A DNA stretch of 64,000 nucleotides from Halobacteriovoraceae bacterium (GCA_002711995.1 PASN01000019.1:1-64000); one strand, 5' to 3'. Positions 1 through 64,000 are shown, counted from the first letter of the stretch. The notes: generated by a model not told the origin, from the sequence alone. A program made the numbers and translations.

Positions 1-210
1 AGATCGCCATAATCGACACGAAAATTTGCCATATCTCGGCCAATTGATAGCTCAATCTTAAATAATAGAATCTGCACAACATTTGGGGCGCTTACTATTG
101 AAGTGTCCAGTCTATTACAGCGTGTATAAAATTTTCATTGGAATAGAGCTGAGTGAACAGGTGGTGCTAAGATTTTAAAAGTTATCGAAATTCTGACGAA
201 AGGAAACTTT
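1..210. other. Upstream region, no gene seen
   Basis: I see no open reading frame or RNA gene here. The only clear signal is the ribosome binding site AAAGGAA at 199-205, five bases ahead of the ATG at 211. Confidence 0.5.
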
Positions 211-630
211 ATGAAATCAATTCTTCTCCTTATTGCAATGGTAATCTCTGCTTCCGCTCAAGCTACAGCGCCGTCTTTTGTGGAGTGCATTTACCCTGGT
301 CTTGGGATTGATTATGTATCCGTTGCAGTGGATAGAGAAATCGACAGCAAGAACTATCAACTAATTCTTGAGGTGGCATACCCAAGCGGTGAAGTGGATG
401 TTTTCAAACCAAAGGCCTCCAAGGCAACTCTTGAGAATTCAGTTTATAAAAATACCCTTATGGTTGTAGCCGACAATGCCTTAAAAGAAATTGAGCCATA
501 TTCTTTTTCAAAAATTGTTTTCAGCATCAATGGTGATAAAGGCTCTCTTCACGGAGTAATATCAGGCCCTGATGGGACTCCGAAAGTAAAGAGCTATGAG
601 AATCAGCTTTCGTGTAAGTGGGTGAGGTAA
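211..630 (+). CDS. Small exported protein of unknown function
   Basis: I do not recognise this 139-residue protein. Residues 1-17 form a Sec signal peptide (Lys2, hydrophobic core, cleavage near Ala-Gln-Ala), so the mature chain should be periplasmic or secreted. The mature part has one Cys near each end (in FVECIYPG and LSCKWVR), which could form a disulfide. The start is supported by AAAGGAA five bases upstream. The next gene also encodes a small exported protein, but a gap of about 125 bases and a separate binding site suggest separate units. Confidence 0.7.
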   Translation: MKSILLLIAMVISASAQATAPSFVECIYPGLGIDYVSVAVDREIDSKNYQLILEVAYPSGEVDVFKPKASKATLENSVYKNTLMVVADNALKEIEPYSFSKIVFSINGDKGSLHGVISGPDGTPKVKSYENQLSCKWVR

Positions 631-757
631 TATTCTTCATGGAGTATAAAATCTCAGCCATGTAAAAATAATGCAAACAGTTTGAATATGTTGCAGTGAG
701 TCGGTTGGGCGTGTATATGTTTATGCAATTAAATAAACCTAACACCCCGAGGAAACG

Positions 758-1072
758 ATGAAAAAACTAATTGCCGCAACCACTCTAATGCTCTCAATGT
801 CAGCTCTTGCTAGCGACCAAACAATTAGCGGAGCTCTTTCAAAGATAGAATTCGAAAACAACGCTGTTTGTGATTACGTGGATTCAAGCTCTAGATTCAA
901 CTTCATGAGCTGGTCTTGGTATAGCGAAGAGTATGTATGTGTAGGAAACTCAAGAATTTTTAATGCAAAACTTAAAATCAGACAAAAAAGAGAAATTGTA
1001 GGAACTCAGGACGGAATGAGATTTAAGAACAAGTCTGGAAGCAAAGTTGTAACCAAAATTACGATTGAGTAA
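758..1072 (+). CDS. Small exported protein of unknown function
   Basis: This 104-residue protein has a clean Sec signal peptide (residues 1-18, ending SALA before SDQ). The mature domain is about 86 residues, has two Cys (in AVCDY and EYVCVG) and a Lys/Arg-rich C-terminal half. GAGGAAA lies just before the ATG. No family is recognised. A periplasmic or extracellular location is inferred from the signal peptide alone. Confidence 0.68.
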   Translation: MKKLIAATTLMLSMSALASDQTISGALSKIEFENNAVCDYVDSSSRFNFMSWSWYSEEYVCVGNSRIFNAKLKIRQKREIVGTQDGMRFKNKSGSKVVTKITIE

Positions 1073-1162
1073 ATTTGATCGTTGCTGTTTTGGAGGCGTA
1101 GCGCTATGCTTCGCCTCACTTAACCTATGTTGGCCTTGGGCCATGATCACCTTGGAGAGACA

Positions 1163-1936
1163 ATGAAAAATGATCTACTTTCAGATTATTTTTTAAACGA
1201 ATTTATGCCCTTGCATCCTTCCTTCACAAGGGAAGATCTGATGCGAGAGTTTGTTAAAAAAGCAAATCAACTAAATTTAGATACCACAGCACCTGAGCTT
1301 TTATTTGAGGCGTTCACGCATAAATCATTTGCTCATGAATCAAAAGAAGAGCTTAAGGACAATGAGAGGCTTGAATTTCTTGGAGACTCCGTTCTTCAAC
1401 TTGTTGTCTCTGAAAGACTGATGGACCTTCACCCAACAACTAAAGAGGGAAAGCTTAGCAAACTCAGAAGCAGTATCGTAAACGAATCCTCTCTTAGCGC
1501 TCTCGCGAGGCATGTAAAGTTTCAAAAGCTTATTATGCTTGGAAAGGGTGAGTATAGAGAAAAAGGTCACAACAAAGACTCGCTTCTTGCAAACTGTTTT
1601 GAGGCCTATCTTGGAGCTGTTTATTTAACTCATGGCCTCGATACTTCAAGAGATAGGTGTCTAGAAATCTTTCAAAGCTATGCTCAAGAGCACACAGACC
1701 TTTTTGAGATGAGCTCAATTAATGACTTCGACGCCAAGTCCAGGCTTCAAGAGAAGCTTATGAAGCTTCATAAAGAAGTTCCAAAGTACAGCTCAGTAGA
1801 AGTTGGGCATGAAAAAGAAAAAATGTTTAAAATCTCCGTTTCTATTAAAGACCAGAAGCTTGGAGAGCTTACCCATAAATCCAAAAAGAAAGGCATGCAA
1901 GAGCTTGCCCGCTTAGTTTTAAAACAAATGAATTAA
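1163..1936 (+). CDS. rnc: Ribonuclease III
   Basis: This is the double-strand-specific endoribonuclease that processes rRNA precursors and structured mRNAs in the cytoplasm. The RNase III signature NERLEFLGDSVLQL is present and the second acidic site lies in ANCFEAYLGAVYL. A double-stranded RNA-binding domain follows (from about DAKSRLQEKL to the C-terminus, ending KKGMQELARLVLKQMN). An N-terminal extension of roughly 35 residues precedes the catalytic domain. The frame is open upstream to 1127, but GGAGAG at 1154-1159 points to the ATG at 1163 (257 residues). era follows 15 bases later, the common rnc-era pairing, so co-transcription is likely. Confidence 0.95.
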   Translation: MKNDLLSDYFLNEFMPLHPSFTREDLMREFVKKANQLNLDTTAPELLFEAFTHKSFAHESKEELKDNERLEFLGDSVLQLVVSERLMDLHPTTKEGKLSKLRSSIVNESSLSALARHVKFQKLIMLGKGEYREKGHNKDSLLANCFEAYLGAVYLTHGLDTSRDRCLEIFQSYAQEHTDLFEMSSINDFDAKSRLQEKLMKLHKEVPKYSSVEVGHEKEKMFKISVSIKDQKLGELTHKSKKKGMQELARLVLKQMN

Positions 1937-1951
1937 CCCAGGAGAATATAG

Positions 1952-2920
1952 ATGTTAATGACCGACCAGCACCCACACAATAAACACCTTATGGTTGCGC
2001 TTTTAGGCAAGCCAAACGCAGGTAAATCCACTCTTGCAAATCAACTCTTAGGGTTTGACCTAAGTATTGTATCGTCTAAGCCACAAACAACTAGAAATCA
2101 TTTTCAAGCTGTTTTTGTTGTGGATAGAACTGAGATTGTTCTTGTAGACACTCCGGGCGCTCACTCCTCAAACCAAGAAATCAATATTCGTATGACAGGA
2201 CAAGCTCAATTTGGAGCTGAAGGAGTTGATTTGAATCTTCTTCTTGTGGATCTTAACAATGATCCGCTTCAAGACGTTATTGATTTTAAGAAAGCATTTG
2301 ATAGAGAGCTTTCAAAAACATGGGTTCTTTTCACTAAGCAAGATAGAGCGAATAAAACTGAAGAGGAAATGGATGAGCTGTTTGCAAAAATTAAAGAGCT
2401 TATCCCAAGTGTTGAGAGATACATCCCAATTTCAGCAAAAACCGGAGACAATATCCATATTCTAACTGGAGCTCTTGTTGATGAAGCAAAACCAGGACCG
2501 CACTTCTACCCACAAGGTGACGTTTCCAACAAGAACATGCGCTTCTTCGCCAGCGAGTATATCAGAGAGCAGGCCTTTAAAATTCTAAAGGACGAGCTTC
2601 CGTACGAGCTAGCTGTAGTTGTTGACGACTATCAAGACCCAATGACAACAAAAGACGGGAAAGAGTTTGACTGTAAAATCTCTGCAACAATTCTTGTTAA
2701 CCGTCCTTCTCAAAGAGCTATCGTTGTTGGATCAAAGGGAAGTGTTATTAAGCAAATTGGCACAAACGCCAGAAAGAAAATTGAAGCAATGGTTGGAGCT
2801 AGAACTCACCTTAACCTTCACGTAAAAGTAAGTCCAAAATGGTTTAAGAACAACTACGTTCTAGACGAATTGGGACTCCCAAGAACAAACAAGTCAAACA
2901 GAGTTTGGAGACAAAAATGA
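1952..2920 (+). CDS. era: GTPase Era
   Basis: Era is a small-subunit ribosome assembly GTPase that binds the 3' end of 16S rRNA. The P-loop GKPNAGKST is at residues 19-27, with G2 in KPQTTRN, G3 as DTPG and G4 as TKQD. A C-terminal KH domain contains VVGSKGSVIKQIG. At 322 residues it is slightly longer than the usual 300, mostly from a polar N-terminus and a basic tail. AGGAG precedes the start. Its stop codon TGA overlaps the ATG of der (ATGA), showing translational coupling and that TGA is a normal stop in this genome. Confidence 0.95.
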   Translation: MLMTDQHPHNKHLMVALLGKPNAGKSTLANQLLGFDLSIVSSKPQTTRNHFQAVFVVDRTEIVLVDTPGAHSSNQEINIRMTGQAQFGAEGVDLNLLLVDLNNDPLQDVIDFKKAFDRELSKTWVLFTKQDRANKTEEEMDELFAKIKELIPSVERYIPISAKTGDNIHILTGALVDEAKPGPHFYPQGDVSNKNMRFFASEYIREQAFKILKDELPYELAVVVDDYQDPMTTKDGKEFDCKISATILVNRPSQRAIVVGSKGSVIKQIGTNARKKIEAMVGARTHLNLHVKVSPKWFKNNYVLDELGLPRTNKSNRVWRQK

Positions 2921-4689
2921 GAAACCGCTCAGCAGTCGTATCCTTAATTGGGCGACCGAACGTAGGAAAAAGTACTGTCTTCAACCGCCTGATGAAGAAG
3001 TCATTCAAAGCAATGACTTTTGACCAGCCGGGTGTGACCAGAGACCGTCACTACGATATCTGCTCCGTTGAATCGCCAACAGGTGAGAACCCAACGGACA
3101 TCATTGTTGTGGACACAGGTGGATTCTATCCAGAGAAGATTGAAGAAGATAAAAGAAAGCAAAGAGCTCCTGCTGAGCCATTTTTTGATGAAATGGCCGA
3201 GCAGGCAAAGCTAGCGATTGAAGAGTCTGATTTAATTCTTTTTGTAGTGGACGTTAGAGAATGACTTCTTCCTTTTGATAAAACTATCGCTGACTACATC
3301 AGAACAACTAAAAAGAAAATGTGGCTTCTTATCAATAAGTTTGACTCCGACAAGCAGTGGGGCGATGAGGCCGACTTCTATGAGTTAGGCCTTAAAGAAG
3401 ACGACTTTATGATTATATCTGCTGAACACAATAGGGGGCTGCAAGATCTTAAAGATAGACTCTACACTTTCGCTCAAGACTTTGAGAAAAAAGAAAGTGA
3501 TGAGAAAGACATCCAAAAGGGTGTTAAGCCAAATCACGATGTTGTTGGAAGTGTTGCCATTATTGGAGCTCCAAATGCCGGAAAATCCACACTGCTAAAT
3601 AGATTCGTAGGTGCTCAAAGAGCTCTTGTTTCTGACATACCAGGCGCCACGGTTGATCCAATTGAAGCGTATTTTGATCTTTTCTTTGGGGACAAAGCAA
3701 AAGAGCTAGGTGCTGTGGATGACAAGTTCAGAAAAAACAACATGGCCTTGCTAGAAGAGTTTCAAGAATATGAAGAGCAGTTTGGAGAGCAAGAACTATT
3801 TGCTTATGACCAAATGTCACCTGATCTTCAAAGCGGCCTTGACGATGAAGACGACAAAGAAATTGAAATCGAAGAGGATCTTGGAGAGGACGATATCTTT
3901 AAAGTTGAAGACCTTGAGAAGTCTCTTGAAGCAACTGAGCAAGAAGTTGACGAAGAGAGACCTGAAGAGGTTGAAGAGGAAAATCCATATAGATCAATCA
4001 AGATCATTGATACCGCAGGTATTAGAAAGCAAAAGCGTGTAAAAGGCTTTATTGAAGAACAGTCAGTTTATCGTTCGCTTAAAGCAATTACAGAGTGTGA
4101 TGTTGTTATTTTTATGGTTGACGCCACTAAAGGTATTACCCATCAAGATAGAAGACTTTGTGATATCGCTCTTGAAAAAGGAAAGTCGATCATCATTTGT
4201 TTGAATAAAGTCGATCTTATGAAGGACATTATGAATGATGGGAAAAAGAAAAGAGAATGGCTTCTTGATCTAAGAGCAACCATTCCTTGGCTTGGATTTT
4301 GTGAGCTTGTTCCAATTTCAGCAAAAAAGGGAAGCTACTTCTCACACCTTAAGCGCTCTCTAATGAACACTATGATTATTAGAAGACAGAAGGTCTCCAC
4401 AGGTAGACTGAATAAAACAATCTCTTATCTTGTGGATAAGCACCCAATTATCTTAAATAAGTCTGCTGGAAAAAGATTTAGAGTGAAGTACGCTTCAATG
4501 TTAAAAGCTTCTCCTCCAACATTTTTGCTCTTTACCAATAAGTCCCAGGGAATTCCTGAAAACTATAGAAGGTATCTGCAAAACGGACTTAGAAGAGAGT
4601 TCCAATTCATCAATACACCAGTGCATCTAATTTTTAGAACAAGCACTGACATTGAAAGACGATTGCAAAAAAGCGCCGCCAAATCCTAG
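2917..4689 (+). CDS. der: GTPase Der (EngA), interrupted by an in-frame TGA
   Basis: Der is a double-GTPase needed for 50S ribosome assembly. Domain 1 starts with GRPNVGKST, has DTGG and NKFD. Domain 2 has GAPNAGKST, DTAG and NKVD, and a KH-like domain closes the protein. Codon 116 (3262-3264) is TGA in the motif VVDVRE-stop-LLPFD, where Der proteins normally have Gly. The frame continues intact on both sides with no indel, so one base change from GGA explains it. Domain 2 also has an extra acidic segment of about 100 residues (about 3688-3990) between switch I (PGATVDP) and DTAG, which is not part of ordinary Der. The start is the ATG overlapping the era stop. A sequencing error, a real nonsense mutation or UGA readthrough are all possible. 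Restart at ATG 3319 would remove most of domain 1. Confidence 0.9.
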
Positions 4690-4698
4690 GTGGCGCTT
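4671..4698 (-). terminator. Hairpin terminator at convergent gene ends
   Basis: AAGCGCC-g-CC and GG-t-GGCGCTT pair around an 8-base loop. Read on the minus strand the hairpin runs into a T-run, so it should end the minus-strand transcript of the neighbouring outer-membrane protein genes. It lies inside the last codons and stop of der. Confidence 0.65.
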
Positions 4699-5494
4699 AC
4701 CAAGAAAGAACGTAGTTAAAGAAAACACTTAAAGAGTTTCCTGTCAGATCCTCGTAACCATATTCACTAGGCCTTGCGGCAAAGTCATGGTCGGGATCAT
4801 CGGCAGGAATCTGTCTGTAGTCCATAGTGTGTTTATCAAAGAAATTTACACGGTGGTAGAGAATTTCTACGTTGAAGTATCTCTTTTTGATTTCAATGGG
4901 AAACTCGAGACCTGCTCCAAACGCAACTCCAATACCACCATCAGACTGGTCGCTAATATTTTTTCGTTCAATAAACTTGTTGGTTTGATACCAATATTCC
5001 AATCTTCCTGTTAGGTATGGGTTGGAGTAGGTAATGGCCGTGCCTAGGTCTGATGTGTCTATATAATATCTAAAACCAAAGAATGGCCTTAGCATACTAG
5101 TCTCTACTGCACCCAAAATTTGAGTTCTGTGAGCGTTAACGAATGTATCGATAAACATGGTGTGTTCGGAATACTCGATACCCATTGTGAAGACATTCTG
5201 AAAATCTAAAAAGTACATTAGAGACAGACCAAAGGATGGATGGTTGTCTTCGTAAGCGAGGCCTCTGTTTCCAGAGAATGTGGTCATACCCACGCCTAAA
5301 TTAAAACTTACAAACCTTGAATAGCGGTAAAACCTTTCATCCTCTTCAACTTGTGCCGCTTCAAGGTCCTCATTGAAGTCAGAGAATATGTCCCCACCAA
5401 TCTCCAAGTCATCTTCCATATCAAAGGCCTGGTTGAATTGGGCCAGTGCCGATGTGGAGAGGGCTAATATAATAAGAAGGAAGTTTAATTTCAT
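4697..5494 (-). CDS. Outer-membrane beta-barrel protein
   Basis: The 265-residue protein has a signal peptide (about 1-18, ending SALA) and an acidic linker rich in Asp and Glu (about 20-55). The rest consists of alternating strands with aromatic ends (YRYSRFVSFNLGVGMTTF, FFGFRYYID, LTGRLEYWYQ) and ends in LSVFFNYVLSW, as expected of an outer-membrane barrel with a C-terminal aromatic residue. The exact function is unknown. Its ATG overlaps the TAA of the upstream minus-strand gene (TAATG), so the two are translationally coupled. Both sit between der and the yfgM-bamB pair. Confidence 0.75.
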   Translation of the reverse strand: MKLNFLLIILALSTSALAQFNQAFDMEDDLEIGGDIFSDFNEDLEAAQVEEDERFYRYSRFVSFNLGVGMTTFSGNRGLAYEDNHPSFGLSLMYFLDFQNVFTMGIEYSEHTMFIDTFVNAHRTQILGAVETSMLRPFFGFRYYIDTSDLGTAITYSNPYLTGRLEYWYQTNKFIERKNISDQSDGGIGVAFGAGLEFPIEIKKRYFNVEILYHRVNFFDKHTMDYRQIPADDPDHDFAARPSEYGYEDLTGNSLSVFFNYVLSW

Positions 5495-5982
5495 TATAGG
5501 TAAAAGTGGATCGCTGAAGAAAGAACGTTATGCCCTATTGTTCTTACAGCAGTTGCCCCTTGGTACTTAATAACTCCTAGTCCAAACTCAAAGCTAAACC
5601 CAAGACTCTCAAGGCCTTGAAAGCTAAACTCTGTTCCAAAAGCAGCTTCTGCTTGGTAGCCGCTGTCGGTGTCGTCAGATTCGTCCTCATAAGTGAATAA
5701 AGCACCTGTGAAGGCAGAGTAAAAGTTTAGTTGGGGCTCATCGTATATTACTCGGTAGCCTTTTAGACCAATTGCGTAATTAGAAGCGTCCGAGCTTGAG
5801 TTCAGTCCAAGCAAAGCTCCAAATGCTGTCGAGCGATTTCTTTGCAATTTTAAGGATAGAGTATCAATGCCTGTGACGATTTGGTTGGATAACCCAATGC
5901 CCAAACGGCCGGCCAAGTTCATGGCGTTGACACTTGATACGTTGCAGAAAAATACAGTAAAAACAATGATTAATAAACGCAT
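5494..5982 (-). CDS. Exported beta-barrel-like protein
   Basis: This 162-residue protein starts with a signal peptide (about 1-20, ending VNA before MNLAGRLGIG). Short amphipathic strands follow (FGALLGLN, NYAIGLKGYRVIY, NFYSAFTGALFTY), ending HNVLSSAIHFYL, a terminal aromatic/Leu pattern seen in small outer-membrane barrels. It is the first gene of a two-gene minus-strand operon with the larger barrel protein. The specific role is unknown. Co-expression of two barrel proteins suggests related envelope functions, which is inference. Confidence 0.68.
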   Translation of the reverse strand: MRLLIIVFTVFFCNVSSVNAMNLAGRLGIGLSNQIVTGIDTLSLKLQRNRSTAFGALLGLNSSSDASNYAIGLKGYRVIYDEPQLNFYSAFTGALFTYEDESDDTDSGYQAEAAFGTEFSFQGLESLGFSFEFGLGVIKYQGATAVRTIGHNVLSSAIHFYL

Positions 5983-6071
5983 GCTAAAATCCTAATTGAT
6001 CCAATCAGCTTTGACAACTTATTGAATTTAACCATATACTTTTTTGGATTTAAATTAAATGGAGATAATTT

Positions 6072-6743
6072 ATGGCCAACGAAACACAAGCTCAGACATT
6101 GGATGAAACTCTTAATAAGACGGATTTAGGCCATGTCATTAACGAAAACAAAAAACCTATTATGATTGCAGGTGTCATTATTGTTTTGGCAGTAATCGCA
6201 ATCAGCATTTATAAGAACCAAGCTAACAAGCAAGAAAATGAGATGTTGGATAAGGCCTACGCTGTTCAATCAAAGGTGATCGCTCCTTTTATCAAGGGTG
6301 AGGCCAAAGCAGAAGAAACAGTCAAAGCTATTTTAGATATCAGACCAGAGCTTATTGGAAATCCAAACTTGGTCCCATATGTGCTTGAAGCAACTGAAAA
6401 GCTTATGGAAGAAGGAAAAGCTTCTGAGGTGGCCCAAATTTTAGAAAAGTGGCTAGGGGAGTTTTCAGTCGGATCTCAAATGTATTTATTCCTTGGTACT
6501 AAACTTGCCCCAGTTTACGAAAATCTTGGTCAGCAGGATAAAGCGATCTCAATTTATGAGTCCCTAGTGGGAGCAAACTACGAAGTTCTTGAAGCTAAGA
6601 ACTATCTAGAGTTAGGACGTTTGCAGCTTGCTAAAGGGAATACAGAAAAAGCAAAAAGCTTTTTGGACCATGTGATTAAAAACCATGAGAACACTGAGTA
6701 TGCAAAATATGCTCGTTTGTACCTTCAACAAATTAAAAAGTAG
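6072..6743 (+). CDS. YfgM-like membrane-anchored TPR protein
   Basis: The 223-residue protein has a short cytoplasmic N-terminus, one transmembrane helix (about 29-47) and a periplasmic tetratricopeptide-like region (for example LGQQDKAISIYESLVGANYEVLEAKNYLELGRLQLA, in two parts). This matches the YfgM type, an ancillary partner of the SecYEG translocon involved in periplasmic chaperoning in E. coli. A bamB-like gene follows five bases later and der lies just upstream, matching the yfgM-bamB-der neighbourhood of Proteobacteria. ATGGAGATAA precedes the start. Confidence 0.78.
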   Translation: MANETQAQTLDETLNKTDLGHVINENKKPIMIAGVIIVLAVIAISIYKNQANKQENEMLDKAYAVQSKVIAPFIKGEAKAEETVKAILDIRPELIGNPNLVPYVLEATEKLMEEGKASEVAQILEKWLGEFSVGSQMYLFLGTKLAPVYENLGQQDKAISIYESLVGANYEVLEAKNYLELGRLQLAKGNTEKAKSFLDHVIKNHENTEYAKYARLYLQQIKK

Positions 6744-6748
6744 GAATA

Positions 6749-7855
6749 ATGATTAAGCTTCTGGTTCTTTTTTTGATCGTTGGATGCTCTTCTATAAAGA
6801 AGGGCATCAAGTCCGTTGAAGCTCCAAAAAAAGAGCAAAAGCTATTTACTGTGGCCTGGGCAAAAAACTTGGATCCAGACTATTCTTCTGGGAACCTTCC
6901 CATAGGTGTTGGATCTCCGCTTGTTCATGAGGACCTTGTATTTATGGGTTCTCTTGATGGTTATATGAGAAGTTATCAATTGGAGACTGGACGAGTTCTT
7001 TGGGAGGCCGAGGAAAAACAGGCGATTAACGCCCAACCTTCACTATTTGAAAATCTTGTTATTTATGGATCTATTGAGGGCCGTGTTTTCGCAAGAAACT
7101 ATATAACAGGCGATCTAGAGTACTCAATTGACTTAGGCTCTCCCATTGAGAGTGCTCCTGTCGTGTCTGGAGGAAGGATGTTTTTCCATCTTCGGGACCA
7201 TAGACTTGTTGCCCTTGATGCGGCCACTGGAAAAGTATTCTGGTCATATAAGCGCTCAGTACCTTTCACAACCACTCTTCAACGAGTATCGAGACCTTTA
7301 CCGTACAAGAACCGCTTGATTGTAGGGTTTGCAGACGGATACTTGGTTTCTCTTTCAATGGAAGAGGGAGTTGTCGTTTGGGAGCAACGCTTAGGTGGTG
7401 GACTAAAGTTTGTGGATGTAGATGTTGATCCTGTTTATTACGATGGAAAAATTGTCGCAGGTTCGGCCTCTGACTATATGAAATTTGTAAATCCTGACAA
7501 TGGAGTTGTTCTAAGAACCGTTCCACTTAAGGTTGCGCATGCACCTGTTAAAATGAATGGAAATCTGGTTGTGGGCACTGTTTTTGGAAAAGTAGCCATC
7601 GTTGACTCCACTGGCAAGGTTATCATGAAAAAGTCTCTTGTTAGTGAGGGAATCTCCTCAATTGCGAAGTGGAAGGATGGACTTGCTGTGGCCACAATGT
7701 CTCAGAAAGTGTTCTTTCTTGAGCCAGTTTCTTTGAAGGTAAAAGATGAATTTAGCCTAGGGAGTGATCAGTCGGCCATATTTGGACAACTTAAAGCTTC
7801 AAATGGCTTTCTATCCCTTTATTCTTCCAGAAATCGCCTGTACGTTCTGAGATAA
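6749..7855 (+). CDS. bamB: BamB-like outer-membrane assembly lipoprotein
   Basis: BamB is the beta-propeller lipoprotein of the BAM complex, which inserts beta-barrel proteins into the outer membrane. This 368-residue protein has a lipoprotein signal with Cys13 (LIVGC). Repeated PQQ-type blades follow, each near a Gly-x-x-x-(A/W)-LD pattern: YQLETGRVLWEAEEK, RNYITGDLEYSIDLG, LDAATGKVFWSYKR and LSMEEGVVVWEQRLG. The length is close to E. coli BamB (392). It follows the yfgM-like gene directly. The neighbourhood supports BamB over other PQQ-propeller proteins. Confidence 0.85.
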   Translation: MIKLLVLFLIVGCSSIKKGIKSVEAPKKEQKLFTVAWAKNLDPDYSSGNLPIGVGSPLVHEDLVFMGSLDGYMRSYQLETGRVLWEAEEKQAINAQPSLFENLVIYGSIEGRVFARNYITGDLEYSIDLGSPIESAPVVSGGRMFFHLRDHRLVALDAATGKVFWSYKRSVPFTTTLQRVSRPLPYKNRLIVGFADGYLVSLSMEEGVVVWEQRLGGGLKFVDVDVDPVYYDGKIVAGSASDYMKFVNPDNGVVLRTVPLKVAHAPVKMNGNLVVGTVFGKVAIVDSTGKVIMKKSLVSEGISSIAKWKDGLAVATMSQKVFFLEPVSLKVKDEFSLGSDQSAIFGQLKASNGFLSLYSSRNRLYVLR

Positions 7856-7930
7856 CCTGCAGGCACAAATTTCACACTCTCTTTCAAATCTGCGGTTACT
7901 CATATAGTTTCTGAAACCTTAGGGGGAAAT

Positions 7931-9223
7931 ATGCTTAAACTTTTTATTGCTCTGCTCTTTTCTGTTGCGGCCTATTCAGGCGTCGTGCAGGAGCAGCTTT
8001 TTGTCACAGACTCTAGCTTTTTAAAGCTTGCTTCTGAAAGGGTCGAATTGACCATCGATCACGTTTCTCAGGATGGATTTGAGCTATATGGCCCAAAGGG
8101 TACGAAAAAATGGCTGGAGCAAATCGGTGTTGATCATAGAGTTATTGAGCATACTCATCATCACAATAAGTCTCGATCAAAATATCCAACGTACGAAGAG
8201 ATCACCAGTTCCTTAAAAGCTCTTGCTAAGCTTTATCCTCATATCATGTCCCTTGAGTCTATTGGGAAGTCTGTAGAGGGAAGAGAGCTTTGGATGGTGA
8301 AAATATCTGACAATGTGAAAAAGGATGAGACTGAACCAGAGTTCAAGTACATTTCAAGCATGCACGGGAATGAGATTACCGGCAGAGAACTAACTCAATT
8401 TTTTATCAAAGACCTTCTTGAAGGATATGGAAACAACTCCAGGATTACTTGGCTAATTGACAACACAGAGTTGTTTATCATGCCAAGCATGAACCCAGAT
8501 GGGTCTAAGAGAAAAAGACGTGGAAACGCAAACTGGGTTGATCTTAATAGAAATTTTCCTGACTGGACTAAAGGTGAGGCCAATACATGGAACAAAAGGC
8601 AACCAGAGACTGTGGCCGTGATGAAACTTCACAGAAAGCGCCAATTTGCTCTTTCCGCCAATTTCCATGGCGGAGCTGTTGTTGTGAACTATCCTTGGGA
8701 TTCCACCTACGACAGACACCCAGTGGATGCTTTAGTTAAAGAGCTTTCGTTAAGATACTCAAAAGAGAACTACCCAATGTACACCTCGAATAGGTTTGAG
8801 GACGGTGTGACAAATGGCGCTGACTGGTACAAGCTCCATGGTGGAATGCAAGACTGGTCATACTTCTGGCATAACGACTTACAGGTTACAGTTGAATTGT
8901 CTGCCAAGAAATGGCCGCATTACAGCTCAATTCCTTCCTTTTATAAAGACAATAAAGAAAGCATGCTAGTGTTTGCTGAGTCCATTCACCAAGGCGCTGG
9001 CTTTAAGCTTAAAGACAGTGCTGAAGGAAAGGTCAAAATCACTAAGCTATCTCCTGACACAAAAAGCTTGGGAAGCTTTGGATTCTCTTCTGGAGAGTTC
9101 TATAAGGTGCTGGAGCCTGGAAAATATCGCTTCGATGTTTCAGCAGGTGGGGAAAAACACTCTTTTGAAACTCAAGTTGAATTTGAGCTTAATAAAGAAA
9201 ACGGAAACTACACCAAACTTTAA
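7931..9223 (+). CDS. Exported M14 zinc carboxypeptidase
   Basis: A metallo-carboxypeptidase of family M14 that would remove C-terminal residues from proteins or peptides outside the cytoplasm. The signal peptide covers about residues 1-16. Zinc ligands are His145 and Glu148 (HGNE) and the later His in NFHGG. The substrate-binding part MNPDGSKRKRRGNANWVDLNRNF and catalytic Glu in TVELSAKKWP are present. A C-terminal transthyretin-like beta domain (about 350-430) follows, as in the carboxypeptidase D/M/N subfamily. The stop abuts the convergent EVE gene with no spacer. A role in digesting external or prey protein is plausible but not shown. Confidence 0.9.
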   Translation: MLKLFIALLFSVAAYSGVVQEQLFVTDSSFLKLASERVELTIDHVSQDGFELYGPKGTKKWLEQIGVDHRVIEHTHHHNKSRSKYPTYEEITSSLKALAKLYPHIMSLESIGKSVEGRELWMVKISDNVKKDETEPEFKYISSMHGNEITGRELTQFFIKDLLEGYGNNSRITWLIDNTELFIMPSMNPDGSKRKRRGNANWVDLNRNFPDWTKGEANTWNKRQPETVAVMKLHRKRQFALSANFHGGAVVVNYPWDSTYDRHPVDALVKELSLRYSKENYPMYTSNRFEDGVTNGADWYKLHGGMQDWSYFWHNDLQVTVELSAKKWPHYSSIPSFYKDNKESMLVFAESIHQGAGFKLKDSAEGKVKITKLSPDTKSLGSFGFSSGEFYKVLEPGKYRFDVSAGGEKHSFETQVEFELNKENGNYTKL

Positions 9224-9685
9224 TCATATGGTCCTGGACATGTTCAGGACCTCTTCAAACTCATCCTTTTTAACCGGCTGAATGGATAGTCTAGAGCCCT
9301 TTTTCACAAGGTGCATGTCCTTTAGCTTTGCATTTTCTTTTATGTCCTTGAGGGGCACAACCTTATTGAATTTTGACTTAAATTTTACCTCGCAGCAGAA
9401 CCATCTAGGTTTTTCCTCGCTGGACTTTGGGTCGTAATAGGGGGAGTTCTCGTCAAACTGCGCCTTGTCTGGAAAGGCCTCTTTGGACACTGTTGCAACC
9501 CCTGCAACACCAATATTTTTGCAGCTAGAATGATAGAAGAGGATCAAATCGCCTTTCTTGCATTCATCCCGCATGAAGTTTCTTGCTTGGTAATTCCTAA
9601 CACCCTCCCAAGGTGTGGTTGTAGAGGACTTTAGGTCATCTATGGAGAATTCATCAGGTTCGGATTTAAATAGCCAATAATTCAT
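9224..9685 (-). CDS. EVE domain-containing protein
   Basis: The 153-residue protein is a complete EVE domain, a PUA-like fold thought to bind modified bases in DNA or RNA. The family pattern is clear: N-terminal YWLFKSEPDEFSIDDL, then WEGVRNYQARNFMRD and GDLILFYHS, and a C-terminal region with DMHLVKKGSRLSIQPV. It is a stand-alone protein of normal length for the family. No restriction or methylation gene is adjacent, so its target is unknown. It is convergent with the carboxypeptidase gene. Confidence 0.9.
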   Translation of the reverse strand: MNYWLFKSEPDEFSIDDLKSSTTTPWEGVRNYQARNFMRDECKKGDLILFYHSSCKNIGVAGVATVSKEAFPDKAQFDENSPYYDPKSSEEKPRWFCCEVKFKSKFNKVVPLKDIKENAKLKDMHLVKKGSRLSIQPVKKDEFEEVLNMSRTI

Positions 9686-9739
9686 TATGAGGCCCTTTTC
9701 TGGTCAACTTTTTGCCCATTATAGCCGATAAGCCTATAG

Positions 9740-11167
9740 ATGAAAAACGCCATTCTTATACTCATTTTTTCTTTTAACGTATTCTCGCAAGAGATCTGTG
9801 AGCTCATGTTTCGCGAAAACATCGCCAACATCTATGGGGCCGATCTACAAAGCGTGGAACGAATTAATAAGCTAGAAAGAATGTCTCAAAGGTTTAGGGC
9901 ACACACCAATGACAATGAGATTTTGGCACCCACATGGGCCAAAAACGCTCTTGCAAAGTTTGAGCAGGCGGAAGAGAGGTTTCTGTCTGGAAAGCTTTAC
10001 GATGCCCTTGGAACTTATAAGGCGCTGTTTAACACCGTGGAGACTTCAGTTTTAACCATAGACAATTATTCAGTGCTGGCAAAAGCATTAAGGCTTGCCC
10101 ATAAATCTGAAATAAAAAATCCGGCCAAGTTTTTGGAGGATTTTAGAGTATCACCATATTTGGTTGCAGAGTCTGCGGCCAGAATAGGAAAGTCCTCAAA
10201 TGTGGAGAGTGAGCTCAGAAGGGTTGAGAAGATTCTTAAAAGGCACTATAGAAACCTGGGTGTTTACTTTGATGAGTACAACCTTGTGAGAACGAGGCTT
10301 AGGAAGCTCCAAACCAAAGAGCATTGCGATAAAGTTTGCCAAGAAACAATAAAGAAGTTTTATGAAAGAGTAGGCCTGTCCTCTGACACTCTAAGAGTCC
10401 TTCTTGAGAGGTTTGCACCCGGGAGGCAGTCGCTTTCCATTGATTATGTCAGAAATGTTTTCAACTCCCACCCTGAAGCGATTTTGGTTGCGAGGAAAAG
10501 GGAGTTTATCACCGAAGGCATAGGCCTTGTGAAAATGTATGTAAATAAGTTTCGTATTCTTAGCCGACTGTTTCGGGCAGCAAGCAAGATGTCATGGGCG
10601 CAAAAGAAAATGGTGGTTAAGCTTTTTCAATCAGTCTTCAATAAAGAGTATAAAGAGATTCACCATACTATTGTGAATAGAGTAACTCATAACTCCAATA
10701 AAAGCGCTCCCGCAAAGATGGAGAAAGTTAAAGAGGAGCTTCAAGAGGTTGATCCTGAGAGGTTCTGGGTAAACTTTGCGAGGCTGCGTGAAGGTAAATA
10801 CCAGGACACCCTGGCCGCCCTTGAACGCCATGCTCAAAAAAATGAGCCACATATCTATGAGCAGATCCAATCAGCTAAAGAGATTGCCGAAAAGCTTGGT
10901 CCAATCGGTGGGGAAGACGCGCGCGGTGCCTATAAGTTTTTGGGACTCATGGCCTTTGGCGGCGCCACTTGGGCATATTTTAACTTTAGTCCGAAAAAAG
11001 ATACAGGCCCTGAAGACTTGGATCTTCCAGACCCTTCCGAGGTGCAGGAAGATGATGATGAAACAGAAGTTCTAGTTGAGTACATGGGCGCTGTTGATAA
11101 TGAGTCGCAAGAAGTACTAGAAGCACTCATCACGGCCGATGAAATTGCCAATTCCGAAAGTAATTAA
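9740..11167 (+). CDS. Exported or membrane protein of unknown function
   Basis: I do not recognise this 475-residue protein. A signal peptide covers about residues 1-17 (ending VFSQ). The body is mostly helical and charged. A single hydrophobic stretch, FLGLMAFGGATWAYFNFSP, lies at about 405-423, followed by a strongly acidic C-terminal tail (many Asp/Glu over about 50 residues). This suggests a periplasmic domain anchored near its C-terminus. No Shine-Dalgarno is obvious upstream of the ATG. Two lipoprotein genes follow at short spacing and probably share its transcript. Confidence 0.7.
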   Translation: MKNAILILIFSFNVFSQEICELMFRENIANIYGADLQSVERINKLERMSQRFRAHTNDNEILAPTWAKNALAKFEQAEERFLSGKLYDALGTYKALFNTVETSVLTIDNYSVLAKALRLAHKSEIKNPAKFLEDFRVSPYLVAESAARIGKSSNVESELRRVEKILKRHYRNLGVYFDEYNLVRTRLRKLQTKEHCDKVCQETIKKFYERVGLSSDTLRVLLERFAPGRQSLSIDYVRNVFNSHPEAILVARKREFITEGIGLVKMYVNKFRILSRLFRAASKMSWAQKKMVVKLFQSVFNKEYKEIHHTIVNRVTHNSNKSAPAKMEKVKEELQEVDPERFWVNFARLREGKYQDTLAALERHAQKNEPHIYEQIQSAKEIAEKLGPIGGEDARGAYKFLGLMAFGGATWAYFNFSPKKDTGPEDLDLPDPSEVQEDDDETEVLVEYMGAVDNESQEVLEALITADEIANSESN

Positions 11168-11210
11168 CTTTATATCCGATCAGTCCGATAAGCAATGCAG
11201 GGGAGGTTTT

Positions 11211-12032
11211 ATGAAGTCTGTTTCACTTTTATTCTGCTTAGTTCTAGCATCTTGCGCTTCCAAGGCGCCAAATATGCTAGAGTCAAAATTTAAAAGAGTG
11301 GTGTTTGAACAAGACTCATATGAAAAACCTCAATTCTTTTATGCGGAATTAAGCAATATTAGGGCGTCTAGATCCATTGCTTCTGTAGCTGAAAACTCCC
11401 TAAGTAACAAAGAGGCCTACTTTCTTGGGATGTATAAGCAAAAAATCAAAATGGAAAAAGTTCTTGGGCTCTCTCAGAGCAATAAAAACTACTGTCCGGC
11501 CTTTCATAACCATCTGTTAAATTATAAGAAAAAATTGAAGGCCGCATCGGAGAGCTTCAGTCTTTCGAAAGATTGGAAGTCTTTGGCGGATTCCGCACAG
11601 GTGCTTTCCAACCCTATGTTGGCCTTGCCTGTGGACAGCGAAACTGATCTTCTAACCTATATTAGGGAGGAGAGTTACGTTGACACAGAGACAGTTAGAG
11701 AGACATTTGAAAATTACTACAAAATAACCAAAAAAGAGGTGAAAGACCTTTGTGAAACTGGAGCAAGCGAGGGTTATTTTGTTTTTAGAAACTACTCAAA
11801 ATATTACTCCTCCGATAGAAGCTTTAACCGCTCTGAGGATGCTTTGAAGGCACTATTGAAAGTCACACCTGTTACAAATTATTATCTCTTAGACAGTATT
11901 AAGGTTGGCGGAGCAAGTGGGCCTGACTATTTTGAAAGACAAATGTTCAACAAGCTGAACGCACAGTGGTTTAAAGGCTATGTTGACAGACTTAAGCAAC
12001 CAAATAAAAATATATCCTATATAAAGGATTAA
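11211..12032 (+). CDS. Lipoprotein of unknown function
   Basis: The start is placed at the ATG at 11211, directly after the strong site GGGGAGG. Upstream in-frame codons exist but would bury the signal sequence. The 273-residue product has a lipoprotein signal (LVLASC, Cys about 15) and a helical mature domain with paired Cys (NYCPAF and DLCETG). No family is recognised. It lies 43 bases after the preceding gene and 1 base before the next lipoprotein gene, so a three-gene operon is likely. Confidence 0.72.
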   Translation: MKSVSLLFCLVLASCASKAPNMLESKFKRVVFEQDSYEKPQFFYAELSNIRASRSIASVAENSLSNKEAYFLGMYKQKIKMEKVLGLSQSNKNYCPAFHNHLLNYKKKLKAASESFSLSKDWKSLADSAQVLSNPMLALPVDSETDLLTYIREESYVDTETVRETFENYYKITKKEVKDLCETGASEGYFVFRNYSKYYSSDRSFNRSEDALKALLKVTPVTNYYLLDSIKVGGASGPDYFERQMFNKLNAQWFKGYVDRLKQPNKNISYIKD

Positions 12033-12033
12033 T

Positions 12034-12753
12034 ATGAAAAAAGCACTCTTAACAACGATCTGTTTTACATTTGCAGCTTGTGGGCCAAGCGTGCCTATTG
12101 ATGCTGACAAGAACTTAGAGGAGAGGCTTGATAAAATTCGATCCATCGAAACGACTGAGACGATAAGCGCTGAAGAGGCAAACACTATCAGAACTCTTTG
12201 TCTTGATCTTAAAGCAAAGAAAACTCTTTTTAGAACATTTGCCAGCCAAGGCACAGAAATTGAATTCAATGGTTCCAAAAAAACATGCGCAAACGAAGAC
12301 ACTAATTTGATTCCTAACTTCACTGTTGGAGTTGAAGACCGTGGAAACCTTTTAACATTCACTTCAAGCGATCAAGCTCCATTTAAAAACATCGTTGTGG
12401 ACGACAGAGATGAAATGGCCGATGTGTGTAAACATGTGGAAGCTGCCATCTCCAGAGGTCAAAGACCGCTTAGAGTAATTAAAACTGGCGCGGCCCCTTA
12501 TTGGATCTATGCTTTTTCTGAAGGTGATGGAAGATGTTTGGACACTGAAGTGAACTGTCTCTATGTTGAGAGTGGCATTCAATCTAGTGGCGCCAATTAT
12601 AAAATCCAAGATGTGAACTTCTATGCAGTAAATGCTGACCTTCAAGACCGTTTAAGAGGTGTGGTGACTGAAAGAAGTCATGCTTCTGTTTGTTTCTCTG
12701 ATAACGAAAGAACCTCCATCACAAAGATGAGCTTTTTAAGAGTCATAGAATAA
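12034..12753 (+). CDS. Lipoprotein of unknown function
   Basis: This 239-residue protein starts with a lipoprotein signal (FTFAACG, lipid Cys about 16). It contains several further Cys residues (in TLCLDL, KTCANE, DVCKHV, GRCLDTEVNCLY and SVCFSD), suggesting disulfides in the periplasm. The site AAGGAT precedes the ATG. No known domain is seen. It is the last gene of the putative three-gene envelope operon and converges on the next minus-strand gene. Confidence 0.72.
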   Translation: MKKALLTTICFTFAACGPSVPIDADKNLEERLDKIRSIETTETISAEEANTIRTLCLDLKAKKTLFRTFASQGTEIEFNGSKKTCANEDTNLIPNFTVGVEDRGNLLTFTSSDQAPFKNIVVDDRDEMADVCKHVEAAISRGQRPLRVIKTGAAPYWIYAFSEGDGRCLDTEVNCLYVESGIQSSGANYKIQDVNFYAVNADLQDRLRGVVTERSHASVCFSDNERTSITKMSFLRVIE

Positions 12754-12767
12754 ACCGGAAACTAATT

Positions 12768-13499
12768 CTAGTGGCATGCCCAAGAAAGTCTAACAACTCT
12801 AGATTTTTTTAAGTCTGCATCCCAGATGCTCTTGCAGAAAGTTTTTAAATGGAACCTCCCTGGAGCTTGTTGCTCCTTGCAGTTGGTACTCTCTAATGTT
12901 TGCATTGCTTTGTTGATTTCTTTTTTAGAAAGGTTCATAACCTTCCATTCTCCAGTCTTAGCTATCCCTAGGTGAAAGAATTTGTTTTCGTAGACTCTGG
13001 TAATGACCAGTTTTTTATCTTTAATCATGAGAGGGACGTCTTCAAAAGGAAGCTCATATTCCTCCTTGTCCACCCATGCCTTGTCGAAATTAACATACTC
13101 GCTTTTCGGATTGTTTCTAAAGAACTGGGTGCCAACGTATACAACCTTGTTTTTGTCTTTTGGATTGTGGTGTCTACATCTAGAATTGTAGAGAATAGGG
13201 TCGATGCCTAGAATTCCTTGTTTCTCCACAAGAAACGAAACAGGGAGTCCATGCTTTGCCCGAAAGGTTTCTATCGATTTAGCGTTGCTATGATCCGTGC
13301 TCTCCATAAAAGAGCTCCACTTTTTCATCTTTTCGCCCATTTCCTTCGAGCAAATTGAGTTCTCAGGGCAGCCTGGGTTCTCGTGGGCCAGGTCCTCATA
13401 GGTTATCTGAGACTTGTTTTTAAGCACTTGTATTTGCTTCTCAGTGATATTCGCAAGTAGGGAGTGTGTGCATAGGATTGATATTAAAAATAGTCTCAT
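12768..13499 (-). CDS. Exported Cys-containing protein of unknown function
   Basis: The 243-residue protein has a signal peptide (about 1-16, ending LLA before NITEKQ). The mature part has eight or so Cys residues in pairs (GCPENSICSKE, SRCRHH, TNCKEQ, TFCKS, SWACH), consistent with a disulfide-bonded secreted protein. No family is recognised. AAGGGCC precedes the start on the minus strand. It diverges from nrdJ across a 345-base intergenic region. Confidence 0.68.
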   Translation of the reverse strand: MRLFLISILCTHSLLANITEKQIQVLKNKSQITYEDLAHENPGCPENSICSKEMGEKMKKWSSFMESTDHSNAKSIETFRAKHGLPVSFLVEKQGILGIDPILYNSRCRHHNPKDKNKVVYVGTQFFRNNPKSEYVNFDKAWVDKEEYELPFEDVPLMIKDKKLVITRVYENKFFHLGIAKTGEWKVMNLSKKEINKAMQTLESTNCKEQQAPGRFHLKTFCKSIWDADLKKSRVVRLSWACH

Positions 13500-13706
13500 A
13501 AAGGCCCTTATAAAGTTGTTCCTATTTTAAATCATCAAGCAAAAATCAAATACCAGGAAAAATGAACAAAAAACAAAAATAAAATTTGTGGGAATGGCCG
13601 ACAACCGCGCTATGACGTTCTAAAAAACTTAGATACAGGCCAGATTTTTTTTAGAATGAGATTTCAATGATTTAAAAATTATAATCCTAAACGGAACGGG
13701 GTGTTA

Positions 13707-13722
13707 ATACTATATGTAGTGC
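13707..13722 (+). promoter_or_regulatory. NrdR box, site 1 (predicted)
   Basis: ATACTATATGTAGTGC within 13707-13722 matches the NrdR consensus ACACWATATNTWGTGT at 14 of 16 positions. NrdR is the zinc-finger/ATP-cone repressor of ribonucleotide reductase genes, and the gene downstream is nrdJ. A second weaker site lies 41 bases on. Confidence 0.72.
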
Positions 13723-13747
13723 TTGTCATAAAATTGACGATAAAAAA

Positions 13748-13763
13748 CAACCAGATATTGTGT
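13748..13763 (+). promoter_or_regulatory. NrdR box, site 2 (predicted)
   Basis: CAACCAGATATTGTGT fits the same consensus at about 12 of 16 positions. Start-to-start distance from site 1 is 41 bases, close to four helical turns, so both sites face the same side of the DNA. It touches the predicted -35 element. Confidence 0.5.
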
Positions 13764-13791
13764 TGACGAAAGAACTTCGCTCCCTTTTAAT
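13763..13791 (+). promoter_or_regulatory. Predicted nrdJ promoter
   Basis: TTGACG at 13763-13768 and TTTAAT at 13786-13791 are separated by 17 bases, a good sigma-70 arrangement. A second TTGACG at 13734 has no convincing partner. The rest of the 345-base gap (13500-13844) shows no gene; AAGGAG at 13833-13838 serves nrdJ. Confidence 0.5.
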
Positions 13792-13844
13792 TAAATTATA
13801 GCAACACAGTCGAACATATATTTATTCAGATTAAGGAGAAGAGA

Positions 13845-16800
13845 GTGAAGATTAAGCGTCTTTTTACTAGGAAGGGAAAAAGTCCGTACGCGGGCATGAA
13901 ATTTGAAAAAAGAACAAGTGAAGTCAAGAATGTTGATGGATCTAGCAACTCAACCATGGAAGTTACTGTGCCTAATACATGGTCACAGGTGGCGACAGAT
14001 ATCATCGCACAAAAATACTTCAGAAAAACTGGCGTTCCTCAGCTTGATGAAAAAGGTAAGGTAATCCAGGATGATAATGGAAACCCGGTTCTGGGTTCTG
14101 AAACCGATTCAAGACAAGTATTCGACAGACTTTCTTCTTGTTGGAGAACTTGGGGTGAAAAGTACAACTACTTTGACTCCAAAGAAGACGCTGACGCTTT
14201 CCAAGGCGAGCTTGCTTTTATGCTTGCCAATCAAATGGCAGCTCCGAATTCTCCTCAGTGGTTTAACACTGGACTTCACACAGCATATGGAATTAAAGGC
14301 AGCCCACAAGGCCACAAGTACGTAGATCCAAAAACAGGAAAAGTAAAAAGTTCCACCTCAGCATATGAAAGACCACAACCACACGCGTGCTTCATTCAAT
14401 CAATCAAAGATGATTTGGTGAATGAAGGTGGAATCATGGACCTTTGGTCTAGAGAGGGAAGACTTTTCAAATATGGTTCAGGCACAGGGACAAACTTCTC
14501 TAACATCAGAGGTGAAGGTGAAAACCTTTCTGGCGGCGGTTTCTCTTCAGGCCTAATGTCTTTTCTTAAAATTGGTGACAGAGCAGCAGGCGCGATCAAG
14601 TCTGGTGGAACAACAAGAAGAGCTGCCAAAATGGTTTGTCTTGACCTTGACCACCCGGATATTGTTGACTTCATTCAGTGGAAAGTTAAAGAAGAAAGAA
14701 AAGTTGCTTCTTTGGTTACTGGATCAAAAGTTTGTAAAAAACACCTTACAAACATCTTTAAAGCAATCAATGAAGCAGGTCTAAGCGACACTGAAAAAGT
14801 GTGCGCTAAAAGCAATAAAGCTTTGAAAAAAGCTATTCGTGAAGCGAGCGTTGATCAAGTTCCAATGAACTATATTTCTCGCTGTCTTGATCTTGCAAAG
14901 CAAGGCTTCACTGACATTGAGTTTGAAGTATATGATACAGACTGGAACTCTGAGGCGTACGCTACTGTGAGTGGTCAGAACTCCAACAACTCAGTAAGAA
15001 TTCCAAATAAGTTCTTCCAGGCCCTTGAGAAAGACGAAGAGTGGGAACTAATCTCTAGAACCACTGGTAAAACAATCAGAACGATCAAAGCTAAAGAGCT
15101 TTGGGGAATGATTTCTGAGTCCGCATGGCAATCGGCCGACCCAGGTGTTCAGTTTGATGACACTATTAACGAGTGGCACACATGCCCTGAGGATGGAAGA
15201 ATCAACGCTTCCAACCCATGTTCCGAGTACATGTTTTTGGACGACACCGCTTGTAACCTTGCATCTCTAAACCTTGTCAAGTTTATGGATGAAGTTACTG
15301 GAATGTTCGAAATTGAAAAATACATCCACGCTTGTGAAGTTTGGACTGTGGTTCTTGAAATCTCTGTTCTTATGGCACAATTTCCTTCAGAGGAAATCGC
15401 TAGAAGGTCTTATGACTACAGAACTTTAGGCCTTGGATTTGCGAATATTGGCGCTCTTCTTATGAGAATGGGTATTGCTTATGACTCTGACGAAGGTAGA
15501 AACATCGCTGCGGCCTTGACCGCAATTCTAGGTGGCGCAAGTTACAAAACTTCAGCGCTTCTTGCAAAAGAGCACGGAGCATTTGCCAGATACGAAGCTA
15601 ATAAAGAGCACATGCTTAAAGTTATCAGAAACCACAGAAGAGCGGTACACAATGCCAAGTCTTCTGAATATGAAGGACTTACAGTTACTCCACAGCCGCT
15701 AAACCCTAAATTTGTTGAAAGCTATTTGGTGGACAGCGCGAGAGAGCAGTGGGACCTAGCTCTAGAGTACGGTGAAAAACACGGATTTAGAAACGCTCAG
15801 ACAACGGTTCTTGCTCCTACGGGAACAATTGGTCTAGTTATGGACTGTGACACTACTGGTGTTGAGCCTGACTTTGCACTTACTAAATTTAAGAAACTTG
15901 CTGGTGGCGGCTATTTCAAAATCATCAACCAGTCTGTGCCTCAAGCGCTAAAAACTCTTGGGTACAAAAAGAAAGAAATTGACGAGATCGTTAAGTACGC
16001 TGTTGGGTACGGAACACTTGCTCAAGCTCCGGGTATTGATCACGAAAGACTAAGATCTCTTGGTTTTACTGATGAAAAAATCTCGGCAATTGAAGCTTCT
16101 CTTGAGTCAGCATTTGACATCACATTTGCTTTCAACCGCTACACTTTGGGAGACGAGTTCCTTACAAAGACTTTGAAGATTGACGAAGCTAAGCTTTCTG
16201 ATCCAGAACTAAACATTCTTAAAGAGCTTGGGATTGATCAAAAAGACATTCAAAAAGCAAATGATTATGTTTGTGGAACAATGACTGTAGAAGGCGCGCC
16301 TCACCTTAAAGAAGAGCACTTGCCAGTATTTGACTGCGCAAACAAGTGTGGAAGATACGGTACAAGACTAATCTCTTGGGCCGGACACATTAAGATGATG
16401 GCAGCTTGTCAGCCATACCTTTCTGGAGCTATCTCTAAGACAATCAACATGCCAAATGAGGCCACAGTTGATGATATCTCTGAAGCGTACATGCTTTCTT
16501 GGTCACTAATGACTAAAGCAAACGCTATCTACAGAGATGGATCTAAGCTTTCTCAGCCTCTTAACGCGTCAGCGTTTGAAGATCTTGGTCTTCTTGACGA
16601 TGACATGGATGAGATGCCTCAGACAGAAAAAGTTGAAAAAGTTGCTCAGAAGATCGTTGAAAAGATCATCTACAAAGAAATCTCAAAGAGAAAGTCCCTT
16701 CCTAACAGAAGAGTTGGCTACACTCAAAAAGCTAGTGTTGGTGGACACAAAGTTTACCTAAGAACTGGACAGTATGATGATGGAACTCTTGGAGAGATCT

Positions 16801-17351
16801 TCATTGATATGCACAAAGAAGGTGCTGCTTACCGCTCTTTGATGAACTGTTTCTCAATTGCAATCTCACTAGGGCTTCAGTACGGTGTGCCTCTTGAGGA
16901 GTTTGTGGAAGCGTTCACTTTCACAAAGTTTGAGCCAAACGGAATGGTTATGGGCCATGACAACTTAAAGATGGCGACCTCTGTAATTGACTACGTGTTT
17001 AGAGATCTTGCTTGCAAGTACTTAGGACGTCACGATCTAGTACACGTTAAGCCAACAGACCTTGAGAGTGACAAAATCACTGGCGAGACCAAAGATGAAG
17101 AGCCACTTCTTGAGATGATTGAGAAAAAAGAGGAAGTTCACCACGCCGATGGAACTGTGAGTGTAGAAACTAATAAAGTTTACTCTCGCGAAAGAGATGC
17201 TGGCATGGTAACTCAAGCTCGTAAAATGCAAGAAGCTAAAATGAAGGGATACGAAGGTGAAGCATGTCCAGAATGCCAATCCTTTACTCTTTTGAGAAAC
17301 GGCTCTTGTATGAAATGTGATACTTGTGGTTCAACCACTGGTTGTTCCTAA
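13845..17351 (+). CDS. nrdJ: Adenosylcobalamin-dependent ribonucleoside-diphosphate reductase (class II)
   Basis: Class II ribonucleotide reductase makes deoxyribonucleotides using coenzyme B12 to generate the thiyl radical, with or without oxygen. The 1168-residue chain has the NrdJ N-terminus, the first redox Cys in HACFIQSI, the active-site segment [20 protein letters not shown], and the C-terminal zinc-ribbon-like tail with CPEC, CMKC and CGSTTGC. The start is a GTG at 13845 preceded by AAGGAGAAGAGA. The gene is monocistronic, between a predicted NrdR-controlled promoter and a strong terminator. The cell must acquire or make cobalamin; no B12 gene lies in this window. Confidence 0.96.
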
Positions 17352-17358
17352 GAAAATA

Positions 17359-17382
17359 GGAGGGCGGTAAAACGCTCTCCAA
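17359..17382 (+). terminator. Hairpin after nrdJ
   Basis: GGAGGGCG and CGCTCTCC pair over eight positions (one G-T) around GTAAAA, just after the nrdJ stop. The T-run after it is weak, so it may act as a pause or 3' stabiliser rather than the main terminator. Confidence 0.4.
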
Positions 17383-17494
17383 TTTCTTGGCCTGAAGAGA
17401 TAATAAGTCATTGGTGATTAAATTATCCTTTGCTTTTAATTCCTTGCCTCAACACACACGCGGAAGAATTAAAAGTTATCCTGCATAACATATG

Positions 17495-17520
17495 AGCGCC
17501 TCGAACGAGGCGCTTTTTTT
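17495..17520 (+). terminator. Rho-independent terminator
   Basis: AGCGCCTC-GAAC-GAGGCGCT forms a perfect eight-base-pair stem followed by eight T. It ends plus-strand transcripts from nrdJ. The T-run touches the stop codon of the convergent symporter gene. Confidence 0.88.
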
Positions 17521-19124
17521 TATAAAGCGTAAGAAAAGGCCAAAATCGCAAGGCCCCAAGCGGCCAAAATTGCGTAATATTTTTTCCAGTTCACCTTAAA
17601 TATATCTTTTCCATGCTTTTTGAAATCTTCATATGTATAAGGTGCAATTCTCTTAGTGTCGGTTTCTTTGGCAAAACTAACCATATAGCCAAATCCAAAG
17701 CATATGATAAAGCCAATCATGTTCCACCAGGCCCAGCTTACTTGCGGGATATAGACCCAAAAGATAGCATTGACTATGAAACCTGCGACTAGTCCACTAA
17801 TTGCACCAAGTCCATTGGCCCTCTTAGTTAATATGCCAAGTAAAAAGACACCCAAGATTGGGCCATTTGCTAGTGAGCCAATCTTATTCATTGAAACGAT
17901 AATGGAGTCGGAAATATCACCTACGTTGAATGCGAAAACTGTGCAAACGGTGCCCCAAAAAACAGTGAGCGCCTTTGAGATGTAAAGTTCCTGCTTGTCG
18001 GTGAATTGCTTGTTTAAATAACTTTTAAAAACATCCTGCATAGTTGTTGCGCTCAAAGAATTTATTGTTGAGTCCAAAGATGACATGGCCGCGGAAAAAA
18101 GACCAACCATCACAAGGCCAACAGCGCCGACTGGAAAGTACTTAATTACAAACACAGGAACTGACAAGTTATAGTTCGGTTCACCATTCTCAAGTGGCAA
18201 CAGATTAATAAAGTCAGGATTTTTCGTGACGTATGCGCCAATACAAACACCAAGGAAGCAGTAGGTTAAAACTAGTGGAAAGCGCATCATTCCATTTATG
18301 AAAAGCGCCCAATTGGTATCATCCACACTCTTTGTGGAAAGCTCTCTTTGAACTTGAGATTGGTCGCAGCCGTAATAGGCTATATAAAGGAAGAAGCCCC
18401 CAATTAAGGAGGGAAGGAAAGTGAAGCTGTTGCCGTCAAAGCCAGCAGATGAGAAGTCCAAGGCCTTCATTCGCTCAGGGTCAAATGTGGCCAACGTTTC
18501 ACTAAAACCGCCCACTAGATCCATTGCGACAAAGACAGTGAAGATAATTGCACCATATAAAACAATCATCTGAATAACATCCGAGTAAATTACGGCCTTC
18601 ATACCACCAATAGAGTCATATACAATGGTGATTACGCCAAGAAGAACAACTGCCCAAGTAAAATTTATGCCAGTGCAGTAGGATATAACAATCGAGATTC
18701 CATAAACTGTGACACCGGTCCCAAATGCCCTTATAAACTGAAATAACAATGAAAGCACAAGTCTTGTGGTTTTATTGAACCGCTTTTCTAGATAAGCGTA
18801 TACAGAGATGATTCCAAGTCTTCTGTACAAAGGTAGTAGGAAGATCATTAGAAAGATCATTGCAAAAGGTACCGCAATTTCATACTGAAGCCACAAGAGT
18901 CCGCCACCAACAGAGAAAGCGACAAAGGCTGGGGCGCCTAGAATAGAATTTGTCGAGCACTGCGTTGCCATGGTAGAAATAGCTATTGGCCAAGCACCAG
19001 TGTTATTGCCACCAAGGTAATAATCCTTCTGATCTTTCTGACCACGCGCCAGAAAAACGCTTAGACCAATCATTCCTATGAGGTATAGGATGATGATAAC
19101 CCAATCTAGAGAGTGTAGTTGCAT
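17520..19124 (-). CDS. Sodium:solute symporter (SSS family)
   Basis: A 534-residue inner-membrane transporter with about 13-14 hydrophobic helices that would import a solute with Na+. Family features include the N-terminal LDWVIIILYLIGMIGLSVFLA helix region (two segments), the DYYLGGNNTGAWPIAISTMATQCS region, and GLVMVGLFSAAMSSLDSTINSLSA, the SSS signature around the sodium site. Substrate cannot be read from sequence. It diverges directly from glycerate kinase and a sugar phosphorylase, so a glyceroyl glucoside such as glucosylglycerate is an attractive substrate. TAAGGAAG precedes its ATG, and this site lies inside the opposite gene. Confidence 0.88.
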   Translation of the reverse strand: MQLHSLDWVIIILYLIGMIGLSVFLARGQKDQKDYYLGGNNTGAWPIAISTMATQCSTNSILGAPAFVAFSVGGGLLWLQYEIAVPFAMIFLMIFLLPLYRRLGIISVYAYLEKRFNKTTRLVLSLLFQFIRAFGTGVTVYGISIVISYCTGINFTWAVVLLGVITIVYDSIGGMKAVIYSDVIQMIVLYGAIIFTVFVAMDLVGGFSETLATFDPERMKALDFSSAGFDGNSFTFLPSLIGGFFLYIAYYGCDQSQVQRELSTKSVDDTNWALFINGMMRFPLVLTYCFLGVCIGAYVTKNPDFINLLPLENGEPNYNLSVPVFVIKYFPVGAVGLVMVGLFSAAMSSLDSTINSLSATTMQDVFKSYLNKQFTDKQELYISKALTVFWGTVCTVFAFNVGDISDSIIVSMNKIGSLANGPILGVFLLGILTKRANGLGAISGLVAGFIVNAIFWVYIPQVSWAWWNMIGFIICFGFGYMVSFAKETDTKRIAPYTYEDFKKHGKDIFKVNWKKYYAILAAWGLAILAFSYAL

Positions 19125-20279
19125 ATGAGTCTTCCTTATAAGGCCGAGACATTTATCGAGGAAATATTGAACCTCTTAAAACCGGCCGATGTTTTTAAAA
19201 ATATCTTTAAATTTTACCATAACCAAATTTTTATTGAAGGGAGTGTCATTGATGTCCCGCGACAAGTTCATCTATTTGGACTAGGCAAGGCGGCAAGTTT
19301 TGAGGTTGAAGCAATGAAAAACTTGATCAATGGCTCGAAACTTAAGAATAAGCTTGGCATGTGCGTTTCTTATACAAAAAGAGAGCATATCGTTGAGGAT
19401 GAAGAAATTGCTCAGCTTGAAGGTGATCATCCTGTGATTACCGAAGATAACATTGGTCAAACCAAAAAGTTTATCTCGATGCTTCAAAAAGCAAACAAAG
19501 ACGATGTTTTAATTTTTTTGCTATCGGGCGGGGGATCAGCTCTTTTAGAAATGCCTGTTGATGGCATGAGTTTTAAGCAGCTTCAGGCCAAACACCAAGA
19601 ACTTCTCAATAGTGGACTTAATATCAATCAAATGAACGCAGCCCGAAAGGCCATATCCAAAGTAAAAAATGGAGGTCTTTTAAACTTCATTCCCTGCGAC
19701 AATATTGTTCAGCTGGTTACATGTGACATACCTAATGAAGAAATCGCTGATGTGAGTTCTGGGCCACTAATAAATAAGGAAAGGGCTGATAAACGGGTTC
19801 AATCCGTCTTAACTCAATCGGCCGGAACTCTTTTAAAAAGACTCACCAGCGGTCATAAAAACGCCCGGATTGATGCAATATATGACTGCACTTTGGAAGA
19901 GATGTGCCAGAGCATGCTTGGGAGTCTTCCAACTAAAGAAGAAGTTGTCCTAAGCGGTGGAGAAGGAACATTAAAAGTTTTATCGGATGCTGGGCTTGGC
20001 GGAAGAAGCACACACTTTGTTTTGCATTTCGCTCATATGCTTTATAATGACCCGGATAATAGAGATATCAAAATTTTAAGTTTGGGAACTGACGGCACAG
20101 ACGGACCTACAGATGCTGCCGGAGCGTACATTGATTACGAATTGTATGATAGGGAAGAAGCTTTAGAGCACCTTCAAAAACAAGACTCATACAACTATTT
20201 CAAAAAGAAAGGCTCTCTGATTAAAACAGGACCAACGATGAACAACTTGATGGATGTAAGGATATTGTGGCGTGAATAA
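19125..20279 (+). CDS. Glycerate 2-kinase (GckA/MOFRL type)
   Basis: This enzyme phosphorylates D-glycerate to 2-phosphoglycerate with ATP, feeding lower glycolysis. The 384-residue chain has the DUF4147/MOFRL hallmarks: HLFGLGKAA, EGDHPVITEDN, FLLSGGGSALLEMP, MNAARKAISKVKNGGLL, SGPLINKERAD and, in the C-terminal domain, LGTDGTDGPTDAAGAYID. The ATG is placed at 19125; a TTG at 19119 is less likely. Its start codon abuts the start codon of the divergent symporter (CATATG) with no base between. Only a weak GAGAG lies upstream. The last 8 bases overlap the phosphorylase gene, so kinase and phosphorylase are coupled. Confidence 0.92.
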   Translation: MSLPYKAETFIEEILNLLKPADVFKNIFKFYHNQIFIEGSVIDVPRQVHLFGLGKAASFEVEAMKNLINGSKLKNKLGMCVSYTKREHIVEDEEIAQLEGDHPVITEDNIGQTKKFISMLQKANKDDVLIFLLSGGGSALLEMPVDGMSFKQLQAKHQELLNSGLNINQMNAARKAISKVKNGGLLNFIPCDNIVQLVTCDIPNEEIADVSSGPLINKERADKRVQSVLTQSAGTLLKRLTSGHKNARIDAIYDCTLEEMCQSMLGSLPTKEEVVLSGGEGTLKVLSDAGLGGRSTHFVLHFAHMLYNDPDNRDIKILSLGTDGTDGPTDAAGAYIDYELYDREEALEHLQKQDSYNYFKKKGSLIKTGPTMNNLMDVRILWRE

Positions 20280-21891
20280 AATAAAAGAGCTTTTAGAGAC
20301 ATTGAACCCTCAAATGGAAGAGCTCATTCCATTTATAAATGAAAATATTCAAAAACTAAAAAGCAATATAAGTGAATCTGGGTCCCTTTATTCAACTGAC
20401 CAAGTTGTTCTCATCACATACCCTGATCAGTTCCAGTCGGAAGACAGAAGCTATCTACAAAACCTCGACAAGTTTTTAGAGAATGAAATGGAAGGGGAGT
20501 TTTCTCATGTTCATATTCTGCCATTCTATCCTTGGACAAGCGACGATGGCTTTTCACCAATTAATTATCATGAAGTGTGCAAAGAATATGGAGAGTGGAG
20601 CGATGTAAAATCTCTTAACCCCGGTAAAATGGTGGATTGCGTCTTTAATCATCTCTCCTCCAAAAGTCCCTTGTTCTTAAAAGCGCTGGATGGGGATAAG
20701 AAGTATATGGACATGTTTCATTTCTTTGATGATGAAACTTATAAGGACAAAAGCTTTCAAGAGAATATTTCAAAAGTTGTAAGGCCAAGAACCTCTCCTC
20801 TCCTTACACCTTTCAAAGTCGGTGAAAAGACAATGCATGTTTGGACTACCTTCGGTCCTGACCAAGTGGACACCAATATATCTAACAAGGATATGGTTAA
20901 ATATCTTTTGGAGTGCTTCTTTCTGTACATAGAAAAAGGTGCAGAGTTCTTTAGGGTGGATGCGGTTCCCTTTATGTGGAAGGAACTAGGCACTGATTGC
21001 TCTCACCACGAGAAAACCCACGCTTTTGTAAAGCTTATGAGGGCCATAGCTCAAGAAATTAATCCAAAACTTTTAATCATTACAGAAAGCAATGTTCCTC
21101 ACCAGGAGAACATTACCTATTGGGGAAATGGCAGCGATGAGGCCCATGTTGTTTACAACTTTTCTTTTGCTCCTTTGCTTTTACACGGTATGACCTTTGG
21201 GAACAACCAACTGCTAAATCAGTGGGCAAAAGACGTATTTAAGATACCAGATGAATGCGCATTTCTGAACTTTACATCCACACATGATGGCATAGGCCTT
21301 CGTGGATTAGAGGGCATAGCCAGTGAGGACGATGTCCTTGCTATGTGCTCCCACGCCAAAGAGCGAGGTGGAAAAATTGGAATGAAGACCGGCGCCAATG
21401 GAGAGCAAAAACCTTATGAGTTAAATATCACATGGTCCAGCTATCTAGAGGATAAGGAGCTTAAGGAGGACGAACTAGTTCGAAAAATTGCGAATTCTCA
21501 CGCTCTGGCCATGTTTCTGCCTGGAATAGGCGCTCATTATGTTCATAACTTTTTTGGAACAAAAAACTGGCAAGAAGGATATGAAAAATCTGGAATACCA
21601 AGACGTCTTAATCGTAAAAAGTTCTCATACCCTTTGGACCTTTCAGGCCATGAAACCTCTGTTATGAAAAGAATGCTTGATCTCATCAGGAAAAAGAAAT
21701 CTTTCGAACAGTTCCATCCAAAGGCGAGTTTTGAGGTGGTGGAGCTAAATCCTGGTGTTTTTTCTTTTCTGAGAGGGGAGAGTCCAGTTTTAGTTGCCTT
21801 TAATCTTGAAAATAAAAAGAATGAGATTGAGTGTAAGGGCAAGAGCTTTGAACTTGCCCCATACGAGCTTTTGATACAAGAGCTGTCTTAA
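20272..21891 (+). CDS. GH13_18 sugar phosphorylase, probably glucosylglycerate phosphorylase
   Basis: A retaining alpha-glucoside phosphorylase of the sucrose phosphorylase subfamily (GH13_18). The nucleophile is Asp230 in FFRVDAVPF, the acid/base is Glu272 in ITESNVPH, and the transition-state Asp339 lies in STHDGIGLRGLEG. The THDGIGLR-x-LEG loop resembles the YcjM-type branch (glucosylglycerate phosphorylase) rather than classical sucrose phosphorylases; this comparison is from memory. The partner glycerate kinase makes glucosylglycerate the best substrate guess: glucosylglycerate + Pi gives glucose-1-phosphate + D-glycerate. Sucrose or glucosylglycerol remain alternatives. It starts at a GTG inside the kinase gene, with AAGGA just upstream. 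No signal peptide, so cytoplasmic. Confidence 0.85.
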   Translation: MNKIKELLETLNPQMEELIPFINENIQKLKSNISESGSLYSTDQVVLITYPDQFQSEDRSYLQNLDKFLENEMEGEFSHVHILPFYPWTSDDGFSPINYHEVCKEYGEWSDVKSLNPGKMVDCVFNHLSSKSPLFLKALDGDKKYMDMFHFFDDETYKDKSFQENISKVVRPRTSPLLTPFKVGEKTMHVWTTFGPDQVDTNISNKDMVKYLLECFFLYIEKGAEFFRVDAVPFMWKELGTDCSHHEKTHAFVKLMRAIAQEINPKLLIITESNVPHQENITYWGNGSDEAHVVYNFSFAPLLLHGMTFGNNQLLNQWAKDVFKIPDECAFLNFTSTHDGIGLRGLEGIASEDDVLAMCSHAKERGGKIGMKTGANGEQKPYELNITWSSYLEDKELKEDELVRKIANSHALAMFLPGIGAHYVHNFFGTKNWQEGYEKSGIPRRLNRKKFSYPLDLSGHETSVMKRMLDLIRKKKSFEQFHPKASFEVVELNPGVFSFLRGESPVLVAFNLENKKNEIECKGKSFELAPYELLIQELS

Positions 21892-22937
21892 GCGGCCTCT
21901 AATTTTTGAGTTTCATGCTCAGGGCCTTTCCCTTTTAGAAGAAGCCCATAGACTTGTAGAAAACCCTCGTAGTTTATCTTGTGATAAAAATGACTTTCAT
22001 CTATTTCACTCATGATGTCTTTGTGAAGTTTGTGAAGCTCAAGGCCTGGCACAAAAGGAACGATGTGGTGGAGGCCGTGGTAGGTCTGTCCAACGGGCGC
22101 AATAAGCTTTGCGAACACACCTTTATTCTTAATATTAACAGAGTCCATTATGTGTTGCTCAAAAGTCATCTTTTCACCTTGACCCCAGTAAAGATGGGTG
22201 GCGCTTAGGAATCTAAAAGTGTTAAGCGTTAAAATGGCTACCATCGCGACGGCCCATTGATAAACCAGATCAATGGCAAGGTTATTTGAGGTGATCAGTC
22301 CAATTATTGACCAAACATAGATGAATGTCGCCATCTCTTCGATAACCCAATACTTCCTTTCTGTTTTATTTTTAAGCTTCTCCCTAGTGAAGACAAATCT
22401 AATGCCCATGCATGAGGCCTTTTGCTCAATCAAATTTCTTATTTTACCACCTACAAAGAAAGTTAAGGGCAATATCGCAAACCGGTACAGGCTCAAGAAA
22501 GGTAATGCCAAGTTTTTAAAATAGTAGGTATGCATGGAGAAAGCTTTTCCAAAAAATGGAAAATACTCTATGTCTTTATCGGTGTTGTATTTATTTTTAG
22601 AGTGGTGGGCGAGGTGAAGCTCTCTATACATAAAGTGGGGCGCCAGAAGAGGGATTCCGCACAATACACTCCATGCAAGTCTAAAGCCTGGAACCTGTCC
22701 TTTTTTTATATGAACAACCTCATGGGTAAAGGTAGCCAGTCTGTATAGGGCAAAAATTGAAGGCACTAGATAAATAGCTCTTTGCACGAGTCCATCTGAA
22801 AGATAGGCCGCTATAAAAAGACCCCAAGCAAGCACTGCGGTCGCCAACAAGTTCAACCAGTATGTGGCCTTTGGATACTTGTTGTATTTCTGTGCCAATC
22901 TAAAAATTAACTTAACCTGTTCATCAAAGTTTTTCAT
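21888..22937 (-). CDS. Fatty acid desaturase family protein
   Basis: A di-iron membrane desaturase or hydroxylase acting on acyl chains. Three histidine boxes are present: HEVVH, HLAHH and, near the C-terminus, GLHHIVP. Several hydrophobic segments lie between them. The start is placed at the ATG at 22937, because AAAGGGGAA lies just before it; an upstream in-frame ATG at 22952 overlaps that site. The product has 349 residues. The stop overlaps the convergent phosphorylase stop by four bases (TTAA). The exact substrate and double-bond position cannot be inferred. Confidence 0.85.
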   Translation of the reverse strand: MKNFDEQVKLIFRLAQKYNKYPKATYWLNLLATAVLAWGLFIAAYLSDGLVQRAIYLVPSIFALYRLATFTHEVVHIKKGQVPGFRLAWSVLCGIPLLAPHFMYRELHLAHHSKNKYNTDKDIEYFPFFGKAFSMHTYYFKNLALPFLSLYRFAILPLTFFVGGKIRNLIEQKASCMGIRFVFTREKLKNKTERKYWVIEEMATFIYVWSIIGLITSNNLAIDLVYQWAVAMVAILTLNTFRFLSATHLYWGQGEKMTFEQHIMDSVNIKNKGVFAKLIAPVGQTYHGLHHIVPFVPGLELHKLHKDIMSEIDESHFYHKINYEGFLQVYGLLLKGKGPEHETQKLEAA

Positions 22938-22992
22938 GGATTCCCCTTTCATGTCTTTTCGGTTTGAAAATGAAAAAATGAATAAACCTAGG

Positions 22993-23481
22993 CTAGTTCT
23001 TTAATTTTTGACTCAACGTTTTCTTAGAGTGGGAACGTGCTTTGGCGTTCTCAAACCTTCTCTTTTCATCAGAGCTCTCCGGTTTAAGCCTTGGGACTTC
23101 TCTAGGTCTTCCTGCCTCGTCTATGGCCACAAAGGTAACATATGCTTTTGTTGTTTTTTTCTTATCACCCGTGTAAGGGTTTTCACTATCGACCCTTACA
23201 CCGACTATCATAGAGCTGGTGCCCACATAGTTTACACTTGCCTTAATGCTTACGTGGTAGCCCACATTTATAGGGGAGATGAAGTCTATGTCTGAAATAT
23301 GGGCCGTAACAACTGGGTTGTTGCAGTGTCTCTCAGCTGCCATCGCTGCGGCGATATCTATCCAAGACATAATCTTTCCACCAAAGATGGTTCCGTGTTT
23401 GTTGGTGTCGGTTGGCATAACCATTTCACGCATTTCAACAGCGCTTTCAGCAGGTGTTTTTGTTTTCAAATTATTCTCCAT
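22993..23481 (-). CDS. Acyl-CoA thioesterase (hotdog fold, YciA/BACH type)
   Basis: This family hydrolyses acyl-CoA to free fatty acid and CoA. Hallmarks are MREMVMPTDTNKHGTIFGGKIMSWIDIAAA (read in two segments), with Asn and the HGTIFGG turn, then AHISDIDFISPINVG and the conserved strand TTKAYVTFVAIDEAGRPREVP. The frame is open well upstream, but the ATG at 23481 fits the family start and leaves 162 residues. The start overlaps the end of the giant lipoprotein gene by 11 bases and lacks a strong Shine-Dalgarno, so coupling is likely. The basic C-terminal tail is typical of the family. Confidence 0.88.
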   Translation of the reverse strand: MENNLKTKTPAESAVEMREMVMPTDTNKHGTIFGGKIMSWIDIAAAMAAERHCNNPVVTAHISDIDFISPINVGYHVSIKASVNYVGTSSMIVGVRVDSENPYTGDKKKTTKAYVTFVAIDEAGRPREVPRLKPESSDEKRRFENAKARSHSKKTLSQKLKN

Positions 23482-26400
23482 CGCAATAAACGTGGTGGTT
23501 CCATCTAAAGCCTTCGCTGAACACATTGTATCCAACATTTGCATTGTTGCTTGTGCCACTGTCGTATATTGAATCCACAAGGCTGTTCACCTTGGCGGGC
23601 TGAGAGTCCTCAGGCTCAAGGTTGGCGTATGGTTCTCCGTCAAATGGTCCAAATGCTCCGCCTCTTCTAACTTTGCCGCTAGCGCATAGCTCCTCGCCAA
23701 TTGCTCTTAGCTTTGAAATTACAGATGAGCTTGTCTTCGGCTCACCCGTGGCCGGGTCAAAGTCGTCTACATCAAGCGGTTGAGCAGTTGATAGGTACTG
23801 GTCATCTAGGCCTTCACCACTTACAAATTTATTAAAGTAAACATTTAAGTTCGTTCCACTTGGCAAGGCGCATTTTCTAGAGTCATTTTCTCCTTCCACA
23901 GCGGCGCCACTGCAGCAAATAGAAGCGCTTTCGCTTGAGTCAATAGGAGAGCCTAGAGGCAGACAACATTTAAACTCGTTGTCCGAGAATATCGGTTCGT
24001 GCGCGAGTAGTTTTTGGTCCGCCACTTTTTTCAGATCTGTTGAAGGATCCCAGTGAGCGTACGGATCATAGGCGGCACCAGGGGAGCCCTGCACGCTCCA
24101 ATATGTGTCTGCGTCAGGGTCTACAAATGTCTCAGGGTTGTTGATGAAATCGGAAACCGTCTCTATGGCGTCACTGAAAATTCCTGGCACGACTTTTTGG
24201 TAGATGTCATTGCAAAAGACTGGCTCATAGGTCATCTGTGGAATGCCAATGTATTCGAGCTTAGCAAGCTTTTCCAAATAATATAGGGCATCACCTGGGC
24301 GCGAGCTTCTTCTGTGAGGAAGATAGTTAGGGTCATCTATGGCCGCGGTGCCAGGCACCTTAGTCTGCTCCCATAGAAGCGTCCCAGGAGCTATGAAATC
24401 CAAGTATAGAGAGTGAGACTTATGTCCATAAAATTCGTATTCAGTTGCTGGACCGCCGTCAACAGTGTCGTCAATAATTCCTTGAGAATAAGCGACCTTT
24501 AGAATTCTGGTGCTTGGGTCATACATGTAGCAACACTGATCAGCTTCGCTGCATGCAGTGCTAGGGCTCCAGCTTACATTGTCCACAGAGTCCCCGCAAA
24601 GGCCATTCCAACCTTGAGGTGTGGCGTTGCAGTCATAACTTGAAGGAGTCAGCCTTCGACATGATCCTCCTGGATGCAAGGTTTGGCCGCCTTGGTCTTT
24701 ATATGGGTTTTCAAGATCTATTCTTACTTCGCTTATATCACTAAATGAAATAAAAGAAGGTATTCTTGTGTGGATGTAACGTTTAGCATCCCTGTTTTCA
24801 ATTAAAGCAGGAAGATCAGTATTCCACTCAAAAAATGGAGCGTCTTCTTGAGAGTCATATGGAAGCAGCTGCATGAATGCCCATGGATTAGCTCTCCAAA
24901 GGTCTCTATCATTCATTTGCTCTGGATCAGTGTCAATAGTCATTTTAAACGTGGTGTAGTCAAGTGCAGGAGGAGCTGCGCTTGAAAGGGTGTCAATTGA
25001 TCCTAGAGAGGACTGGGCACAGCCAGCGGCGCTTAGACCTGAGTCCACACAGAAGTTTTCACGATCTTTGCTTAGATCGCTGCTTGTCAGATTGTAGGCG
25101 GCCGGATCTTCGGTCAACATTAAAGGTGTTTGATAGTTAATGCACTTAAAGTTTGAGACATCAAGACTCAACCTTTTCTTGCTCCAATCATTGGTTCCAT
25201 CTGAGAACTTTCTCACCCAGTTGCCTCCACAACATGTTCTTGCACCGGCGTCATGAATGTTTTTCCACTGGTTCTTATTTAGTATTGTTGGATCTCCAGG
25301 ATTCAACGTTGGATCGTTTGGACGCTTGGCACTCACTCTTGCATTGGAAACCGAGGCCTCCAAGGTTGTGTCGTCAACCATTGGAAGGGAAGCGGCATAT
25401 CTCGAGTAACGGTTAGGGTTGTTAGGCTGTAGACCGCCATAAATGTCCGATCTTAAATCTTGAGACTCTGGGGATAGAGGAGAGTCTTCCGTGTACATGG
25501 TGATGTCTTTGCCAATTTCTCTACAACATCTATTGTTTGCCATAGTGTAAGAGTTAAAGGCGTCCAGCTCCTCAGGTGAGGAGTCTGCGGTAAGCACAGG
25601 CTCTCTACTCTCTTGTGAGCACACAAGGTATTCTTCCCAGTATTTTCTTTCAGCGATGTTTCCAAAGACATCCCCGCCTAGGATATCAATTAACTCGTAA
25701 TGTTTATAGTTTGGAGAACAGTCATAGTTTGTGTGACAGACTGATCCGGCCCTTCTGAAACATGCGTTTTGAGCTAGAGTAGGCTGCGTTTGAACATCGC
25801 TTGAAGCGAGTGTTCTTGCTTCAATTTGTTTAAATGCCGAGTACTCTCTAATCTGTTCTTCAGTTAAGAAGCTTAGATCGCCAGCGGCAGTGTCCACGGC
25901 CTCCATTCCACACATGTTTTGTTGAATAGAGTAGTACTCCGTAGCATCTTGCTTATCGAAAGTTCCACTTATGAAAGTGTCGCTAATCTGAACCTGGTCA
26001 TTGATAAATGAATCTTTTAGGTGCAAATAGTTGCCATCGCTATCCAGTATTGGACACGAGCTGTACTTTAAGCTTGTATAAAGAGTGGCGTTGCAGCCGC
26101 CAATTTGCGAAATAAAATCTGTTCTGCTCTGTGTGTCCTTGGACTTATGCTGTTCCAGTGGATCGAAGTTGGATGTGTTCGCTCCGGCAAGTGTGGGCAC
26201 CGACTTGGCAGGCCTACAAAGGCCGTGGGTGTTGGCCCCAAGGTTTGATATTAAAGACACATTTTCATGTATGGCGGTTCTCACCTCATTGGGAAGTGCT
26301 GAGCCGCCACTGGTAACCACATAATCTTTAGGTCTTCCGAGTACGTTGGCGTCTTTTCCAAAAATATGGTTCTTCACGTCTTGTTGGTTTTCAAGAGGAG

Positions 26401-28843
26401 CTGCGTATCGGGCATCTTCTTTGTTAAAGTCTGCAGACGTTAGGTTTGCGCAGTAGAAGTTTGGAGCGCACGCCAAGGCCTTTCTTTTGTTTTCATTGAC
26501 TGTTGTTAGGTCAACCGCGCATGGAGCGCCTGCTCCTCGATAGACACATCTTTTAGAGCTTGTTCCCGGTGGCAGTTCTCCTTGTTGAAGAAACTGCGCC
26601 AAAGCGCCAACTCTTTCATCGGAAGCGAGTTCTTTTGCTCCATCTGGATCAAATGCAGGCCATTTGGTTTTGTATTGATAAACATCCACACAAGAGTATT
26701 CCCAGCCTAGTGTGCTGATACAATGGGCGTCTGTTTCACATTCGTGATACTTCTGGCAAAGTCCGCCATCGTTTTGGAAGGGACTGTTTATTTCAACTTC
26801 AGGGTTGTAGTCGTATTGCGCAGCAGTTGTCATGAAGTCATACTCTTGAACACTTACCAAGTGGTCCGTAGGGGAAGCGAGGTCGGCAAAAGGCGCGTTG
26901 ATGGCAAAGTAAAGCTTGTCGCTTGTGGATTTTACTTTTCTACCTTTGCCAATCGCAAACCAGGTTACACCATCGAATGAGCCAATCAAGGCCCCTTTGT
27001 TAAATCCAAACCAGTCTCTTTGATAGCCGTTGGTGTACATGGCCGCTTGAGCGCTTAGTCTATTTAGTCTTTGCTGTTGCTGTGAAGAGTTTGGATTGTG
27101 GGCGTAAGGAAGCATTGTTGGCGGCACCCAGCAAGCTCTACCAAAGATGGTGTCTTCATAGTTTCCACCAGGTGAGTTTGTTCCCCAAGTATCTCGAGAT
27201 GTGGTAAAACCTCTGGCCCTAAGTCCTAAACCATCTTGCGTGCTAGGGAAAGGGGAGAAGTTTGTGAACCAGCTGTCGTTTCCACATTCAGGACATGCAG
27301 TGTAGTAACCGTCCAATGCCGCAATATAGTAAGTTTTATCAAAATCAAGCTCCACTACCTTTGCAGGCCTTGCTTGGTCCAGACTCACGGTCATTTGGCC
27401 AAGTATGGAGTTCATATTAAAGCTTCCATTGAGTGGAAAGAGCTTTGAGTTATCCAAGTACTGGAAAGGTTCTCCCTCTTGTGTGGTGGAGGATTGAGTT
27501 GAGCTGTAAGGATCAACCTCCTCATTTGAAGCGCTGAAAAATCTATGTGGAGCGCTTCGCGAGCTCACCATAACTTCCAAGTCTTGAAATGGAAGATCAT
27601 TGTCGTGGTTTGGAGGAGTCACACAGGCAACGCTGGAAATTTCTGTTTGAGTATCATCCTCATAAACAAGTTTGTAGGTGTATGCTGGGCAGTTTTTGAC
27701 CATCAGGGACAAGTCGTCTTTTTCTGCGCAGCCACAGTTGCTGTATAACCTTTTAAGTACTGATTCGTAGTACATGTCATCAGTGGTGGTTGAGGTCTCA
27801 CACTTGGAATACGTTTCAGAAGAGTTGTAAGGAGCTGAGTGAAATGGATTCTCCACTGATTTCTCTTTCATCTCTTCAACACATTCATAGTCTGCGATCA
27901 TTGCAAGTCTTCTTGCCTCTGCGTCTGCTTCTGGATCTGTTGGATCTTCGTCGTCTCCACCTCCACCATTTTGTGGATCTTCTAGGCAACTAAAATAGTA
28001 TTGAGGATATTTAAGATACCAGTTCGGATTTGTGGCCTTTTCGCTTTCTGCGTTGCTAAAGCCTTGCGGGTCGGCGTCGACTCCTGACTGCTTTACAGTC
28101 GCTTCCTTTACACACTGTCCTTGAATGCAACAGTCAAAGCCATCAGCCTTGCATCCGGCATCAGAGCAGGTTCCTATGGAGCCTGGCGTGTTTCCATTCA
28201 TATCTATGCTGATGTTTAGATCCTGATAGTTCACTTCGGCAGTGTCCAGCAATTCCAAGTAGGAGCTGGTGTTTATTTTGTAGATTTTAAGCTCATTGGT
28301 GTTAATTACACCTAAGCAGTCTGCGCAGACATCGGTGGTGTTAAACGCCACAGAGCTATTTAACGGTGCATTCGAAATGGTGAGTGGCGAGTCGTTGAGA
28401 AGAATATCTTTGTTGCAAATTTCGTTTCCGGAGGATGCGGAAAGTTGAATTCTAAAATACCTTGTTCTCTTTCCGGTGCTGTAGTCAGTAGTGATAGCGG
28501 GAGTCGCTTTTGCGATTAACGGTTTGGATGGGGTGGAGCCCGTTAGGAAGTTCGCGTGCAAGCAATATTGAGAGGTAAAGTTCTCCTCCAATTGCAGAAA
28601 CGAATCTACGGAAGAGCCAAAGATGTAATGGTTTTTTAGGTTGTCATAATTTACCTGAAGCGTGGCAACTTGATTTCCACTGTCTAGCCAGTAAAGCGGT
28701 TTAGAATCCGCTGGCTGGTCGATAACATTTGAATTGGGATCATTGCCTGTAACATCCACACTGTCTTCCAACACGCGAGGGGCCTGTTCGGGCAAGCACG
28801 AGGAAAGCAAGGTCGTTAATGTAATTAAAATTAGAAACTTCAT
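23471..28843 (-). CDS. Giant Cys-rich lipoprotein of unknown function
   Basis: I do not recognise this 1790-residue protein, the largest in the window. It has a lipoprotein signal (TTLLSSC, lipid Cys about 16), so it should be anchored in the outer membrane or at the cell surface. Dozens of Cys residues occur in clusters, for example GTCSDAGCKADGFDCCIQGQC, KCCLP, SICCSG and RTCCGGNW, suggesting many disulfides. An acidic linker (GGGDDEDPTDPEADAEAR) separates the N-terminal third. No transmembrane helix is seen after the signal. The codon use looks ordinary for the window. Size, lipid anchor and disulfides suggest a surface-exposed or adhesive role, which is inference. Confidence 0.8.
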   Translation of the reverse strand: MKFLILITLTTLLSSCLPEQAPRVLEDSVDVTGNDPNSNVIDQPADSKPLYWLDSGNQVATLQVNYDNLKNHYIFGSSVDSFLQLEENFTSQYCLHANFLTGSTPSKPLIAKATPAITTDYSTGKRTRYFRIQLSASSGNEICNKDILLNDSPLTISNAPLNSSVAFNTTDVCADCLGVINTNELKIYKINTSSYLELLDTAEVNYQDLNISIDMNGNTPGSIGTCSDAGCKADGFDCCIQGQCVKEATVKQSGVDADPQGFSNAESEKATNPNWYLKYPQYYFSCLEDPQNGGGGDDEDPTDPEADAEARRLAMIADYECVEEMKEKSVENPFHSAPYNSSETYSKCETSTTTDDMYYESVLKRLYSNCGCAEKDDLSLMVKNCPAYTYKLVYEDDTQTEISSVACVTPPNHDNDLPFQDLEVMVSSRSAPHRFFSASNEEVDPYSSTQSSTTQEGEPFQYLDNSKLFPLNGSFNMNSILGQMTVSLDQARPAKVVELDFDKTYYIAALDGYYTACPECGNDSWFTNFSPFPSTQDGLGLRARGFTTSRDTWGTNSPGGNYEDTIFGRACWVPPTMLPYAHNPNSSQQQQRLNRLSAQAAMYTNGYQRDWFGFNKGALIGSFDGVTWFAIGKGRKVKSTSDKLYFAINAPFADLASPTDHLVSVQEYDFMTTAAQYDYNPEVEINSPFQNDGGLCQKYHECETDAHCISTLGWEYSCVDVYQYKTKWPAFDPDGAKELASDERVGALAQFLQQGELPPGTSSKRCVYRGAGAPCAVDLTTVNENKRKALACAPNFYCANLTSADFNKEDARYAAPLENQQDVKNHIFGKDANVLGRPKDYVVTSGGSALPNEVRTAIHENVSLISNLGANTHGLCRPAKSVPTLAGANTSNFDPLEQHKSKDTQSRTDFISQIGGCNATLYTSLKYSSCPILDSDGNYLHLKDSFINDQVQISDTFISGTFDKQDATEYYSIQQNMCGMEAVDTAAGDLSFLTEEQIREYSAFKQIEARTLASSDVQTQPTLAQNACFRRAGSVCHTNYDCSPNYKHYELIDILGGDVFGNIAERKYWEEYLVCSQESREPVLTADSSPEELDAFNSYTMANNRCCREIGKDITMYTEDSPLSPESQDLRSDIYGGLQPNNPNRYSRYAASLPMVDDTTLEASVSNARVSAKRPNDPTLNPGDPTILNKNQWKNIHDAGARTCCGGNWVRKFSDGTNDWSKKRLSLDVSNFKCINYQTPLMLTEDPAAYNLTSSDLSKDRENFCVDSGLSAAGCAQSSLGSIDTLSSAAPPALDYTTFKMTIDTDPEQMNDRDLWRANPWAFMQLLPYDSQEDAPFFEWNTDLPALIENRDAKRYIHTRIPSFISFSDISEVRIDLENPYKDQGGQTLHPGGSCRRLTPSSYDCNATPQGWNGLCGDSVDNVSWSPSTACSEADQCCYMYDPSTRILKVAYSQGIIDDTVDGGPATEYEFYGHKSHSLYLDFIAPGTLLWEQTKVPGTAAIDDPNYLPHRRSSRPGDALYYLEKLAKLEYIGIPQMTYEPVFCNDIYQKVVPGIFSDAIETVSDFINNPETFVDPDADTYWSVQGSPGAAYDPYAHWDPSTDLKKVADQKLLAHEPIFSDNEFKCCLPLGSPIDSSESASICCSGAAVEGENDSRKCALPSGTNLNVYFNKFVSGEGLDDQYLSTAQPLDVDDFDPATGEPKTSSSVISKLRAIGEELCASGKVRRGGAFGPFDGEPYANLEPEDSQPAKVNSLVDSIYDSGTSNNANVGYNVFSEGFRWNHHVYCDGE

Positions 28844-28952
28844 ACAGGCTACTTATCGGTCTAAATGACCGTATTTAAATGACTTGTATTTATTTTAAGG
28901 GAGACGGCCAAATAACTTGACTCTATTGGTTTAAAAGAGGTCTATTGAGGTG

Positions 28953-28994
28953 TTAACTCGCTGTAATTATTTGTATTTATTCCGGGTAGCGAGT
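28953..28994 (-). terminator. Inverted repeat downstream of the coiled-coil protein gene
   Basis: AACTCGCT (28953-28960) and AGCGAGTT (28987-28994) form a perfect eight-base-pair stem with a 26-base AT-rich loop. It lies in the 195-base gap after the 730-residue protein gene and before the giant lipoprotein gene. It lacks a strong T-run, so terminator function is tentative; an operator is also possible. Confidence 0.35.
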
Positions 28995-29038
28995 TCACCA
29001 ATATGATGGTCAAAATTGCCTAGCGCCAATAAGATTGG

Positions 29039-31231
29039 TCAGTTCCCGAAGGTAAATCCAGTTGATGGTGGATTCGTGGCCGGAGTGCTGCCTGGGGTTG
29101 AGGTGAAGTTGCTGTCTCCATAAGGGTCCATCGGATCGAAGCTAAAGCTAAATTGTCCAAAGTTGGAAGGGTCGTTGAACATGGCCGTGGTGGATGATCC
29201 TCCAAAAGAAGTGGCATCGCCAAAGTCGTACAGTGAATATCCATAATTGGTTTGGGGATAGGAGTTGTAATAATAAACTTGAGGGTTGGCCTCGAAGTAT
29301 TCCCTTTGGCTTTTCATGAAGCTGAGTCTGTTTTGATAATAACTCATCTGCATTTCATGATTCATTTTGCTGTTTTCCATTTGTAAGTAAAATGGAACTC
29401 CTGAGTTTAGCAAGGTGGATGCCATGCCACTTATGAACTGACTTGATAGTTTATCCTCTTCACTCTCTTTAAATTTAACTCTTGGAGCTACTTTTCTATT
29501 TTTAGTTTTATTGGCCGTAATCGTTCTTCCTACTCGTTTTAATTTTTCATCAAGTTTGCCGTTGAGCACTTCATCATTCTTGTACATCTTGCAAAGAGGA
29601 TTGGTTGGGGTGCTTTTACAGTTGTCTAGGAACTCAGAAACTCTTATGCCATGCTCTCCACCCGGCATTTTTAGACCTTTGTTTAGAAAAGGGTTCTGAG
29701 AGTAGTCAATTATATCCTGGGTATCTTTTGATAGGGATATGGCGGATTGAGCAAAGCTGTCGATGTCTTTAATTCCACAAAGGGATTTAAAGCCTTCCAC
29801 GCTTTTATCTTCTCTTAAGCATTTGTTTCTATAGGCCAAAAGCCCCATGGCCTTTGACAGTTTTAGAGATTTAAAAGGTTCCACTTTATTTAAGTTTTCC
29901 AGTTTGGCCTCATGAAGGTGAAGATCCCTTTTAAGTTGCTCAACCTCATCCTTGGCCACCACAGAGAGGTCTCTTTTTAAAGAGTTTATACAGTCACTTG
30001 CAACGATTTGGTCATTGGTTGATTTGATGCATCTCTTAGCTTTTTGAATTCTTTTGTCTAACTCTGTAAACTCATCCAGGGCCTTTAGTTGATCAGAAAT
30101 GGTGTGGAGGTTGGAAACGAATGATTTATTTTTATCCGTTTGACGACACTTTCCAGAATGGCCTGGTGAACATTTTGATTTAAAACATGCGTTTAGTTTC
30201 TCAAAGCTATCTCCACTACAAGAAGCCTTGTCTTTAATCTGTCCTGCTATAGCTTGTTTTGAAGCTTTTAACCTATTTCCTAGAACTTCTTCAAGCTTGT
30301 TTAAGTTTTCCAGTGCCGTATCTTTTTGAAAAATAGCTCTGGTGGCATGATTAAATCCTGCAATGCCTTTTTTAAACTTTGAATCAAAGTAGTCTTGAAA
30401 CTTTGGATTGGTTTGCTCTATACGATCGCCGTAGTTTACTTCAACAGGTTCGAGGCCTTTTGCTATTGCAAGAATCTTTTCTGAGTTTTCATCTGTAGGG
30501 TCTTTTCTTTGATCCTTTAGCAACAACCTTAGGGTGTTTACTTTGGAAACGAGCTGCGCTCCCTCCGGAGACTTGTAGGCAACCTTTTTGCCATCGATAG
30601 AAAGCTCTAAGGATTTTCTATATTTCTCAAAGTTATGCTCTTTGTCTCTATCACTTAAGCTGTGGCCGTGTGCCTTGGAGAAGCTCGCAAGAGTTGTGAA
30701 AATGTCTCTATAATCAACCGCCTCGTCTTTTTTTACGCGTTCCACTGTTTGGCAGAAGCTTTTTATTTTAGGGTCACTTCTTTCACACTGGGATTTATAA
30801 AAGAGTTGGTATTGAAGGTCGCTCTTTCCATCAAAGATTCTTCCATCTGGTCGTTTCCAAAAGTCGACCTCTATACTTTGGTCTAGAAGAGCGGCCTTGG
30901 TGTAGTTGGTGATAAAACTTTTGGCCAGCTTGGTTGCTTTAACAACTTGTGGCCTGTCTAGTTTTGTTATTGCCTTGTGATCGTCCTCGATGGACTTTCC
31001 TATTCCTATTAGTCCTTCATAGATTATAAGTTTGCCCATTAAAGCGTTGTATTTATTTTGAAGCTCAAGGTGGCTTTTGCAATCACTACAGTCTTTTTCA
31101 TTGCTTGATTGAATTTTTGCTTCAATAGCAAGAAGTTGGTTGCGGATTTCTTTGCACTGTTCAGTGCTAGCAATACCAATAGGTGAATATAAAGCGATGA
31201 TCGCCACAAGAAGAAGCTTCATGCTTCCCAT
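29039..31231 (-). CDS. Exported coiled-coil protein of unknown function
   Basis: The 730-residue protein has a signal peptide (about 4-22, ending GIAS). A long helical, Lys/Glu-rich body follows with Cys pairs (CSDCKSH, ASCSGDS, SKCSPGHSGKC, RCIKST). The C-terminal 90 residues are rich in Tyr, Ser, Gly, Phe and Pro. No family is recognised. Two in-frame ATGs, 31231 and 31222, are possible; neither has an ideally spaced binding site. It lies directly upstream of the giant lipoprotein gene on the same strand, so the two may be functionally linked. Confidence 0.72.
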   Translation of the reverse strand: MGSMKLLLVAIIALYSPIGIASTEQCKEIRNQLLAIEAKIQSSNEKDCSDCKSHLELQNKYNALMGKLIIYEGLIGIGKSIEDDHKAITKLDRPQVVKATKLAKSFITNYTKAALLDQSIEVDFWKRPDGRIFDGKSDLQYQLFYKSQCERSDPKIKSFCQTVERVKKDEAVDYRDIFTTLASFSKAHGHSLSDRDKEHNFEKYRKSLELSIDGKKVAYKSPEGAQLVSKVNTLRLLLKDQRKDPTDENSEKILAIAKGLEPVEVNYGDRIEQTNPKFQDYFDSKFKKGIAGFNHATRAIFQKDTALENLNKLEEVLGNRLKASKQAIAGQIKDKASCSGDSFEKLNACFKSKCSPGHSGKCRQTDKNKSFVSNLHTISDQLKALDEFTELDKRIQKAKRCIKSTNDQIVASDCINSLKRDLSVVAKDEVEQLKRDLHLHEAKLENLNKVEPFKSLKLSKAMGLLAYRNKCLREDKSVEGFKSLCGIKDIDSFAQSAISLSKDTQDIIDYSQNPFLNKGLKMPGGEHGIRVSEFLDNCKSTPTNPLCKMYKNDEVLNGKLDEKLKRVGRTITANKTKNRKVAPRVKFKESEEDKLSSQFISGMASTLLNSGVPFYLQMENSKMNHEMQMSYYQNRLSFMKSQREYFEANPQVYYYNSYPQTNYGYSLYDFGDATSFGGSSTTAMFNDPSNFGQFSFSFDPMDPYGDSNFTSTPGSTPATNPPSTGFTFGN

Positions 31232-31290
31232 ATCGTAAAAAAGGAATTTAAACTTGAGTTTAATACTATTATTGTCGGGGAATCAGTTAC

Positions 31291-32379
31291 TTAGCCGTGC
31301 CCACCATTCATGAAGGCCTCATCGTAATTTATTCGCTTGCCTTGCTCTCCGAGACTTTTGAAGTAGTCTTCAGCAATTTTCATCGTCTCATCCAAAGTTT
31401 TAGATTGAAACATTAAGCTTCTAAACTTGGCAGCGCTTGGAAAGCCTGCAGCAAACCATACGATTATTTTTCTGGCCTGAATAAGGATTGTTCTTTCTCT
31501 GTCATAAGCTTCAAGACAATATTGGTAATATCTCTCAATCGCTTCAAAGTAATCTTTGCCCTTAAAAGGAGACTCTGTCTCTGTAGGGTCAAAGGCAAGA
31601 GACTCTAAGAATATAAAAGGGTTTCTGAGGCAGCCTCTGGCGATCATGAGCGCCTTGCAATTGGTATTTTCCATTCTTGCAGCAACTTGGTGGGCCTGGT
31701 GTAGATCTCCATTTCCTATAATTGGAAGTGTGGCACCTTTGGCGAACTCTTCTATGTAGTCCCAGTTTGCACTGCCTGTGTATTGTTGGGCCCTAGTTCG
31801 GCCATGGATGGCAACCCACTCGATGCCTTCGTTTCTTGCAACTTCTTCTATTTTATCAGCGTTAATTCCTTCCGCATCCCAGCCCATTCTAATTTTGATG
31901 GACAAAGGCACATCAAGAGCTTTCTTCATCTGAGCGAATAGGGGTGCAAGGGCCTCAATTTCTTTCATCAAAGCGCTGCCACCACCTTTAGAAACAACTT
32001 TTCTAACAGGGCAACCCATATTGATATCAACAAACTTTGGGTTTTCTCTTTGAACAACTTCGCAGGCCTGCGCCATGGACTCAGGATCCTCGCCAAATAA
32101 TTGAATCCCAATATTTTCTTCACGCTCATCAATTTTGAGCATATCTCTAGTTCTTTGGTTGCCGTGATTAATACCGTGAGCGCTGATAAGTTCACTCACG
32201 GTTCCACCCGCACCAAGATCTTCCATTAATAAACGGAAAGGTGGCGTGCAGATACCGGCCATCGGCGCCAAAATTAAAGGTGACTCAAAGTGCACATCGC
32301 CCAATTGAATGGGGTTGCGCAAGGCCTTGTACTTGTCTATTTTGGCTTGTAAGTCTTCTGAAAAAGCTCTACTATGCAT
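31291..32379 (-). CDS. dusB: tRNA-dihydrouridine synthase (DusB type)
   Basis: An FMN enzyme that reduces uridine to dihydrouridine in the tRNA D-loop. Family features are PLILAPMAGICTPPFRLL near the N-terminus, the catalytic Cys in DINMGCPVRKVV, KIRMGWD, IHGRTRAQQYTGSANWD and IGNGDLHQ. The reading frame is open far upstream, but the ATG at 32379 gives a 362-residue protein with a normal N-terminus. No strong Shine-Dalgarno precedes it. The gene diverges from the HAD hydrolase gene 52 bases away. Confidence 0.92.
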   Translation of the reverse strand: MHSRAFSEDLQAKIDKYKALRNPIQLGDVHFESPLILAPMAGICTPPFRLLMEDLGAGGTVSELISAHGINHGNQRTRDMLKIDEREENIGIQLFGEDPESMAQACEVVQRENPKFVDINMGCPVRKVVSKGGGSALMKEIEALAPLFAQMKKALDVPLSIKIRMGWDAEGINADKIEEVARNEGIEWVAIHGRTRAQQYTGSANWDYIEEFAKGATLPIIGNGDLHQAHQVAARMENTNCKALMIARGCLRNPFIFLESLAFDPTETESPFKGKDYFEAIERYYQYCLEAYDRERTILIQARKIIVWFAAGFPSAAKFRSLMFQSKTLDETMKIAEDYFKSLGEQGKRINYDEAFMNGGHG

Positions 32380-32431
32380 GGAGTTAATCTCTACACCTAA
32401 ATGAGTTCTGTGTAAATAGACGAAGGGACAA

Positions 32432-32920
32432 ATGCTTAAAATTGACCCAAAAAAAGTAGAACATATAGTCTTTGACCACGATGGCACACTTGTGGACACC
32501 AATGGGCAGGGTCGCATGTATCCAGGTGTTTGGAAAATGCTTGATGAATTAGGACAGAAAGGGGTTAAACTGTACGTTTGGACTGCTAGAACCCGGCACT
32601 CGACAGTTGAATTTTTAAAATCCCTTGATATCATTACCCGGTTTGAAGAACTCTATTGCTCAACTGACAGCTATCCAAAACCTGACGTTGAGGGCCTTAA
32701 AGAAATGTTGGGGGATGTGGATCCAAGATCAGTTGTTGTTATTGGAGACAGTATGGCCGACATGGCCGGAGCTTCTAACTTTGGATCTCACTCGATAGGG
32801 GTTACTTGGGCCACAAGTAATGATTTAAGACATCGGCAGGCTCTATTCGACGCTGGGGCCAAACATGTCGCTGCCACTGTTAAAGAGTGTAAAGAGAAAA
32901 TTTTTGAATTAATTAAATAA
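32432..32920 (+). CDS. HAD-family hydrolase (phosphatase)
   Basis: A 162-residue haloacid dehalogenase-type phosphatase without a cap domain. Motif I is FDHDGTLVDT (Asp15 nucleophile, Asp17), motif II is the Thr of VWTARTRHS, and motif IV is VVVIGDSMADMAGA. The substrate is unknown; small HAD proteins of this kind dephosphorylate sugar or nucleotide phosphates. It lies 10 bases upstream of ffh and is likely co-transcribed with it. AGGGAC precedes the ATG. Confidence 0.85.
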   Translation: MLKIDPKKVEHIVFDHDGTLVDTNGQGRMYPGVWKMLDELGQKGVKLYVWTARTRHSTVEFLKSLDIITRFEELYCSTDSYPKPDVEGLKEMLGDVDPRSVVVIGDSMADMAGASNFGSHSIGVTWATSNDLRHRQALFDAGAKHVAATVKECKEKIFELIK

Positions 32921-32930
32921 GGATAAGGCA

Positions 32931-34358
32931 ATGTTCGACAATTTAAGTGAGAAGTTTCAGGATGCTTTTAAGAACCTTTCAGGGAAAGGCAGCATTAACG
33001 AATCTAATATTGAAGATGCTTTAAAAGAGATTAGAACTGCTCTTCTAGAAGCTGATGTTAACTTTAAAGTTGTAAAAGAATTTATCGCCATGGTTAAAGA
33101 AGAGGCCATTGGTGAAAAAGTTTTAAGAGGAGTTAACCCAGGCGAGCAATTCACCAAAATTGTCCATGACAAACTTGCAGAGGTTATGGGCGAAGAGCAT
33201 AAAGATCTAAAGCTTGACCGTCCACTCAATCCTATACTGATTGTAGGTCTGAATGGTGCTGGTAAGACTACCTTTACTGGAAAGCTTGGCCATGTGCTTA
33301 AGAATAAAAAGAAGAAGGAAGTTTACTTTATCCCTGCGGACAACTTCCGTCCTGCCGCAAAAGATCAGTTAATCAAACACGCCAAAGGCCTTCAGATTGA
33401 CTATTTCGACTCTGACCTTTCCATGCTGCCAAAAGACATTGTTAAGGCAGGTATGGAAGAGGCGAAGAAGCTTGGAAAAGAAGTGGTGATTATCGATACC
33501 GCCGGTAGACTACAAGTTGACGAAGAACTTATGGGCCAGTTGGTTGATGCCAAAAATGAGCTTGTAAACCCTGAAGTTCTTCTCGTTGCGGATGCGATGA
33601 CTGGTCAAGAGGCCGTAAATGTCGCCAAGGTATTTCACGAAAAAGTAGGCCTTACTGGTGTTGCTCTTTCCAAGATGGATTCTGACGCCAGAGGTGGTGC
33701 AGCCCTCTCTATTAGACATGTGACTCAGGTTCCAATTAAATATATCTCAACTGGCGAGAAGATGAAGGACCTAGAGCCATTCCATCCAGACAGACTGGCG
33801 GGACGAATCCTAGATATGGGTGACGTCGTAACTCTAGTTGAGAAGGCCCAAGAAACTATAGACGAAAAAGAAGCTGAAAACATGATGAAGCGTTTGGAGA
33901 ACCAGCAGTTCACCATTAACGACTTCATGAAGCAAATGGAGCAAATTAACAAACTTGGCTCAATGACAAGCATTCTTAAAATGCTTCCTGGCATGGGGGG
34001 AATGCTAAGAAACTTAGGTGATCTTAGCCCTGCTGAAGATGAAATGAAGAAAATGAAAGTCATTATCAGCTCTATGACTAAAAAAGAGAAAGATGATCAT
34101 AAGTTGCTGAAAACAGAATCTCGTATTAAGAGAGTGGCAAAAGGCTCGGGAACAACCGAGTCCGCAGTTAAGGATTTCATTAAGAAATTTGAACAAATGC
34201 AAGGCATGATGATTAATATGGCCGGTATGATGAAAGGTGGCGGAATGCCTAATATCCCAGGAATGGGCCCTATGCCAGGCTTTAGACAGGCCCCAAATCA
34301 AAACAAGAAAAAGAAGAAGGGAAAGAAGAAAAATCCATTTGGAAGTCGCTTTTTCTAA
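32931..34358 (+). CDS. ffh: Signal recognition particle protein Ffh
   Basis: Ffh is the SRP GTPase that delivers nascent membrane and exported proteins to the membrane with the 4.5S RNA. The helical N domain (about 1-95) is followed by the G domain with GLNGAGKT (106-113), DTAGRLQVDEELM and TGVALSKMDSDARGGAALS. The Met-rich M domain follows, with the RNA-binding signature SKMTKKEK-like segment ISSMTKKEKDDHKLL and SRIKRVAKGSGT. A Lys-rich tail ends the 475-residue chain. GGATAAGG precedes the ATG. It heads the conserved translation operon with rpsP, khpA, rimM and trmD. Confidence 0.97.
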   Translation: MFDNLSEKFQDAFKNLSGKGSINESNIEDALKEIRTALLEADVNFKVVKEFIAMVKEEAIGEKVLRGVNPGEQFTKIVHDKLAEVMGEEHKDLKLDRPLNPILIVGLNGAGKTTFTGKLGHVLKNKKKKEVYFIPADNFRPAAKDQLIKHAKGLQIDYFDSDLSMLPKDIVKAGMEEAKKLGKEVVIIDTAGRLQVDEELMGQLVDAKNELVNPEVLLVADAMTGQEAVNVAKVFHEKVGLTGVALSKMDSDARGGAALSIRHVTQVPIKYISTGEKMKDLEPFHPDRLAGRILDMGDVVTLVEKAQETIDEKEAENMMKRLENQQFTINDFMKQMEQINKLGSMTSILKMLPGMGGMLRNLGDLSPAEDEMKKMKVIISSMTKKEKDDHKLLKTESRIKRVAKGSGTTESAVKDFIKKFEQMQGMMINMAGMMKGGGMPNIPGMGPMPGFRQAPNQNKKKKKGKKKNPFGSRFF

Positions 34359-34430
34359 GATTTGTTTGACTTTAAGCATCGATTGAAATAAAAAGGTTCC
34401 CTAAAAAACTTAATTAGGCAGGAGACATAA

Positions 34431-34673
34431 ATGGTTAAAATTAGATTAGCAAGAGGCGGAAGAACTCACAGACCAGTTTACACTATCGTAGCAGCTAACT
34501 CTAGAGAAGCTAGAGACGGTAAGTTCTTGGAAAAACTAGGACAATACGATCCAAACGCAGAAGAAGTTCTTAAAGATGTAAACGTTGAGTCAATCAAGAG
34601 TTGGGTAACTAAAGGTGCTCAAATCTCTGACACTGTTTCTTCTTTGTTCAAAAAGAACGGCGTTAAGCTTTAA
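34431..34673 (+). CDS. rpsP: 30S ribosomal protein S16
   Basis: S16 is a structural protein of the small ribosomal subunit. The N-terminus MVKIRLARGGRTHRPVYTIV and the KFLEKLGQYDP motif are diagnostic, and the length (80 residues) is normal. GGCAGGAGACATAA provides the binding site. It sits in the usual place between ffh and the KH-domain gene khpA. Confidence 0.97.
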   Translation: MVKIRLARGGRTHRPVYTIVAANSREARDGKFLEKLGQYDPNAEEVLKDVNVESIKSWVTKGAQISDTVSSLFKKNGVKL

Positions 34674-34752
34674 TTTTAGTAAAAAGTTTTTGAAATAACT
34701 GTTTTAAGGTGTAAAATATTCCTAAGATGTTAATTCTAACCAAGTAGGTGTT

Positions 34753-34992
34753 ATGAGCGAGCTTAGGGACTTAATTGAATACGTAGGGAAATCCTTGGTA
34801 GACATGCCCGATCAAGTTGAAGTCAACGAGATTGAGGGAGAACAAACTACGGTAGTTGAGTTAAAAGTAGACAAGTCAGATCTTGGAAAAGTTATTGGTA
34901 AGCAGGGAAGAACTGCTAGAGCATTAAGAACGATCTTAAATGCCGCCTCGACTAAGCTAAAGAAAAGATCAGTCTTAGAAATTATTGAATAA
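34753..34992 (+). CDS. khpA: KH-domain RNA-binding protein KhpA
   Basis: A 79-residue single-KH-domain RNA-binding protein found beside rpsP in many bacteria. The GxxG loop is GKQG in LGKVIGKQGRTARALRTIL, and the N-terminal LRDLIEYVGKSLVDMPDQVEV is typical. The role is RNA binding, linked in other bacteria to cell division and small-RNA function. A hairpin terminator follows 28 bases after its stop. Confidence 0.93.
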   Translation: MSELRDLIEYVGKSLVDMPDQVEVNEIEGEQTTVVELKVDKSDLGKVIGKQGRTARALRTILNAASTKLKKRSVLEIIE

Positions 34993-35020
34993 AACTTTTT
35001 TAAATTTAAAAGATTATTAT

Positions 35021-35052
35021 AAAACCTCGGTATTGCTATCGAGGTTTTTTTT
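35021..35052 (+). terminator. Rho-independent terminator directly ahead of rimM
   Basis: AAAACCTCG (35021-35029) and CGAGGTTTT (35040-35048) form a perfect nine-base-pair stem with a 10-base loop and end in a run of eight T. It separates khpA from rimM. The rimM binding site begins only about two bases after the T-run, so it may act as an attenuator within the operon. Confidence 0.85.
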
Positions 35053-35062
35053 ATGGTGGCAT

Positions 35063-35584
35063 ATGAAAGATAAACTAATACATTTAGGCTCCTGCTCAAG
35101 GCCACATGGAATTAAAGGTGGCTTTAGCGCGCATTTAATTAATCACCATGACAGCAGTCTCGAGGCTGGAAGCAAAGTTATATTAAGGCCAAAGAATAAA
35201 TCGAGCAGCATCTCGGAAGACGGTGAAGAGTTTGAGGTTAACTCAATCAGCTTTGGAAATAAGTGCATTCTTTACTTTTCTGGAGTTGAAGATAGAAACT
35301 CTGTAGAAAGCATGATCCCTTTTGAAATTTATATTAATAGGTCTGAACTTCCTGAGCCTGAGGATGGAAGCTACTATCTCGAAGATCTTGTTGGGCTCAA
35401 AGTCTTAGATGAGAAAGGCGTAGAGCTTGGAAAGGTTAAAACTTACTTCGACAATGGAGCGCAAACCGTATTGGTAGTGAAGAAAAGCAAGGGAACGGTT
35501 GAGTTGCCGTTTGTTGAGCAGTTCTTTCCTGAGGTAAACATCGAGGAAGGCCATATTGTAATGATCGAGCCTGAGCTTATATGA
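35063..35584 (+). CDS. rimM: Ribosome maturation factor RimM
   Basis: RimM helps assemble the 30S head around S19 and 16S rRNA. The N-terminal IHLGSCSRPHGIKGGFSAHL and C-terminal PRC-barrel segment YYLEDLVGLKVLDEKGVELGKV (in two parts) are typical. The ATG at 35063 follows GGTGG; earlier in-frame codons fall inside the terminator and are rejected. Length is 173 residues, normal for the family. Its stop overlaps the trmD start (ATGA), so the two are coupled. Confidence 0.93.
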   Translation: MKDKLIHLGSCSRPHGIKGGFSAHLINHHDSSLEAGSKVILRPKNKSSSISEDGEEFEVNSISFGNKCILYFSGVEDRNSVESMIPFEIYINRSELPEPEDGSYYLEDLVGLKVLDEKGVELGKVKTYFDNGAQTVLVVKKSKGTVELPFVEQFFPEVNIEEGHIVMIEPELI

Positions 35585-36324
35585 AAACTAAGAGAATTTG
35601 GATACTAACCCTTTTCCCAGATTACTTCGCCCCTTTGAAAGAGCATGGCGTCTTGGGAAGTGCTTTACGTAATGAGCGAGGAGGTGAGAATGGTGAGTTT
35701 GAGCTGAATACAGTGCAAATCGCAGAATATTCTCCCAAAGGCTATAAAGGGGTAGATGATAGTCCGTTTGGTGGTGGACAGGGCATGATTATGCGCGCGG
35801 ACGTACTTCAGAAAGCGCTTCTTGAGGGAGTTGTTAAGAAGGGTGGCTACAAAGATGTTTCTGAGCTTCATGTGGTATGCCCTGCCCCTAGGGGAAAAAC
35901 CTTGGATAACTCATTTGCAATTGATTTCGCTTCAAGGGTGTTGGATTTTAGCGCCGCGCAAGATGTTGTATTTCTCTGTGGAAGATATGAGGGCATTGAT
36001 GAGCGCTTTTTAGAGAAGTATGTGGATGAGTATGTTTCTTTAGGAGACTTCATTTTGACCGGCGGTGAATTGGCAGTAATGTGTATACTCGATGCCAGCA
36101 TGAGGTTTGTTCCAGGAGTGGTTGGCAACAAGCTTTCAGTTGAAGATGAATCATTTTCACAAGGTATGCTAGAACATGCTCTCTATACTCGGCCTCGCGA
36201 ATTTGAAGGCCAGTCTATACCTGAAGAGTATATTTCTGGGGACCACAAGAGAATTGATGCAAGAAAGAAAAAATCCAGTTTGGAGATAACTAAAAAGTAC
36301 AGGCCGGATCTTTTGGAAAAATAA
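35581..36324 (+). CDS. trmD: tRNA (guanine-N1-)-methyltransferase
   Basis: TrmD methylates G37 of tRNAs next to the anticodon using S-adenosylmethionine, preventing frameshifts. The SPOUT knot is visible in PRGKTLDNSFA, FLCGRYEGIDERF and EYVSLGDFILTGGELA, and the substrate segment in PDLLEK-type C-terminus. At 247 residues the length is normal. The start overlaps rimM by four bases and its stop shares one base with the following histidine kinase gene (TAATG). Confidence 0.96.
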   Translation: MKTKRIWILTLFPDYFAPLKEHGVLGSALRNERGGENGEFELNTVQIAEYSPKGYKGVDDSPFGGGQGMIMRADVLQKALLEGVVKKGGYKDVSELHVVCPAPRGKTLDNSFAIDFASRVLDFSAAQDVVFLCGRYEGIDERFLEKYVDEYVSLGDFILTGGELAVMCILDASMRFVPGVVGNKLSVEDESFSQGMLEHALYTRPREFEGQSIPEEYISGDHKRIDARKKKSSLEITKKYRPDLLEK

Positions 36325-37640
36325 TGAGCGAAGAACTTATTCACTACAAACTTAAGGCCATTTTTACAAACAAGTGGACTGTTGTAGTGCCTTCCTTATT
36401 AGGTATTTTCCTTCTGCTCTTAATCCTCAAAGACTTTCTTCCAATACAGCCCTTAGCTATTTGGGCAACAATAGTGACCATCTTATACGCACTAAGGTTG
36501 GGACTAGGCCTTGCCTATAGAGGTGAGTCTTCCAATGCTTATAAGTTTTTAAAGCTTCACAGAATATTTACTGTAGGCAGCGCTTTTGCTTACGGTATGA
36601 TCTCTTTCATTGGTATCGGGCAAACTCCACCACAGATTGATGGTATTATGATTGCTTTCATTGTTGGGATGGCATGCGGCGGAGGAATGTCCAATGTTGC
36701 AGACAGATTTGTCGGAGTTGCTTTTGTATTTTTGATGATAGTTCCTTTTATTGTTCGGATCTATATTCAAAGCGGCCCCTATTATGAATTGTTTATTTCA
36801 ACATTGGTGTTGATCCTAGTGGCCCTTTCCAACGTAATAAAAAGAGTTGGACGCGAGGTTCTTAAAAGTGCGGAGCTTTCATTGGAGAAGAACATGTTTC
36901 TCCAGGAAGAACAAAAAAGATTTGCTCTCCAACAGGAGCTTGAGGCCGAGAAACTTAAAAGCTTAAATGCTTCCAAGTTTGCGTCCATTGGTGAGATGGC
37001 CGCAGGAATAGGCCATGAAATAAACAATCCACTTACAATTGTTTTAGGACATCATTGGAAACTTGAAAAGGCCTTGGTTGCTCAGGGAGCTCATGAAGCG
37101 ACTGCCGAGCTGAAGAAAGCGCAAGATGCGACACTTAGAATAGGAAAGATAGTTAAAAGTATGAGGCATCTTTCCAGAGTTAGCGCTCAACAGGAATACG
37201 AAAGTTTTGAGACGATTAAGATTGTTGAGGCGGTAATGCCGCTTCTTTTCAAAAATCTCCAAGAAACAGGTGTTGAAGTTATTATGCCTACGAGTTCAGG
37301 AGAGGTTAGGGGACACCTAAGCGAGTACGCTCAAACACTTTTAGGCCTTCTTCACAATGCAATTCAAGCTCTGGAAGGATCTAGTGATAATGTTGTCACC
37401 ATCGACTGTCTTTGCGCTGAAGAATTTGTTGAGTTAAGCGTGTGCAACCCTGGACAGGAAATCCCCCATGATGTCCAAGAGCGAATGTTTCAGCCTTTCT
37501 TTACCACAAGGGACATTAATAAAGGCACTGGGCTTGGCCTGAGTCTTGGCAAAAGAAATATGGATAATAACGGCGGAGACTTACTCTATTCCCATAGAGA
37601 TGGGAACAATGTCTTCACGATGAAGATGCCTTACGCCTAA
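36324..37640 (+). CDS. Membrane sensor histidine kinase
   Basis: A 438-residue kinase with six predicted transmembrane helices in its first 180 residues, a short coiled-coil linker (about 185-215), a HisKA domain with phosphorylated His231 in AAGIGHEINNPL, and an HATPase domain. The N-box is LLHNAIQALEG and the G2 region TGLGLSLGKRNMDNNGG. The G1 motif reads CNPGQEIP, with Asn in place of the usual Asp. The sensor part is not a recognised periplasmic domain, so it may sense something within the membrane. No response regulator is adjacent. Its ATG overlaps the trmD stop by one base, tying it to the translation operon. Confidence 0.88.
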   Translation: MSEELIHYKLKAIFTNKWTVVVPSLLGIFLLLLILKDFLPIQPLAIWATIVTILYALRLGLGLAYRGESSNAYKFLKLHRIFTVGSAFAYGMISFIGIGQTPPQIDGIMIAFIVGMACGGGMSNVADRFVGVAFVFLMIVPFIVRIYIQSGPYYELFISTLVLILVALSNVIKRVGREVLKSAELSLEKNMFLQEEQKRFALQQELEAEKLKSLNASKFASIGEMAAGIGHEINNPLTIVLGHHWKLEKALVAQGAHEATAELKKAQDATLRIGKIVKSMRHLSRVSAQQEYESFETIKIVEAVMPLLFKNLQETGVEVIMPTSSGEVRGHLSEYAQTLLGLLHNAIQALEGSSDNVVTIDCLCAEEFVELSVCNPGQEIPHDVQERMFQPFFTTRDINKGTGLGLSLGKRNMDNNGGDLLYSHRDGNNVFTMKMPYA

Positions 37641-37708
37641 ATCTTGGGCGATTTTCAAATATGAAATAGATTCAAAGAAGGAGCTTGTTCGAAGAGAGCT
37701 TCCATTGC

Positions 37709-37930
37709 TGCTGCTGTTGTAAAACACTAGCAGCTTCCATGACTCCTCAATGAAGAGGGGCCTTTTGAAAAAGGTTTTTTGTTATGGAAGACATGACAAT
37801 GGCCCTGAGTTTGATCGCGATAGTCTTGCATTTGGTAGCTGCGATTCTTGACTTGATCAAGTGATGGTTTAGGGGAGGTGTGATGAGCTCTTTCCCTCCT
37901 GTCATGCATCCATATAGTAACAAATCGAAA
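37709..37930 (+). repeat. Structured repeat element, copy A
   Basis: About 222 bases that align with 39751-39971 along their whole length. Shared blocks are CTGCTG...TAAAA...CAGCTTCC, TGACTCC-CAATGAAG, GCCTTT...AAAGG, TGTTATGGAAGACAT, GATGGTTTAGG-like, and the tail CAAATCGAAA. Upstream of the small gene two hairpins form: CTCCTC-aatgaa-GAGGGG and CCTTT-tgaa-AAAGG. The second holds the Shine-Dalgarno AAGG in its 3' arm. A GC-rich hairpin follows the stop codon. Layout resembles type I toxin mRNAs. Confidence 0.75.
37784..37864 (+). CDS. Small hydrophobic peptide, TisB-like candidate toxin (copy A)
   Basis: A 26-residue reading frame, MEDMTMALSLIAIVLHLVAA followed by ILDLIK. It starts with acidic residues, has a hydrophobic helix-forming core and a Lys end, similar in size and pattern to membrane-acting type I toxins such as TisB (29 residues). 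The likely Shine-Dalgarno AAAGG lies nine bases upstream but is paired in a hairpin, a usual way to hold such genes silent. A paralogue is at 39825. No homology to a named family is claimed. Conservation of the start context and C-terminal ILDLIK between copies supports a real gene. Confidence 0.6.
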   Translation: MEDMTMALSLIAIVLHLVAAILDLIK

Positions 37931-38064
37931 ACCTACCAACAATGGCCCACCGACTTATTCCAAGAAAAGCAATCTAAGCCTTAAGGTCGTTTAAATATTG
38001 GGTTGTTGCCTGAAGTCTTCAAACTCCAGGCACCGTCCCTTTGCTTCTAAGGCCTAATATGGGT

Positions 38065-38694
38065 CTACTCTGCCTTAGTTTCTGTTTCTGTAGTGACGGT
38101 CTCTGCGTTTAATGCCACTGGCTCCTCAGGTTCCGACTCCTCAGCTTTTTGTGGTGGAACCACTGTTGCTACTGTCAGCTCTCCATCTGCCTCCATTGTA
38201 AGATCAGATGAGATATTTAAGTCTGAAACATGGATGCTGTCTCCAATACCCAGTTTGCTTACGTCTACTTTGATCTCTTCAGGGATATTCATTGGAGTAC
38301 CAGTCACTTCTAGAACGTCTTGTCTTTGCTGAACACTGCCACCTTCTTTTTGGCCGGCAGCTTCTCCAACTAAAGTTACTGGAACTTTTACAGTTGTTTC
38401 AACACCCTTTTTGAGGGCATAGAAATCAATATGCCAAATGTGCTTTCTTTGAGGGTCCCATTGAATCGTTTTGGTATTTACAAGCTTCTTTTGATTTCCG
38501 ATCTTTATCTCAAAAATCTTTCCATTGGCGTCAAATGTTCTGTTGAAATCTGTCAGGTCCACAAAAAGAGGGACGGAGTCTATTCCTTGGCCGAAGAATA
38601 CTGCTGGGATTTTTCCGTTTTTACGCTCCTTCATAAGCTCACCTCTTGAAAGGTTTGGAACTCTCTTTTTCGCTTCTAAAACTGTAGTTGCCAT
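38065..38694 (-). CDS. rplY: 50S ribosomal protein L25 / Ctc
   Basis: L25 binds 5S rRNA; the long Ctc/TL5 form has an extra C-terminal beta domain. The start MATTVLEAKKRVPNLSRGEL fits, with GGAG six bases before the ATG at 38694; an in-frame ATG at 38742 lacks such a site. The 209-residue chain has the L25 domain (about 1-93, ending DFYAL), then the C domain with KVPVTLVGEAAGQKEGG and IHVSDL. A Glu/Thr-rich tail follows. It lies between the two structured elements, within the block that interrupts the trmD-rplS neighbourhood. Confidence 0.92.
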   Translation of the reverse strand: MATTVLEAKKRVPNLSRGELMKERKNGKIPAVFFGQGIDSVPLFVDLTDFNRTFDANGKIFEIKIGNQKKLVNTKTIQWDPQRKHIWHIDFYALKKGVETTVKVPVTLVGEAAGQKEGGSVQQRQDVLEVTGTPMNIPEEIKVDVSKLGIGDSIHVSDLNISSDLTMEADGELTVATVVPPQKAEESEPEEPVALNAETVTTETETKAE

Positions 38695-39145
38695 TAGTAA
38701 CTCCTTGTAGTTGATATGTTTAAACCTAATTTTGTTGATCAATTCATCGAATTAACAATAACTTAAGGTCTTTCTGTGAGGTTAACATGGGGAAGGGGTT
38801 GGTTTCCTTCCTAGCGTGACTTAGTTAGGTTTTTCCTTACACTGAAACTGTGTTGACTTTGATTAGCTAACCCATACTCAACTCTTTTTGGGTGTTAATA
38901 TTGGATAAGAATACATTGAAGGAAATGGTGGGCGAATACCTACCTCTTTATTGTAGCCAATTTCCCAGAAATCGTATTATTTTTCGACACTTTTAAAAAG
39001 TACGTGGAAAGATTTCAATAGACCTAGTACATGATTTGGCCTTGCAATATGATTTATGGAATTAAACATAAACCAAGTTCCAGGCCCAGGTGACGAATGA
39101 GACCAAACTTTTGGGATAATACGAACTTTTGAGACGAGGTATACG
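38695..39145. other. Intergenic region between rplY and the pilin-like gene
   Basis: This 451-base gap between divergent genes has no convincing reading frame. It must hold the promoters for rplY (minus) and the pilin-like gene (plus), but I cannot place them with confidence. GGAAGGGG and TTTCCTTCC around 38790-38815 form a short inverted repeat. Confidence 0.45.
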
Positions 39146-39514
39146 ATGAGATCAGTTTTGAATAATCAACAAGGTGCAGCCTTTATACTTTTTACTGTTT
39201 TGCTTTATATCGTTACAGCAGTAGGGATTACTGGCTATCATTGGTCAGAAGACTTAGATGCAAAAGAAAGACTGATAGAACACGTAACCTTCTCTTTTGG
39301 TGATGAAAATGTTGTTGAAACCGATGATAGGATATTTATCGACACCTCTGATTTAGAATTGGACTATGACACATGTAAATCAGAGCTAAGAGCCGCAAAA
39401 ATGAGAATTGATGAATCTGATTTCTCAACGGATACTCTTCGTGGTGAAAGTGTTGGCTCAATATTAGATTCGATAAGATGTGACTATGATGGAAATATAG
39501 TTGTATTAAAGTGA
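39146..39514 (+). CDS. Small membrane protein with pilin-like N-terminus
   Basis: The 122-residue protein begins with a short basic leader, then NNQQGAAFILFTVLLYIVTA, a Gly followed by a long hydrophobic helix (about 10-33). This resembles the N-terminus of TadE-type pseudopilins and prepilins, but the usual Glu at position +5 is missing. The rest is acidic with two Cys (DTCKSE and IRCDYD). GAGG lies six bases before the ATG. A single-pass membrane protein is a safe statement; a pilin role is only a possibility. Confidence 0.6.
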   Translation: MRSVLNNQQGAAFILFTVLLYIVTAVGITGYHWSEDLDAKERLIEHVTFSFGDENVVETDDRIFIDTSDLELDYDTCKSELRAAKMRIDESDFSTDTLRGESVGSILDSIRCDYDGNIVVLK

Positions 39515-39750
39515 TATTATAAAAGAGAGGGCTATTCTCGTCGGAGTATCATTTTAAGTTCTTTTAAAAAAATGCTCCGCCACCCTTCTAGGCCCTGAGA
39601 TCTCTTATCGCAAGGCGAGAAGAAAGAGGATCGTCTTTACAGACTAGCTCGGTTTCGCTCAAGCTGCCGTTGCCCAACTGGTAGTGAGGCTTTGGAATTT
39701 CATTTACGAAAAACTTCACTCTATCTGTTTGAATTCTACTGAACATTGAA
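39515..39750. other. Intergenic region, possible gene remnant
   Basis: On the minus strand about 39588-39760 reads through a protein-like stretch (for example VKFFVNEIPKPHYQLGNG). It has no signal, no clear binding site and runs into element B, so it may be a remnant or chance. Nothing else is seen here. The gap to the next gene also holds element B. Confidence 0.3.
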
Positions 39751-39971
39751 CTGCACTGCTGTAAAAAGCGCGCAGCTTCCGTGACTCCCCAATGAAGGGG
39801 AGCCTTTATCAAAAGGCATTTGTTATGGAAGACATAATCAGGGTTTTGACTTTGATTAAACTAGTTTTGGATATTATTAATTCAATTCTAGACTTAATCA
39901 AACGATGATTTAGGTGGGGTGTTCGCGCACTCCACCACCTGATCATGTTCTATGATATTAGCAAATCGAAA
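39751..39971 (+). repeat. Structured repeat element, copy B
   Basis: The second copy of the element at 37709-37930, about 221 bases long. The hairpins are better here: CTCCCC-aatgaa-GGGGAG and GCCTTT-atca-AAAGGC. Against copy A, one base pair changes from T-A to C-G and another from T-G to T-A, so pairing is kept while sequence changes. After the stop codon GGTGGGGTG and CACTCCACC pair over nine positions (one G-T). Confidence 0.75.
39825..39908 (+). CDS. Small hydrophobic peptide, TisB-like candidate toxin (copy B)
   Basis: A 27-residue reading frame, MEDIIRVLTLIKLVLDIINS followed by ILDLIKR. It shares MED at the start and ILDLIK at the end with copy A, with a diverged hydrophobic middle. 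Charged residues recur every three to four positions (R6, K12, D16, D23, K26), giving an amphipathic helix like TisB. The Shine-Dalgarno AAAGG is eight bases upstream and sequestered in a hairpin. Type I toxin function is inference. Confidence 0.6.
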   Translation: MEDIIRVLTLIKLVLDIINSILDLIKR

Positions 39972-40129
39972 CGCCCTCTACAACCAGCATGATTAATATT
40001 CTTTTCAGAGACCCTCATAATTGCTGACCATCCTCTATAAATTAGGGCCTTGTAGTTAATGGTTAAGAATTTTTCAAAGTGGGCCGAAACTGATGGATTC
40101 TTATCCAATTCTCTGTTAAAAACAACTCT

Positions 40130-40696
40130 ATGAAAAATTGCTATTTGGCCTTGGTCCACCATCCTATTGTTAATAAAAGAGGGGATATTGTAACGACTAG
40201 TGTTACAAATCTTGATATTCACGACATTGCCCGAAGTGCGAGAACTTTTGGGTTTGATGGGTACTTTATTGTCACTCCTGTGGAAAAGCAGCATGCTCTT
40301 GTTCAGAACATTCTTGATCACTGGAATACTGACTACGGAAATGAGTACAATCCAGATAGAAAGGATGCTCTTTCATTCATTAACATGGCGAATTCACTAG
40401 AGGACGCCTATAAAGAAATAGAGAAGAAACACGGGCAGGAGCCGATAAAGGTTGCCACTGCCGCCGGGTTTAAAGATTATGACGGAACATGCGCCGATTT
40501 ACGCAACAAGTTAGAAGTTGACAATAGGCCTATGATTCTGATATTTGGTACAGGTTGGGGATTACATGCCTCTGTCACGGAAAATGGGGATTATCGCTTG
40601 GAGCCCATTTTCGGTGCGGCCAAAGATGGTTATAACCATCTTTCGGTTAGGTCGGCCGTCGCAATTTATTGTGACCGCCTACGCGGAAGCCTCTGA
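40130..40696 (+). CDS. RNA methyltransferase domain protein (Methyltrn_RNA_4 type)
   Basis: The 188-residue protein matches a SPOUT-like family of putative RNA methyltransferases often found near trmD and rplS. Signs are NCYLALVHHPIVNKRGDIVTTSVTNLDIHDIARSA (in two parts), the central FGFDGYFIVTP and the C-terminal MILIFGTGWGLH, LEPIFGAAKDGYNHLSVRSAVAIYCDRL, which form the cofactor knot. The substrate RNA is unknown. The ATG lacks a clear Shine-Dalgarno. rplS follows 86 bases later. Confidence 0.82.
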   Translation: MKNCYLALVHHPIVNKRGDIVTTSVTNLDIHDIARSARTFGFDGYFIVTPVEKQHALVQNILDHWNTDYGNEYNPDRKDALSFINMANSLEDAYKEIEKKHGQEPIKVATAAGFKDYDGTCADLRNKLEVDNRPMILIFGTGWGLHASVTENGDYRLEPIFGAAKDGYNHLSVRSAVAIYCDRLRGSL

Positions 40697-40782
40697 GTCC
40701 AGAATAAATATTACCCTTCCCTCTGGCCTATAAATGTTGAAGACAAGCGCGGGGTGAAAGGAAGGCATTAAGTGGAGTTTTT

Positions 40783-41169
40783 ATGAACTTGGTAGACTTG
40801 GTAAACAAAAATCACATGTCTAAATTCGCGGAATCTTTCCCAGAATTTAAAGCAGGTGACACAGTTTCTGTTTCAGTTAGAATTTCTGAGGGCGGGAAAT
40901 CTCGTATTCAGCTTTTCGACGGTGTTGTTATTGCTATTAAAGGCAACCAGAGAAACACTGACGGACACTTCAGAGTAAGAAAGATGTCTAGTGGTATTGG
41001 TGTGGAAAGAGAATTTCCTTACCATTCTCCAAACGTTGAATCTGTGAAGGTTCTTAAGCGTGGTAAAGTAAGAAGAGCTAAGCACTTCTACTTGAGAGAA
41101 AGAACTGGTAAAGCAGCTAGAATCGAGACTGATTACTCTCAAAAGGCTCAGGCCAAGAAGAACTCATAA
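40783..41169 (+). CDS. rplS: 50S ribosomal protein L19
   Basis: L19 lies at the interface between the ribosomal subunits. [33 protein letters not shown] and ERTGKAARI are diagnostic features (read in parts). At 128 residues the length is normal. It is normally next to trmD; here a block of about 3.8 kb separates them. A terminator follows at 41219. Confidence 0.97.
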
Positions 41170-41218
41170 TTTAAGATTCATTCTTAGATTAGATTCTTCA
41201 CTCAATGAAGAAAAAGTC

Positions 41219-41263
41219 AAAGCGATATGCGATGCCTTGAGGGGTGTCGCAAATCGCTTTTTT
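41219..41263 (+). terminator. Terminator after rplS
   Basis: AAAGCGAT (41219-41226) and ATCGCTTT (41253-41260) pair, with an inner GCGA/TCGC stem, and end in a T-run. It ends the rplS transcript only about 28 bases before the rnhB start. Confidence 0.8.
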
Positions 41264-41290
41264 ATTGCCTATTTTAATACCTTGCTAAAT

Positions 41291-41965
41291 ATGTCAGAAA
41301 CTCTAGACTCTAAATATCTTGAAACATTTGAAGCAGTCATTGGTTGCGATGAAGTTGGAAGAGGTCCAATCGCAGGTCCTGTGGTGGGTTGTGCCCTTAA
41401 ACTTAAAAGGTCCAATGATAAAGTGCTGCAAAGCTTTTTAGAGTTGGGTGTTCTGGACTCCAAAAAGCTAACCACGAAAAAGCGATTAGGCATTCTCGAG
41501 TCGCTCAATATCAATGTGGCGAGTTTGGCCGTGAATGAAGCTTACGAGGTGGAGTTTCAGGGCTGCTCATTTTCATTCATGTTGTGTGAGCATTCTCCAT
41601 CAGAGATTGATCAGATCAATATTCTTCAGGCGTCTCTGAGTTGTATGAAAAAGGCAGCTAGTTCACTATGCACTCAGGAAGGTTCAATTGTATTGATTGA
41701 TGGCAACAAGACCTTCGATGTTCCCGGGGCGAATGTGGAACCTGTAGTCAAAGGGGACTCGAAACTTTTAAGTATCGGCATGGCATCCATTATCGCAAAA
41801 GAGTTCAGGGATTATAAAATGGCCTTGTATGATATACAGTATCCAGGCTATGGGCTCAAAAAGCACGCCGGATATCCAACTAAAGCACACAAAGAGGCAT
41901 TAATACAGCTTGGTGTTACTCCGATTCACCGTCGATCATTTAAGGGTGTAAAAGAGCTATTATAG
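41291..41965 (+). CDS. rnhB: Ribonuclease HII
   Basis: RNase HII removes ribonucleotides and RNA from RNA-DNA hybrids. The active-site motif GCDEVGRGPIAGPVVG, then VLIDGNK, and KGDSKLLSIGMASIIAKEFRD supply the four acidic residues. The ATG at 41291 fits family starts; a TTG at 41237 lies within the terminator hairpin and is rejected. The product has 224 residues. No Shine-Dalgarno is visible, so a short-leader or leaderless message from a local promoter is possible. rnhB after rplS is a common order. Confidence 0.94.
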   Translation: MSETLDSKYLETFEAVIGCDEVGRGPIAGPVVGCALKLKRSNDKVLQSFLELGVLDSKKLTTKKRLGILESLNINVASLAVNEAYEVEFQGCSFSFMLCEHSPSEIDQINILQASLSCMKKAASSLCTQEGSIVLIDGNKTFDVPGANVEPVVKGDSKLLSIGMASIIAKEFRDYKMALYDIQYPGYGLKKHAGYPTKAHKEALIQLGVTPIHRRSFKGVKELL

Positions 41966-42017
41966 TCTTGGTTCATTAAAAAATTGCCAAAACGCCAGGG
42001 GTTTTTTAACCTTATAA

Positions 42018-42518
42018 GTGATGAAAAACTTAATCTTCTCCCTTATTTTATGCTTTTCCCTCGTTTTCCCGCTAAACAGCGCTCATGCGGCAATGGACCC
42101 TAAAGTTAAGGCCTTCGCCGTGGTTTGTACTTATGGAACTGTGGGGGGCGCATTATTAGGTTTTGCTTCCATGGCCTTTGGCACGAACAGCAGAGCTATT
42201 GCACAAGGGGCGTCTCTAGGGCTTTACGCTGGGATAATTTTTGGAACTTACGTTTTAACTTCTTACAAAGGCGCAGGTGGAGAAGACTACAACACATATC
42301 CTGAACCTGATCCATATGGACCTCCAGGTTATCCGCCAGCAGGTGGATTCCCACCGCCAAGTGGTGGGTTTGGAGCTCCTGCCCCACAAGATGATGGTGG
42401 TTTTTTTGGAAGCCCAAGACGTGTTATGGAAATTCAGCAAGAGTACCAAAGCTTTCAAAATAAAAAGGGAAGCACAATGCCTCCCATTTATATGAACCTA
42501 TTGAATCTTAAGTTCTAG
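42018..42518 (+). CDS. Membrane protein with proline-rich tail, function unknown
   Basis: The 166-residue protein has a signal peptide (about 1-24, ending AHA). Two Gly/Ala-rich hydrophobic segments follow (about 32-55 and 65-85). A Pro/Gly/Tyr-rich linker comes next (PDPYGPPGYPPAGGFPPPSGG). A short polar C-terminus ends it. This suggests a small inner-membrane protein with a flexible exposed tail. An ATG three bases downstream is an equal start candidate. No family recognised. Confidence 0.68.
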   Translation: MMKNLIFSLILCFSLVFPLNSAHAAMDPKVKAFAVVCTYGTVGGALLGFASMAFGTNSRAIAQGASLGLYAGIIFGTYVLTSYKGAGGEDYNTYPEPDPYGPPGYPPAGGFPPPSGGFGAPAPQDDGGFFGSPRRVMEIQQEYQSFQNKKGSTMPPIYMNLLNLKF

Positions 42519-42523
42519 TAGAT

Positions 42524-42925
42524 TTACATCTCAAAAGTTCTTTTTCTGTTTCCAAAGGCCGTGTTCATGTCCTTTGTGTTATCGTTGTCCATTCCAAACT
42601 CATCCCAGATGACTTCAGCTTCATCCATAGTGAATAGCCTGAATACCTTTTTGAACTCTTGTCCCACATTTGAAAGACCAATTCTCTTGTTTACTGACTC
42701 TTCTTTATTTAAAAGCTGAACAGTTTCAACAAAGTGACAAATTCCAGACGAACCTACGAAATCCAGCCCACCCAAATCAATTGTAATTTTGGCGTGAGGG
42801 TTCTCTTCAGCAAGCTCTTTCAGCTCGGATCTTAGAGGCATACTGTGCTCATATCCAAGGTCTCCTTGCATCTGAACGATAATGTTTCCCATGGCGTCTC
42901 TTAAAATATTGGCCTTCATTGACAT
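42524..42925 (-). CDS. STAS-domain protein (anti-sigma factor antagonist type)
   Basis: The 133-residue protein is a STAS domain like SpoIIAA/RsbV, which binds and is phosphorylated by an anti-sigma kinase. The core KITIDLGGLDFVGSSGICHFVETV (in two parts) has the phosphorylatable Ser at 59/60 after Asp55. A polar C-terminal tail of about 30 residues is extra. No partner kinase or PP2C phosphatase is adjacent, so its circuit lies elsewhere. The ATG pair at 42925/42919 gives two possible starts. Confidence 0.85.
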   Translation of the reverse strand: MSMKANILRDAMGNIIVQMQGDLGYEHSMPLRSELKELAEENPHAKITIDLGGLDFVGSSGICHFVETVQLLNKEESVNKRIGLSNVGQEFKKVFRLFTMDEAEVIWDEFGMDNDNTKDMNTAFGNRKRTFEM

Positions 42926-43021
42926 AGATCTTCTCCCTTTCTCTAAAAGTGACTTAACAGCTAATTTATTCTAACATGTGGGCCTGACGTTTTTTACGGG
43001 GAAAAATTAGGCGGTGATATC

Positions 43022-43843
43022 GTGGCAGGTTTAACATTAATAACTGTACCTATTGGAAATTTGGAAGACATAACTATTAGGGCCAAAAATAAATTAATGG
43101 AATGCTCCACCATTGTTGCCGAGGATACTCGGGTATTAAAAGAGCTTTTGACCAGACTTGAGATTGATTATTCAGAAAAACGAATTTGGGCGTTTCATGA
43201 TCATTCTGAGGAGACTTCACTTCAAGGGATGCTTAAAGCAATGAAAGAGGGCGAGGTGCATTATGTAAGTGACGCTGGCTCACCAGTAATAAGCGACCCT
43301 GCGCTTCCTTTAGTAAAACTTGCGATTGAGAATAGTGTGGACATTCAAACTCTTCCTGGTGTGAATGCTCCGATGGCCGCGCTCGAACTGTCAGGACTCC
43401 CAGCAACACCGTTTCACTTTCATGGATTTATAGGTAGGGATAAAGGAAAACTTGATCAATTTATTTCGCTAATGAGTTACCAGTATGGAACACATATTTT
43501 CTTTGAAGGCGTTTCAAGAATTAAAAAAACCATGGATCATTTGTCCAGAGAGTTACCTGAGTGGGACTTCGCAATCTGTAGAGAACTCACCAAAACTTAC
43601 CAGAGTGTTTATCGCTTCAAAGGTTCTAAGTGGGAGAAAACAAAGGTTGATGTGGTGGAGAAAGGGGAGTTTGTAATTCTTGCCCATAATTCTCAGAAAA
43701 AAAACACCGCCACTGGAGAGGTGTCAAAATTGGCGCAAGAGATTTTGGCCAAGGGGGCAAAACCTAAGCTTCTATCCAAGCTATTGGCCGAAATAACTGG
43801 CGAAAACTCCAAAGAAATTTACTCAAAACTCGATCGTAGATAG
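43022..43843 (+). CDS. rsmI: 16S rRNA (cytidine(1402)-2'-O)-methyltransferase
   Basis: RsmI 2'-O-methylates C1402 in the decoding centre using S-adenosylmethionine. LITVPIGNLEDITIRAKN, STIVAEDTRV, YVSDAGSPVISDPALPLV, LPGVNAPMAALELSGLP and FHGFIGRDKG are the usual tetrapyrrole-methylase-fold motifs. The start is a GTG at 43022. Length 273 is normal. A Lys-rich helical C-terminal domain is present. Confidence 0.95.
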   Translation: MAGLTLITVPIGNLEDITIRAKNKLMECSTIVAEDTRVLKELLTRLEIDYSEKRIWAFHDHSEETSLQGMLKAMKEGEVHYVSDAGSPVISDPALPLVKLAIENSVDIQTLPGVNAPMAALELSGLPATPFHFHGFIGRDKGKLDQFISLMSYQYGTHIFFEGVSRIKKTMDHLSRELPEWDFAICRELTKTYQSVYRFKGSKWEKTKVDVVEKGEFVILAHNSQKKNTATGEVSKLAQEILAKGAKPKLLSKLLAEITGENSKEIYSKLDRR

Positions 43844-43920
43844 GAAAAAAGATTTCTCCAATAAATTCACTTTAAAAATTTTGGTTATTAAGTGACAATA
43901 TTGTTAAACCAAGGAGAGTT

Positions 43921-44688
43921 GTGCAGGTAAAAATTATTGGAGGCCATGGAGGCGTCACCAAAAATTATAGCGCCACTAGCTATCTAATAGATGAATCTCT
44001 ATTAATTGACGCTGGAAGTGTTGCCTCTGGGCTGGATATTGAAGATCAATTAAAGATCGATCATATCCTGATATCCCACAGTCACCTTGACCACACCAAG
44101 GATCTTGCTTTTATTTGTGACAACTGTTTTGGCCTTAAAGATAAACCTTTTGAAGTTTATACTCATAAAACGGTAAACAAAGCTATCAAAGACCATCTTT
44201 TCAACGAAACTATATGGCCTGACTTTTCTTTGCTTCCCACAAAAGAAAAACCCACTATGCGCTTTAACTCGATACCAGCTGAAAAAGAGATTAAGCTTGG
44301 CGAATACAAGATAATGCCAGTGCATGTTGCGCATCCAGGAGATGCCATGGGATTTATAGTGGAGAAGGGCGATGTTGCAATTCTGTTTACACAAGACACC
44401 AAAGCAACAGAAAGAATCTGGGAAGTTGGAAAGAAGTATAAAAATTTGAAGGCAATATTCACAGAGGTGAGTTTTCCAAATAAACTTCAAACTGTGGCGG
44501 ACCTATCCGATCACCACCCTCCCGCCACGATGAAAGAAGAGCTTAAAAAAATGCCTAAGGAAGTTCCAGTTTATCTAGGCCATCTTAAGCCAAACTATCA
44601 GGAAGAATTAATTCAAGAGATCACGGCACTCAAAGAGGATCGTCTCCACATTATGTACGCTGACGATGTTCGTTTTCACTTTGATTAA
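43921..44688 (+). CDS. Metallo-beta-lactamase-fold hydrolase, class II cAMP phosphodiesterase-like
   Basis: The 255-residue protein has the metal-binding motif HSHLDH (residues 53-58) in ILISHSHLDHTKDL, which matches the class II cyclic-nucleotide phosphodiesterase signature. Further ligands fit FTQDTKATERIWE and SDHHPP, and a late GHLKP. No signal peptide, so cytoplasmic. It probably hydrolyses cAMP or another cyclic nucleotide; other MBL substrates are possible. The start is a GTG after AAGGAGAG. Its stop abuts the convergent gene with no spacer. Confidence 0.78.
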   Translation: MQVKIIGGHGGVTKNYSATSYLIDESLLIDAGSVASGLDIEDQLKIDHILISHSHLDHTKDLAFICDNCFGLKDKPFEVYTHKTVNKAIKDHLFNETIWPDFSLLPTKEKPTMRFNSIPAEKEIKLGEYKIMPVHVAHPGDAMGFIVEKGDVAILFTQDTKATERIWEVGKKYKNLKAIFTEVSFPNKLQTVADLSDHHPPATMKEELKKMPKEVPVYLGHLKPNYQEELIQEITALKEDRLHIMYADDVRFHFD

Positions 44689-47157
44689 TTAACGAGTTCC
44701 TCTCATTAAAAAACCGCCTCGTCTTCTTTGAATTGGGTTCATTTGAGGATTCTGCAAATTTGGTTGCTTGTACTTAGGATCAAGCTTAAAGTCTTTGTTC
44801 GCTTTCACCGTTTTATTCGCCTTGGCCTCACAACCTTTTGGAGTGGTCATAAGCACCATTATCTCTTGGTCTTCTTTGCTGTTTTCAATAAAGACGCTAT
44901 TGTCTTCTTCTAGTCCCAATGCAAGGCCACTAGGCCCTTCATCGCTCTCTTCAACCTTTTCAGGCTCAGCATCAACCATTTCAAGATCACCTAAGATATC
45001 TTCGCTTTCCTCTGTGGTTTCCTCTTCTGGCTCTTTTGACATGTTAAAGAATTGAAGGCCATAAGTTGTGTCATCAAGATCAACTTCTTTACCTTCATCC
45101 ATGGCATTTACAGGCCTAACATAGACTCCACCATCGGTTTGCTCCACGGCCAACTCAATTGAGCAGTCATCACTTTTCTCTTCTGGCTCCTCTGGCCTTT
45201 CATAGGTTCCAGAGCAAGTCACTGGCCGCTCAAATAGCTCGACCACAAAAGTTGCCTGGTCATCAGTGTCTTTTTTAATTTTAAATTTTTTCTTTTCAGG
45301 ATCGACTCCCTCAATGGAAGAGGTTAACTGTGGCCCATCAGCTTTTGTTATTTCAAAACTTCCACTCCAATAATGGCCATCTTCCTCTTTTACCACTTTA
45401 AGACCCTTTACTTCACATTGTGGCATTTCCAATGCTATGGCGCATGATAGTGGCTTTTTAGACCTTGTAGTCGCTGAGTACTCAAGTGGTGTATCACTAA
45501 CTTCACTGATGGATATAAAGTTTTTCTTTTCTTTTTTCACAACATTCAGGCTCCACTTTTCGTTTTCAACATCTTCTGGGGCCAGTCCTTCTGAAAAAGT
45601 CACTTCGATAGGGAAGAGCCCTTCTTTATTTAATTCCCCAGCAGCAAGTTCACAGGAGTACTCCACTTCTTTTACAGGCTTTTCTAGCGTGTTTGATTGG
45701 CACTCAACCTCTTGATAGCTTGCATTCACACTGAACTCAAAAGCGTCGTCGGGAACATTGAAACTATGATTGCCTTGGGTGCCTGAGAGTTCGGATGAAA
45801 ATTTAAAATTAAGAATCGAAGCTCCATCGAGGTTTGGCTGAAAGTCCAACACAATGGCCTTTGTCTTATCTTCATTCCAACCAATGCTCAAATTACAAAC
45901 TGGAGTTGACTTAGGCTTAGGCACTTCTAAGTCCACATGGCAGTAAGATTGAGGACGTCTAGCTTCTATTGCTTTGGTTCTTATTTCGTGAATTTTTAAA
46001 GTCTCGTTTGAGTTGAAGGGATCTGCCACTTTTATATCTCTATTGAGAGAGGTTACACTGTTGGCAATCTTGTCTAAAACATCAAGCTCGTTATTTAAAT
46101 TTACAAGCGCCTTCTCAAGAAAGTTGTCCCAGTTAAAACCGTCGTCCTCTGAAATGACATTACAACTTGAAGCGCTTACCTTTTTCAAAACCTCGCGACT
46201 CTGATTCAAAACACCAACGCAAGTTCTTGTATTGAACATTTTTTGGGCGAACTCTTGATTGATTACATTTTTATTTGAGTTGTAGTCAGCGTCTCTGGCG
46301 CACATGCACATGTTGTACATTCGTTGAAGGTTGTTTAGAAAGTGTTTTCTGTGAGCATCATCGGCAATAGATTTTGAAATCAGAACATCCATCATGTCGT
46401 TGTAGACTTTTGAGGTGCCATTCTCCATCTTAGTTTTCTCGCCAAGGCCTTTTTCTTTTATAAGCTTCACAGCTTGCTGACAGAGGTAGCTTGAATTAAA
46501 CCCTCGTTTGTTTTCATCCCCCGGAACACACAAAGGTTTTCCTTCAGGAGCTCCAAAGATTGTTGGATTGCAGATAATGTCGCCTTTTTTTTCAACTTGG
46601 CATGGACGTTTGCTATGAGGAGAGGGGTGTAGTTGAACAGAAAGACCACCTTGGGTCTTAAAGTCAATCATTACGTATTCGCCTTTTTTGATATTGTCGT
46701 ACGAGTCTTGGTACAGTTCGCTCGAGAGTTGCATCTCCTCCAAGAGTTTCTTATCTTTGACCATTCCAAGTCTGGCCTTTCGTTCGTAGTCTGTTCTGCC
46801 TGATCTTATCTTTTTAGGATTTGAGCAAAGAAGTCTTTGGCGCGAGTTCTTATAGGCAACTGAGAGCCATCCGCCGTACATGCAAGAAGGATTTTCGACT
46901 GCCGAGGCTCCCGCCGCGTACGCATTGAAGCTTTGGATGGCCTTGTCCCACCAGGTGTATTTAGGAGAATGCTTTTTAAGTAGGAGTCTGGATTGATACT
47001 CTGATTCGACAATATAATCCTGAACCATTTCAATCACCTCGATCTTTTTCTCTCGAGGCATCTGAACAAAGTCAGGGTAGCTCACATAGCTTGCTTTTGC
47101 CGCTGAAGCCGCAAAAAAGCATAGAGCTAGAATTGTAAGAGCATTTTTAATTATCAT
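44689..47157 (-). CDS. Large exported protein with Cys-framed Ig-like repeats
   Basis: The 822-residue protein has a signal peptide ending AAKA before SYVSYP. The N-terminal half (to about 390) is helical with scattered Cys and may be enzymatic or structural; no motif is recognised. The second half has about four modules of 80-100 residues, each opened by a Cys-x-(L/I/E) strand (VCNLSIGW, SCELAAGE, QCEVKGLKV, DCSIELAVE) and closed by another Cys, like bacterial Ig-like domains. A basic tail (RRRGGF) ends it. The ATG at 47157 follows CGGAAA; an upstream in-frame start at 47181 is less likely. Confidence 0.75.
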   Translation of the reverse strand: MIIKNALTILALCFFAASAAKASYVSYPDFVQMPREKKIEVIEMVQDYIVESEYQSRLLLKKHSPKYTWWDKAIQSFNAYAAGASAVENPSCMYGGWLSVAYKNSRQRLLCSNPKKIRSGRTDYERKARLGMVKDKKLLEEMQLSSELYQDSYDNIKKGEYVMIDFKTQGGLSVQLHPSPHSKRPCQVEKKGDIICNPTIFGAPEGKPLCVPGDENKRGFNSSYLCQQAVKLIKEKGLGEKTKMENGTSKVYNDMMDVLISKSIADDAHRKHFLNNLQRMYNMCMCARDADYNSNKNVINQEFAQKMFNTRTCVGVLNQSREVLKKVSASSCNVISEDDGFNWDNFLEKALVNLNNELDVLDKIANSVTSLNRDIKVADPFNSNETLKIHEIRTKAIEARRPQSYCHVDLEVPKPKSTPVCNLSIGWNEDKTKAIVLDFQPNLDGASILNFKFSSELSGTQGNHSFNVPDDAFEFSVNASYQEVECQSNTLEKPVKEVEYSCELAAGELNKEGLFPIEVTFSEGLAPEDVENEKWSLNVVKKEKKNFISISEVSDTPLEYSATTRSKKPLSCAIALEMPQCEVKGLKVVKEEDGHYWSGSFEITKADGPQLTSSIEGVDPEKKKFKIKKDTDDQATFVVELFERPVTCSGTYERPEEPEEKSDDCSIELAVEQTDGGVYVRPVNAMDEGKEVDLDDTTYGLQFFNMSKEPEEETTEESEDILGDLEMVDAEPEKVEESDEGPSGLALGLEEDNSVFIENSKEDQEIMVLMTTPKGCEAKANKTVKANKDFKLDPKYKQPNLQNPQMNPIQRRRGGFLMRGTR

Positions 47158-47358
47158 CAATTTCCGTTTCGGTAGGTTCACATCAATAGTTTAGCTTCTT
47201 GGACGGGCTTAAAAATATTTAATTGTAAAATCGGCTATTTACGTCAGGTATGGTTAGTAAGTGTGCCAATTTAAAAAGGCGACAATTCACATAGGTTAAT
47301 TTACTTAGAGGGCAAAGTTGATTACTATGTGGCTGATATATAGTCGAAAAGGATTGAT

Positions 47359-48207
47359 ATGGGTTGGTTTAATAGTGTTAAAAATCCCAAGCTTAAAAAT
47401 GTAAAAAGGCAGGGATCGAGCACTCCAGCAGGCATTTGGAAGAAATGCAATGGGTGTTCAGAAATATTGCAAACAGATAAATTAGAGAAGAACTGGAATG
47501 TATGCCCATTCTGTGGACATCACTACAGAATGGAAGCTGAAAAGAGAATTGAGCTCTTAATGGATGAGGGAAGCTTCGAGGAGTTTGGCACAGAGCTAGA
47601 AACTCAAAACCCTCTTCAATTTAGCGATAAAGTTAGCTACGAAGATCGCTTGGCCAAGGCATATAAAAACACCGATAAAAAAGATGGAACAGTTTGTGGC
47701 GTTGGCAAGGTCAATGGCAAAGAGACTGTGATTGCTTGCATGGATTTCAGGTTCATGGGCGGCTCCATGGGGGTTGTTACTGGAGAGAAGATTGCTTTGG
47801 CAATGGATGAGGGACTAAAAAGAAAAGCTCCCGTTATTGTGGTCAGCTGCTCCGGCGGCGCTAGAATGCAAGAGGGGATACTGTCACTTATGCAGATGGC
47901 CAAGACCTCAGCATCTAGAAAACGCTTAAAAGAAAATGGAATTCCCTATATTTCGATACTTACAGATCCAACCACCGGCGGATGTGCTGCAAGCTTCTCT
48001 ATGCTTGGAGACATTAATATTGCTGAACCGAAGGCCTTGATTGGATTTGCCGGACCTAGAGTTATTGAGCAGTCAATTCGACAAACCCTTCCTGAGGGAT
48101 TTCAAAGGTCCGAGTTTCTTTTGGAGCACGGATTTATTGATCGAATCGTAGATAGAAAGGACATGAAGAAGGAAGTATCTTTCTTTGTTGATATGTTCTC
48201 CAAATGA
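47359..48207 (+). CDS. accD: Acetyl-CoA carboxylase carboxyltransferase subunit beta
   Basis: AccD with AccA transfers carboxyl from biotin to acetyl-CoA, making malonyl-CoA for fatty acid synthesis. The zinc finger has Cys30, Cys33, Cys49 and Cys52. The crotonase core has DFRFMGGSMGVVTGEKI, VSCSGGARMQEG and LTDPTTGGCAASFSMLGD. Length 282 is normal. Its TGA overlaps the folC start (ATGA), so translation of the two is coupled. Confidence 0.97.
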   Translation: MGWFNSVKNPKLKNVKRQGSSTPAGIWKKCNGCSEILQTDKLEKNWNVCPFCGHHYRMEAEKRIELLMDEGSFEEFGTELETQNPLQFSDKVSYEDRLAKAYKNTDKKDGTVCGVGKVNGKETVIACMDFRFMGGSMGVVTGEKIALAMDEGLKRKAPVIVVSCSGGARMQEGILSLMQMAKTSASRKRLKENGIPYISILTDPTTGGCAASFSMLGDINIAEPKALIGFAGPRVIEQSIRQTLPEGFQRSEFLLEHGFIDRIVDRKDMKKEVSFFVDMFSK

Positions 48208-49361
48208 ATCTTGAAAAGTGGCTTGAAACCAATATTGGTTATGAAGCTTTCACACCTGGCCTTGAAAGAATATCCAAGGCCATGGACCTTTTTGATCTAA
48301 ACCTATCTCAAAAAAGAATTATCTCCATTGCTGGCACTAATGGCAAAGGTCAAACAAGTCGAGCTATTTACAAACGTCTTTGTGAAGAAACAAATTGTGC
48401 CCTATGGACCTCTCCTCATTTGATCTCTTTGTCTGAAAGATATTCTAAGAATGGCCGCCTGGTTGAAGGCAGAGTTTTGGAGAAGGTTTGCCTTAGCGCC
48501 CATCAGGTTCTGAAAGACGCCAAGATGGAAGTTAGCTATTTTGAATTTCTCTTTCTTGTGTTTTTAATATGGGCAAAGGACTGTGATGTTTTAGTGCTGG
48601 AAGTTGGCCTTGGTGGACGCATGGATGCTGTGAATGCTGTTGATGCCGATATCTCTCTTATTACTTCCATTTCAAGAGATCATCAGGAGTATTTAGGAAA
48701 CAGGTATGAGCTAATTCTTAAAGAAAAATTTGGAATTGCTAGAAAAGACAAAACCCTTATTACAAACTTCGAACTCTCATACTTAAGACGCATTACTGCC
48801 GAACTTTCCAAGGACCTGGGATGCAACTGGGTTGACCTCTTTGAAGAGAAAGTGTGTGACAAATCAATGAACTTTTCCGAAAGAAATCTTCTCTTGGCAA
48901 AAGTATGTGTGGAAAAAGTTTTAAAAAGACCTTTGGAAAAAGATCTTGTTGGCTCACCACTGATAGAGTTTGAGCTTTATGGAACGCAGTGTCACGGACT
49001 CACGTCACATAACACGGATGGAGTGAGAAAAGGTGTTCAATTCTTAAAACATGACAAGTATACTAGTAATTACGAACTAGTTCTTATGTCCTTTTCCGAC
49101 CGACGGCCTGAAGACGCCAAGGCCATGCTTGATTCAATAATTGCATGGCGGGGTGGAAGAGAAAATATTGTGTTATGCGCCTTTAAACATCCAAAGGCGA
49201 TGCGCCAAGACTTGGTTGAGTCGCTGGCGAAAAAAGCTCGAGTTAAATTTGTTAATGACGCTGTTGAATTTTTTAAAGAATCCCCTCAAGAGAAAGCTCT
49301 TGTGCTTGGCTCCAATTATTTTATTGGCCAGCTTCTCCAATGCTCAAGCTCAAGAAGATAA
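48204..49361 (+). CDS. folC: Folylpolyglutamate/dihydrofolate synthase
   Basis: FolC ligates glutamate to folates (and makes dihydrofolate from dihydropteroate in bifunctional forms). The P-loop SIAGTNGKGQTSRA lies at about 41-54, with ALWTSPHLISLSERYSKNGR and VLEVGLGGRMDAVNA as further family motifs, and SRDHQEYLG. The 385 residues are a little shorter than E. coli FolC (422). Its last 107 bases encode, in another frame, the start and signal peptide of LptD. The accD-folC order is common. Confidence 0.92.
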   Translation: MNLEKWLETNIGYEAFTPGLERISKAMDLFDLNLSQKRIISIAGTNGKGQTSRAIYKRLCEETNCALWTSPHLISLSERYSKNGRLVEGRVLEKVCLSAHQVLKDAKMEVSYFEFLFLVFLIWAKDCDVLVLEVGLGGRMDAVNAVDADISLITSISRDHQEYLGNRYELILKEKFGIARKDKTLITNFELSYLRRITAELSKDLGCNWVDLFEEKVCDKSMNFSERNLLLAKVCVEKVLKRPLEKDLVGSPLIEFELYGTQCHGLTSHNTDGVRKGVQFLKHDKYTSNYELVLMSFSDRRPEDAKAMLDSIIAWRGGRENIVLCAFKHPKAMRQDLVESLAKKARVKFVNDAVEFFKESPQEKALVLGSNYFIGQLLQCSSSRR

Positions 49362-51699
49362 AAATCTACAACTAAAACTTGGAGACGCTGTCTCTGTTTA
49401 CTCTGAAAAAGCATACCGAAAAGATGGCGGAGTATTTGAGGCAGTTGGAAACGTTGTTATTCTTTCTGGTAAAGAAACCCTATACGGTGAAAGAGCTTCC
49501 TTGAATATGGGCACAGGTCATGTGCTAATGGAGGGTAATGTTCGTTTCATTAGCCAAGACATAACAATATATGGCTCTAGAATTGAGTTCAACTCCGCAA
49601 CGGGTGAGCTATCAATGAACAATGCCAGAATCATAACTGGCCAATTCAACATCGTGGCAGAGGCCTTGGTGAAAAAAGGGCAGGATCTTTATTTAGCGGA
49701 AAAGGCCGAGTTTACAACCTGTAAGGACTGTACCGAGTCGTGGTCGATCTATGGCGAAGAGATCGAAATCGAATTAAAACAATACGTTAAAATTACTCAT
49801 GCCCTTACAAAGGTTAAAGGCATTCACATTCTATATCTACCGTTCATCGCTCTGCCGATAAAAACTAAAAGAGAGTCTGGACTTTTATTTCCTACAATAT
49901 CAACCAGACCTCAAGAGGGTGTTGCTCTACAACAGCCTTTTTATTGGGCCATAGATGATAGTAAAGATTTAACTTTCACACCTTCTTTCTGGGGCAATAG
50001 AGGTGTGGGCGCTGACCTCGAATATAGGCAAGTCTTCGCGCAAGAAAATTGGCTTGAATACAACCATAGATTATTAGAGGATAAAATTTATCTGCCAGGC
50101 AAAACTGATAGAGATGTAAGTGAGAGATCCTACTTTAGACACTTTTATGAGTTTGAGGCGCACCAACAATGGACCAACAACCTTTCCTCTCACATAATTG
50201 CGACAGGCACCAAAGACCTGGACTTCTTTAGAGACTTTCCAAACTACACAGATGACTATCTTTTGGAGAGCTCCACTGGGGCCAACGCATTCCTAGAAAA
50301 CAGATTTATGAATGCAAACATTGGGGTGGAGGCGCAGTATAGAAGAAATCTCTTCGTTTCCGATCCCACTATGTTTGATAAGTCATATGTTCAGACTCTA
50401 CCGTCTGTTTATTTTAATATCATGCCTCAAAACCTTTTTCACAGTGACAAATTGTTTTTGCAAAACATATCTGTAGGCCTTGACTCTGACTACACTGTGT
50501 TTAGTCAAAGAGATGAGCAGGAGAGTGAATTCTTAAGAAATGCCGCTCGTTTTAGCGCAACACCATACCTTCATTGGCACTTTTTCAACTATGGGCCAGT
50601 GAGTATGAGCTCAAAGTATTCCCAAAGCTTTCAAGAATACGACTTTAAAGATGACGATGAGAAGTACTTTCAAAAAACTGCTGGCTTTTTAAAGACGGAA
50701 CTTAGCTTTACCATGGACAAGATTTTTGGTCTGGCCTATGAGGAAAAGCTTTCAGTGAAAGAGCTCGAGAAAGACGAGCTTAAAAAAGTGTTTCCTGAGA
50801 AGAAAGAAAAGGTTAGCCCTGATCTTGTGGGAGCAATTCCTGATTTTGAGGAGTCGCTAACAGAAGACAGTGTCTTAGTGGTTAAAAATAGTTTTAGACA
50901 TTCACAAGAGTTTAAATTTATTCATCACCTAATCACAAACTCCAAAGAGCAGGGCAATCAAAGATTTCTCAATCAAATTCAAGCTCCAGAGGGATGGTTT
51001 GACTACGAAGATGCTATTCTTGAAGATCAAGCAGAGCTTGGCTCCAATCTTACAAGGACCATTATCCCTCGGAAAAACACTCTTGAATTTCAATGGAATA
51101 ATTTGTTGATCAGAAAGTCGCCAAAAAGCGCCAACTACTTTCAGGATCAAAGATATTTAAGAGATAATTTTACTTATTCTAGAGTGGGCTTTTTCAATCT
51201 ATCGCAAGGCTTTTTGCTTGATGATGAAGAAGAAAAAACAACTTTCAATGATAGACTTACGAGATTATTTGTACACACTGGCTACACGGCACCTCTATGG
51301 AGACTAGACTTTAAAGAGTATTACTTTCATCAATCCAGTGATCAGATCACCAACTTAAGCTTTCAAAGACGTTTTGGCATCTTCAATCTCTTGGGTGCTT
51401 ATTCGGCAAACACTCTACCTGGTTCGGACCTTAGAACTCTTAAACTTGGTGGACAAGTAAGGCCTGTGGACACGCTAGGTTTTTCTGCTCTTAGGGAAAC
51501 CGATCTGGACGCCAGTGAGAACATTAGAACTATTTATCAAGCGGATTTTATGCCAAATAATAACTGCTGGATCTTTAACTTAAACTATAGAAAGACTGTT
51601 GTTGATGAGCGCTACTCCGTGAACTTCGTCTTTAACCTAGGCAATCGAGAGTTTGAAACTTACCGTTCAGACTTTTTTAGTTTTAATAGGCTGCAGTGA
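49255..51699 (+). CDS. lptD: LPS assembly outer-membrane protein LptD
   Basis: LptD is the outer-membrane barrel that, with LptE, places lipopolysaccharide in the outer leaflet. After the signal peptide (KNPLKRK, a hydrophobic core, then NAQA) comes an OstA/LptA-like beta-jellyroll (AVGNVVILSGKETLYGERASL, in two parts, and VLMEGNVRF). The long C-terminal barrel follows, with the LptD pair TCKDCTESW and LYLPFIALPIKTKRESGLLFP. The start at 49255 lies 107 bases inside folC. The frame is open further upstream, but only this ATG gives a sensible signal sequence. Length 814. No LptE gene is seen nearby. Confidence 0.92.
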   Translation: MTLLNFLKNPLKRKLLCLAPIILLASFSNAQAQEDKNLQLKLGDAVSVYSEKAYRKDGGVFEAVGNVVILSGKETLYGERASLNMGTGHVLMEGNVRFISQDITIYGSRIEFNSATGELSMNNARIITGQFNIVAEALVKKGQDLYLAEKAEFTTCKDCTESWSIYGEEIEIELKQYVKITHALTKVKGIHILYLPFIALPIKTKRESGLLFPTISTRPQEGVALQQPFYWAIDDSKDLTFTPSFWGNRGVGADLEYRQVFAQENWLEYNHRLLEDKIYLPGKTDRDVSERSYFRHFYEFEAHQQWTNNLSSHIIATGTKDLDFFRDFPNYTDDYLLESSTGANAFLENRFMNANIGVEAQYRRNLFVSDPTMFDKSYVQTLPSVYFNIMPQNLFHSDKLFLQNISVGLDSDYTVFSQRDEQESEFLRNAARFSATPYLHWHFFNYGPVSMSSKYSQSFQEYDFKDDDEKYFQKTAGFLKTELSFTMDKIFGLAYEEKLSVKELEKDELKKVFPEKKEKVSPDLVGAIPDFEESLTEDSVLVVKNSFRHSQEFKFIHHLITNSKEQGNQRFLNQIQAPEGWFDYEDAILEDQAELGSNLTRTIIPRKNTLEFQWNNLLIRKSPKSANYFQDQRYLRDNFTYSRVGFFNLSQGFLLDDEEEKTTFNDRLTRLFVHTGYTAPLWRLDFKEYYFHQSSDQITNLSFQRRFGIFNLLGAYSANTLPGSDLRTLKLGGQVRPVDTLGFSALRETDLDASENIRTIYQADFMPNNNCWIFNLNYRKTVVDERYSVNFVFNLGNREFETYRSDFFSFNRLQ

Positions 51700-52289
51700 T
51701 GGTTTACATCTGCGACTTCGACGATAGCTTTACCTACAATATTTATAGTGAAATTTCTTTATCAGGCCTTAAGGCCACGGTGATAAGTAAAAATTCGATA
51801 AAAGAGTTTCTGGAAACCAATATCAATACCAAAGGGAAACTTGCCATAGTGCTTGGGCCTGGGCCATTTCATCCAGATGACTACCCGGAGATCGTCACGG
51901 CGGTTAAAAAAATCCTGACTAGAAAGGATCTCTTTCTCATGGGGATTTGTCTAGGACATCAATTGATAGCTCGAGCTTTAGGTTATGAAGTCGACAGATC
52001 TATTAACCCAAAGCACGGTGAGGTTGAAAAGATTGGACTAGATATTAAGGCCAGAAAATTATTAGGGACCTCAGAGAGTCAGGTTTTTGTTCAAAGGTAT
52101 AATTCACTAGGTGTGAAGGCTAAAGACAAAGAGTTTTTGAAAAGTAATGATATTGATGCCTTTGTAAATAATAAAGAAATCTTTATGCTTTCAGGTAAAG
52201 GTTTAATATCTTATCAGTTCCATCCCGAATCTGTGGGAACATCTTTCCGATCACGCTTTTTCAGGCCTCTTAAAACATTCTTGTTATAA
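51699..52289 (+). CDS. pabA: Glutamine amidotransferase of aminodeoxychorismate/anthranilate synthase
   Basis: A class I glutamine amidotransferase that supplies ammonia to a chorismate-using partner. FDDSFTYNIYSE, GPGPFHPDDYP, the nucleophile Cys84 in GICLGHQ and the His-Glu of YQFHPES are present. The length (196) fits PabA/TrpG. The upstream folC suggests folate rather than tryptophan synthesis, hence pabA. The partner subunit is not in the window. ATG overlaps the lptD stop (TGATG). Confidence 0.85.
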   Translation: MVYICDFDDSFTYNIYSEISLSGLKATVISKNSIKEFLETNINTKGKLAIVLGPGPFHPDDYPEIVTAVKKILTRKDLFLMGICLGHQLIARALGYEVDRSINPKHGEVEKIGLDIKARKLLGTSESQVFVQRYNSLGVKAKDKEFLKSNDIDAFVNNKEIFMLSGKGLISYQFHPESVGTSFRSRFFRPLKTFLL

Positions 52290-52298
52290 TATGTACCC

Positions 52299-52958
52299 AT
52301 GAGATTCAAAGTTCGCGGCATTTATGACATCGAATTTTTTCTCTATCTAAAAAGGATAGGGGTAAAGAACTTCGCCTTTGACTTAAGGCCAACAAGTTTT
52401 AATTTTACGCCAATGTACAAAATCATTGAAATGCTAAAGGCAACAAACGGAGACAATGACACTTATTCATTTATCTTCGATGGTGAAAAAGATTTTGTGA
52501 TTGAGCAGCTTATAAGCTCTGCAAAAAAAGAGGGGCTGTTGAATAGTGGCAATTGTTTTTTGGAGCTTGGCGAGCTTAAAGAGTTGAGCAATTGTTCAAA
52601 GTTTGGGCTGCCTATTATTTGGCGCTTTAATGAGACGATGGACTATAGAAAAATACCAAATGAGCCCAATCTTCATGGTGTGTCTTTTACTTATAAATAC
52701 TTTGAAAAGCTACAAGAATCGAATCAGCTCTACACTTTCTTAAAAGAAATCTTAGATTTAAAAAGGGACGACCAGTTCATTGATCTTCGACTTGATTGGA
52801 GCGATCACCTAAGTGAGAGTGTTTTAGATTTTCTACCTGCCAACACCTACGGCTTTGAAATCAATCAACAAGTGGAAAAGTCTTACAGACATATAGATAT
52901 GAATCTTGTAAGTTCACACCTTGAACACGCTAAAAGAATTTTAAATTTGGAAAGCTAA
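52299..52958 (+). CDS. Unknown protein, possibly a (beta/alpha) barrel
   Basis: I do not recognise this 219-residue cytoplasmic protein. Its N-terminus, FKVRGIYDIEFFLYLKRIGV then KNFAFDLRP, is reminiscent of phosphoribosylanthranilate isomerase (a motif after the first strand, then a Gly-Val-Lys turn and a strand). However the TrpF catalytic Cys and other motifs are not obvious. It lies between pabA and surE and shares one base with surE (TAATG), so it is translated in the same operon. A chorismate-related job is only a guess. Confidence 0.6.
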   Translation: MRFKVRGIYDIEFFLYLKRIGVKNFAFDLRPTSFNFTPMYKIIEMLKATNGDNDTYSFIFDGEKDFVIEQLISSAKKEGLLNSGNCFLELGELKELSNCSKFGLPIIWRFNETMDYRKIPNEPNLHGVSFTYKYFEKLQESNQLYTFLKEILDLKRDDQFIDLRLDWSDHLSESVLDFLPANTYGFEINQQVEKSYRHIDMNLVSSHLEHAKRILNLES

Positions 52959-53719
52959 TGAAAATCCTAACATCCAACGATGACGGCGTACGCGCCAAAG
53001 GCAATATCATTTTAAGAGAAACTCTGGCCAAGGACTGCGAAGTTGTAACCATCGCGCCTAATAGAGAAAGAAGCAGCTGTGGACACGGCATTACTCTTGG
53101 CGAGCCGATTCGACTCAACAAATTGGAAGAAAACATTTACTCTTGCTCCGGTTTTCCCGCAGACTGCATTCTTGTAGGGCTTGGGCATTTGTTAAAAGAT
53201 TCCAGGCCTGATCTTGTTGTTTCAGGAATCAATGTAGGCGCAAACTTAGGGCAGGATCGCTTTTATTCAGGAACCGTCGCAGCTGCAAGAGAAGCGGCTT
53301 TTAGAGGTGTGCCTGCTATTGCCGCAAGTCTTGTAATTAAAAACTTCAAGGATGAGCAGCACTTTGATGTTGCTGCCAATTATATCAATAAGTTAGTTTC
53401 CAAAGGAATTCATAAGCACATCCCTGAGATGTCTGTACTCAATATAAACGTTCCAAACCTTCCCCAGAATCTTATAAAAGGTGTCAAGATTTCGACTTCA
53501 GGTTATCAAATTTATTCCGAAGAGGTAGTTGAAAGGCAAGACATCAGGGGCAAGGCCTATTACTGGGTGGGCGGCATTTATAAAGGCCACCAGGATATTC
53601 CAGGCTCCGATTGTAATAATGTGGCCGACGGTTATATTTCAGTTCAGCTTCAAAATCTTTGGGGAAGAGATGTTGAAGTGTCTGAAGTGATAGACGGCCT
53701 AAAGTCTTGCGTAGAGTAA
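52958..53719 (+). CDS. surE: 5'/3'-nucleotidase SurE
   Basis: SurE dephosphorylates nucleoside monophosphates and is linked to stationary-phase survival. ILTSNDDGVRAKG holds the metal-binding Asp8-Asp9. APNRERSSCGHGITLGEP, CSGFPADCILVGL, VSGINVGANLGQDRFYSGTV and AREAAFRGVPAIAAS follow. Length 253 is normal. A gene for an M23 peptidase lipoprotein follows, reminiscent of surE-pcm-nlpD in Proteobacteria. Confidence 0.96.
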   Translation: MKILTSNDDGVRAKGNIILRETLAKDCEVVTIAPNRERSSCGHGITLGEPIRLNKLEENIYSCSGFPADCILVGLGHLLKDSRPDLVVSGINVGANLGQDRFYSGTVAAAREAAFRGVPAIAASLVIKNFKDEQHFDVAANYINKLVSKGIHKHIPEMSVLNINVPNLPQNLIKGVKISTSGYQIYSEEVVERQDIRGKAYYWVGGIYKGHQDIPGSDCNNVADGYISVQLQNLWGRDVEVSEVIDGLKSCVE

Positions 53720-53758
53720 TTGACACGCTGCATTGTTGGCGTGTAACAAAGCAGCGAG

Positions 53759-54340
53759 ATGAACTTGAGACTTACAATTATCACTTTGAGTATTTTATTC
53801 ATTACATCCTGCGCCATGAAAAGCGGCAGGTACGTCAATAAGAATGGCAAATGGGTGTTTCAACCCACAAATACAGGGTTTATGCAGTTTCTAGACAATC
53901 CCGGACGTGATTCTGGTTTTGACTACAGAGACACAGGCAGATTCATATGGCCTGTTCCTTCGGCCAAGAGGATCTCTTCGTATTATGGGATGAGAAGAGG
54001 CAGACACCACGATGGAATTGATATTCCGGCCAGAAGCGGTTCTCATATTTTAGCCGCTGACAGAGGCAAGGTTATATTCTCTGGGCGAATGAGGGGATAC
54101 GGAAGAGTTGTCGTTATTAAACATGATGGTGGCTACCATACAGTTTACGCCCATAATAAGCAGAATTACGTGCGTAAAGGGCAAAAGGTTGGACAAGGCG
54201 AGGTCATCGCCCAAGTAGGCTCAAGCGGTAGATCAAGCGGTCCGCACGTTCACTTTGAGATTAGAAAAAACAATAAGGTTCGCGACACTGCCAACTACTT
54301 GCGCAGGGTGCAAAAGATGCGCTTGGCACACAAGCACTAA
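53759..54340 (+). CDS. M23 (LytM) peptidase-domain lipoprotein
   Basis: The 193-residue lipoprotein (lipid Cys18 in FITSC) has a LytM domain that cuts, or helps others cut, peptidoglycan peptides. Zinc ligands appear intact: His and Asp in RHHDGIDIP and the HVHFE motif near residue 170, with a His in YHTVYAHN. It lacks the LysM domain of NlpD. Position after surE is as in the nlpD neighbourhood, so a role in cell-wall hydrolysis at division is plausible. Its stop overlaps the convergent exonuclease stop by four bases. Confidence 0.88.
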   Translation: MNLRLTIITLSILFITSCAMKSGRYVNKNGKWVFQPTNTGFMQFLDNPGRDSGFDYRDTGRFIWPVPSAKRISSYYGMRRGRHHDGIDIPARSGSHILAADRGKVIFSGRMRGYGRVVVIKHDGGYHTVYAHNKQNYVRKGQKVGQGEVIAQVGSSGRSSGPHVHFEIRKNNKVRDTANYLRRVQKMRLAHKH

Positions 54341-54930
54341 GACTCTTGTTTGCCAAACATCCTTAGAAGTTTAAGGTACATGATTGCTGTGTTTTCAGCA
54401 TCCTCAAGGGCCGTGTGGTGAACTTCACCCATACCAAGAAAATTCATCATTTTTGATCCTGAGTCCATGCCTGGTTCAAGAAGGCCCATATCCACAAGTC
54501 CCATAGCGTAGCAGGAAAGGTCCAAGTTTCTATGATGAAAGTGAGTGTTCATCCATTCCCAACCAAGATCTCTGTTTAAAAAGGGAAGATCAATTGCTGA
54601 TATTGATTTACCAAAGAGAACTATCTTTTCATTGCCAAAGTATTCTTTTACTTCTTTTGACGAAAGATACTCTTCCATAATGTTTTTGAACTCACTAAGC
54701 TCAACGCCTTCTTTATGCGCCTTTTGGATAAGCTCTTTATTATGTTCTTTTACCCATGAGCTAAGGTTGGGCTCAAGCTCTTCAAAGCTTGGGCACTTAA
54801 CATAGAACTGCTTTGAAAGGTCGTGATTTAATGTAAAGTCTTCTGTGTTGAATGGGATCATCGCAAATTCGATGATCCTTGCATCCTCTTCAAGGCCTGT
54901 GGCCTCAAGGTCGAAACTTAAATACTTCAT
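54337..54930 (-). CDS. DnaQ-like 3'-5' exonuclease
   Basis: A DEDDh exonuclease of 197 residues. Exo I is FDLEATGL (Asp7, Glu9), Exo II is around GKSISAIDLPFL, and Exo III is HHTALEDAENTAIMYL with the His-x4-Asp pair. It is a single-domain protein, so it could be an oligoribonuclease-like, proofreading-type or RNase T-like enzyme. Its start overlaps the upstream EEP-family gene by four bases (ATGA), so both are made together. Confidence 0.88.
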   Translation of the reverse strand: MKYLSFDLEATGLEEDARIIEFAMIPFNTEDFTLNHDLSKQFYVKCPSFEELEPNLSSWVKEHNKELIQKAHKEGVELSEFKNIMEEYLSSKEVKEYFGNEKIVLFGKSISAIDLPFLNRDLGWEWMNTHFHHRNLDLSCYAMGLVDMGLLEPGMDSGSKMMNFLGMGEVHHTALEDAENTAIMYLKLLRMFGKQES

Positions 54931-55847
54931 TTAAGCTCACTCGCGATAGGGCAGTGGTCGCTTACTTCATCATAGCTTATTCCCATATCATACTCTGAAG
55001 TTACAGCGCATTTAAGCTGAGCGCAGTGACCGTGAACTTTAGTAGTTATCTTAGCAGGAGCGTTAGATCCTTTTACATTTGAGTAGAATCCGCCGGAAAC
55101 TAGGATATGGTCAAGTTGAGAAGGATATTCTCTTCCATCTCTACGTCCGCCCCACCAGTAAGATGTGCAAGAAATTGACTCAGTGACATCAACAAGCCCC
55201 ATTTGTCTCACAACCTTTTTAAACTTTTTATAGTTTTCGCCTTTAAAGATGTACTCTGTGCTATTGAAGTCACCCATAACAACAAAGTTCTTAATACCCT
55301 TTCTTCTCTGTTCCTCAAGAACTTCAGAAAGAATTTGTAATTGCTTAAATCTTTTCTTTATTGATTTCTCTCTTCCTCCAGACTTTAGGTGTAGGCTGAT
55401 TGCAACAAAAGTCTTGCCTGTGTCAGTCATCTTGAAAGTTCCGATCGCTAGAGGTCTTGAGCCATTATTGCAAAATCCTTGATTTGGGGAATGAGGATTG
55501 GAAACTCTTAGATCTTCTTCGAACTTGATAAGCTCAAATTTCTTGGCATCGTAAACAAATCCTAGTCTTTGGTCGTGAGCGCCGCCACAGTTTGAAAGAA
55601 CTGTTTCATACCTTCCATCAAACTTATTCTTTATATAGTCTGCGAAAACTTTTGTTTTATTGATCTCTTGAACACCTATGAAGTCTGCGTTCAACCCCTT
55701 GATAGTCTTATATAAGAAGTCTTTATTGGTTCTAACCCTGCTTCTCTCATCATAATCGAAGTTTCTTATGTTGTAGGTTGAAATAACCAGCTTTCCATAA
55801 GCTTCTAGGGAAAAAATTGTAATCATTAAGGCCAAAAAGTTTTTCAT
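54927..55847 (-). CDS. Exported endonuclease/exonuclease/phosphatase family protein
   Basis: The 306-residue protein has a signal peptide (about 1-18, ending EAYGK) and a DNase I-like fold. STYNIRNFD, IGVQEI, the catalytic segment FVVMGDFNS and the final SDHCPIASEL supply the metal and active-site Asn, Glu, Asp and His. Exported members are often secreted DNases. Several Cys residues may form disulfides. In a predator it could digest external nucleic acid, which is inference. It is the first gene of a pair with the DnaQ-like exonuclease. Confidence 0.85.
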   Translation of the reverse strand: MKNFLALMITIFSLEAYGKLVISTYNIRNFDYDERSRVRTNKDFLYKTIKGLNADFIGVQEINKTKVFADYIKNKFDGRYETVLSNCGGAHDQRLGFVYDAKKFELIKFEEDLRVSNPHSPNQGFCNNGSRPLAIGTFKMTDTGKTFVAISLHLKSGGREKSIKKRFKQLQILSEVLEEQRRKGIKNFVVMGDFNSTEYIFKGENYKKFKKVVRQMGLVDVTESISCTSYWWGGRRDGREYPSQLDHILVSGGFYSNVKGSNAPAKITTKVHGHCAQLKCAVTSEYDMGISYDEVSDHCPIASELK

Positions 55848-56089
55848 ACACTCTCTCTATTAGTGGGGTTAATAGTTTCTATTAGAATCTCTAATGCCAG
55901 AAACGGACAAAATTTATCAAATAAATACAACATTGCAACCATAAAATTGCATAATTTTAGGAACTTGCTGGTTTATTTCACGTGTAAGATTTATTAAGTA
56001 ATTTTTTCAAATTAATTCGTTGACGATATCCGTCGGACTTATGTAAAAACTCCCCAATCAAAATCCTGTATTTCTTTCAAGGGGTAGAA

Positions 56090-56833
56090 GTGGGAAAAAC
56101 AAAATTAAGCTTATTAGCACTGATTGTCGGATTTAATAGCTACGGAAGTGCTGAATATTATGATGACCAATACCAAACGATACAGAGCGTTGAGATGTAC
56201 GAGGTGGAAGAAAATGAAGACGGCTCTCAAAACGAAACACTCCTTCAAGACCAAAAGCTTCCTACAGACCTTGAAATGGCATACGGGCAAATCACCAGAT
56301 CTTACCAGAAGGCAAGAATAGACGATGTCATCATGACAACCAGAAACCTTATCGCAATTGGCAAAGAGATCTACAAAATCATTGAGGCCGGAAGACCGGT
56401 AGTAAATATCGGTGAGTCAAAGTCCCTTAGTGTTCTTCCAATGGATGAGAAAGGTACACCTGTTGATTCTTTCAGACTATCAAACTGGTCCACACCTAAG
56501 GCCAAGAAATATAAAGTTGTTGCCAAGAACTACTTGGGAATGAGCCCTGTTAGTTTTGAATTCATGCTTATTTATAACTATGGTGGGAGTCTTGATGGCA
56601 AAGGCAAGTACTTAACCGGAACTCAAATTAAGGCGACTTCAGTTCAAGTAAGCTGGGGGTATGAGTTGAATGCAAACTTTAGCGTTCAGTCAATCATCAA
56701 CCAGGGGACTGACGAAGAACCAATAGCTGGAGCGGTTTTAGCCATCGATTATAAGATTAAAACAGTTTTGAAAGAAAGCAGAAGCTCTAAAACATTCTTT
56801 GTGAATGGAGTGGGACAAACGAAGGCTTTCTAA
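56090..56833 (+). CDS. Exported protein of unknown function
   Basis: The 247-residue protein has a signal peptide (about 1-20, ending SYGSA). An acidic N-terminal region (EVEENEDGSQNE) is followed by a beta-rich domain (for example YKVVAKNYLGMSPVSFEFML and VQVSWGYELNANFSVQSI). GTG is the start at 56090 after AAGGGG. No domain recognised. The 242-base gap before it (55848-56089) shows no gene. Confidence 0.68.
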   Translation: MGKTKLSLLALIVGFNSYGSAEYYDDQYQTIQSVEMYEVEENEDGSQNETLLQDQKLPTDLEMAYGQITRSYQKARIDDVIMTTRNLIAIGKEIYKIIEAGRPVVNIGESKSLSVLPMDEKGTPVDSFRLSNWSTPKAKKYKVVAKNYLGMSPVSFEFMLIYNYGGSLDGKGKYLTGTQIKATSVQVSWGYELNANFSVQSIINQGTDEEPIAGAVLAIDYKIKTVLKESRSSKTFFVNGVGQTKAF

Positions 56834-56841
56834 ATTTAAAA

Positions 56842-57078
56842 TCATAAGTAGGTAAAGGTGATCTCTTTACCTACCCAATTTTTCACCCACTCCCGACAGC
56901 TTAAATTTGACTCATTAAAAACGCATTTCTCACATTGACCTTTGCCGCTGCACGAAGATGCTATTGGGAGTCCCTGTGCCCTTAGGAATGATAAAATATC
57001 TGTCCTTAATTGATCGCTTTGAATGCCAAAAGTCCAAACCTTTCCACTGGCAAGGCCTTTGACCTTTATTTGCCACAT
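56842..57078 (-). CDS. Small 2Fe-2S ferredoxin-like protein
   Basis: The 78-residue protein has Cys43-x5-Cys49-x2-Cys52 in SSCSGKGQCEKC, the loop that binds a plant-type 2Fe-2S cluster. The fourth Cys is Cys61, only eight residues later, where ferredoxins usually have about 30 between. The beta-grasp start (IKVKGLASGKVWTFGI) and ASSCSGKGQC fit the family. It may be a shortened electron carrier or domain. Its start overlaps the upstream lipoprotein gene by 13 bases, so both are co-translated. Confidence 0.72.
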   Translation of the reverse strand: MWQIKVKGLASGKVWTFGIQSDQLRTDILSFLRAQGLPIASSCSGKGQCEKCVFNESNLSCREWVKNWVGKEITFTYL

Positions 57079-58322
57079 GTTATTTGGCCATCCGTCCTGT
57101 CGTCAATAATCAAGTTATGGTCGTTCTTATCCTTGTACATCGCCCATACCTTGCCCAGCTTTCTAGCGTTGTAAATGGGAAGGTTGAGCTTTAATAGTCC
57201 ATCGAGCTGTTGCTTGGAGCTTCTGTTGGATTCAAAGATCAAACGCGTGGGATCTTCCAAAAATAGGTGGCGGGAAAAGGCAATTAATTCTGAGACTTCA
57301 TTAGGAGAGCTTGAGGATTTAATACCATACACCATTATATGATAGATATGTTGTCCAGGATCTCTGGAGTCACTAGATACAAACCAAAGGTTCTTCTTGT
57401 CATCTACTGGCGACTTGAATGAGCAAAATGCAGCTGATCTTGTTTGAGATTCTCCCTTGAAGAAAATGCTTTTGCCAACAGGGGAGATTTTAGCTTTTCT
57501 TTGGGTGGCAGACGCCAAGAAAGAGCCTTCCTTATTTTTGAATCCAAATAAGTGGCTTTTAATAAAGTCGTCATGAATTAAATAGATTGAGTTTGAGTAG
57601 AGCTTCATGTCGTAGTTGCAGCTTGCAACCATATTGGCCTCTGTCTTATATTCAAATAGAGACTCGCTAACTTCTACCTTAGCATTTGATCTTGGGAGAC
57701 TTTTTATGAGGTATGAGAGGTCTACCCTTGGTACCTTTTCGTTTTCCTTTAGAGTTTCATCCGCCCGCATATATTTTTTCTCGAAGAGAGGGTTTGCTGC
57801 TATGGCCTTTTTGTTCTCAGATAGAAAAACTTCAAGTTCTTTATTAACTGTAAACACGTTTGGAAAGTTTTTATCCAGGGCATTGGCAAGTTTTAGAAGA
57901 GAGTGGCGACTATTGTACTTTTTTAAAATATAGCTAAGGCCATAGGTATATGGGTAGGCCTCTTTTTCTTTGCTGTAGAAATGAAAATAATCAAATCCCT
58001 TATTTGTCTTAATAAAAATTTGAAGTTTTGATGTTGGGGAAGCGAGGTCTGGTCTTAAATTCATTTGAGCAAGTGACCATAAAACGGCCTTGTCAGCGAA
58101 GGAGAGTTTTAATTTCGTTTTATTTAGAAAGGTGCTGAATGCTCTTTGTGATGCCTTATTGCTATTAACCAACTGGACTTCTGAATTGGTTTCGCAATAG
58201 AGTTTTTTATTGCTTGGCTTGTAGGTTGATATTTCCTGACTCAACCTATTTGGATCGAAGTTATTTATAAAATAAGCGCAGCTTGAAGTTAATAGAATTA
58301 AAAATAGAAAACTAACTCTCAT
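57066..58322 (-). CDS. Lipoprotein of unknown function
   Basis: The start is placed at the ATG at 58322, giving a 418-residue protein with a lipoprotein signal (LLTSSCAYF, lipid Cys about 15). An upstream TTG would only extend the signal. The mature protein is basic and contains several Cys (LYCETNS, ASCNYDM, AAFCSFKS, ITCGK). No family recognised. It overlaps both neighbours by 11-13 bases, forming a three-gene operon with a 117-residue protein and a ferredoxin-like protein. Confidence 0.7.
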   Translation of the reverse strand: MRVSFLFLILLTSSCAYFINNFDPNRLSQEISTYKPSNKKLYCETNSEVQLVNSNKASQRAFSTFLNKTKLKLSFADKAVLWSLAQMNLRPDLASPTSKLQIFIKTNKGFDYFHFYSKEKEAYPYTYGLSYILKKYNSRHSLLKLANALDKNFPNVFTVNKELEVFLSENKKAIAANPLFEKKYMRADETLKENEKVPRVDLSYLIKSLPRSNAKVEVSESLFEYKTEANMVASCNYDMKLYSNSIYLIHDDFIKSHLFGFKNKEGSFLASATQRKAKISPVGKSIFFKGESQTRSAAFCSFKSPVDDKKNLWFVSSDSRDPGQHIYHIMVYGIKSSSSPNEVSELIAFSRHLFLEDPTRLIFESNRSSKQQLDGLLKLNLPIYNARKLGKVWAMYKDKNDHNLIIDDRTDGQITCGK

Positions 58323-58665
58323 GAATAATGTCCGGATCCATTTCAATGTTCTCTGGGTTCAAACCTGCTATGTCTTGGTAGTCGATATTGATTTCCATTT
58401 TGGATGCATTTGAACTTAGAGGTCTAAGAAGGCAAAAGATCCACACACCACCATGGTTTTCTATAGTGTGAGATTGGATTTTCATGTCTATTATTTCAAA
58501 TTCTTTTTCTCTAAGGTGTTCGATAATACGATCGAACTCTTTTTCTTGATATCCACTTTTCCTTTTTGGTGGAGCGGGAAGATAGTAAGAAAAAGTTTTT
58601 GCTGGAAATTTCTCACCAAGGCCAAAAAAATGTAAAACAGACTGAATCACTTTGTTTATCTCCAA
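58312..58665 (-). CDS. Cytoplasmic protein of unknown function
   Basis: The 117-residue protein has no signal peptide. It has a basic N-terminus (PAPPKRKSGYQEKEFDRI), a helix, and a beta-rich end (GGVWIFCLLRPLSSN, MEINIDYQDIAG). The length and mix suggest a small alpha/beta protein. No family recognised. It heads the operon with the lipoprotein and ferredoxin-like genes. Confidence 0.62.
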   Translation of the reverse strand: MEINKVIQSVLHFFGLGEKFPAKTFSYYLPAPPKRKSGYQEKEFDRIIEHLREKEFEIIDMKIQSHTIENHGGVWIFCLLRPLSSNASKMEINIDYQDIAGLNPENIEMDPDIIHES

Positions 58666-58865
58666 AAAATCAATATTTAGCTACATTAATTATGTGTCAA
58701 ATCGCCCAAAAAGACTAGAAGTCAAAAGAAATTTAAATAACAGATTCTTACATCAAACAAATCTTGTATGTATGTCGGATAACCTTTGTCCGGCATTAAA
58801 AGGAAATCTTTGCCTTACTAAAAAATTACTTTTTTTAACTAGGTCTTATGGTTATACTTATAAGT
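58666..58865. other. Intergenic region upstream of predicted small RNA
   Basis: No convincing gene is seen; short frames on both strands lack binding sites. A hairpin TGTCGGA-taacctttg-TCCGGCA lies near 58776-58798, and TATACT near 58853 could be the -10 element for the RNA that follows. It also must hold the promoter of the minus-strand operon ending at 57066. Confidence 0.4.
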
Positions 58866-58948
58866 GTAGGCGACAGGATGTTGCTGAAAGAGGCAAGGAT
58901 GCCGAAGTAAAGAGGGGGGCCAAGCAGGAGGCCCCCTTTTTTTATTCC
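58866..58948 (+). ncRNA. Candidate small RNA with terminator
   Basis: About 80 bases. After a possible TATACT box the sequence folds into TTGC/GCAA and GGC/GCC stems, then a strong terminator GGGGGCC-aagcagga-GGCCCCC followed by T7. The GGA triplets in AGGATG (twice) and AGGAGG, some in loops, resemble CsrA-binding sites. I could not match it to a known riboswitch or small RNA. Expression is unproven. Confidence 0.45.
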
Positions 58949-59013
58949 CTTTCCTTGGTAGAGCTTGTTTCGAGCATTTCAAAAATACCCAAGTTACATT
59001 TAAAACTTTAGAT
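58922..59013 (+). repeat. Terminator-and-tail repeat, copy F
   Basis: From AAGCAGGAGG through the T-run and TATTC-CTTTCCTTG, GAGCATTTCAAAAA and AAGTTACATTTAAA, this stretch matches 61464-61552 closely. It shares the end of the candidate small RNA. Confidence 0.7.
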
Positions 59014-59042
59014 AGGTTTGTGAGCCTAAGCATTATGTGGTT

Positions 59043-59975
59043 TTAGCGTGCGCCTATTACTTCCATTAGGCTGGGGATCAACTCTTGGGATTGTTCAGAG
59101 GTGTGGTTGCTTAAGTATGTGACTGACACTTTCTCATTTGCAAAACTTGCTAAAAAAGATTCTGAGCCTGGCGTTGACCCTGAATGAAAAACCAGAGACT
59201 TTTCAGAGTTTAAAAAAAGACCATTAAGATATGGCCTATTCGACTGCAAGCTAATGAGTTGAGAAGTATGTTCTATGAAACAACGAGAGGTAACCCACCT
59301 ATTCAGATCATCTATGGAGGAGTAGAAACTGCTATCACCCCAGCCTCTGTTCCCTCTATTTACCTCTGCAGCAGACCATTTGCTTCGGCCCTTCAAAAAA
59401 AGTGGCCCAAGAACCGCCCTCCTTTCTAAAATCTCATCATAACTGTATGTAAAGGGCATCTCTAGCTGATTAAAGAGTGTCTGCTTAATGCAATGATCAT
59501 ATCTCACCCCACACTCTAACTCTAAGGTTTTACTTAGAAGGACATAGTTGCTGTTTGTATAGTGAAAGTGACCTCTCTCTTTAGGTTTTAATGAAAATAT
59601 AAATTCTATAGTTTGATCTATACTCCATGAGTTGATTTGTTCATCAGTCGGCAGATATAAAAACTCCGGAATGCCAGAGGTGTGGTTTGCTAAATCTTTA
59701 ATTGATATATCACGAAATTTGGGTGGGCAATCGAAGTAGTAACCTAAGCTCTTGCTTAGTATTTCTTTTCTAAAAGCAGTAATGGCTGTGAGATGTTTTG
59801 TAAGGGATGCTATTGGAAGAATTGAAAACCTGCTAACTGGACCACAAGAGTGTTCATATAGATCTTCATTCTCTCGGCAAATGCTCAGACAGAATCCGAG
59901 TTGAGAGTCAGATCTTAGAGCAAGTGCATATTTTTCGATGAGCTTTTTTAACTTACCTAGGTCAAAGCACTCCAT
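59043..59975 (-). CDS. Serine hydrolase, beta-lactamase (class C-like) family
   Basis: The 310-residue protein is a penicillin-binding-protein-like serine hydrolase. Ser57-Leu-Thr-Lys60 in IASLTKHLTAI is the catalytic SxxK. The Tyr motif is HYTNSNYVLLS and the third motif is HSGSTPG. No signal peptide, so cytoplasmic, unlike true beta-lactamases. Such proteins are often esterases or peptidases. Substrate unknown. It lies among small genes and repeats. Confidence 0.82.
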   Translation of the reverse strand: MECFDLGKLKKLIEKYALALRSDSQLGFCLSICRENEDLYEHSCGPVSRFSILPIASLTKHLTAITAFRKEILSKSLGYYFDCPPKFRDISIKDLANHTSGIPEFLYLPTDEQINSWSIDQTIEFIFSLKPKERGHFHYTNSNYVLLSKTLELECGVRYDHCIKQTLFNQLEMPFTYSYDEILERRAVLGPLFLKGRSKWSAAEVNRGNRGWGDSSFYSSIDDLNRWVTSRCFIEHTSQLISLQSNRPYLNGLFLNSEKSLVFHSGSTPGSESFLASFANEKVSVTYLSNHTSEQSQELIPSLMEVIGAR

Positions 59976-60034
59976 CTGGTTTCGCCTTTTATCCCATTCT
60001 ATATTAGGATTCTTGAGTATTCAGTTTCGGATTT

Positions 60035-60069
60035 GGCTTCAGCGTAACAAATAGGAGGCTTGCTTTTTA
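60035..60069 (+). repeat. Terminator-type repeat, copy G
   Basis: GGCTTCAGCGTAACAA-atAGGAGGCTTGCTTTTT matches the terminator cores of copies C and D (GCCTC...GTAACAAGCA-GAGGC-CCTTTTT). It lies between two minus-strand genes but reads as a plus-strand terminator. Confidence 0.55.
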
Positions 60070-60075
60070 AGACAA

Positions 60076-60282
60076 TTAGGCGGCATTTTCATCGTTGGTT
60101 TTTCCAGTATGAATGTTCTTTTTCATAGCTTCGATTTCGGCAATGATGTCTGCTTCTGAAATGGAGCCTTTCTTTTCAAGTAGATTCCCAATCATTCCAA
60201 TTAAGATGTGGTGGATGTCTGATTCGAAGTCAGTACCAAGCAGTGAGCTTGCAAACTCTGTCATTTTTACTGATGCCTTCAT
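60076..60282 (-). CDS. Small helical protein of unknown function
   Basis: The 68-residue start MKASVKMTEFASSL is chosen because AAGGAG lies five bases before its ATG; a longer version from 60336 is possible. The protein is helical and polar, ending HTGKTNDENAA. No family recognised. It follows a 55-residue gene on the same strand. Confidence 0.6.
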   Translation of the reverse strand: MKASVKMTEFASSLLGTDFESDIHHILIGMIGNLLEKKGSISEADIIAEIEAMKKNIHTGKTNDENAA

Positions 60283-60325
60283 ATCGTCTCCTTGTAGATC
60301 TTTATCGGACATTTGCAGGAGGGAC

Positions 60326-60493
60326 TTAAGCCTCATCCTGGATCCTTTTAATCATTACTTCCAGTCTTTTCAGGGCTTTGGAGGCGATCTTGGCATCTTT
60401 CATCAGACCCGCTTTGATATAGCGTTGTAATTCCCTTTGAAACTGGTTGATTTCCTCGTTGATTATTCTGATTATTTTTTGTTTTTGATTCAT
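60326..60493 (-). CDS. Very small helical protein of unknown function
   Basis: A 55-residue frame, from MNQKQKIIRIINEEINQFQR to KRIQDEA, with GGAGA seven bases upstream. It is a basic coiled-coil-like helix. The gene ends 43 bases before the preferred start of the next small gene, so the two form a two-gene unit. No family recognised. The pair could be a regulatory or toxin-antitoxin-like unit, but nothing specific supports this. Confidence 0.55.
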   Translation of the reverse strand: MNQKQKIIRIINEEINQFQRELQRYIKAGLMKDAKIASKALKRLEVMIKRIQDEA

Positions 60494-60821
60494 GGCGATC
60501 TCCGACTTCTCGGACTAACACATCAGAAAAGATATAAAGTAGTTTTAAGTTTAATGACCTAAAATTAATTCGCCTATGAAAAATGAATGTGTCGGACTTT
60601 GGGCTAAAGTCTAAGTCCTGGATTTGCTTAGGGAGTTTTAGTTACATTTGGTTACGCCTATTTGACCAAAATTGAAAAATCTTCTTTAATTCAATTAATA
60701 CCAGCCCGTTTACAAACAGTTTAACTTGCCTTTCTAGAGGATTGTCTAAATTTTATTTTGGCTAATCTTTGTAAAAATAAAGTCAGGGACTGGCCTTTAA
60801 GAATTTTAATTATCAGAAGGA
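60494..60821. other. Intergenic region with partial repeat E
   Basis: The 328-base gap has no gene. At 60635-60667 TTTTAGTTACATTTGGTTACGCCTATTTGACC (read in parts) matches the 5' part of repeats C and D. A hairpin GGACTTT-gggct-AAAGTC is at about 60594-60612. Confidence 0.55.
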
Positions 60822-61190
60822 TTAATCAATTAAAATTATTCTACTCTCTGGTGTGTTTTCTGGGAGAATTTTGACTCTTTTACCTTCCTCAAGAGCATCA
60901 TCTAAAATACCTCTGTATAGGTTGTTGTATTCTAAAATCCGGTTCCAGTTTTGAGAAGATAAACAGTCTGTCTGTTCTGCGGGGTCATAGGAATGCTGTA
61001 CACCCGAAAATGCCGCGTATCCAACAAAGTCCCTGATGTGAAACCCTGAGACTTTAATATCTAATCTATCCGAGCAGGAAAAACCATTTACAGGGATGAG
61101 TTCAATATCCCTTGGTTCCGCAATTATTCCTTCATATGCGAATGTTGAGAGCGAAGAAAAAATCATTAGGACAGAAATTAGAGTTTTCAT
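60822..61190 (-). CDS. Small exported protein of unknown function
   Basis: The 122-residue protein has a signal peptide (about 1-18, ending TFAYEG). The mature part has two Cys (FSCSDR, TDCLSS) and ends ESRIILID. No family recognised. AGGAACAATG precedes the ATG. It lies between intergenic repeats. Confidence 0.65.
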   Translation of the reverse strand: MKTLISVLMIFSSLSTFAYEGIIAEPRDIELIPVNGFSCSDRLDIKVSGFHIRDFVGYAAFSGVQHSYDPAEQTDCLSSQNWNRILEYNNLYRGILDDALEEGKRVKILPENTPESRIILID

Positions 61191-61307
61191 TGTTCCTCCA
61201 CGGGTAAGTTATTTATTCATATTCTCTTACTTTTTATGTTTGGATTTAATGACGTTTGAAGAAAATTCATGGGATGTTAAAAAACTAACAGGTGATTTTA
61301 TTCCAGG

Positions 61308-61552
61308 TTGGTTCATTACAGTTAGTTACGCCTGTTTGGCCAAGAATGAACCTTAGTGACCGAGAATGACCATTTGAAGAAAACGTCAATAAAAGTCTAT
61401 GTTGCAGCTAAAGGGATTTGGGAGTGGGGTCAAAGTGGTCTTTGGTTTTCGCCTCTGAGTAACAAGCAGGAGGCCGCCTTTTTATTCTCTTTCCTTGCTT
61501 GAGCAAGACCCGAGCATTTCAAAAAAAATCAAGTTACATTTAAATGTTTTAA
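61308..61552 (+). repeat. Intergenic repeat, copy C
   Basis: Begins GGTTCATTACAGTTAGTTACG, continues with GAATGACCATTTGAAG, AACGTCAATAAAAGTCTATGTTGCAG and AAAGGGA, and ends in a terminator GCCTC...GAGGC plus T5 (61452-61484), followed by the tail shared with copy F. The first about 180 bases match copy D at roughly 80 percent by eye. Could be a small-RNA family or a mobile repeat. Confidence 0.72.
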
Positions 61553-61595
61553 TATGCTTTTAAAGCTGTTCTTAAGAGCTTTAAATAAAATAAAC

Positions 61596-61620
61596 AAGGC
61601 TGGTCTGAAGCACCAGCCTT
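61596..61620 (-). terminator. Terminator for the minus-strand gene
   Basis: AAGGCTGGT (61596-61604) and ACCAGCCTT (61612-61620) form a perfect nine-base-pair stem. On the minus strand it is followed by TTGTTTATTTTATTT, a good termination signal for the gene ending at 61651. Confidence 0.82.
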
Positions 61621-61650
61621 ATTGGGAAGTTTAAATTCTTAAGGTAGATG

Positions 61651-62094
61651 TTATAGAGCCTCGATAGTCTCTTGCTTACACACCCCCAGGGTCTGAAGCT
61701 TTTTAAGGTTTTCTACTTGCTCCTTTTTAGCTTGCTTGAGAAGCTTCAAAGGCACATCATTTTGTTTTGACATTCTTCTCTTAGCCTCTTCTAAACTTCT
61801 GTACCCCAGATCAGAAGATCGCAAAATTGATCTTTGTACGAAGCTTATATCAACAAGCTTTTCTTGGAGTTCTCCAGATGGTTCATCAAGACTTAGATAA
61901 AAAACACCTACAATCTCTTCGGCGTCTGGCCAGGTAACGTTTGGTGTAAGGACGAACTTTTGTGAAACATAGCAAGGGAGCGGTAAATCTTGTTTTTTAC
62001 TCCCATCTGTTTCAAATCCGCTGTTATAACCATCTTGGGAAAAAACGCTCAGAGACATAAAACTAAGAAGTACCAATAGTAAAAAATGTTTCAT
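61651..62094 (-). CDS. Small exported protein of unknown function
   Basis: The 147-residue protein has a signal peptide (about 1-19, ending VFSQ). The mature part is mixed alpha/beta with two Cys (LPCYVS and GVCKQE). The C-terminal half is a long helix with many Lys and Leu. No family recognised. AGGAGA precedes the ATG. Confidence 0.66.
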   Translation of the reverse strand: MKHFLLLVLLSFMSLSVFSQDGYNSGFETDGSKKQDLPLPCYVSQKFVLTPNVTWPDAEEIVGVFYLSLDEPSGELQEKLVDISFVQRSILRSSDLGYRSLEEAKRRMSKQNDVPLKLLKQAKKEQVENLKKLQTLGVCKQETIEAL

Positions 62095-62525
62095 TTATAT
62101 TCTCCTGTTTATGTTTTAGCTGATTATTAAACATTTCCTTTTTTATCTTCGCAGCTATCATGACCTGAGTGTAGAGCCTTTGAGCGGATTACAAGGGGGT
62201 GTTAGGAATCTAACAGGTAGCTGTGTTTCCGGGTGGTTAGTTACATTCAGTTACGTCTGTTTGACCAGTATTGGACATTGGTGACCGGAAATGACCATTT
62301 AAGGAAACGTCAATAAAAGGCTATCTTGCAGCAAAGGGGACCTTAGAGCGGGTTCTAAGTAGTTTTAGGTTTAAGCCTCGGCGTAACAAGCACGAGGCCC
62401 CCTTTTTTTATTCTTGTTTTAAAGTTCCCTAGAAATCAATTTCTCCAAGTCATTTACAAAGAAACATTTTGAGATTTGCTTTAGGTTGTTGTCCTTTAGT
62501 ACCGTTTCTTATTGGGGTCAGGACT
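62095..62525. other. Intergenic region with repeat D
   Basis: The 431-base gap holds repeat D (62234-62415). No gene is seen. The part after the terminator (62416-62525) has no recognisable signal. Confidence 0.55.
62234..62415 (+). repeat. Intergenic repeat, copy D
   Basis: Begins GGTTAGTTACATTCAGTTACG, continues with AAATGACCATTTAAGG, AACGTCAATAAAAGGCTATC and GCAAAGGGG, and ends in the terminator GCCTCG-gcgtaacaagca-CGAGGC with a run of T. It matches copy C base for base over long stretches. The same terminator core is in copy G. Confidence 0.72.
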
Positions 62526-63407
62526 TTACTTTTGAAAACTCGAGGTTAAATGCTCTTTAAAAGCCTGAACCTTCTTTGGGAGTATTCTGTACTTTTTTTG
62601 GACAAAAGAAAAAGTTATCGGGAGAGTAAAATTTGAAACTTCCAATTCCTTTAGCAGACCCTGCTCTAGCTCTTTGTGAACTAAATATCTTGGCATAAAG
62701 GTTATTCCCAGCTCGGCAAGGAGGGACTGTTTGAGGGTGTCGAAGCTTTCTGACTCTATCCTTGCAGGCGCCCGCTTCAAATATTTTCCAAGCTTTCTTT
62801 CAACTTCTTGGTAACAGTAATCAAGCCGAAGTGGATAGGAAAGAAAAGGGGATTTTGATAACTCGCTTGGTTTTAGCTTGTTCGGCATTTTCATTCTCGC
62901 ACTCGCCACTAGAATAAGTTCGCAATGATAAAAGGGGACAGACTCAATTCCTTTGTCATCAGGAACCTCTGAGACTACAGCACAATCCAGCTCTAGCGTC
63001 TTTATTTTTTCAAGAATTTGGTCAGTGGGTGAGTAGTCATAGGAAATGTTTATATCTTTATAGCGTTGAAGAAACTCGTTTAGAATTGGCGATAGTAAGT
63101 AAGAAGAAGCTGTGGTGTAAGTGCCAATTCTTAGTTGCCCTGACGGAACATTCAAATCATTTATAATATCCAAAGTCTCGCGCTCCCAGTCCAGTAGCAT
63201 ACTTGCTCTCTCGTGGAGCTTTACTCCTTCCTCTGTAAGAATCAGTCCTCTGTTGTTTCGTTCAAACAGCTTTATACCGAGATCGCTCTCTAAAGCCTGA
63301 ATCTGCAAGCTTAGTGCTGGTTGGGATAAATGTACCAAAGAGCAAGCTTTTGAAATATTCTTGGTTAACGCAACTGCTTGAAAGTACTTAATTCTATTAA
63401 GGTCCAT
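62526..63407 (-). CDS. LysR-family transcriptional regulator
   Basis: The 293-residue protein has the N-terminal winged helix-turn-helix (LNRIKYFQAVALTKNISKACSLVHLSQPALSLQIQ read in parts; ALESDLGIKLFERNNRGLILTEEG) and a periplasmic-binding-like effector domain. LysR regulators usually control the divergent neighbour, here the DJ-1/PfpI gene. The 101-base shared promoter is AT-rich. The inducer is unknown. Confidence 0.92.
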   Translation of the reverse strand: MDLNRIKYFQAVALTKNISKACSLVHLSQPALSLQIQALESDLGIKLFERNNRGLILTEEGVKLHERASMLLDWERETLDIINDLNVPSGQLRIGTYTTASSYLLSPILNEFLQRYKDINISYDYSPTDQILEKIKTLELDCAVVSEVPDDKGIESVPFYHCELILVASARMKMPNKLKPSELSKSPFLSYPLRLDYCYQEVERKLGKYLKRAPARIESESFDTLKQSLLAELGITFMPRYLVHKELEQGLLKELEVSNFTLPITFSFVQKKYRILPKKVQAFKEHLTSSFQK

Positions 63408-63508
63408 GGTATTGCCTTTTCTTATACCAGGTATTTTAACTTTAAATTTTTCAAATATCTAATGAGCAAGTAAATATGACACATTCTTAATCGAAACTAG
63501 GAGGATAT

Positions 63509-64000
63509 ATGAAATTTACAGCTCTATTCTTAACATTAATGACTTCCATGGCCTGCTTAGCAAAAACTGACAGCAAAAAAATACTCATGATGGTTTCTGA
63601 GGGCTTTTATGCCCCTGAATACTATGTACCTCTAGAGGCATTTAAAGAGGCCGGGCATACAGTCACAACGGCAACCAAGTATCCTAGACCAACAAAGCCT
63701 GATGAGAGGCAAGTGTCATCTTATCCTGCTGTTATGGGAGATATCACTTTCAAAGGAATTAATGTTGATGACTATGATGCCATCGTTTTTGCGGGAGGCA
63801 ATGGTGCCTGGGAGGACTTCTTCCCAAATGAAGATGTTCATAAGGCCCTAGCTAATTTCATGCATGAAGGAAAAGTTGTAGCACTTTTGTGCTCTTCCAC
63901 TGGACTTTTAGGTGTTGCAAACAACTTAAGTGGAACTGGGCATCCTGTAGCACAAGGTAGGAGAGTTACTGGATATAAAAGAGTTAAGGGACTATTAGTC
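63509..64000 (+). CDS. DJ-1/PfpI family protein, 3' end cut off by window
   Basis: 164 codons are visible and the frame is open at the window edge. A hydrophobic N-terminus (about 1-18) suggests export, with a weak lipobox-like SMAC. The DJ-1/PfpI fold follows: KKILMMVSEGFYAPEYYVPLEAF (in parts), IVFAGGNGAWEDFF and the nucleophile elbow VALLCSSTGLLG with Cys128. Such proteins are proteases, glyoxalases or stress chaperones. AGGAGG precedes the ATG. A divergent LysR gene suggests control by that regulator. Confidence 0.85.
   Translation, partial: MKFTALFLTLMTSMACLAKTDSKKILMMVSEGFYAPEYYVPLEAFKEAGHTVTTATKYPRPTKPDERQVSSYPAVMGDITFKGINVDDYDAIVFAGGNGAWEDFFPNEDVHKALANFMHEGKVVALLCSSTGLLGVANNLSGTGHPVAQGRRVTGYKRVKGLLV

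Follow-up and report, generated by a model that had tools for sequence, protein, structure and literature searches.

Glucosylglycerate phosphorylases (GGaPs, EC 2.4.1.352), among them E. coli YcjM and the enzymes of Allomeiothermus silvanus and Spirochaeta thermophila, are GH13_18 proteins recognisable by their glucose subsite together with an Asn and a loop-A Glu in the acceptor site. Mutating these Asn and Glu residues cripples the A. silvanus enzyme, and both have been reported to bind glycerate (PMC7178133). Many organisms that are not thought to produce glucosylglycerate nevertheless carry a putative GGaP, the in vivo role of which is unconfirmed (PMC7178133). According to the literature, the family is also associated with glycerate kinases. 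The class II (MOFRL) kinases characterised up to 2007 all yield 2-phosphoglycerate from D-glycerate, and they have no common origin with the GarK-type (class I) kinases (PMC2063504).

Here we analyse a locus in a 64,000-nucleotide stretch of DNA from a Halobacteriovoraceae bacterium (hereafter the window) whose phosphorylase has these same GGaP features and likewise stands beside a glycerate kinase. We propose that the locus is probably a self-contained unit for the uptake and catabolism of 2-O-alpha-D-glucosylglycerate. Under this hypothesis, a symporter would import glucosylglycerate together with Na+, and a GH13_18 phosphorylase, in which the expected residues are present, would use phosphate to convert it to alpha-glucose 1-phosphate and D-glycerate by a double-displacement retaining reaction, with Asp230 as predicted nucleophile and Glu272 as acid/base. 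The kinase, a member of the MOFRL family, would turn the glycerate into 2-phosphoglycerate for lower glycolysis, while glucose 1-phosphate could enter metabolism via either of two phosphoglucomutase-family genes in the genome, which are candidates for this exit.

Layout and boundaries of the locus

The sequence-only reading had placed a symporter, a glycerate 2-kinase and a phosphorylase side by side, and three long open reading frames with matching Pfam domains bear this out (Table 1). It had also described the kinase and phosphorylase as translationally coupled, with which the 8-nt overlap between the kinase stop codon (20277-20279) and the phosphorylase GTG at 20272 is consistent, and the symporter as divergent from this pair, as is indeed seen from the minus-strand ATG at 19124 and the plus-strand ATG at 19125. 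Because both ATGs touch within a CATATG palindrome, we place the kinase start at 19125 and not at the mechanically assigned TTG (19119). Purine-rich stretches of the ribosome-site type flank the palindrome, each lying inside the opposite gene, and the same head-to-head arrangement of start codons recurs in four relatives (L105, L108, L109 and L110).

Table 1. Features of the locus, with positions counted from the first nucleotide of the window.
Feature	Position	Strand	Basis or remark
Hairpin and T-run 3′ of the ribonucleotide reductase gene	17492-17520	plus	Left edge of the block missing in G001
Sodium:solute symporter (SSF), 534 aa	17520-19124	minus	Pfam SSF, TIGR00813
CATATG palindrome	19122-19127		Symporter (minus) and kinase (plus) start codons abut with zero gap
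Class II glycerate 2-kinase (DUF4147 and MOFRL)	19125-20279	plus	Pfam; ATG start
GH13_18 phosphorylase, 539 aa, GTG start	20272-21891	plus	Solved relatives, YcjM match, trees, motifs
TESN motif, residues 271-274	21082-21093	plus	Acid/base Glu272 and predicted glycerate-site Asn274
Loop A KPYE, residues 380-383	21409-21420	plus	Lys380 (subclade-specific), Tyr382, predicted glycerate-site Glu383
Fatty acid desaturase, convergent with the phosphorylase	21888-22952	minus	Pfam FA_desaturase, 3e-20

The boundaries of the locus are revealed by a genome of the same genus (G001), in which just 43 nt separate the flanking ribonucleotide reductase gene from the thioesterase/lipoprotein genes, against 5.5 kb in the window. 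The alignment between the window and G001 stops at 17520 and resumes near 23020, with the site otherwise conserved, so that the block absent from G001 runs from 17521 to ~23019 and comprises the symporter, kinase, phosphorylase and desaturase. Another genome, G002, ends differently and does not discriminate between gain and loss of the block. Both the GC content and the third-position GC content of the block are host-like, and therefore we see no sign of a recent foreign origin.

We also considered the desaturase as a part of the module and rejected it: the gene belongs to the same presence/absence block but is unlinked to the cassette elsewhere, being missing from the cassette neighbourhoods in L105-L110. 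It is probably outside the module.

Family and acceptor site of the phosphorylase

The phosphorylase matches the Pfam Alpha-amylase family (6.4e-15). Its closest solved relatives are GH13_18 sucrose phosphorylases (7qqj, 2e-39) and its top NCBIfam name is also sucrose phosphorylase, at 161 bits and thus far under the cut-off of 334. Since both say sucrose phosphorylase, annotation alone would mislead: the protein shares 38% identity over 501 aa with YcjM of E. coli, a GGaP that has been characterised. In a tree of 93 sequences, 87 GGaP-type proteins, including those of the window and E. coli, are split from six references, which are sucrose (SP), sucrose-6-phosphate (SPP) and glucosylglycerol (GGoP) phosphorylases, with a support of 100, and a more careful tree of 42 sequences returns the same split (100/100). 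YcjM serves as the characterised GGaP anchor in these trees, from which the A. silvanus, S. thermophila and Corallococcus sequences were left out. The GGaP-type sequences were gathered by patterns derived from an alignment that includes the window protein, which biases the sampling towards the GGaP side; the split from the SP, SPP and GGoP references is independent of this bias. The phosphorylase thus groups with YcjM-type GGaPs and apart from sucrose and glucosylglycerol phosphorylases, a clustering with which would have spoken against the initial assignment to glucosylglycerate. Either of these two identities is rejected on the combined strength of tree and motifs.

Furthermore, we examined which positions distinguish the acceptor. 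The THDGIGLR-x-LEG loop, quoted in the sequence-only reading, does not serve this purpose, as THDGIG is common to sucrose phosphorylases as well; the diagnostic positions are instead found in the beta-5 motif and in loop A. By alignment mapping, the catalytic set (D230, E272, D339) is identical to that of the B. adolescentis SP, as are all residues checked in the glucose subsite (-1; D91, F94, H127, Q198, R228, H338 and R444), whereas the changes in the acceptor site are GGaP-type (H234 to N274, Q345 to E383 and Y196 to F234). Asn274, at the position of A. silvanus Asn275, aligns with the TETN of YcjM where SP, SPP and GGoP have His, and the loop-A Glu383, at the position of A. silvanus Glu383, is Gln in other clades. 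With both of the reported glycerate-binding residues kept, the acceptor site agrees with the glucosylglycerate type anticipated from sequence. In addition, loop A of the window enzyme (ANGEQKPYEL) matches none of the SP, SPP and GGoP motifs N(L/V)D(I/L/V)YQ, GFDVHQ, KXXYYQ and VGAIYQ. We therefore propose that the protein is a putative 2-O-alpha-glucosylglycerate phosphorylase.

The beta-5 motif reads TESN and follows the published (T/S)ETN in part, in three of four letters, both functional ones included. Its third position is Ser throughout the Bacteriovoracaceae subclade, whose orthologues read TESN or TDSN, and the residue before PYE in loop A is Lys or Arg in this subclade and mostly Ser in other GGaPs. 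These departures from the known GGaPs are the chief reason for caution on the exact substrate. The Bdellovibrionota phosphorylase subclade also sits on a long branch, and an AU test does not reject a position as sister to all other GGaPs in place of one nested within them (p 0.32).

Accordingly, we weighed whether the subclade has changed its acceptor and acts on the glucoside of a related hydroxy acid instead of glucosylglycerate, with Lys380 contacting that acceptor. The long branch and the TESN and Lys/Arg380 signature that marks the Bacteriovoracaceae sequences are what such a change might leave behind, and loop A resembles the GEXRPYE of an orphan, uncharacterised GH13_18 clade of Corallococcus that combines it with AETD (PMC7178133). 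The window enzyme, with TESN and GEQKPYE, differs from that clade in both motifs. Moreover, Asn274 and Glu383 are retained in every subclade member examined, the neighbouring kinase belongs to a family that acts on glycerate, and the symporter clade described below also accompanies phosphorylases with a canonical TETN (L070 and G023). We consequently regard a changed acceptor as unlikely, and glucosylglycerate as the probable substrate.

Linkage of the phosphorylase to a kinase and a symporter

Both kinase domains score above their curated cut-offs (DUF4147, 5.5e-44, 150.8 against 23 bits; MOFRL, 1.1e-26, 93.6 against 28.3 bits), and the protein, the only MOFRL kinase in the genome, matches the glycerate kinase 2b8n of T. 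maritima (8e-39). It shares both domains with the class II kinases of T. maritima and Thermoproteus tenax but is short in comparison (384 aa) and reaches 161 bits against an NCBIfam equivalog cut-off of 550. The GK(A) Lys and the GGR Arg, which we take to be essential in the T. maritima enzyme, are both conserved in the alignment. We infer that the kinase converts glycerate to 2-phosphoglycerate.

The symporter matches the Pfam SSF profile over its entire length (2e-45, 155.8 bits, positions 1-406 of 406) as well as TIGR00813 (6.5e-68). Its closest solved relatives are SMCT1, NIS, SMVT and SiaT, with the monocarboxylate transporter SMCT1 the nearest by sequence. In a tree of 36 sequences that includes paralogues from the same genomes and characterised SSF proteins, the window symporter falls in a different clade from these four: the phosphorylase-adjacent symporters of Bdellovibrionota and of a flavobacterium form one clade (100/100). 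Its sole member not beside a phosphorylase is that of G023, where a phosphorylase of another lineage is encoded elsewhere in the genome. The symporters of Halobacillus, Virgibacillus and Pseudalkalibacillus cluster apart from this clade, though close to it, and the tree does not settle the order of the branches.

An arginine in TM3 (Arg132) is present in 12 of 12 phosphorylase-associated symporters and in none of 24 others, although the column was chosen post hoc with the groups already known. In the alignment it falls one helical turn away from the counterpart of SiaT Arg135, a residue that presumably binds the carboxylate of sialate, and would fit an anionic substrate. A putative sodium site is suggested by alignment to SiaT, as the TM8 Ser-Ser and the Asp of a DVIQ stretch, which we assume to be sodium-site positions in SiaT, are kept. 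We propose the protein as a candidate glucosylglycerate/Na+ symporter.

Next to these individual assignments, the association of the three genes is informative. The order of symporter, kinase and phosphorylase and their divergent arrangement are conserved across five genera (those of the window, L105, L108, L109 and L110), while all other neighbours of the cassette differ among them. A full-length phosphorylase was found in 8 of the 129 genomes of the family, and a symporter orthologue (E < 1e-80) in exactly those genomes (8/8 versus 0/121, Fisher 7e-13); a MOFRL kinase occurs in 8/8 genomes with the phosphorylase and in 20/121 of the others (Fisher 2e-6), both tests being blind to shared ancestry. 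In one genome, G086, the symporter gene has a disrupted frame and Asp replaces the acid/base Glu of the phosphorylase, a picture suggestive of decay or of an assembly error.

The linkage extends to other phyla: Virgibacillus, Pseudalkalibacillus, Halobacillus and a flavobacterium encode this enzyme next to an SSF symporter, together with a kinase of the GarK type. Because GarK-type and MOFRL kinases share no origin, glycerate as the product is backed by two unrelated kinase families. Collectively, linkage, co-occurrence and this swap of non-homologous kinases back the proposal that symporter, kinase and phosphorylase constitute one module. A chance neighbourhood, in which an ordinary sucrose phosphorylase happens to lie beside unrelated genes, could appeal to the best NCBIfam name, itself below cut-off, and is contradicted by the tree, the motifs, the linkage recurring in five genera and in other phyla, and the perfect co-occurrence; we consider it extremely improbable.

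The proximity to SMCT1 also raises the question of whether the symporter has glycerate or a different small carboxylate as its substrate, to be burnt by the kinase, while the phosphorylase would run in reverse and join glucose 1-phosphate to glycerate, giving glucosylglycerate for use as an osmolyte; the reaction can proceed in both directions (PMC7178133, PMC11009771). However, no symporter orthologue was found in any of the 20 family genomes that have a MOFRL kinase but no phosphorylase. The symporter is thus distributed like the phosphorylase and unlike the kinase, a pattern that speaks against a glycerate importer. High cellular phosphate, furthermore, normally pushes a phosphorylase towards breakdown, and this counts against reverse synthesis. 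We therefore judge glycerate import coupled to synthesis to be quite unlikely, and retain import and breakdown of glucosylglycerate as the preferred function.

Source of the solute and comparison with known systems

A search for the glucosyl-3-phosphoglycerate synthase GpgS found no orthologue in the genome of the window (G000) or in its cassette-bearing relatives, where the best match is 34 bits; the same query scores 314 bits on an orthologue from a different phylum, and the result covers the GpgS route. An outside supply is thus likelier than a home-made osmolyte, and the initial suggestion that glucosylglycerate is scavenged fits this absence. Seven other relatives of the phosphorylase are located near a GpgS-like synthase gene, which is the classical glucosylglycerate context. 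Within the family, the cassette is also carried by a metagenome-assembled genome of Halobacteriovorax, a marine predator (L009, the same sequence as G101), which makes prey cells a plausible source of the solute.

As glucosylglycerate is a compatible solute, it might instead be imported mainly as an osmoprotectant, with the enzymes draining the pool once salt stress ends, in line with a regulatory, pool-lowering role that has been suggested for GGaPs (PMC7178133). The coupling to a kinase whose product would enter lower glycolysis, together with the scattered, cassette-like spread (8/129 genomes), fits nutrition at least equally well, and we rate a primarily osmoprotective role as rather unlikely compared with catabolism of the imported solute. 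In a broader hypothesis, to which we give about an even chance, the phosphorylase-associated symporters of Bdellovibrionota, Flavobacteriaceae and Bacillota would be dedicated glucosylglycerate/Na+ symporters, a hitherto unrecognised specificity for which Arg132 would be the marker. Combined with either of two exchangeable kinase types, they would make up a mobile catabolic cassette that lets bacterial predators and further heterotrophs draw on other cells for a widespread marine osmolyte.

The combination of GGaP, importer and glycerate kinase in genomes where no GpgS orthologue was found offers, for one group of the organisms that carry a GGaP without being thought to make the solute, a concrete and testable answer, namely that the phosphorylase is a scavenging enzyme. 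The symporter is likewise a candidate transporter for glucosylglycerate, none having been identified in the open-licence papers. The locus also suggests how the metabolism of predatory bacteria might be connected to the osmolytes of their prey.

Compared with the known GGaPs, the window enzyme differs in TESN, in Lys380 and in its divergent subclade, and it is coupled to a sodium symporter, whereas other GGaPs are found with the ABC transporter of the ycj operon or with GpgS/GpgP. As in our locus, the glucosylglycerate phosphorylase gene of the E. coli ycj operon (ycjM) adjoins a transporter (ycjNOP); however, this transporter is of the ABC class, and the operon is without a glycerate kinase and has additional glucoside dehydrogenases and a kojibiose phosphorylase. 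Prochlorococcus similarly has an operon with glucosylglycerate breakdown genes beside a putative transporter, for which uptake from other cells is proposed, but whose hosts also synthesise glucosylglycerate (PMC11631117). Prochlorococcus GlcH (Pro1404), which we had considered as an SSF relative beside a GGaP, was dropped, as its published description is that of a MelB-type gene. In the open-licence papers we found no description of the symporter-kinase-phosphorylase cassette or of its linked symporter clade, the nearest being the putative Prochlorococcus transporter (PMC11631117). Taken together, the kind of enzyme is already known, and the importer-kinase-phosphorylase cassette with the symporter clade tied to it appears to be new.

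A shared divergent junction

The start codons of the divergent symporter and glycerate 2-kinase genes abut exactly in a CATATG, and the same touching junction was found at four loci with this cassette in other genera (L105, L108, L109 and L110), which with the window makes five genera. Because the two starts touch, the promoter and ribosome site of each gene must fall within the other gene, and transcription of the pair is possibly coupled or mutually exclusive. The overlap at locus L010 is similar, but involves the symporter and the phosphorylase.

Features of the window, with the matching position at L179, the corresponding locus of the same-genus genome G001
Feature	Window	L179
CATATG junction	19122-19127	
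Present/absent block, 5.5 kb	17521-23019	about 8265-8310
Cys-rich lipoprotein-like protein, 1790 residues	23471-28843	

Block boundaries and neighbouring gene

The block is present in one and absent from the other of these two genomes of one genus. Its edges are clean, the left one lying at the ribonucleotide reductase terminator. The large lipoprotein-like protein is 78% conserved in G001 and had no match in Pfam.

Variant and multiple phosphorylases

At L110 (genome G086) the phosphorylase reads TDSN, with the acid/base Glu replaced by Asp, and the symporter frame of the same cassette is broken; this may reflect joint cassette decay, or else an assembly error. An Atribacterota phosphorylase (L059) carries TQTN, an acid/base Glu to Gln change predicted to cripple the enzyme or alter its mechanism. 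At the acceptor site the UBA3535 phosphorylase (L015), which adjoins a symporter of the same clade as the window's, reads AEAN and ALYE, another variant in which the glycerate-site Asn and Glu alone are retained.

Several genomes, including G154, G165, G203 and G239, hold two or three genes of the glucosylglycerate phosphorylase type, which suggests division of labour or differing substrates.

Follow-up and report, generated by a model that had tools for sequence, protein, structure and literature searches.

Relation to described type I toxin-antitoxin systems

Type I toxin-antitoxin systems have been reported from few phyla, namely Proteobacteria, Firmicutes, Tenericutes and, lately, Cyanobacteria (PMC12390103). 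In aapA/IsoA of Helicobacter pylori, a long-distance interaction between the 5' and 3' ends leaves the full-length peptide mRNA translationally inert (PMC6733600). The mRNA of hok/Sok, a system found on plasmid R1 and on chromosomes, is also inert, its 3' end being folded to the 5' end, and the coupled covariations of this fold are credited, in the account given there, to Gultyaev et al. 1997 (PMC6733600). In bsrG/SR4 of Bacillus subtilis, antitoxin RNA and toxin mRNA overlap at the 3' end of the latter (PMC8309996). TisB of E. coli is a 29-residue hydrophobic peptide of the inner membrane that carries its charges on a narrow polar strip, and its message has an inhibitory structure in the 5' UTR; the antitoxin IstR-1 is trans-encoded, and tisB is controlled by LexA (PMC8309996).

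The DNA analysed here is a stretch of 64,000 nucleotides from a Halobacteriovoraceae bacterium (GCA_002711995.1 PASN01000019.1:1-64000; hereafter the window), in which the first-pass annotation had described two loci, A and B, as a candidate type I toxin-antitoxin family. Comparison of sequences supports the family, the reading frame, the leader fold, the 3' fold-back and the antisense promoter, and the loci probably represent a type I toxin-antitoxin-like module, composed of an mRNA under two locks and an antisense RNA that overlaps its 3' end. The earlier reading gains from selection on the frame, from a predicted fold that seals translation and from a conserved antisense promoter, except that its TisB part does not apply to the family as a whole. 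Promoter and fold-back are both additions to the first-pass annotation.

The likeness to aapA/IsoA lies in a multicopy chromosomal peptide of ~30 residues, in hairpins that mask the Shine-Dalgarno sequence and in a cis antisense RNA, which is predicted in the present case (PMC6733600). In aapA/IsoA, however, the 3' end masks the Shine-Dalgarno sequence, whereas here the leader would mask both the Shine-Dalgarno sequence and the AUG, and codons 4-6 would be the pairing partner of the 3' arm; moreover, IsoA3 is an 80-nt RNA opposite the ORF, whereas the antisense promoter of the present elements is situated past the point where the message ends. The family libraries searched showed no sequence relation to aapA/IsoA. 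With hok/Sok the loci share an mRNA 3' end that folds back, and the fold-back of both described systems recurs here in kind, directed at codons 4-6 and not at the Shine-Dalgarno sequence. A mok-like coupled reading frame was not noticed in the A/B family. We take the peptide to be half the size of that of hok/Sok and unrelated to it, and the antisense promoter to be at the other end.

Judging by the position of its promoter, the predicted antisense RNA would overlap the 3' end of the message as in bsrG/SR4; in txpA/RatA of Bacillus subtilis, too, the antitoxin RNA overlaps the toxin-mRNA 3' end. BsrG, however, has 38 residues and is prophage-borne, whereas the peptides described here have 23-30 residues, are encoded at intergenic chromosomal sites and would be subject to a fold-back onto codons. 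The likeness to tisB/IstR-1 consists of a translation-inhibiting 5' structure and of the polar strip of subfamily B (K12, D16, N19, D23 and K26), while the differences are a cis antisense promoter, the absence of any SOS sign and the lack of an amphipathic pattern in most peptides. The resemblance to TisB that had been pointed out stands for one subfamily only, and LexA control was not found; it is a likeness in pattern and not evidence of homology.

Among known systems, none was found to have this leader, this peptide or a fold-back directed at codons 4-6. A description of a type I system in Bdellovibrio-like bacteria was not found in the literature either, although most subscription journals lay outside the search and absence is unproven. 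If the reading is true, the family would put type I systems in Bacteriovoracaceae. Covariation among its ~90 natural variants resolves the lock nearly to the single base, and the family lets one ask how the lock on a toxin mRNA can include codons in addition to the ribosome site, how ten cognate pairs in one genome stay separate, and whether such peptides matter to the bacterial life cycle.

Location and extent of elements A and B

The paralogy of A (37709-37930) and B (39751-39971), proposed from an alignment of about 222 bases, was confirmed by pairwise alignment in the window along this length, by BLAST (72% identity over 217 nt, E = 8.8e-23) and by the ten copies in the genome. The leader core of 66 nt is 79% identical between the two. 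Although these coordinates hold, the complete unit is longer and reaches from an upstream box to the antisense -35 box: unit A spans 37653 (TTTCA..GAAA box) to 37942 (antisense -35), and unit B spans 39698 (TTTCA..GAAA box) to 39983 (antisense -35). Each copy of the family is a standalone intergenic unit of ~280-330 bp.

On the plus strand, MFE folds place a 5' hairpin GCTGCTG...CAGC at 37707-37734 in A, whose sequence is conserved within the genus only, and a 5' hairpin CTGC...GCAG at 39751-39775 in B. The GC-rich hairpin that had been proposed downstream of the stop codon was recovered by folding at both loci, also on the plus strand: in A it is of the TTTAGG-stem-CNCCT type (37871-37897), a layout conserved in the family, and in B it occupies 39913-39936 (fold z -5.22 for 39900-39950).

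In one genus (L084, L086, L076 and L088), a perfect hairpin GATGGCCCATCTAGGATGGGCCATC stands upstream of the leader and replaces the 5' CTGC hairpin; CTTCTGTGA in these copies is a possible second anti-start arm, and a candidate for metastable pairing as in hok and aapA. A short palindrome-like motif, AAAAGGTGCCAGGT(ACC), recurs beside many elements of one genus, downstream of L101, L093, L068, L069, L102, L075, L079, L081, L189, L191 and L194 and upstream of L086, and may be a repeat of REP-like or terminator type. In the congener G001, a 188-aa gene preceding rplS lies within ~70 bp after the histidine-kinase gene, and the whole block comprising A, the ribosomal protein L25 gene, a 122-aa ORF and B (window 37641-40129) is absent; A and B therefore flank a segment that was gained or lost between congeners.

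Family size and distribution

Ten copies occur on seven contigs of the window's own genome (BLAST E 1e-122 to 3e-18), and their peptides fall into two subfamilies, MEDMT... (26 residues) and MEDII... (27 residues). The site C5:226286 proved not to be an eleventh copy. The covariance-model search of Bacteriovoracales genomes that had been suggested for the loci yielded homologous elements: of the order's 129 genomes, the first leader model hit 30 and the refined one 34, the latter in 11 of the 48 genera, and the copies total ~90. A leader-free peptide profile detected 31 genomes, at largely identical places to the RNA-leader model. The ten copies, the E values reaching 1e-122, the independent recovery by RNA model and peptide profile and the presence in more than 30 genomes place the element far above chance. 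Homologues in related genomes and conserved frames were thus both found, and these are the points accessible to sequence on which the first-pass annotation had staked its reading.

In a phylum-wide scan of 369 genomes, matches were confined to the window's own family, the named carriers being Bacteriovoracaceae and Halobacteriovorax. A pattern scan of 84,980 species returned 24 stretches, 22 of which belong to records titled Bacteriovoracaceae, Halobacteriovorax, Oligoflexia or 'Proteobacteria bacterium'; the other two, from Schekmanbacteria and Acidobacteria, are about the estimated chance number. Rfam 15 (4227 models) gave no match in window 37500-40200 at E up to 5, and no family of Pfam or NCBIfam covers the peptides (two TraX matches with E of 0.2-0.3 were disregarded). 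More divergent units at L196, L197 and L199 (MEEIDLKVFKLLILLLNLAILLYEMRVA, MDEATEVLVLVFEVLQLTVWLIKKLLKLG) suggest that the family extends past the reach of the models.

Some copies form tandem arrays, as in G138, where three units 361 nt apart and a fourth encode identical peptides, and in G119, which has two pairs; in other copies (L069, L106, L080, L049 and L085) the frame is decayed. Gene neighbours occur in all orientations (24 convergent, 16 + 15 co-directional and 13 divergent). A same-strand upstream gene usually ends 120-200 nt before the ATG of the element, and a convergent downstream gene usually ends 165-300 nt after it.

The dispersed copies, with 71-94% identity and flanks devoid of identity, and the orthologous site in G001 that lacks A and B could be seen as marks of a mobile repeat (MITE or REP-like), with the hairpins serving transposition and the frame and promoters as passengers. 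This explanation appears very unlikely, since terminal inverted repeats or target duplications were not noticed in an informal look at the alignments of own-genome copies, similarity stops at promoter-like boxes, and the constraints on coding, fold-back and antisense promoter hold across at least nine genera. In addition, viral contigs gave no match, and phage and plasmid collections gave no tblastn match.

Coding evidence for the peptides

On the plus strand, element A encodes MEDMTMALSLIAIVLHLVAAILDLIK followed by a stop codon (37784-37864), in a frame that is conserved in the family with pN/pS of 0.31-0.45, and element B encodes MEDIIRVLTLIKLVLDIINSILDLIKR followed by a stop codon (39825-39908), also in a conserved frame. 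Both loci and their coordinates agree with the earlier description, as does the ending ILDLIK for A; B ends in ILDLIKR, with one residue more. The family peptides are hydrophobic, 23-30 residues long and of the form ME[D/E]xxRVLxLxxLxLQL..., with R6 and L8 nearly fixed, Q16 common and the middle hydrophobic. Pairwise differences among own-genome copies are mostly at the third codon position (371 versus 230 and 176), and pN/pS from codon 8 to the end is 0.42, 0.45 and 0.31 in the 24-, 26- and 27-residue classes, respectively. Such values indicate that the peptide frame is under purifying selection. The Shine-Dalgarno sequence and the start codon are kept in nearly all copies.

The peptides had been called hydrophobic and amphipathic. 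The former holds family-wide. A and B are indeed amphipathic, with ranks of 0.01-0.016 among shuffles, but the 54 family peptides taken as a set are not (mean z -0.14). Amphipathicity was therefore rejected as a family trait, and only certain members have a narrow polar strip like that of TisB.

The most conserved feature of the family is the leader fold, which would also suit a structured non-coding RNA or a cis-regulatory leader of the next gene with an incidental frame. Such an origin is highly improbable, because the peptide profile by itself recovers the family, the pN/pS values are low as given above, nearly all copies retain start codon and Shine-Dalgarno sequence, the neighbours lie in every orientation and the unit closes with its own hairpin. 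Regulation of the downstream gene is likewise unsupported, given these orientations.

Leader fold

The leader is predicted to form a three-way junction on the plus strand, at 37733-37795 in A (leader model 81.4 bits) and at 39775-39836 in B (84.8 bits; fold z -4.07 for 39762-39830), with support for both loci from pair counts across the family. In the predicted fold, the Shine-Dalgarno sequence (AAGG in A), the AUG and codons 2-3 are sequestered. It had been recognised earlier that the Shine-Dalgarno AAAGG is part of a hairpin's 3' arm and precedes the ATG by 8-9 nt, and folding of A and B reproduced this; that view of the start site needs correction in that the AUG itself is also inside the leader stem. 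The outer stem pairs CTTCCRTRAC with GTTATGGAAG, and the AUG and codons 2-3 consequently lie inside it.

Among 67 distinct sequences, 92.8% of the cells are paired, double-change cells number 139 against 48.1 in shuffled data, and the covariation score is 0.320 against 0.155 ± 0.007 in shuffles; none of the 500 shuffles reached any of five measures. Pairing was destroyed in controls with slid partners (0.05-0.10). In G073 the outer stem is rebuilt in different letters, GTCCTC with GAGGAC.

Fold-back of the 3' arm onto codons 4-6

On the 3' side of the terminal hairpin are CCTNATCAT-like letters complementary to codons 4-6. In A, codons 4-6 (37793-37801, plus strand) pair with the arm CCTGTCATG (37898-37906, plus strand) with one bulged A, and this pairing is present in MFE folds. 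In B, codons 4-6 (39834-39842, plus strand) form 8/9 pairs with 39938-39946 at a mean pair probability of 0.83, the arm being CCTGATCATG (39938-39947, plus strand). Both arms are supported by covariation with codons 4-6 across the family. For the count, 3' arms were picked without using pairing, avoiding circularity: 336 of 423 cells are paired, versus 302 ± 5 when arms were swapped among elements (maximum 320 in 1000 swaps). The third base of codon 5 takes part in all four Watson-Crick pairs (C-G 14, T-A 10, G-C 7 and A-T 4), and a codon change is tracked by the arm, the variant ATTTACAGG having the arm CCTGTGAAT (L099). Six G073 copies outside the discovery set combine TTCATAAGG with CCTTATGAA, giving 9/9 pairs in new letters, although these copies are paralogs and hence count as about one event.

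In energy calculations, the Shine-Dalgarno sequence and the AUG are closed in the full-length mRNA. In two relatives, these sites opened only once both arms had been removed, the unpaired probability then being 0.68-0.77 for the Shine-Dalgarno sequence and 0.78-0.84 for the AUG, and the opening of these sites in A and B was partial. For A, the same calculations indicate that the fold-back requires the bulge and that the leader alone already closes the start. As modelled, the mRNA structure restrains translation.

Antisense promoter and proposed mechanism

De novo discovery in the minus-strand sequence beyond the arm gave the motif TGcTAaaAT, whose likelihood gain of 68 compares with 20-28 in twelve shuffles. 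In most cases the motif is 12-14 nt away from the arm, and a TTG precedes it at a spacing of 17 nt. The promoter consensus score is 9.36 for the minus strand, compared with 7.82 for the plus strand and 8.35 ± 0.12 for dinucleotide shuffles. We thus predict a conserved sigma-70 promoter (TTG-N17-TATAAT-like, extended TGn) on the opposite strand, directed into the unit. In A, the extended -10 TGTTACTAT is at 37914-37922 and the -35 TTGTTG at 37937-37942; in B, the extended -10 TGCTAATAT is at 39955-39963 and the -35 TTGTAG at 39978-39983. All four are on the minus strand with 17-nt spacers, the -10 boxes assigned by the family motif and the -35 boxes by motif search, and all were checked on the sequence. 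From the promoter position, we predict that an antisense RNA starts at ~37907 in A (provisional extent 37735-37907, minus strand) and at ~39948 in B (provisional extent 39776-39948, minus strand) and overlaps the message at its 3' end. A simple promoter scanner applied to A or B individually did not call the antisense promoters, and scanning of single elements found no antisense RNA terminator; as single-element scans are uninformative, the case for the antisense promoter is comparative.

In 28/68 cases the element has a minus-strand gene upstream, and the promoter might then serve this neighbour and have nothing to do with an antitoxin. We regard this as scarcely credible, because the promoter is retained whatever the orientation of the neighbour, and any transcript would first have to cross the element as antisense.

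For the favoured reading, a type I toxin-antitoxin-like module, we infer transcription, antisense action, processing and toxicity as follows. The plus strand would give a short mRNA for a membrane peptide of 23-30 residues. In the nascent mRNA, the three-way-junction leader would act as a first lock that hides the Shine-Dalgarno sequence, the AUG and codons 2-3, and the 3' tail folded back over codons 4-6 would be the second. The downstream sigma-70 promoter on the opposite strand would produce an antisense RNA with its start at the fold-back arm. Its complementarity would cover this arm, the 3' hairpin and some or all of the reading frame; by binding the mRNA, it would block or destroy the message. 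Synthesis of the peptide would require both an excess of mRNA over antisense RNA and an opening of the locks, which processing of the ends, for instance, could bring about; the peptide would then act on the cell's own membrane.

Alternatively, the product could be a small regulatory and non-toxic membrane peptide, for example one tuning a membrane protein, under the control of the antisense RNA; conserved polar residues of a helix, R6 and the frequent Q16, could provide specific contacts. This seems unlikely, as 1-10 copies, tandem arrays, non-syntenic scatter and decayed copies fit selfish or toxin-like loci better, and the combination of two locks with an antisense RNA implies a cost to unwanted expression.

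Upstream box and SOS control

On the plus strand upstream of the leader, A has the box TTTCAAATATGAAA with dyad symmetry (37653-37666) and B has the box TTTCATTTACGAAA (39698-39711), both candidate sites of a regulator or an unusual sigma factor for the sense unit. An unsupervised search of 56 non-redundant elements found the corresponding motif TTTCAnnnnnGAAA at -79/-80 or ~-91 from the leader, two preferred distances that are ~11 nt, or one helical turn, apart; a sigma-70 signal was sought upstream of the sense unit on the plus strand of these elements and was not found. Genome-wide, the TTTCANNNNTGAAA dyad is mildly enriched, with 22 sites versus 14 for the reversed control. A more specific and doubtful proposal, which we hold to be quite improbable, is that the module is a growth-arrest switch peculiar to Bacteriovoracaceae and tied to the predatory or starvation cycle, with a constitutive sigma-70 antisense RNA that keeps the peptide low, a dedicated factor reading TTTCA..TGAAA on the sense promoter, and up to ten cognate pairs per genome whose distinct arms tune the response.

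For the SOS question, lexA and recA were located in the own genome and the lexA/dinB intergenic region was compared with the elements. SOS control was not supported, since the TTTCA..TGAAA box is missing upstream of lexA and the TACGGA repeats of lexA/dinB are not in the elements. These TACGGA boxes are repeated upstream of lexA, which is divergent from dinB (TACGGATTTATTACGGATAAA and TACGGAAATGATACGG; L132 ~1400-1460, G000:C6), and are a candidate LexA operator in the window's genus.
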